A DNA stretch of 64,000 nt from Tachypleus tridentatus (Eukaryota > Arthropoda > Merostomata > Xiphosura > Limulidae). A program made the translations under genes and the position numbers. Under the pieces are notes generated by a model. It made no database searches, had not been told where the DNA came from, and saw nothing but the letters and a program-made list of their open reading frames with translations. Location: the NCBI RefSeq assembly GCF_004210375.1, contig NC_134831.1:1984001-2048000 (forward strand). The letters run 5' to 3'. This document shows, in pieces, positions 1 through 64,000 of this stretch (position 1 is the first letter of the stretch; every line of letters starts with the position of its first letter).

Positions 1-271
1 TAGTTAAGGGTTAAAAATGGAATTTTAAACCTGCATGCTTACATGAAATAAATAACGAGTTTAGAGATGCACAAGGTTTAGGTTTAGCTGCCACTTTTTT
101 CAACTACTGCCCAGAAATAAAACAAATAATTGGCAGTATCTGACTCTTACTTTTAGAACGCACCCACGACTGAAATGTGAAATATATCAGTAGTATCATG
201 TCTCGAACATTACACTGTTACACTTTATCATCTGCAACTTGACGTGCTGCCGCTAGGCTGCGCTCAAACAA

Positions 272-390
272 GTTTGTGTTTTCTTATAGCAAAGCCACAT
301 CGGGTTATCTGCTGAGTCCACTGAGGGAAAATAAACCCCTGATTTTAGCGTGTAAATCCGTTGACTTACCGCTGTATTAGCGGGGGACTC
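272..390 (-). repeat. SINE-C copy
   Basis: On the minus strand: tRNA-like head (CAGCGGTAAGTC box A region, box B lost) followed by the shared tail TGGACTCAGCAGATAACC and TGTGGCTTTGCTATAAGAAA. Confidence 0.8.
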
Positions 391-428
391 AGACAAGTTT
401 AGGAATGATATCAAAGCCGCAAGCTCCA

Positions 429-454
429 AAAAAAAAAAAAAAAAAAAAAAAAAA
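429..454. repeat. A homopolymer run
   Basis: A run of about 26 A, interpretable as a decayed retroposon tail following CAAGCTCC. Confidence 0.6.
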
Positions 455-950
455 GTTGGTTTGAGTTATTTTCGATAAAGAAGAATATAGAAAAAAAATA
501 GAGTCCTATTCAGAAAGATCGGGAGGAAGTTTATAGATTTACCACGCTAAAATCTGTGGTTCAGTTTCGCGCGGTGGAGAGAGAGCAGGTAGCTCATTGC
601 ATAGCTATGTGCTAAGAAAACAACAAGGTATAGCAGGCCAATAAGCTAATACATGTGTCATTCGTAATATCTGAAATAATCAATAAATATTTTCCTTTAT
701 TTTTATTTCATCACCGAAACTACAAATTAGAACAAAATGCTTTCAAAGTTTGGCCAGTGGGCGTCGTTGCGACCATTCGTCAGGGAGATACTCCATATTT
801 CGTAAGTTAAGAGACTTAGAACCTTGATGGCGTAAAGTTCAGATAAAACGTTTATAAGTGCGTCAGACCCGTGTGTCCACAACTTTTAAAGACAGGGGAT
901 TTAACAAGTAGTTAAAAATGCGATAAATAATGAGCTAGGAAGGTTAAAGA

Positions 951-1056
951 CTTTGTTCTGGTTTCTAGTTATAGGTTTTAGATCACTGTACCGCGACGTA
1001 CAGAACTCCTTTGTTCTGGTTTCTAGTTATAGGTTTTAGATCACTGTACCGCGACG
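951..1056. repeat. 58-bp tandem duplication, two copies
   Basis: CTTTGTTCTGGTTTCTAGTT through CCGCGACGT is repeated almost exactly (951-1008, then from 1009). The stretch around it (1-1620) otherwise contains SINE-C copies and no gene. Confidence 0.85.
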
Positions 1057-1111
1057 TCCGCCATTTATAAAGGTGCTGTACAAAAAGGGAATCCATATCT
1101 TTGCCTTCGTA

Positions 1112-1297
1112 TTTGTGTTTGTATTTTTCTTATAACAAAGTCACGTCGGGCCATCTGCTGAGTCCATCGATGTGTATGTGTGTCTGTTTTCCTATAGCAC
1201 TGCCACATTCGACTATCTGCTGAGTCCACTGAAGGGAATCTAACCCCTGATTTTAGAGTTATAAGTCCATAGGCTCACCGCTGTACTCCCGAGGGAC
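1112..1297 (-). repeat. One partial and one full SINE-C copy in tandem
   Basis: 1112-1169 holds only the tail (TTATAACAAAGTCACGTCGG, CTGCTGAGTCC). 1171-1297 is a full copy with tail and tRNA-like head. Both lie on the minus strand. Confidence 0.75.
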
Positions 1298-1623
1298 TTT
1301 TGTCTTCATTCAGAGTATGAAGTTTTAATCTGAACATTTTAAACAAATTTTTAGCTGAGTATTAAAGTAACGAATATTTTAAAGGATTATTTAACTTTGG
1401 ATTAATAGCATATTGTAGACTGAAAGTAGAGAAAGCAATCAAAATGTATATTTAAGAAAAACCATCATCGCAGCATGGGGGAAAAACACAAAATATAAAA
1501 TTATATCCAGCAGACGACAACGCTGCCGAATATTATCCTAGGAATGAATGTATTAGTTACATCGAAATTATGATTTTATTTCTATTTTCTCGTTGTATTT
1601 ATTTTAATGGTTCAATTGTAATT

Positions 1624-1830
1624 GGTCCGGCATGGTCAGGTGGTTAAGCCACTGGACTCGTAATCCGAGGGTCCCGAATTCGAATCCCTGTCACACCAAA
1701 GATGCCCGTCCTCCCACCCAGTTGGTGGTGGGTGATGATGACTACCTGCCTTTCCTCTAGTCCTACACTCCTAAATTATGGACGGCTAGCGCAGATAGCC
1801 CTCGTGTAGCTTTGCGCAAAATTCTAAAAA
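1624..1830 (+). repeat. SINE-A copy (internally deleted)
   Basis: The tRNA-like head GGCATGGTCAGGTGGTTAAG and box B GAATTCGAATCCC are followed by the typical tail CTAGCGCAGATAGCCCTCGT and AGCTTTGCGCAAAATTC. About 60 bp of the middle, including the GGCGTTATAATGTGACGG segment, is missing. Confidence 0.9.
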
Positions 1831-2185
1831 TTATATTAACTTTCTTAAGACATCTTTTTTTTTTTTGTAGCACTCTGAGTGTTGGATATACAACACCGTT
1901 CATTTTAATAATCATTATTTAATTCATTTAGTGATCTAATATTTAAGGAGTATTTAGTTTTCACAACAAGAGTGTTAAAAGTACTTTAAACATTGTGAAG
2001 CGTAAAAACACGTTTTTTAAACAGTATATTATTATGTTCATCCTTCTGTTTACTGAAAAAAAATATTTATTTTTTGGAAAAACAGAAAATATTTTAAGTA
2101 ATACTTCATAAACATGTTTAATTATAGACGGAAATTAAAACAATGATGTAATTTATGTGTTATTTAGATGAATTAAAACTTTGTT

Positions 2186-2300
2186 GTTTTATAGCCAGGC
2201 CATATTAAGCTATTTGTTGTGTCCACTACGAATAAATCGAAACATGGAGTTTAGCGTGATAAGATCGTAAACTTACGGCTGTCCTACTGTAGAAAGGTAC
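2186..2300 (-). repeat. Decayed SINE-C copy inside duplication copy 1
   Basis: TATAGCCAGGCCATATTAAG, GTGTCCACTACGAATAAA and the tRNA-like head remnant match the SINE-C layout with many changes. The same relic is at 15162-15276. Confidence 0.6.
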
Positions 2301-2634
2301 ATTTCGACTAAGTGAAACAGTTTATAGGTAGGTATAGGATTTATAAGTGTAAATTAACACGTAAGATAAAGAAATAATCTTAAACACTTGCCATGTTTTG
2401 GCAAATCTTGTTTTATTTGAAGTGAAAGAAAATTTAGAGAACGCACATATATATATATATATACGCTTTATAGAACGAAATTGATATTAATAGTCTTAAC
2501 CATCAAACTTTCATTTCTTTACTCTGTTTTCGAAACTTTAAACTCAGAAAGAAATATATTTCCTTTAAAAAAAAACAACGAAAAAAAACACTCCAAGATA
2601 TGCTGAAAAACAGAATTAAAGTAAAGACTGGTTT

Positions 2635-2878
2635 TCAACAATTTGACGACAAACAAGTGTCGTCATTCGGGTTGTATTTGCAGTTGACGTCACAAAGATA
2701 TTTGGCGGCACAGTTTCCTCCATTTCTCCCGTATCTGTTGGCTGCCTGATCGGCTCCGCTGTCAGTTCCACCTTGAGAAAATTCCCGGCAATCGCTGATA
2801 ACTTTGGCAGTGCGTATTGACTGACTTTTTCTTCCGCACTTGTACACTGCGTTGTAGTTGCCTTGACAATGAAAATAT
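2635..2878 (-). CDS. SAA-like gene 1, last coding exon
   Basis: It follows the acceptor TTTTTCAG at 2886-2879 (minus strand) and ends with a TGA at 2637-2635. It encodes YFHCQGNYNAVYKCGRKSQ, then VISDCREFSQGG, ADQAANRYGRNGGN, and a C-terminal tail with five cysteines that vertebrate SAA lacks. It differs from the matching exon of gene 2 at four bases, one of which changes an amino acid (K for E in RTAKVISDC). A possible AATAAA signal lies about 220 bp downstream, at 2417-2412. Confidence 0.85.
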
Positions 2879-5800
2879 CTGAAAAATAATTGATAAAACT
2901 GAAGAGAAATGACTGTGTGTAATTAACAAGGTTTTAGTTGAATAAAATTTCATACATCATGTTTGTTTACTCATCATTTTAGAGGTTTTGATACACCGTG
3001 CAAGCTTGTGTATTATTTTATGGTTTTAAAATTAAAAAAAAAAAAATGTTGCACGTAAAAGACCAAATTTTCAGAGTATACTCAAGGAATAATGTGTACA
3101 ACTGTTTGACTTTTACGTGCAACATTTTTTTTAAATTTTAAAACTGACTGACACAAATCGATGACCAATGTATTGGAGCAGCCATATTATTCAAATTATA
3201 ATTTATCTCTACTAGTGATTGTTTTGTGAATTGATACGTTTTTACAAATATTACTGAATAACTTGTGTTTAGTGTTTAATTAACCAATATCTTAGTCTTT
3301 ACACGAATAATGCTCATTAATAGCTTTTCAGATAACTTTACAGCCCTCTGGTGGTAGAACAACTCGAATACGGCTAAATAAAGCGTTGTGACTCTTATAC
3401 TCTCAAACAGTGCAATTTGCGAACAGATTATTAGTGAAACATTCGAATTTAATACACTCTATATACAATGAAACAAAAAATATACTACTAACGAATGCTG
3501 ATAGACTGTAGTTTAAAGTTATCAGTATTTAGAATTGAATAATTGTATTTCCGTTTGTTCCTAACTTAGCATTTTTCTTCATGAATAGCACTGTTATCTG
3601 TAAGTCACAAGAGTCGCTGCTATTACCCAAATTTCATAATCTAGATAACAAGAAATAGCCTCACTAACCATTTTAAACCAGGGTTATACCTTATATATAA
3701 TGGCATTGGAAAACAAAGAACCACGAATCATCTTGGGGAACCAGGATACTTTAGAAAGAGACCTGAAACAATTCGTACTCTAGCCGCGGTAAACAAAGCG
3801 CGAGATTTTGAAGTAGGTGAAAATACAGGCAAATCAAGAAAGATGTCGGATTGAAAATAAAGCGAAAAGGGCATGGGTTCACCAAAATAAAGATTTCAGC
3901 GGATGAAACAGGTATTCGTGAAAGTTATTCTATACAAAGACGTATCTGACAAGTCCCTACACTTTAGAGACATTACAATTTGAAAACGCTCATTTGCAGT
4001 GACCAATGCCAAATCACCAAACAAAAAAGACACGTGCCCCATTTTAATCCTACAATGTTTTTAAAGTGTTACTGGTTTTAATCATTACCTTTACTGTTTA
4101 TGAACAGTGGAATATTGTTTACATACTCATCCTACGGTTAAAATGTTACTGGTTTTAGTAATTATCTTTCCTGTTCATTAACAGTGAAATATTGTTAACA
4201 TACTTAAGGTGTATTGGTTTTAATAATATAGTTTATTGCTCACCTAAATTACGACTTCTATTTAGTATTGGGTACGTGGAAGATTACTAATTAATTTGAT
4301 TACCATTAATCGAAAACGTACAAAGACCAAGCATGAGACGTTTGCCCTAAGGGCATTTTTGCGATTTAAAGAAGCCATAAACAATGCGCTGTTTACTGTT
4401 AATTTTACAGTTCAAAAACAGGAATTATACCAATTACAATGCTTTAGCTCCACTCCCTCAGTGACTAACGACGTTAAAAGGGGGAGGGTGTTCGACACTC
4501 ATGGTGGGCACAGAACAAATAGCACATTTTCATAGCTTTGTGATTAAGAACAACAGAACTTCGAATCCCCGTCACATTGAACATGCTTGCCTTTTCAACT
4601 TTAACGCCTTTTCAGCGTTATAATGTGACGTTCAATCCTACTATTCGTTAGTAAACGAGTAGCCCAAGAGTTAGCGGTGGGTAGTGATGGCTAGCTACCC
4701 TTCCTTTAGTCTTATATTGCTAAATTAGGGATGACTAGCGCAGATAGCTCTCGTGTAGCTTTGCGCAAAGTTCAAAACAAACCAAACCAAACAACCGAAC
4801 TTCAGTGAAGGTTTGGACATGTAGCAGCAGCATGCCAAGCAATTGCGCGTTGTGTAGGCTGTGAAGATAACCACCACATATTACAAAAACACTAAACAAA
4901 ACCCCAAACCAAAATGCTGCAACTGTGGGGAAGAACACATAACAAACTATAAAGGTTGCCAAAATATAAATAAATTAATACACATATATAAGAAATTAAA
5001 AATCCAGACACGCACAAGTCAAAGACACACACAATCCAAGAACAATAAAAAACAACTACCACTCAGAAACCAGAAAACATAATCTGCACCACAAACACAC
5101 AAGTAAACTCATATGCTGTAACAGTCAGGTAAAAACACCAATAACTAGTGAAGATTTACCAAAAACACCTGAAGTCACACAAAACCACACTAATGAATAT
5201 TGAAAATACATTGACCGATGCCATTACATCCACTTTCTCTGAAGTAATGGTCGAATACACTAATCCAAATAATGAAAACAGTTTAATAGACATAGTTATT
5301 AAAATACTTATGAAAAACATCCAAAAATACCTAACACAGATCTTAACATACTTCATGGATAAGTTAACCATGGATAAATTCACAGCACTACACATCAATA
5401 TCCAAGGTGCTATTGCTTCCAAGAAATATGAGATTGAAGATATAACCAACACCATAAAACCAGATGTCTTTGTAATTAGTGAAACAGCCCTCTATAACTA
5501 CCATAGATTTAAAATAAAAAGATATTCTATTATCAGACAGGATAGAAAGGATAAGAGAGATTCAAACAGAGGAATTTTCAACTGTATAAAAATGGACTTA
5601 TAGTTCAGCAATGAATCAGTAATAATAAACGTAAGAAATCAAAATAACACTGAAGTAACAGTGGCGGGCATTTACTGCTCGCCTAGCAAAGTATAGATGC
5701 CAATCTATTATATTCCATATATAACCACAATCCCACTATAGTAATTATAGGATATTTAACTAGTAAACATATCACCTTCAACTGTAGATGTACAAACCCT

Positions 5801-8272
5801 AATGGGAAAATGCTTTATAAATTTCTAACTGAAACTAATATGATTTTGTTAAATGATGCAACACCGACACATATCTCGTACGCTCATGGCACCAGTGAAA
5901 TACTGGACTTACGCTTGTGTTCGTATAATATGAGTCGCAAATTCGTAAACTTCTCTGTTGATCACGATATAGATAGTGACTACCTCCCAGTCTGGTGTAT
6001 CTCCAATCTCACCCCCACTTAAACAAAATTAAAGTAAAAGATAAATTAAATTATAAAAAAGCTAATTGGCCACTATTTCAATCAGTCATAGACCAAATTT
6101 TACCAACTGAAGTACTAAACTTTGACACGGACACATCAGATATAGATGTATATAGTGATATAGTCTCTGAGTGCCTAAAACATGCAGCCAACAGCTAAAT
6201 ACCAAAACAAAAACACTTCACATCAACACACATATGGCAACCACATCAAGAAATAATACACCTAATAAAAGAAAGAAGAAAACTACACAGACAGTACATA
6301 CACAATTGAAACCCAACACTAAAAACACAAATAAATACTATAAGAAATAAAGTAAGACATCAAATCCGACATCAAAAACAGGACAGTTGGGACACCTTCT
6401 GCTCACATTTAAATCACAAAACTGATCCAAAACAATTCTGGACACTCTTGAAAAGATATACTAACACAGGAAAAACAAACAAAGAGTACCCACCACTCGA
6501 ATCACATGGCAAAACAGCTTAGACTAACCTAGAAAAAGCAGAGATATTTAAAGACCACCTAAAAGAACACGTTCAAAACACACCATGAACCAGACATGAA
6601 CAGATACTTCTATAATAAAGTCAATAACTTCATTGAACACAACAAAACTATATGCATGGCAAAATTTCCAGTAAACACATTAATAAGACCAGAGAAAACA
6701 ATAGACTGGAGCACTCATCAACTAATAAAAGATATAACAGTAACGGAAGTATGAATATTGATCAAAAACACAAAAAACAAAGCACCTGGAGAAGATGATA
6801 TACAAGCTATCCTCCTAAAAAATGGTGCTCAGAAATTATATGAACACCTAACAGCTCTATTTAACTTATCATTTTCAGCTGGATATATCCATGTTCCTTG
6901 GAAGTAAGCAGTAATTTTAATGTTCCAGAAAGAAGGAATGCCAGCAAATAAACCAAACATTTACCGCCCAATTAGCCGAACCAGTTGTATTGGCAAAATT
7001 TTCAAAAGAATAATTAGTAACCGACTATCTATATTATTAGGAGCAAATTCAAAATTACCCGAAATTCAAAATGAATTTAGAAAATATAGAAAAAACTACA
7101 GATCACTTAATCAGATTAACTGAACCAATTACAGACAGTTTTAACAAAAACAAATGCACTGTAACTTGCTTTCTCGACATTGAGAAAGCATTTGACAAGG
7201 TGTGGCATAACGGATTACGTCACCGGTTAACGGAAATGGATTTATCCTAGGGAATTATTCGCTGGCTATCTAACATCCTGGACAATATAACGTGTTAAGT
7301 AGATGTGAATAGAGCCCACTCAGGGTCCTTTTCACCTGCGGCAGGAGTCCCACAGGAAGGGGTAGTTAGCCTTATCTTATTATCAATCATGTATGTGAGT
7401 AATATGTCACTGTCGGACCTAAATTTAGGTTTTGCATCACAATTTACTGACGATGTAACGGTCTGGAAAAGTGCTCTCACTCCTTCAATTGCAGCAACAA
7501 ACCTTCATCCAGTTCTAAATAATATAGAAAAATACTGACAAATATAGTATAAAAATAAACATTCCGAAAACCCATGTAATACGAAACAGCAGATTAAATA
7601 AACTGAAAAAATATCCACCAAAATTATACATGAATGGATCACTTTTACAGACTGCTACTTCTGCTAAGTTTTTAGGATTAACTGATACCAAATTAATGTG
7701 GATATAGCATACTAACAATATCCTGACTAGAATCTGGGAAAGAGCAAATTATGCAAGTAGCCTATCAGGTAAAAATCAAGGCACATCACCTGATAATATA
7801 ATAAAAATCTACAAAACAAACATTAGACCTATAATAGAATACGCATCTCCTGCCTGGATAAACATAACACAAAAACAATTACACAGACTACAAAAAATAC
7901 AAAATTCAATCTTAACTTCAGCCTATAAAGTACCACGCACAAGTACTTCATACACAAGTATGCAAACATAGAAACAATATCTGTAAGACTATTGCATAAT
8001 GGACTAAACTATTTTAATAAGAATTGGCATAAAATGATTTAACATGTGATCTCGACAGATACTACGTACATGATGAACATAGTCCTAAGTACCTCTCTCA
8101 TATAAATATATATTTAACAAATATAAATCAAGCTGGCCACCATGCACCAGACGCTTAAAACTAATATAGTATTCATAGTGTTTTTTGTATTATTATTTTT
8201 TCTCTTCCTTTTTCTTTCTTTCTCTTTTTTCCGTTAAATATAAATAAAATAAAAAGAAATATTGGAAGAAAA

Positions 8273-8307
<35 letters not shown>

Positions 8308-9605
8308 TAAAAGAAGAAAAAAAACATAAATAAAAAAAAGCAAATCAAGACAATACATGGATATTGCCCTTGAAAAGGGCCGGAATACTTTGGATTACTC
8401 TGGCCCAAAAGTACTACAACAACAACATGTAGTAGCCGACATGAAGTTCGGTATGAAGAAAAAGGTCTTGTGCTCCTACCTGACCCTACTAAAACCCAAA
8501 TACCCACAAAGAAGAAAGTGCACTTCAGTGTTCTAAGCTTGTGTTAGGAAACTCAAGCTATATTCTCCATTGCCGTTATGTAATTGGGGCGGATATATTA
8601 TGTGTCGGCTATATCGTTGATATCCTGCTGATTAGCTCTCCAGTGGCACAGCGGTAAGTCTGCGCACCAACACCGCTACGAACAATTAATGTGTTGCTGG
8701 GTACCATCGTATCATTTATAATTTTTTTTTTTTTATAAATTCTATGTTTGCTATAATCAGTAAATTGTTTGCTGATTGGCTATGCATGCTTAGTAGAGTT
8801 GTTAATATAAAATTCTGAAAGTGTGGATATTTTGGTTACGTCATCTTTAATTGAAATATGTGAAAATGTTCAAATACGTTGTATCTATAGACGCTAACAT
8901 GCGTTATCACGATTTGAACGTAATAATGTGTCCCGCTTTCTTAACACTTCAAGTTCGAATGTGGCTTTGTGGTCATTGTGCTGGGATGTGGATCTGAGGG
9001 TTCGTGGTTTACGTCCCGTTACTGAAAAAACGTTATTCACAGAGTGATTGACAAATTTCACGGTTTAGTGTGATAAGCAGAGGCGTTTTTAGGTATTTAA
9101 AAAAAATGGGGCTAAGTCCCATAACTCCCTCCTTCGAGATCATGGTTTTCTTTTCTGATTTTTCAAGACACCGGCTAAGGATTTGGAGCACATGCCCTAT
9201 GTGACAGTGCCAAGCAACGCCTCTACTGATAAGAGTAATCCACAAGATTACGATGTGTGGTGTTGACTAGTTGCTTACGTCTTCAATCTTTCAATTGAGA
9301 GTAATGGAGAACCAGAACAAATAGCCCTCGTGTAACTTTACACGAATGGCGACGAATAAAACTTACTTGTCACAATTGATGCATTTCTTAGTGGTCATTT
9401 TGTAAAAACTGTTAAACATCTGAATTCCAGCACAACGAACGTCACTGTTTAGGATGGCTCGGAAACCCATCTTCTTGATGATACAGCTGCCAAAAACTCT
9501 CCAGTTAGTTGCACATTCGCCGACGTTCGTGGTCAGACATAATACCAAGACTACCGATAATGACATCACGAAGGGCATTGATGCAAACCTCATTGTTAAA
9601 GGTTT
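2635..9605 (-). CDS. Serum amyloid A-like secreted cysteine-rich protein, gene 1 (two coding exons)
   Basis: Two coding exons on the minus strand, 9593-9367 and 2878-2635, join in frame (227 + 244 nt) to give 156 residues and a TGA stop. Residues 1-27 form a signal peptide (MRFASMPF, hydrophobic core, likely cut after VGEC). The mature part of about 129 residues has 12 cysteines. The motif CDKYFHCQGNYNA followed by VISDCREF and DSGADQAANRYGRNG lines up without gaps with SAA (SDKYFHARGNYDA, ISDAREN, DSLADQAANEWGRSG). SAAs are small secreted helical acute-phase proteins that bind lipid and retinol; a role in haemolymph or haemocyte defence is inference. A splice acceptor (TTGCAG) 12 nt before the ATG suggests a further untranslated 5' exon upstream, which I could not place. 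The intron is about 6.5 kb and full of transposons, so expression should be confirmed. Confidence 0.8.
3022..3143. repeat. Inverted-repeat (hairpin) element in intron of SAA-like gene 1
   Basis: GGTTTTAAAATTAAA...ATGTTGCACGTAAAAG at 3022-3060 is mirrored by CTTTTACGTGCAACATTTTT...AAATTTTAAAAC at 3109-3143, with a 48-bp loop. It resembles a small MITE or foldback remnant. No target duplication was recognised. Confidence 0.6.
4499..4557 (+). repeat. SINE-B tail fragment
   Basis: TGGTGGGCACAGAACAAATAG and ATAGCTTTGTGATTAAGAAC match the SINE-B tail. The head is lost or unrecognisable. Confidence 0.65.
4559..4797 (+). repeat. SINE-A copy, 5'-truncated
   Basis: It starts at box B (TTCGAATCCCCGTCACA) and runs through the GCGTTATAATGTGACG segment and the tail GACTAGCGCAGATAGC to AAACAAACCAAACC. 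The LINE insertion site follows directly. Confidence 0.85.
4808..8521 (+). mobile_element. Jockey-like LINE (non-LTR retrotransposon), 5'-truncated and decayed
   Basis: Order on the plus strand: CCHC zinc knuckles of the gag-like ORF (FGHVAAACQAIARCVGC, then CCNCGEEHITNYKGC at about 4800-4960), an AP-endonuclease start (LHINIQGAIASKKYEIEDI at 5380-5440, KPDVFVISET), and a reverse transcriptase (NIYRPISRTSCIGKIFKR at 6958-7010; a PQEGVVSLILLS segment at about 7350; FTDDVTVWK at 7443-7470). Stops and frameshifts are frequent, so it is dead. The 9-bp sequence ACTTCAGTG occurs at 4799-4807 and 8522-8530 and is a plausible target-site duplication. It sits in the intron of SAA-like gene 1 in antisense orientation. 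Confidence 0.88.
8272..8302. repeat. TA microsatellite
   Basis: (TA)n followed by ACACACAC in the 3' part of the LINE. Similar TA runs occur at 2446-2462 and 23961-23992. Confidence 0.8.
8632..8690 (+). repeat. SINE-B head fragment
   Basis: CTCTCCAGTGGCACAGCGGTAAGTCTGCG matches the SINE-B 5' end; the rest is missing. Confidence 0.6.
9367..9605 (-). CDS. SAA-like gene 1, exon with start codon (signal peptide and N-terminal half)
   Basis: The ATG is at 9593-9591 on the minus strand. The exon runs from an acceptor AG (before 9605) through 12 nt of 5' UTR and 227 coding nt to a GTAAGT donor just below 9367. It encodes the signal peptide, the TNWRVFG segment and NSDVRCAGIQMFNSFYKMTTKKCINCD, which corresponds to the first two helices of SAA. 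Only about 62% of residues match the same exon of gene 2. A scrap of SINE tail ends about 20 bp from the donor. Confidence 0.82.
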
Positions 9606-9764
9606 CTGCAATTTACAGAAGAAAGATGCACAGTTTGTACTATTAGATAACATCGATATAAAACAAACATTATTGGATTTATTAATTACTTTAAAATTAT
9701 AATTATAGATTGCTTTTCATTTGTCATCCTTGAAACAGAAACGTTTAGGCCTAATCATAAATGA

Positions 9765-9885
9765 CGCCCCCCAGTGGCTTAGCGGTACGCCTGCGGACTT
9801 ACAACGCTAAAATCCGATTTCGATACCCGTGGTGGGCAGAGCACAGATAGTCCATTGTGTAGCTTTGTGCTTAATTCAAAACAAC
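9765..9885 (+). repeat. SINE-B copy with target-site duplication
   Basis: Complete short SINE: CCCCCAGTGGCTTAGCGGTA head, GATTTCGATACCCGTGG box B, tail GGGCAGAGCACAGATAGTCC and AGCTTTGTGCTTAATTC. It is flanked by a perfect 12-bp duplication AATCATAAATGA at 9753-9764 and 9886-9897. It lies upstream of the visible first exon of SAA-like gene 1. Confidence 0.9.
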
Positions 9886-10240
9886 AATCATAAATGATAA
9901 AAGACTTTCTAGTGACCATTTCATTTGTTTTGTTATTTTATTCTACTTACCAATACTAGTTGTGAAATTTTACCCGATATTTATTCACTGCCTTTTTATT
10001 TAGTTTCAAATTATTAGTAATACACGATAACGAACTAGTGGCGTCTCTTAAATATAATCGTTTTTTTTTTACTTAATTGCATTTCCAGGACTAAAAATCT
10101 TCTCAAGTTTCCACTCTGATGTTTTAATGACAAATAATTTGTATAGCCTAACTGCATAATTTTATGCACTTATTTTGTATAATTGTCATGAATAAATTAT
10201 TATGAACCAATTGCTGATAATTAAAAGCAAGTACCTAAAG

Positions 10241-10510
10241 GGCCCGGCATGGCCAAGCGTGTTAAGGCGTTCGACTCGTAATCCGAGAGTCGCGGGTTCG
10301 AATCACGGTCGCACCAAACATGCTCGCCCTCCCACCCGTGGGGGCGTTATAATGTGACGGTCAATCTCACTATTCGTTGGTAAAAGAGTAGCCCAAGAGT
10401 TGGCGGTGGGTGGTGATGACTAGCTGCCTTCTCTCTAGTCTTACACTGCTAAATTAGGGACGGCTAGTACAGATAGCCCTCAAGTAGCTTTGCGCGAAAT
10501 TCAAAAATAA
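10241..10510 (+). repeat. SINE-A copy, full length
   Basis: GGCCCGGCATGGCCAAGCGT head with box A, box B GGGTTCGAATC, central GGCGTTATAATGTGACGG and CAAGAGTTGGCGGTGGGTGG, tail CAGATAGCCCTC and TTTGCGCGAAATTC. It is the best reference copy for this family in the window, with 25274-25550. Confidence 0.93.
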
Positions 10511-11251
10511 CAACTACCTAATGGATAAAAGTTCCAACGTCGAAGCAACAAAGACGATTTAATTGTAGGAATTTTGTTTAAATGATTTTTATATATCATC
10601 ATCTCCCTCTGGTGGCATTTTTTCATTTGGCTTCATGGGTTTTTCCCTGGGTTTCTGAGAATGTGTATGAAACACATGTGTCCGAGTAGAAATAAAACCC
10701 CAAGAAAAATACGACTGATTACACAAAAATATGGAAATTTCGAGAACAGTGTTCCACCTTATTGTGCAAGTTACGAAATACCTTTTCCGGTTAAAACTAT
10801 ACTCCACAAAACTCCAATACACATATCGTTGTACTTTTGTTTACTCGTCATGCATTGTAAATACATAAGTGGGAAACACCTTTCAGAATTTTTAGTCCGC
10901 ACTGGAGAGATTTACACATTTTAATAATAAAGTTGTGAAAGAACGGCCTGTATTTTCCAGGTAATTACAATAAAACTTTTATTTCGTCGACGTTATGCCT
11001 TTGAGACTTTTTCACGGCTAATGCATTAAACATTGCAATAATATAGTGATGCCGCGTTGTTTGCGTGACCTGGGAAACACCGTGCAATAATATTTCATAA
11101 TACATTTTAAGAAGATATCGTTTCGTAACGAGGTAAAATATTTGAAACGTTTCGGAAGCCCGAAACACAACTTTTAAATAATGCAGTGCGAAATAGCTCA
11201 TGAGGAAAGCTTACTTTAAGGTTGATAATAAGCATTTCTAAGTTTCATTTT

Positions 11252-11307
11252 GTGAAACTATAAACCTATAGGCCTTCAAGTGAAACTATAAACCTATAGG
11301 CCTTCAA
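11252..11307. repeat. 28-bp tandem duplication
   Basis: GTGAAACTATAAACCTATAG then GCCTTCAA is present twice in a row, immediately before a SINE-B head. Confidence 0.85.
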
Positions 11308-11428
11308 GTGGCACAACGGTTAGTCTATGAACTTATTATTACACGAGAAATCACATTTCGATATTCATGGTGGGCACAGCGCAGATAGCCCATTTGTGTA
11401 GCTTTGTTTAACTACAGTGAAACAACCC
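11299..11428 (+). repeat. SINE-B copy
   Basis: Head CAAGTGGCACAACGGTTAGT, then CATTTCGATATTCATGGTGG and tail GCACAGCGCAGATAGCCC, AGCTTTGTTTAACTACAG. The remaining sequence to 11600 shows nothing recognisable. Confidence 0.8.
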
Positions 11429-11603
11429 CAACTTGTAGGATAAAAACGTAAGGCTTAGAATTTATGCATGTTGGTATACAATGATGTTTTTTGTGTTTGC
11501 TGGATTGACTCTCTCAGTGTAACTATAGCATGAACATATGATGATTCAAAAAATAAAACTTGAGAACGCGAATAACACATTACACTGAATATTGATATAT
11601 ATA

Positions 11604-12857
11604 TCAGGTCATCCTTTAAGCAATGTTCGATTTTAGGTTCAGAAAAAGAGAAGTGATTTCAAATGATTTTACTGTTATTTAATCAGTAATGTATGTTCCA
11701 TTATTATAAATTATTTCCTGTCAACTTCTGAATGCCACTTCTATAAAATTCTTGGGGTTTAGAGGAAAAGAATGTAGAGAGGGTAGTTTTGACATCTTCA
11801 TGCGTTCCAAGTTCTTTTCCATCAAGATAGCTCTGCAAACTTTGGAATAGATGATGATTAGATGGAGCAAGGTCTGGAGAATAAGGAAGATGTGGAAGTT
11901 TTTCCCACTCTAGCTCTTCAATCTTTGCAGATGTGATCTTTGATGTAAAGGGCCATGCATTATCCTGGTGTAACACAACACCTTTACGATTGATCAAAGC
12001 AGGCCTCTTTTCTTTCAATGCAACATTCAAGCGCTCTAACTGTTGACAATAGAAGTCTGATGTTATCGTACATTAAGTGACAGCAACTCAAAGAGGATCA
12101 CACCAACAATATCCCACCAAACGCTTAACAAGACTTTCTTAGGGTGGAGGTCCCTTTTGGGCTGTGCTTTAGCCAGTTTACCTGCACTGAGCCATTGTCT
12201 GCAGCACTTATCATTTTTATAATATACCGATTTTTCATCTACAGTCCCTAACCTATCCAAAAAAGGTAAGTTACGTTCACGAGAGTGCAGAGAAGTGCAA
12301 ATGTCTACTCTTGCTCTAAGGTTGGCTTCGGTCAAATCATGGGGGACCCATTTTCCAAGTTTTGACACCTTCCCAAGCTGTTGCAGATGACGGTGAACTG
12401 TTGAATGGGTTGAATTAAGCTTCTGTACTAGTTTTTCAACTGTTACAGCACAATCTTTATCAAGTGCAGCCAGCACCAAGCCATCATTAAACTCAACAGG
12501 ACAGCCTAAACGTGGCGCATCACTTAAGCTGTAGTCACCTGATCTAAACTTCTGAAACCACCTTCGACATTTTCTTTGATTGAGAGACTTTGCACAATAA
12601 ACACCTTGAATGTTTCGTGTAGTTTGTGCTGCACTATTGCCTTTTTAAACTCATAAAGCATTATATGCCTAATGTGCTTCTCTTCATAAGAGTTTATTTG
12701 ATTAATGCTATGAAAAAATGGAGTTGGGTTAGTTTCTTTTATTTGTCTGAACATTTTTATACACGCCCTACCATATATTTTAGTCATTAAAGCCTTTTAC
12801 AAAGACAAATGCACCCTCTGTATTAAGTCTTTGGACATTACTTATGGGATAACCTGA
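11604..12857 (-). mobile_element. mariner-family DNA transposon, near full length, inactivated
   Basis: 1254 bp bounded by TA on both sides (11602-11603, 12858-12859) with similar inverted termini (TCAGGTCATCCTTTAAGCAA and, reversed, TCAGGTTATCCCATAAGTAA). Minus-strand transposase pieces, in order: KHIRHIMLYEFKK (about 12680), VLAALDKDCAVTVEKLVQKL (12476), NSTHSTVHRHLQQLGKVSKL, KWVPHDLTEANLRAR, DRLGTVDEKS with the first catalytic Asp, HPKKVLLSVWWD, VVLHQDN with the second, PYSPDLAPSNHHLF with the third (D34D class). At least two or three frame breaks (around 12660-12480 and near 12060) separate the pieces, so no intact transposase is encoded. The pattern is like the cecropia/Hsmar1 side of the family. 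Confidence 0.92.
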
Positions 12858-13003
12858 TATATATAGTTTTAATAACATTCAGCATCGAATATATATATAT
12901 TGTTTTTTTAAACTTTCTTACAATTCTGACTTAGTTTTTCTTTCTACATTTACTGCTCAGAAGTTTCTTATAACCACCATTCCGTAAGAATATATAAAAA
13001 ACG

Positions 13004-13256
13004 TGGTTTTGAATTTCGCTCAAAGTTCCATGAGTGCTGCCTGTGCTAACCGTCCCTAATTTAGCAGCGAAAAACTAGAGGGAAGGATAGTCATCACTTC
13101 CCATAAGCAACTCTTTTATTAACAAATATTGCGATTGGCCATCACACCATATCTACACCACGGCTGAAAGGGTAAGCATGAGTAGTGGGACGGGGATTCG
13201 AGCCCGCAACCCTCAGACTACGAGTTGAGCACCCTAATCATCTGGATATTCCAGCA
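13004..13256 (-). repeat. SINE-A copy
   Basis: Reverse-oriented: tail (GAATTTCGCTCAAAGTTCCA), CTAATTTAGCAGCG, CCACGGCTGAAAGGGTAAGC and box B GGGGATTCGAGCCCGC. Moderately diverged. Confidence 0.85.
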
Positions 13257-13756
13257 CTTCCCCTTCCGAAGAGAAGTATTAAATAAACATTTAAGTTAGG
13301 TCACTCTTTAATTATACAAATCATAGTTTTGTCAAGAAAAAAAATTGAACTTTTAATATTGGGTGGTTAATTTGACGATGCATGTTCACCTTATTTATGC
13401 TGGAACAGAGAATGTTTTATGAGTTCACGTCAAGTGATCACGAATGTCGAAACGACTCATTTTGTTGAAATTGGCAAAAAAGTGCTATTAATAATTTGCA
13501 CATACGCTCAGTAATTTGAAGGGAAATATTACTATGTTTGTGTTTGAAATATTTCGTATACGAACTGAAGACTGATGTATTGCTTACACTGACCCTCCAA
13601 CAGGACGACCCACGACCAATTCTTGACATCTATTTCAGGGGCTTCCTGACAATGATAGCAGAATAACAGTCAGAACCTTGGATAAGACCTAATTAGTAAA
13701 TAGGACCCAGTTAAATAAATATAAAAACTAATTACTAATTAATAGCTTGTGTGATT

Positions 13757-13868
13757 GTTTGTTTTATTGTTTGTTTCTTGTCAGGTACAAAGCTACACAG
13801 TAGGCTGTTTGTACTGTTCTCGTAACGAGTTTTTTATGTTGTAAGCCTTCAAACTTACCTCAGTGGGA
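13757..13868 (-). repeat. SINE-B copy
   Basis: TACAAAGCTACACAGTAGGC (tail, reversed) to GTAAGCCTTCAAACTTACC and CAGTGGGA (head, reversed). The following SINE-A starts a few bases later. Confidence 0.65.
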
Positions 13869-13882
13869 TCTGCTGGTGATCT

Positions 13883-14098
13883 TTCTGTCGCACCAAACAT
13901 GCTCGCCCTTTCAGCCGTGGGGGCGTTATAAAGTTACGATCAATCACATTATTTGTTGGTAAAAGAGTAGCCCAAGAGTTGGCGGTGAGTGGTGATGACT
14001 AGCTGCCTTCCCTCTAGTCTTACACTACTAAACTAGGGACGGCTAGCGCAGATAGCCCTTGAATATCTTTGCGTGAAGTTCAAAATAAACCAAATCAA
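13883..14098 (+). repeat. SINE-A copy, 5'-truncated
   Basis: It starts just after the tRNA-like head (TCTGTCGCACCAAACATGCT) and runs to GCGTGAAGTTCAAAATAAAC. The head is missing, consistent with incomplete reverse transcription or with insertion into the neighbouring SINE-B. Confidence 0.85.
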
Positions 14099-14330
14099 AT
14101 CTTCAGATGATCACGAAAGCTAGCAACTACGATAACGACAGCTATCCGATCGTCACCACCTTAATGCAGTTAGTTTAAAAAATAAGTTTTGGGGGTGAAC
14201 GCTCAACTTATATGAATGGAGTTGTATATATAGATAACCTTTATAGAAAATTTATACTGATAAAATTAAGTACATAAAATCACAAGGAAGGTCTGCGTCA
14301 AAAACAGCAAACCCAAACCTCTGACTAAAT

Positions 14331-14515
14331 ATATTAGTTTGTTATAACTTAAAAAACAAGCCGAAACAAAAATAAATGTAAAAATAATAAATAAAAACGA
14401 TGCACTAATTGAAAAGCTTGTACCCTGGGATCTTTTGAATTAGTTCAGCGTTTATTTTTTTATTTATTTATGTTTCGGCTTGTTTTTTAGAATTTTAGGA
14501 TATAACAAACTAATT
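14331..14515. repeat. Inverted-repeat (MITE-like) element
   Basis: Left arm ATTAGTTTGTTATAACTTAA, AAAACAAGCCGAAACAAAAA, AATAATAAATAAAAACG at 14331-14399. The right arm at 14449-14515 is its reverse complement (CGTTTATTTTTTTATTTATT, TGTTTCGGCTTGTTTTTTAG, TATAACAAACTAAT). The loop is about 50 bp. No coding sequence. Family not recognised. Confidence 0.75.
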
Positions 14516-14563
14516 TTTATATGTTGCAATAATTCAAATTTCTATGGTTGTTGCTAAGATATA

Positions 14564-14822
14564 TTGGCCAAGAACGGCTAGGTGGGTTAAGGCGTTCAAC
14601 TTGTAATCCGAGGGTCGTGGGTTCGAATCCCCGTCACACCAAACGTGCTCGCCCTTTCAGCCGTGGGGGCGTTAAAAAGTGATGGTCAATCCCACTATTC
14701 GTTGGTAAGAGAATTGACGGTGGGTGGTGATGACTAGCTGCCTTCTCTCTAGTCTTATACTGCTAAATTATGAACGGCTAGCGCAGATAGCCCTCGTATA
14801 GCTTTGCGCGAAATTCTAAAAA
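14564..14822 (+). repeat. SINE-A copy at the edge of duplication copy 2
   Basis: Head GGCTAGGTGGGTTAAGGCGT, box B GGGTTCGAATCCCC, tail GCGCAGATAGCCCTCG, ending AATTCTAAAAATTAT exactly as in the copy at 1624-1830. Confidence 0.88.
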
Positions 14823-15161
14823 TTATATTAACTTTCTTAAGATATCTTGTTTGTTTTTGTTTTTTGTAGCACTCTGAGTGTTGGATATACAACACCGTTT
14901 ATTTTAACAATCATTATTTAATTCATTTAGTGATCTAATATTTAAGGAGTATTTAGTTTTCACAACAAGAGTGTTAAAAGTACTTTAAACATTGTGAAGC
15001 GTAAAAACACGTTTTTAAAACAGTATATTATTATGTTCGTCCTTCTGTTTACTGAAAAAAAATATTTTAAGTCTATACTTTATAAACATATTTAATTATA
15101 GACGGAAATTAAAACAATGATGTAATTTATGTGTTATTTAGATGAATTAAAACTTTGTTGT

Positions 15162-15276
15162 TTTATAGCCAGGTCATATTAAGCTATTTGTTGTGTCCAC
15201 TACGAATAAATCGAAACATGGAGTTTAGCGTGATAAGATCGTAAACTTATGGCTGTCCTACTGTAGAAAGGTACAT
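15162..15276 (-). repeat. Decayed SINE-C copy inside duplication copy 2
   Basis: Counterpart of the relic at 2186-2300, nearly identical to it, so it was carried by the duplication and not inserted afresh. Confidence 0.6.
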
Positions 15277-15578
15277 TTCGACTAAGTGAAACAGTTTATA
15301 GGTAGGTATAGGATTTATAAGTGTAAATTAACACGTAAGATAAAGAAATAATCTTAAACACTTGCCATGTTTTGGCAAATCTTGTTTTATTTGAAGTAAA
15401 AGAAAATTTATAGAAAGAAATTGATATTAATAGTCTTAACCATCAAACTTTCATTTTTTTACTCTGTTTCCGAAACCTTAAACTCAGAAAGAAATATATT
15501 TCCTTTAAAAAAACAAACAAACGAAAAAAAAACACTCCAAGATATGCTGAAAAACAGAATTAAAGTAAAGACTGGTTT

Positions 15579-15822
15579 TCAACAATTTGACGACAAACAA
15601 GTGTCGTCATTCGGGTTGTATTTGCAGTTGACGTCACAAAGATATTTGGCGGCACAGTTTCCTCCATTTCTCCCGTATCTGTTGGCTGCCTGATCGGCTC
15701 CGCTGTCAGTTCCACCTTGAGAAAACTCCCGGCAATCGCTGATAACTTCGGCAGTGCGTATTGACTGACTTTTTCTACCGCACTTGTACACTGCGTTGTA
15801 GTTGCCTTGACAATGAAAATAC
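15579..15822 (-). CDS. SAA-like gene 2, last coding exon
   Basis: It follows the acceptor TTTTTCAG and ends with TGA at 15581-15579. The 244 nt are about 98% identical to the last exon of gene 1. It encodes YFHCQGNYNAVYKCGRKSQ, RTAEVISDCREF, DSGADQAANRYGRNGGN and the tail DVNCKYNPNDDTCLSSNC. A possible AATAAA lies at 15391-15386. Confidence 0.85.
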
Positions 15823-16795
15823 CTGAAAAATAATTGATAAAACTGAAGAGAAACGACTGTGTGTAATTAACAAGCTCTTTGATATACGAGACCCCCACAT
15901 GTATATTATTTTAGTGGTATAAAATAACCATATCTTAAAATACACGAAATAATCACAGTTGCATTCATTGTACAGGCTTAACAAGCTAACCTTTCTGTTA
16001 TAAAAAATAATAATAAAAACTCCTTTATCGCTCGAAAAAGACAGAATAAACTTTCACCTAACATTGTAACTTTTATGGGCGCAGCCATATTGGTGGACCT
16101 CAGCTGACCAAAAAAGAACAATATTAATAACGTAACTGTGACAATCTTGTTATCTAAAGTTCATGCTTATTTTCAGTTAACAATTCTTCACAAATTATTT
16201 AATAATTATACTTTAGCCAATTTAAATCTAGCTAAACATCTTCATAAATAATATAATCTAAAATTGTAACAACTCCAACAGGAATAAGATGTGTATTTTC
16301 AGAAAACTTTTTTTACTTCTTAATTTTTTACTTACCTTTCTACTCATAAATATTAGAATAGCCCACAGATAGCCTTGTGTAGCTTTGCGCGAAATTCAAA
16401 ACAAACCAACATGCAAGGTCATTTAAGTGATAAGAGCCTGTTGATCACAGCTTTTGCCTTCTGGTGGAGTAAAGTAATAACAATTTATAATACAGAATAT
16501 TAATATTATTAGTTTGAAATTGTTACAATAATTTGTTCATTTTAACAGGTTTAGTTCACTTACTTGTCACAGTTGATACATTTTATTGTACTCATTTTCC
16601 AATAACTCTTAAACATCTCAATCCCAGCACAGCGAACGTCACTGTCTGTTATGGCGCTGACGCCCATCTTTTCAGTTATACATCTGGTAAAGATTAACCA
16701 ATTCGTGCCGCAATAGCCGACATCAGTGATTAGGCTTAACACTAAGATCACTGGTACTAAACCCAGGAAAGGTGTGGTTGCAAATCTCATTGTTT
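15579..16795 (-). CDS. Serum amyloid A-like secreted cysteine-rich protein, gene 2 (two coding exons)
   Basis: The coding exons 16790-16564 and 15822-15579 on the minus strand join in frame to 156 residues, the same length as gene 1. Signal peptide: residues 1-27 (MRFATTPF...DVGYC). Mature part: TNWLIFTRC, SDVRCAGIEMFKSYWKM, CINCDKYFHCQGNYNA, VISDCREF, ADQAANRYGRNGGN and a cysteine-rich tail; 12 cysteines in all, enough for six disulfides. The central block matches SAA (PF00277) motifs; vertebrate SAA has no such cysteines, so this is a disulfide-rich variant. The 741-bp intron has a GTAAGT donor and a polypyrimidine acceptor and is free of large insertions, so this looks the more intact of the pair. 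An acceptor 5 nt before the ATG (CTACAG) again suggests an upstream non-coding exon. Confidence 0.83.
16358..16411 (+). repeat. SINE tail fragment in intron of SAA-like gene 2
   Basis: AGCCCACAGATAGCCTTGTG then AGCTTTGCGCGAAATTCAAA, the SINE-A 3' end only. The rest of the 741-bp intron shows no other repeat. Confidence 0.75.
16564..16795 (-). CDS. SAA-like gene 2, exon with start codon
   Basis: The ATG is at 16790-16788. The exon holds 5 nt of 5' UTR after an acceptor AG and 227 coding nt up to a GTAAGT donor. It encodes the signal peptide and the SAA N-terminal helices, ending CINCDK across the splice. The second SAA-like gene has the same phase and the same length here, which supports both gene models. 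Confidence 0.83.
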
Positions 16796-18907
16796 CTGTA
16801 GTTCACAAAATAAGTAGTATTTATAAACTGTTACACACACAGACATATACTGATATACATCTGTTTTAATTTTGTAAGTCAAAAATATATATTCTATGTT
16901 CCTGAATTCGTTAATAATAAGTGTTTAAAAACCTTGATTTTACGTAAAAAATGTGTTATGATACTAAAAAAAATATTCGCAAACTTAATTTATTTCACAC
17001 CAAAACATTTTTTGTTCAAATAATCTGTAGCTACCACTATGTCCGTCGTATCACAGCCAGCCTAATGAGCCCTGGTATTTTGCGAGAAGCCTCATCGGTA
17101 CTGGATATAACAAAGAAGTAATGTGGTTGACATATTATTATTAACGTCTTTATTTTCATTCGGAAGCTGTTATTAATAATCACATTTGTATGATTTTACT
17201 GATTCTTTATATTCCAATTCCCTTTCGGTTTTGACATCTTCAAAGCAAAATAAAATATTGAAACAAGTAACCTATCAAAATTCAAAGACACCTACACAAT
17301 CAAGTTTTAAAAACCAATTGTACTAAAAGAACTAAGTGAATTTTCTGAAACTTTCACTCTAATGTTTCAACGTCAAATAGAACTGAAAATACTGTACTTG
17401 ATAATCCTGTAAGACTGTTTATTGAGATTTTATCGCTGTTGTAATTAAATTATAAAGCAATTAGTAAGAATGTAAAGATAACATTATTACCTTGAGAAGG
17501 AAAGTTCCAACCTCCAAACAACAGTAAACTGTAGGGAGCGATTTCAAAACTCTCCTTATATATTGTTCTTTGATAACAATTGAAGTTTGTTTTTTGTTGC
17601 TTTATACTTCTTGTTATTCTTGAATTTTGCAATAAATTGACATGTGAAAACATTTCGCGTTTGACAGGTTTTCCTGGAGCTTCCAAGAAAGATAAAAATA
17701 ATAAATATTTGTACACGTGGACTAAAAAAAATGGTAGTTGGAACATGGCAGTGTCTAGCTTTGTTGTCTGAAGTTAAGAACAAAGATAGTCATTGGGTTA
17801 TCTGCAGTCTTTCAACCGAAGAGATATCGAAACTGGTTTCTAGGGTTCTAAGTCCGCAGACATACTCCTGTGCTGTTGGGGGAGAATAAGCTACTCTATA
17901 GCCAACAACAACCAAATTTTCCAGATCAACATTAGCTACCATTTGTCGTATTTGTTGCCCTTTAACCGACCTCTCGTGGCGAAGTTTCTCTTTTCAGTCA
18001 CGTTCACCATGTTATCGAAACATAAAAAAATATCTGCTGAATTGGATGGTGTTTTACGTTTGCCAGAATTTTACAAGTTATCAATACACGTGGATGTGAA
18101 ACTGACAGTTGGTGTTTGTTATAGCAAAACAAGCGAATTTCGAGGAACGACGTTCCGCTTTTATGCTTTCTACCTATGCTGATGAAAATATCATTTTCTG
18201 TGGAATGTACAAACATTCAAATACCAGCAAATTCTACTCGTTTGCTCTTTTTGTGTATTTATTTTATATAAAAGAGAAATTGTGAAATATTTTACTCGAA
18301 ATTTGTTTAAAGTGATGTTTTTATTTACGTTTGAGTGTGTTTAGGAGTTCAACGGCTACTAAGAGTAATAAAAGTATTTACTTATTACAAGCTGCGTACC
18401 GTAACCTCGGAACTATTAGATATTATTCTTGTAATTTTGATCTGTTTACAAAGCAGGATTTCATAACATAGGTTGCTACATAATATGACGAAATACCTCG
18501 AGCATTGAGGAGAAGAAACACAGCTGTACGTTTCACAAATAGATCATTTTTCGACAGTAAATGCATCATCGGGTTTCACAAAGTACCAACGGTTTCAAGT
18601 ATCAATTAAATAAAACCAGCTTTTATTGTCAGTTTGCAACAATTAACAGGCTGTCCTCTGTTGAACAAAATAAACATTATAGTTGTATGATAAATATTTA
18701 AATTAATATGAATTGAATTCAGTTAAAGAGAGAAAGTTTGAAACTCCACTGGAATAATAGAACTTTACTCCTGAAAAATGTTGATGGTGTAGAAATATAT
18801 GGAAAGGCTAGATAAACTCTTCTGATGTCAAACGTAACAGCTGTTAAGAATTTACAAAGAAATTAGAAAATTTTACCATTGCGTCAACTGAATACTAGAA
18901 GTACTTC
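16796..18907. other. Intergenic region upstream of SAA-like gene 2
   Basis: No convincing gene. It should hold the promoter and the inferred non-coding first exon of SAA-like gene 2, which I could not delimit. It includes a SINE-B (17756-17888, minus) and a short dispersed-repeat match around 17045-17140. Confidence 0.5.
17756..17888 (-). repeat. SINE-B copy
   Basis: Reversed tail (GAACAAAGATAGTCATTGGG), reversed box B (ATCGAAACTGGTTTCTAGGG) and head (AAGTCCGCAGACATACTCCT, GTTGGGGGAG). Confidence 0.7.
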
Positions 18908-19188
18908 AGTTTGTTTGTTTGTTTGTTTTGAATTTTGCTTGAAGATACACGAGGGCTATCTGCGCTAGCTGTCCATAATTAAGCAGTGTAAGGCTAGAGG
19001 GAAGGCAGCTAGTCATCATCACCCACGGTCAACTCTTGGGCTACTCTTTTACTAAAGAATAGTGGGATTGACCGTTACTTATAACGCCCCCACGGCGGAA
19101 AGGGCGAGCATTTTTGGTGTGAAGAGGATTCGAACCCGTTTTCCTCAGATTACGAGTGGAGTGCCTTAACCTCCTGGCCATGCCGGGA
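18908..19188 (-). repeat. SINE-A copy, full length
   Basis: Starts with (GTTT)n GAATTTTGCTTGAAG (reversed tail), passes GGGCTATCTGCGCTAGCTGT and GGGCGAGCATTTTTGGTGTG, and ends at GGCCATGCCGGGA, the reversed 5' end. Confidence 0.9.
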
Positions 19189-19406
19189 GAAATGTTTCAG
19201 AAAGCTAAGCACTTTCACTACTTAGCCAAATGGATGCTTCGAGTGTGTACAAAACGATAGCCACTTTTACAACTACAAAAGTGAAGACTAAGAACTTTCA
19301 CAATCTGAACATTTTGAATAATCATGAGAAGGAAACTTCGTTTTGTGTTAAATACTGTTGTTAATGTTTACAGTTTTGCATACTTTAGCTTTTAATTGTA
19401 ATATTG

Positions 19407-19533
19407 CCCCCCGCTGGTACAGTGGTAAGTCTACGTATTTAAAACGCTAAACTCAAAGCTTCGATTCCCCTCGGTGGGCTCAGCAGATAGCCCAATGTGG
19501 CTTTGCTATACGAAAACACACACACAAACACAC
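19407..19533 (+). repeat. SINE-C copy, full length
   Basis: CCCCCCGCTGGTACAGTGGT head, box B GCTTCGATTCCCC, tail GGTGGGCTCAGCAGATAGCC and ATGTGGCTTTGCTATACGAA, ending in ACACAC repeats. Best reference copy for SINE-C here. Confidence 0.88.
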
Positions 19534-19725
19534 TTAATTCTGGTATCACAATTATCAGTTATGTAACTTGATATCTGTGTCCTAATGTATATACATGTTT
19601 TTTACACAACATTTAGTTATATATCAACAACAACTTAATACATCTTCCCTGATGTGTCTGTTTTCTACACATCCTTTAGTTATACATCTATTGTAGTTTG
19701 GTACATCTACCCTAATGTGTATGAT

Positions 19726-19867
19726 TTATCTGCTTGTTCGTTTGAAATTAAGCACAAAGCTACACAATGGGTTATTTCTGCTCTGTCCACCATGGGTATT
19801 GAAGCCCACTTTCTAGTGTTGTAAGACTGCAGACATACAGCTGTGTCACTGGGAGGCATTTTCTATG
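19726..19867 (-). repeat. SINE-B copy inside the minisatellite
   Basis: GAAATTAAGCACAAAGCTAC, CTGTCCACCATGGGTATTGA, GTAAGACTGCAGACATACAG and GTCACTGGGAGG are the reversed tail, box B region and head. Confidence 0.85.
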
Positions 19868-20501
19868 CATTCTTTATTTATGTATCTACCACAAGTTGAT
19901 ATCTCTACCTTAATGTTATTGTTTCCTACATATTTTTTAGTTATATATCCACTACAGTTTGATATCTCTACCTTAACGTGATTGTTTTCTACACATCCCT
20001 TAATTATATATCAACTTAAGTTTCATATCTCTACCTTAATGTGATTGTTTTCTACAAATATTGTAGCTATATATCTACTCAACTTTGATATCTCTACATT
20101 AATGTGATTGTTTTCTACACAATCTGTAGTTATATATCTACTAAAGTTTCATGTCTCTACCTTAATGTGATTGTTTCCTATACATCTTATAGTCATATAT
20201 CAACTAATGTTTGATATCTCTACCTTACTGTGATTGTTTTCCATATATTCTTTAGTTATATATCCACTATAGTTATATATCTCTACCTTAATGTGATTAT
20301 TTTCTATACATCCTATGGTTATATATCTACTTAAGTTTGATATATCTACCTTATGTGCTTAATATCTATACATCCTGTAGTTATATATCAACTAATGTTT
20401 GATATCTCTTCCTTACTGTGATTGTTTTCTACATATTCTTTAGTTATATATCAACTTAAGTTTCATATCTCTACCTTAATGTGATTGTTTTCTACACATC
20501 C

Positions 20502-20779
20502 GGCCCGGCATGGCCTAGCGCGTTAAGGCGTGCGCTTCGTAATCTGAGGATCGCGGGTTCGCGCCCGAGTCGTGCCAAACATGCTCGCCCTCCCAGCCGT
20601 GGGGGCGTTATAATGTGACGGTCAATCCCACTATTCGTTGGTACAAGAGTAGCCCAAGAGTTGGCGGTGGGTGGTGATGACTAGCTGCCTTCCCTCTAGT
20701 CTTGCACTGCAAAATTAGGGACGGCTAGCGCAGATAGCCCTCGAGTAGCTTTGTGCGAAATTCCAAAAACAAAAAACAA
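20502..20779 (+). repeat. SINE-A copy inside the minisatellite, with target-site duplication
   Basis: Complete copy from GGCCCGGCATGGCCTAGCGC to TGCGAAATTCCAAAAACAAA. A perfect 12-bp duplication TTCTACACATCC, itself part of the minisatellite unit, flanks it at 20490-20501 and 20780-20791. Its head (GTGCGCTTCGTAATCTGAGG, GGTTCGCGCCCGAGTCG) is shared with 27850-28128 and marks a subfamily. Confidence 0.95.
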
Positions 20780-21230
20780 TTCTACACATCCTATAGTTAT
20801 ATATCTCTACCTTAATGTGATTGTTTTCTATACATCCTATAGTTGTATATGAACTAATATTTGATATCTCTACCTTACTGTGATTGTTTTCTACATATTC
20901 TTTAGTTATATATCCACTGTAGATATATATCTCTACCTCAATGTGATTGTTTTCTACACATCCTATAGTTATATATCTACTTAAGTTTGATTTCTCTGCC
21001 TTATGTGTTTAATTTCTACACATCCTGTAGTTATATATCTACTAAAGTTTGATATCTCTATCTAATATGTTTGTTTTTCGCACAACCTCTAGTTATATAT
21101 TTACTTAAGTTTTATATCTCTGCCTAATATGTTTGTTTTCTACACATCCTGTAGTTATATATCTAGTTAAGTTTGATATCTCTTCCTAATGTGTTTATTT
21201 TCTGTACTTTATTTATACTTTAATCTAGTT

Positions 21231-22499
21231 GTTTTCCGCGCACGTGAAACTTTTATTTTTCAAAATATTCTCTGTAAGTCTTCTTAATTTCTGGATCTTA
21301 GAAGAAACATTTCATGATTTATTTGCGTTTTAGTTGACGATAAGAGATGTTATGTTCTCGTTTGATTAATTTTCAAGATGCCCATGTTTTGTTGTTTATT
21401 GAAAAATCTCTTTACCAGATCAGGTTTTTATTTCGTTTCCACGTACGCATGCGTGTCCCTCAGATTATTTTCTCTTTTTCTCAGGTGTTTGAACTTGGCT
21501 CTTTACTTTGCAATTTCGTTGAAGTTCGGTTACTTACGTCTTTGAACTGGTGAACAAATGAGGCGAGAAAAAATGTCCTCTACACAAGTATAGAATGTGG
21601 AATGAAACATGCCCCATTTACCCCAACCCCACTCCTGACTGCCTGTGAGTTGAGTAACAGGGTAATATTGAGGCTAACACGACAACAGTTGTCCAGATAG
21701 AATGTGTTTATTAAAATAAAACACTTAGAATTTCAATTAAGGTGATTTTAAAATGGTTTATTTTTAAGCATGTTGATTAGTGAGCTTATGTAGCATAGTC
21801 ACATCATTCAATGTTATAATGTGAAACACGGTCTCGTATTGAGGCTTGTCTAGTTTTAGGTTTTTATTCTCATGTGCTAATACTAAAAGAATAGATACTC
21901 CCTTTTCTCTTCTCTTATTTTATAAGCTCTTCTGCGGATGGAACTTTCAGATATTGATAAATTACGTACAAATTAATGTAATAAAAATAGGGCCCACAAA
22001 ACAAAGGCTTGTTTCATTTGTTGATTTCAGTCTGTACCCTAAAGCTCATAGAAGTTTGAAAATGGACAAAATTGTTTTTAAAACTGTTAGAATCAACAAA
22101 CATATTGTCATTCTCTCCTCTATTTTCTTCATTTTCATCGGGATTTGGTCCATGTTATGGACTAGGAAGGGTCAAGTTTAGCTTGGACTTATCCTTCCCT
22201 CAATCCTATGTACAACCCTTTTTACTTTGTTGCTGCATTCCTCACGGTATGTTTCATTTTCTCCATTATCAGTAGTTTTAATTAACATACATTGTGCCAT
22301 GTTCAATTCATGGAGTAATATTAACTGGTATATTTTCACTAGCTTCACTCACGTATCATCTCACTATTAGTCCGTATTCACAATACAGCTCTGCTCAGCA
22401 GTTACATATATATACGCACATAATCCTATTTCCAAATACAAAACTATTTTAAATTTGAGCTACGTTTGTGTCCAGGGCTCAGTTATTTTAACACTGTTT
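21231..22499. other. Intergenic, nothing recognised
   Basis: AT-rich sequence between the minisatellite and the minus-strand LINE. Open frames here are short and resemble no family I know. The right part may be the LINE 3' untranslated region. Confidence 0.4.
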
Positions 22500-23963
22500 G
22501 GCTTGTGAGTTCCTAATTTAAGATGTTTAGCAGGAAAAGTCCATCATGTGTTATGTAACTCTAGTTTGCTCCTCAGTTCATTTTTTAAATATTTTTCTTA
22601 TAATGTTGAAACGAATTATCCAGGTGTCTGTCTGATAAAGTTAACATGTGTGAATAGTTTTGAAATATTTGAGTTTTTTATCATGGGACTCTGTATGCTT
22701 TCGAAATACAGTTTTGTATTTCCTGTAATTTATCGGAATGTGTTTTTTTATATATATTTATCCATGTTATACACACATATTCTGTGACTGGTCTAACGTA
22801 TGTTCTGTAAATTTTTAACATGTTTTCTGGTGAATCTCCTTGTTTGTTGCCAGTTAGACACGTAAGGTAACTCGATCTTTTCCAAATTGTGGTTCTTACA
22901 CTATTAATGTTTGGTATCCAGTTTAATTTTTCGTCAAATTTTGCTGATATTACTACCTATAAGACAGTCTTGTCTAGATATAAGTGAAGTATTCATTTGT
23001 TTGTTTTGTACGAGTTTGTAAATAATATCATTTGCATTTTGTGCATATAAATTTAAATTCTCCACTTATTGCAGTACAATTCTATTTTGTTTAATAATGT
23101 TTGTATATTGTATGATGCTGTTTTGGGGTTTGTGGAACTCTTCCAGAGTGCAACATCATCTGCGAATTGCGAGCAAAAAACTGTGGTTTGGGTCTTTGAG
23201 AGACATGTCGTTGACATAGAAGACAAAAGCGTGAGGCTCAGTACTCCTCCTTGAGGGATACCTGAAGTGCATCAGTACTCCTCCTTGAGGGATACCCGAA
23301 GTGCATCACTCGGAGTGGGTGTCTTCAACATTCACTATGATGCTCCCACCTCCCAGGAAGTTAGAACCCCAGCGAAGTATTTCTATGGGGAGTCCCAGTT
23401 TGTATCTGAGTCTATTGTGACATACGTAATCGAATGCTTTTTAAGCATGAGAAGGTACGTTGTTTTCTTTACTAAAGCCTTGTGTTATTCTTTCACTTAA
23501 TCTTACGAGATGATTTGTTGTTTGTTTTTGTTGTTCGGAAGCCATTTTGTGTTTCCTGGAGTACTGATTTAGTTTTAAGGAAATCTATGAGTCTACTATT
23601 TATGATTTTTTCAAGTAATTTTCCTGCATTGCTAGTTAAGCTTATGGGCTTATAATTTCTAGAGTTATTCGCTGATTTTACTTCCCTCTAGAACATAAGA
23701 ACATCAACCTGTTTCCAAGTGGTTGGTACGCATTCTGTTTTTAGAGATAATTTGCGCATAGATGTGAATGTTGTAGTTACCTCAGAGAGCCTTTCTCGGG
23801 TTAATATGTTTTGAATTGTGTCTTGTTCTGGTGCTTTGTTTTTCAAAATTTTTGTGTTTTCTTGTACTTCTGTTACTGTGATGGGTCTGGTAAATTCTTT
23901 TGTTATGTAATCGTGTTCAGTTTCTGTTGTTGTGTTGTGTTGAGTGTCCTTGTTGAAGTGTAG

Positions 23964-23994
<31 letters not shown>

Positions 23995-24510
23995 TGATAT
24001 AATTATTTACTATTTTCATAAAGTGTTAGTTCATGTTTGAGTCATCTAGTGTTTTGAATGTTTTGTTTTATGGAGTTGTTCTTTAAGGGCGTGTGTTTGC
24101 TGTTTATTTCCTATGCTAGTCTATTATTGTGTTTAAGTGTACGGTAAGTGGTGATATTTGTATTTTTTGAATTTTGAGATTTTTTAAATATGGGATCAAA
24201 ACTTTTTATCATCTGAATTTGAGTTTATTTCTCTATAGAAGATGTCCCATTTTTGTGACTTTAGTAGCTTAATGTCGTTTCTAGTTTCTGAGCGCATTTA
24301 TCTGCGGTTTTGTTTCCGGGTCACAGAAGATTCTCTTCTTAATCCTCTTTGTTCCCTAATTATGTTGATTATGTCAGAATTTTGTTGCCATTTAGTTTGG
24401 GTGTTGTTTATTGATACTTTTAATATACATCTGTCAGCTGTTTTTATGAGACTCTCCAGTCTGTTATTGGGATTTGGTCGTTGGGGACATTGGAGGGTCA
24501 GGTGCTTTTG
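22500..24510 (-). mobile_element. Jockey-like LINE fragment (reverse transcriptase part)
   Basis: On the minus strand: a charged linker (about 24500-24200), then the reverse transcriptase with the segment before the GGVLS motif near 23300-23250 and QFADDVALWKSSTNP at about 23180-23140, and the C-terminal region (RTYVRPVTEY at about 22800). It lacks the gag-like and endonuclease parts, so it is 5'-truncated, and carries many stops. The FADD context is close to that of the LINE at 4808-8521, suggesting the same family. Confidence 0.8.
23238..23305. repeat. 34-bp tandem duplication within the LINE
   Basis: CAGTACTCCTCCTTGAGGGA then TACC(T/C)GAAGTGCAT occurs twice in a row, duplicating the conserved PQGG motif of the reverse transcriptase. 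Confidence 0.85.
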
Positions 24511-24550
24511 ACCTTTTCCTTCAGGTAGTGGTGGAGTTCAGATGTTTTTT

Positions 24551-24771
24551 GTTTTTAATTTCGCCCAAAGCTGTCCATAATTTAGCAGTGAAAGACTTGG
24601 GGGAGCTAGTCAACACCACCCATCTTTAACTGTTGGACTACCAGTTTACCAAAGAATAGAGGGATTTGCCGCACATTATAACGCCCCACGGCTGAAAGTA
24701 CGAACATGTTTGGTTATACAGGGATTCAGACCTGCGAGCCGAATGCCTCCTAACCACCTGGTCATGCCGGA
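24551..24771 (-). repeat. SINE-A copy
   Basis: TTTAATTTCGCCCAAAGCTG (reversed tail) to CACCTGGTCATGCCGGACC (reversed head). Diverged and with a short middle deletion. Confidence 0.85.
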
Positions 24772-24792
24772 CCTTGTTTTAGAGGACATATA

Positions 24793-25020
24793 AAAAATAA
24801 AAATATATTGGCAAAATAGGATATCTACTTTTATCAATTCGGGACTATTAACTGCCCTTTGGTACTATCATTTAAGATGTGGAAGCGGAACGTTCTCACT
24901 TTCTCTATTTTCTAACAGCGGAAAGCAGTCTTATTTATGAAGCAAATAGAACTTAAAATCAAGAAAAATAGCTCTATATTTATCTACAACTGAACTTATT
25001 GGCTATCTCTGCAATCAGTT
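24793..25020 (+). repeat. Unclassified dispersed repeat (partner at 31193-31480)
   Basis: AAAATATATTGGCAAAATAG, TTTTATCAATTCGGGACTAT, TGCCCTTTGGTACTATCATT, GAACTTAAAATCAAGAAAAA and TTTATCTACAACTGAACTTA all recur in order at 31193-31480. No termini or coding potential were recognised. Confidence 0.7.
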
Positions 25021-25147
25021 GGTATATACGCCCGATTGTCATCCACACAAATGTGATGTTTGATTGTACTTTCAACTTGTGCTAATTTGGTTGTATATCT
25101 CTTACTGTTAATATAATTTCAGCTAAGTGTGTATTTACAGAATGCAT

Positions 25148-25273
25148 AGCCCCATCCTCCAGTAACTCATTGGTAGATCTGAAGACTCATAACGCTAAAG
25201 ACCGGGTTTTGATACCCGTAGTCGGTACCGTATACATAGCTCATTGTGTAACTTTGCGCTTGACAACAAACAG
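25148..25273 (+). repeat. SINE-B copy invaded at its tail by SINE-A
   Basis: Head CCCATCCTCCAGTAACTCAT, box B GGGTTTTGATACCCG, tail TACATAGCTCATTGTGTAAC and CTTTGCGCTTGACAACAAAC. The next SINE begins inside its A-rich end. Confidence 0.85.
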
Positions 25274-25550
25274 GGCTGGGCATGGCCAAGCGCGTTAAGG
25301 CGTTCGACTCGTAATCAGAGGGTCGCGGGTTCAAATCCCGGTCGCACCAAACATGCTCGACCTTTCAACCGTGGAGGCGTTATAATGTTACGGTCAATCC
25401 CACTATTCATTGGTAAAAGAGTAGCCCAAGAGTTGGCGGTGGGTGGTGATGACTAGCTGCCTTCCCTCTAGTCTTACATTGCTAAATTAGGGACGGCTAG
25501 CGCAAATAACCCTCGAGTAGCTTTGCGCGAAATTCAAAACAAACAAACAA
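25274..25550 (+). repeat. SINE-A copy, full length, with target-site duplication
   Basis: GGCTGGGCATGGCCAAGCGC to GCGCGAAATTCAAAACAAAC. An 11-bp duplication ACAACAAACAG flanks it at 25263-25273 and 25551-25561. The duplicated bases come from the older SINE-B tail, so the nesting order is clear. Confidence 0.94.
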
Positions 25551-26106
25551 ACAACAAACAGTGTATAAGATGGCAAAGAAGGCTATATGTAGAAATAATA
25601 ATCGCACATTTTCACTTGTTATTGAATTGTTTTAGCTGTAGATCTCATCATAGAATCATAATTTTCCAGAGGTGTTTCATGTCAAAAAATTAACCTTTCT
25701 CTCTTTAGGGATGAGGGTAATTGTAGGCTTGGACTTTATTCTGGTTATGTTTTATAGTTGTTTCTAAACTCTGCCAAATCTCAATTTTTGTTTTATAGAA
25801 TTTCCAATTTTTACTTCAGCTTTCTGTTATTTATATATACTGTTAATTCGAAAACAGTTTGATATTGAATTTCTGTTTGAACTGTAGCTTAATTTGTCTT
25901 ATGTCTCTTGAATAATAAGCAGACCAAAGACGTTAGGTACGTCAACAACAATAGTTTCTCGTATTTCGGTGTAGATTTCTATACGATGTGCAATAAATAG
26001 GCCCAGAGGAAGCTAGACCCGAGTGTGCAAAAATAATAGATATTTAGCATTACTTTCAGAAGTTGCAATACAAATACACAATGCACAGTGATATATTATA
26101 TTGGTT

Positions 26107-26379
26107 TTGTTTGTTTTTGAATTTCGCGCAAAGCTACTCGAGAACTATCTGCGCTAGCCATCTCTAATTTAACAGTGTAAGACTTGAGGGAAGACAGCTA
26201 GTCATTACCACCCACCGCCAACTCTTGGGCTACTCTTTTAGCCACAATAAATGTGATTGACCCTAACATTATAACGACCCCACGGCTGAAAGGGCGAGCA
26301 TGTTTGGCGTTACGTGGATTTGACCCCGTTACCCTCAGATAACGAGTCGAACGCCTTAACCCACCTGGCCATGCTGGGC
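26107..26379 (-). repeat. SINE-A copy, full length
   Basis: GTTTGTTTTTGAATTTCGCG (reversed tail), CTAGCCATCTCTAATTTAAC, ACGGCTGAAAGGGCGAGCAT, ending CACCTGGCCATGCTGGGC. Confidence 0.9.
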
Positions 26380-26927
26380 ACTAATATTGGACACCTGATC
26401 ATTTGTATATAAGTGTGTGAGGGATAACAGCTCTCATCAGTGCTGATAAGGTCCTGCGTTCCCTCTAGGTTAAATTCAATCAGATAAAGGAAAAAAAAAA
26501 ATGTTTCTGAAAACACATCCCTGAAGTTAAGTTAAGTATCATGCTACTTTAATTTATATAAATTCTTGTGTAAGATCTAAGATCTTATTTGAATTTCACA
26601 AGTAACTATGAAAAAAATATTAAACCTTAAATAATGGAGTTAATGGCACACTTTGATCTTGTTCACATTTAACGTGAACAAACGTTACAAACATACAAAA
26701 AGCTACCAAGCACGAGATCAACGATTATAAACCAGAGAGAGGCTCACGAATAGCTCGGATTATTAGGTTTAAAAACGTGAAGGAAAAATAAATAAAAATT
26801 GGGAATTAGAAAAATCTACAAGTAAGGATAGTAAAAATGTGAGCGAACAAAGCTGGAGATACAATAGACATTATTTACTCAAGTTATATATGACTCTATT
26901 CCGTTACCTAGAATTATGTTTTATGAA

Positions 26928-26996
26928 GTAAAATTAGGGATGGCTAGCGCCCTTAGCCATCGTGTATAAATCCGAAATTAAATTACAAACAAACAA
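26928..26996 (+). repeat. SINE-A tail fragment
   Basis: AAATTAGGGATGGCTAGCGC, then a degraded tail up to AAATTACAAACAAACAA. Otherwise 26383-27825 shows nothing recognisable beyond loosely repetitive AT-rich sequence. Confidence 0.65.
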
Positions 26997-27825
26997 TTTG
27001 ATGTGTCCCTTTGTAGCTCCATTGTACTCAATGTATATTTTTGCAAATACATGCTGAGTGAGTACTGTTGTTAGCTGCGCAGGCAGTATGTGAATACTTC
27101 TGACAAAAAAATGCACATTCAACAAGATTTATCCTTTCAAAGTAGGTTTTGAAGCTATCTGCTTTAAAAAGTTGGGTATTAAAGTGATTTGTGTTGTGAA
27201 ATGGGATTTCTGAAGCAATGCCTCTACACTAATGGGTTTCTGAAGATTTTTTATGTGTGTTTCACTGTTTACATACATGGGGAGGGGGTTTAAGTGATTT
27301 TTCTGAGCAATATTTTTTTTGAGAAGCACCAGTTTATGATGTATTTTTCTTTGTGAAATAAAAGAGTTTATGAAGCGATTTCTCTTGGTACTGAACTGAT
27401 TTCTCTGTTCAAGACTGAATTTATGTGATTTTGTTTCAGATATTCATTAAATCATTCTACTTTACTGCGATTCATCAGAAATTGTTTTTACATACAATTG
27501 AAACTATTAGTACTTACTGAAATTTATCAAATTTTTGATAAACGAAGCATTGTGGTTTTATAGCATTGCCAATTTACTATTTTTATACCTTTTCAAAGAC
27601 AGATTTACAAATTTAACAACAAACACTAAAATAAGAAAACTTAAAAAATAAAGAAATTATAAACCTCTATTTATATCTTTATTGTTTTTATATTGTCGCT
27701 CAGAATTCTTCGATTTTAGACATATACTAGAAATATTACATTTATTAGAAACAAAGCGAGAAAGTTCGAAGAGTCTTTTACAAATTTGATACATATAAAT
27801 ATTTTAAATACCTTAAAATAATCTT

Positions 27826-28232
27826 TCTCCCATGGTTTAGTTGTAAGTGGCCTGGCATGGCCAAGCGCGTTAAGGCGTGCGCTTCGTAATCTGAGGGTCG
27901 CGGGTTCGCGCCCGAGTCGCGCCAAAACATGCTCGCCCTCCCAGGCGTGGGGGCGTTATAATGTGATGGTCAATCCCACTATTCGTTGGTAAAAGAGTAG
28001 CCCAAGAGTTGGCGGTGGGTGGTGATAATTAACTGCCTTCCTTCTAGTCCTTACACTGCTAAATTAGGGACGCCTAGCACAGATAGCCCTCGAGTAGCTT
28101 TGTGCGAAATTCCAAAAAAAAAAAAAAATAGTAGTAAGTGCATGCGCTTACAACTCTGAAACATTTGTTTTTGATACCTATGTTAGACACAACACAGATA
28201 GTTCATTGTGTAGTTTTACGCTTCACAAAAAA
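27826..28232 (+). repeat. SINE-B copy split by a SINE-A
   Basis: The head CTCCCATGGTTTAGTTGTAAGTG (27827-27849) continues after the SINE-A insertion at 28134 with GTAAGTGCATGCGCTTACAA, TTTTGATACCTATGTTAG and tail CACAGATAGTTCATTGTGTA. Only the joined order gives a full SINE-B, which proves the nesting. Confidence 0.85.
27850..28128 (+). repeat. SINE-A copy inserted in SINE-B
   Basis: Same head subtype as 20502-20779 (TTCGTAATCTGAGGGTCGCG, GGTTCGCGCCCGAGTCG), ending in a run of 15 A. Flanked by a 7-bp duplication GTAAGTG (27843-27849, 28134-28140). Confidence 0.93.
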
Positions 28233-28896
28233 CCTGAACGCATTTAATTTCAGATACCTTTAGATCTCACCAAACATCTTTATTTAGATTAATTAGTTCA
28301 ATAGTTTCTATCATAATTAATTTTCATACATAGTTTTTTTTTTATCGTTTTCCATGTTTTGGACTTACATCGAGAAACTGCCCAAACCAGCTTGAATAGA
28401 TAACGAGAAACTTTACTACCAGTTTACCTCAGTTACACATGCACAACCTTGCACAAGGTTTTGTCGCCATTACGGGAGTTACTCGTTATCAAAATTGAAT
28501 TATTTTAATTCAAAAATACAACAACAGTTAGTTTTGCAATAAATAGGCAGGTCCTGATTTGAATATCTACAACGTTGCGACCTGTAGTGGTGGCTCATCA
28601 GAAAGTAAAAGACAGTCAAAGAAGTTTTAATTGGGTCATTATCACTTAATTTTTATCAATGATATCCCGATTGTTCGGGTCGTAAGGTTGTACTCACGAA
28701 ATTAGAACTAGCTTACTCTATAAGTTACTACTACCATATGTTTTTGAATTACTCACCTTAGAACATTATAATTGAAAGAAAAATACATGCAGTTTGTATT
28801 AACTGCACATATTTATGTCAATAAATGGTAAAGTAATGAAAAGAATATTGAACCACAGAAGTTGAGTTCTTTTAATCCTTTCCCTTTGAAATCATG
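28233..28896. other. Intergenic region before the tRNA gene
   Basis: AT-rich, no reading frame, RNA or repeat recognised. Confidence 0.5.
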
Positions 28897-28900
28897 AAAA
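28897..28900 (-). terminator. Pol III T-run terminator of tRNA-Pro
   Basis: TTTT on the minus strand a few nucleotides after the tRNA 3' end, the standard Pol III stop. Confidence 0.7.
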
Positions 28901-28907
28901 GTATTAA

Positions 28908-28979
28908 GGGCTCGTCCGGGATTTGAACCCGGGACCTCTCGCACCCTAAGCGAGAATCATACCCCTAGACCAACGAGCC
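28908..28979 (-). tRNA. tRNA-Pro (anticodon AGG)
   Basis: The minus strand reads GGCTCGTTGGTCTAGGGGTA... and folds as a 72-nt cloverleaf: acceptor GGCTCGT/ACGAGCC, anticodon stem CTCGC/GCGAG around the loop TTAGGGT, and T arm GGTTCAAATCC. The anticodon AGG is at 28947-28945. No CCA is encoded and no intron is present, as usual for eukaryotic tRNA-Pro. A run of four T (minus strand, 28900-28897) 7 nt past the end is a Pol III terminator. It is divergent from the PWWP gene, about 400 bp away. Confidence 0.95.
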
Positions 28980-29172
28980 ACATGTATCAATTGTTTAATA
29001 AAAGTTATAAATTATGTAGTAATAGATATATAATAGTTATATTTTATATGAAATAATTTTGGTTCTAATGCTCTTTCCTAGTCTTTTTGTTATAAAGTAA
29101 CAACTTAGTAATACTAATAACTATACCTTCACTGTATAGTAGCGTCATGCATGCTTACGAGTGATTGTGTTA

Positions 29173-29193
29173 GCGAGAATAAATTATTCTCGC
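29173..29193. promoter_or_regulatory. Perfect 21-bp palindrome in the presumed promoter of the PWWP gene
   Basis: Two 10-base arms, GCGAGAATAA and TTATTCTCGC, flank one A. It lies 190 bp before the ATG and about 190 bp from the tRNA-Pro gene, next to the only GC-containing stretch of this region (TTTTTAGCGCGGGCTG). It could be a binding site for a dimeric factor. That is inference from symmetry and position only. Confidence 0.35.
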
Positions 29194-29384
29194 ATCAGGT
29201 TTTTAGCGCGGGCTGATTGTATGAATAAAATTAGACGAAAAAAGTTCAAAGTTAAACATTGGTTAGGCCTAAGTTTATTAATGTTGATTCTGTTAAAAGA
29301 TCTATTTATTGTTTATTCGTGTTAATGCTCCATTAACATTATTTCAAATGTGTGTTTGAAAATTAAATAGAGAAATAAGTTAGA

Positions 29385-63764
<34,380 letters not shown>

Positions 63765-64000
63765 GTAAGTATATTATATAAATATCATTCAGTTTATCTC
63801 AGAGGAAAGAGATATGGCTGTAAAATGCTAATATTACAAATTTGCTTACATTCTTTGTTAAAACTGTTTCTTCTACTAATGATAATTTCAGTTGGAAACT
63901 GATGCTTAGTAAATTTCCCCATCCTCCAAAATTTGTGTAATTTTTGTTAAAATGTTTTGTGTTGTTCCTTGTTAATGTTTTCTGTTCACCTTTTACATCA

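Follow-up and report, generated by a model that had tools for sequence, protein, structure and literature searches.

Two genes resembling serum amyloid A (SAA), here called A and B, lie on the minus strand of the window, that is, the whole 64,000-nucleotide stretch of Tachypleus tridentatus DNA that was analysed. Both genes, rebuilt from the window, are real and well preserved, each with two coding exons and a product of 156 amino acids. In gene A, coding exon 1 (227 nt, 9367..9593) encodes residues 1–75 and two bases of codon 76, and comprises a signal-peptide-like start and the helix 1 region. A phase-2 intron of 6,488 nt follows (2879..9366), containing what was judged by eye to be a decayed LINE-like element (~5145-8158), and the last coding exon (244 nt including the stop, 2635..2878) completes codon 76 and encodes the protein up to residue 156, with helices 2-4 and a cysteine-rich tail. 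Gene B has a coding exon 1 of 227 nt (16564..16790), a phase-2 intron of only 741 nt (15823..16563) and a last coding exon of 244 nt including the stop (15579..15822). In both genes the donor at the end of exon 1 is AA/GTAAGT and the acceptor before the last exon is TTTTTCAG. Codon 76 (Lys) is split across the splice in both, so that the DKYFH motif is formed only upon exon joining. The original prediction had placed two SAA-like minus-strand genes of equal length and equal exon phase within 2635-16795. Both were found there with these properties, and only the upper end of the interval shifts, gene B starting at 16790.

The N-termini are hydrophobic (GRAVY 1.30 and 1.44 for A and B, residues 2-26), which makes the predicted secretion by way of a signal peptide likely, a call based on the hydrophobicity of the start. 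Mature proteins are counted from cleavage after Cys27, a site that is our own reading, and contain 12 cysteines in each case. A splice-acceptor-like CAG/AAAC, seen by eye on the minus strand, precedes the start codons of A (9593) and B (16790), and each gene may therefore carry a non-coding first exon. When the window was searched with both proteins (tblastn), no further convincing SAA copy was detected, just the four exons and chance-like matches.

Remains of Mariner/Mos1-like transposases are present as several broken frames at 11704-12796 (minus strand) and 38692-39450 (plus strand), with matches to PF01359 and PF17906 in 12063-12644 and to PF17906 in 38692-38964, while PF01359 in 11704-12072 is just below the cut-off. 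Open frames at 56486-58840 (minus strand) resemble a hAT-type transposase; their sole Pfam match, to PF05699, is weak and below the cut-off (E 0.0091). Tandem arrays include a 27-bp repeat at 61261-61589 (12.2 copies, 99% match), with long open frames through both strands, and related 62-63-bp units at 19859-20501 and 20801-21203 (10.2 and 6.5 copies). A dispersed repeat, tRNA-derived-looking and SINE-like by eye, has many copies on both strands (1624-1830, 4615-4795, 10238-10513, 13887-14099, 14561-14823 and more to ~54909), one of which forms the left edge of a tract described below. The sole ARAGORN gene, and the sole Rfam match at gathering score in the window, is a tRNA-Pro (agg) at 28908-28979 (minus strand). 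Two lysine-rich open frames on the plus strand (62705-63307 and 53530-53844) may be host-gene exons; Pfam, searched to E 0.01, gave no match for either.

Judged by sequence, A and B are serum amyloid A, as had been predicted. The Pfam SAA family, PF00277, matches gene A with 56.9 bits (E 2.9e-15) and gene B with 61.3 bits (E 1.3e-16), both above the curated cut-off of 30.8 bits, and no other Pfam family, cysteine-rich or otherwise, matches either protein up to E 10. The top PDB sequence matches are SAA1, SAA3 and SAA2, the best being SAA1 (E 1.8e-9). Our own profile, built from 39 bacterial or viral-contig SAA-like rows, gives 61.2 bits for A and 62.7 bits for B, compared with 8.0 bits for the best of 2000 shuffled versions of mature A. 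Taken together, these scores put the SAA match far above chance. The alignment of the core to vertebrate SAA had been described as free of gaps; this applies within each of the three blocks that were quoted, but the full alignment to mouse SAA3 requires an insertion of 3 residues and a deletion of 5, and the C-terminus is also unlike. A structure model of the exon-2 piece is poor (mean pLDDT 50.1), with the helices in the expected order.

The bacterial comparison started from 38 SAA-like loci on genome contigs and one on viral contigs, the latter kind showing no close relative when the whole protein was the query; L033, L037 and L038, which have no RP anchor, are counted among the 39 in the profile-based count. 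Of the genomes searched for the family in three phyla, 2 of 398, 37 of 292 and 1 of 296 had a match, the centre genome of each search included. These searches gave 33 loci, from which 8 were dropped as core-identical to rows in use and 25 were added, making 64 rows, all aligned to the profile built from the first 39. Phage and plasmid records, searched with one bacterial SAA query, gave no match. Of the columns occupied in 40 or more rows, those of His79, Glu108, Asp119 and Gly126 are invariant (64/64), and all four residues are retained in A and B, a likeness to the bacterial domains called prok-SAA in PMC12419801. The gene A codons of the first three are at 2869..2871 (helix 2), 2782..2784 (helix 3) and 2749..2751 (helix 4), all on the minus strand. 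The His count carries a bias for the first 39 rows, DKYFH having been part of a search pattern; no pattern contained the Glu or the Asp.

A His/Glu/Asp site acting on lipid head groups has been proposed for the lipocone superfamily, and animal SAA is described as often keeping it; the same paper proposes a helix-4 motif, sNxxGR, and an origin of animal SAA from bacteria before the cnidarian split (PMC12419801). The features given there for the SAA-Wnt clade (H in helix 2, E in helix 3, D in helix 4 and sNxxGR, here ANRYGR) are present in A and B, with the helix 3 residue meant by that paper taken from its conservation. Three of the four invariant residues, as aligned, fit the proposed lipid-head-group site.

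A and B also differ from the bacterial domains in several respects. Bacterial rows mostly have ANC where A and B have GNY, an RPxGL tail, absent from A and B, is found in the majority of the first 39 rows, and many of the bacterial domains, unlike A and B, sit within longer open frames. By eye, among L001, L012 and L033 (viewed 5' of the domain), L019 and L039, some of the SAA-like domains end frames that carry YD/Rhs-like repeats, and others come after an apparent peptidoglycan-binding domain.

With vertebrate SAA (PF00277; PDB 4ip8, 4q5g, 7zh7) A and B have in common DKYFH, GNY, ISDxRE, DSxADQxAN and GRxG, and the PDB mammalian proteins carry the same H, E and D. The tails differ, since the vertebrate one keeps RPxGLPxxY, which A and B do not have. 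Vertebrate SAA has Ala at the position of Cys80, and at the two tail cysteines the PDB proteins show a gap and then Pro in one alignment, and a gap over both in another. The missing motif and the 12 cysteines of mature A and B set them apart from the vertebrate type, taken here as having an RPxGLPxxY tail and no cysteine; a human amyloid A protein is noted as cysteine-free (PMC6117975). In a tree that included two vertebrate SAAs as well as 41 rows from bacteria or viral contigs (built on all columns occupied in 30% of rows, those of Cys among them), A, B and the vertebrate SAAs are on one side of a branch and the bacterial and viral-contig rows on the other (98/84). By this grouping A and B belong with animal SAA (Met-SAA), not with bacterial SAA. 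A tree without the vertebrate rows put them on a long branch among proteobacterial rows, a placement given no weight because that tree had no other animal.

The original prediction, which knew of no described cysteine-rich SAA in chelicerates, implied a novelty that the literature mostly does not support. In ticks, SAA is induced by Babesia (PMC3712896; PMC5627281), and in two Rhipicephalus species its knock-down is reviewed as having cut infection with Babesia bigemina by 66% and 86% (PMC5627281; also PMC3712896); a knock-down that lowers parasite load fits a factor used by the parasite better than simple defence. An SAA-like protein is reported in the transcriptome and proteome of infected Rhipicephalus (PMC6454348), a tick SAA transcript appears in a haemocyte table (PMC11789329), Amblyomma salivary glands yielded four SAA coding sequences, three of them thought to be alleles (PMC3244413), and a Haemaphysalis haemolymph list includes SAA with the entry 152, which we take as its length (PMC9128142). 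Two SAA-5-like genes of a prawn are up throughout the time points of a viral infection (PMC12018387), and a sea-cucumber SAA is LPS-induced by Northern blot, although not significant on an array (PMC2702171). PMC13163884 cites Zamocky and Ferianc 2023 for an SAA tree in which bacteria, spiders, ticks, molluscs and echinoderms have clades. Tick, spider and prawn SAA are likened to A and B here by description, as arthropod SAA reported in print. Among the matches listed for serum amyloid A together with horseshoe crab, no title concerned such a protein, and a word search of the main text of a Tachypleus gigas haemocyte proteome (PMC9365167) did not find 'amyloid'. The clot protein stablin, little mentioned in the papers found, is a further conceivable identity for A and B. 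SAA in arthropods is already known, and A and B are sound additional SAA genes. The cysteines common to A/B and the bacterial rows make a modest evolutionary point.

Three cysteines of the mature proteins, Cys80, Cys138 and Cys142 (gene A codons 2866..2868, 2692..2694 and 2680..2682, minus strand), fall on columns occupied by Cys in 22, 29 and 22 of the first 39 rows, the latter two corresponding to the first and second tail cysteines of the bacteria. At the Cys80 and Cys142 columns both residues are Cys in 24 of 64 rows and both something else in the other 40, with no discordant row (0/64). The first 39 rows divide into 22 with both and 17 with neither, the later 25 into 2 and 23, and three additional viral-contig rows (L073, L075 and L076) are concordant by eye. 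A looser pair, formed by the Cys of ANC and the first tail Cys, has both, the first only, the second only or neither in 27, 4, 2 and 6 of the 39 rows and in 20, 2, 0 and 3 of the 25. On a tree made with these columns left out, sites of the looser pair change seven times each and sites of the strict pair three times each; the strict pair provides 2 supported independent pairs, both concordant, a test without power for significance. The 64/64 concordance suggests a Cys80-Cys142 disulfide, though with only three changes on the tree, and the simplest reading would be that the pair was inherited and then lost in vertebrates.

The two genes are related very unevenly along their length. Exon 1 is identical at 161 of 227 positions (70.9%) and exon 2 at 240 of 244 (98.4%), with dS 1.48 and dN 0.24 in the former vs dS 0.064 and dN 0.005 in the latter. 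About 30 of 46 synonymous sites differ in exon 1 vs 3 of 49 in exon 2 (Fisher p 8e-10 on rounded counts). Positive selection as the cause of exon 1 divergence is ruled out by the high dS and a dN/dS of ~0.16. The exon 2 products differ at one residue, Lys101 in A being Glu101 in B, where PDB SAAs have K or E. The similar tract (1727..2930 in A, 14719..15874 in B) takes in exon 2 with its 3' flank and reaches 52 nt into the intron. High identity starts within a repeated element near 1727-1785, is 92.4% to 2441 and 97.2% over 2467-2930, and falls abruptly 52 bases into the intron, where the last 52 bases match at 51 of 52 positions and the next stretch at 67 of 115 ungapped ones. Over 500 nt of 3' flank the copies differ at 12 of 466 ungapped sites and show 68 gap columns, against 4 differences in 244 in exon 2. 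The pattern is one of old paralogues whose exon 2 was homogenised recently, for which gene conversion is the best account, probably confined to the exon that codes the putative active lobe.

Could the near-identity of exon 2 instead come from a mistake in the assembly, or from that exon simply having been duplicated recently? One edge of the tract does sit in a repeat that occurs many times in the window, but the two tract copies show scattered differences and each exon 2 has a separate, diverged exon 1 before it, with splice sites in order, which leaves this explanation improbable. More serious is the idea that the cysteine pair shared with bacteria arose independently in arthropods, as cysteines were being gained generally. 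For nine of the 12 mature cysteines the bacterial alignment has no cysteine-rich column to match, as if cysteines had been gained freely, and the small number of changes in the tree is in its favour as well. Chance gains would, on the other hand, have had to make three cysteines of A and B coincide with the three cysteine columns of the bacteria and keep the CxxxC spacing. We regard an independent origin as quite possible, though less likely than not.

An enzymatic role of SAA is itself a proposal from one paper (PMC12419801), and A and B may be a non-enzymatic SAA: a secreted carrier of lipid or retinol that is also an opsonin, with H, E and D serving folding or ligand binding. Mammalian SAA is reviewed as binding HDL and retinol and as an opsonin (PMC6117975), and the mammalian structures keep H, E and D too; we put this at slightly below an even chance. 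Against it, the three residues are identical in every one of the bacterial and viral-contig rows, whose hosts are without HDL, and this suits a common chemistry more than lipid transport in animals.

The reading that we prefer, with roughly even odds (about 0.5), combines tandem Met-SAA genes, conversion of exon 2, a disulfide-held bundle and an immune factor acting on lipid head groups. A and B, SAA by sequence and grouping with the animal type (Met-SAA), would each make a secreted protein ~129 residues long with 12 cysteines once the signal peptide is removed. The SAA helix bundle would be held by disulfides, one of them probably joining Cys80 in helix 2 to Cys142 in the tail, while gene conversion would have homogenised exon 2 between the genes. 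The least certain step is the last, in which the product would be a secreted innate-immune factor that binds, and perhaps cleaves, microbial lipid head groups, as in the lipocone proposal. The responses of tick, prawn and sea-cucumber SAA to infection or LPS speak for this reading; the tick knock-down result, the lost RPxGL tail, the poor exon-2 model and the lack of Cys at the Cys80 position in 17 of the 39 and 23 of the 25 rows speak against it. A bolder version, which we consider unlikely, is that arthropod SAA represents the older, bacterial-type, disulfide-locked and catalytically competent enzyme, from which the cysteine-poor, amyloid-prone vertebrate SAA is derived, with conversion keeping the active-lobe exon uniform as the N-terminal exon diverges.

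Mammalian SAA is known chiefly for marking the acute phase and for giving rise to amyloid; the family may also have an enzymatic job. An invertebrate SAA that retains the residues conserved across the bacterial forms, and perhaps a disulfide of old origin, would be well suited to testing for an enzymatic role. The homogenisation limited to one exon contrasts a conserved, putative effector lobe with a diverging N-terminus.
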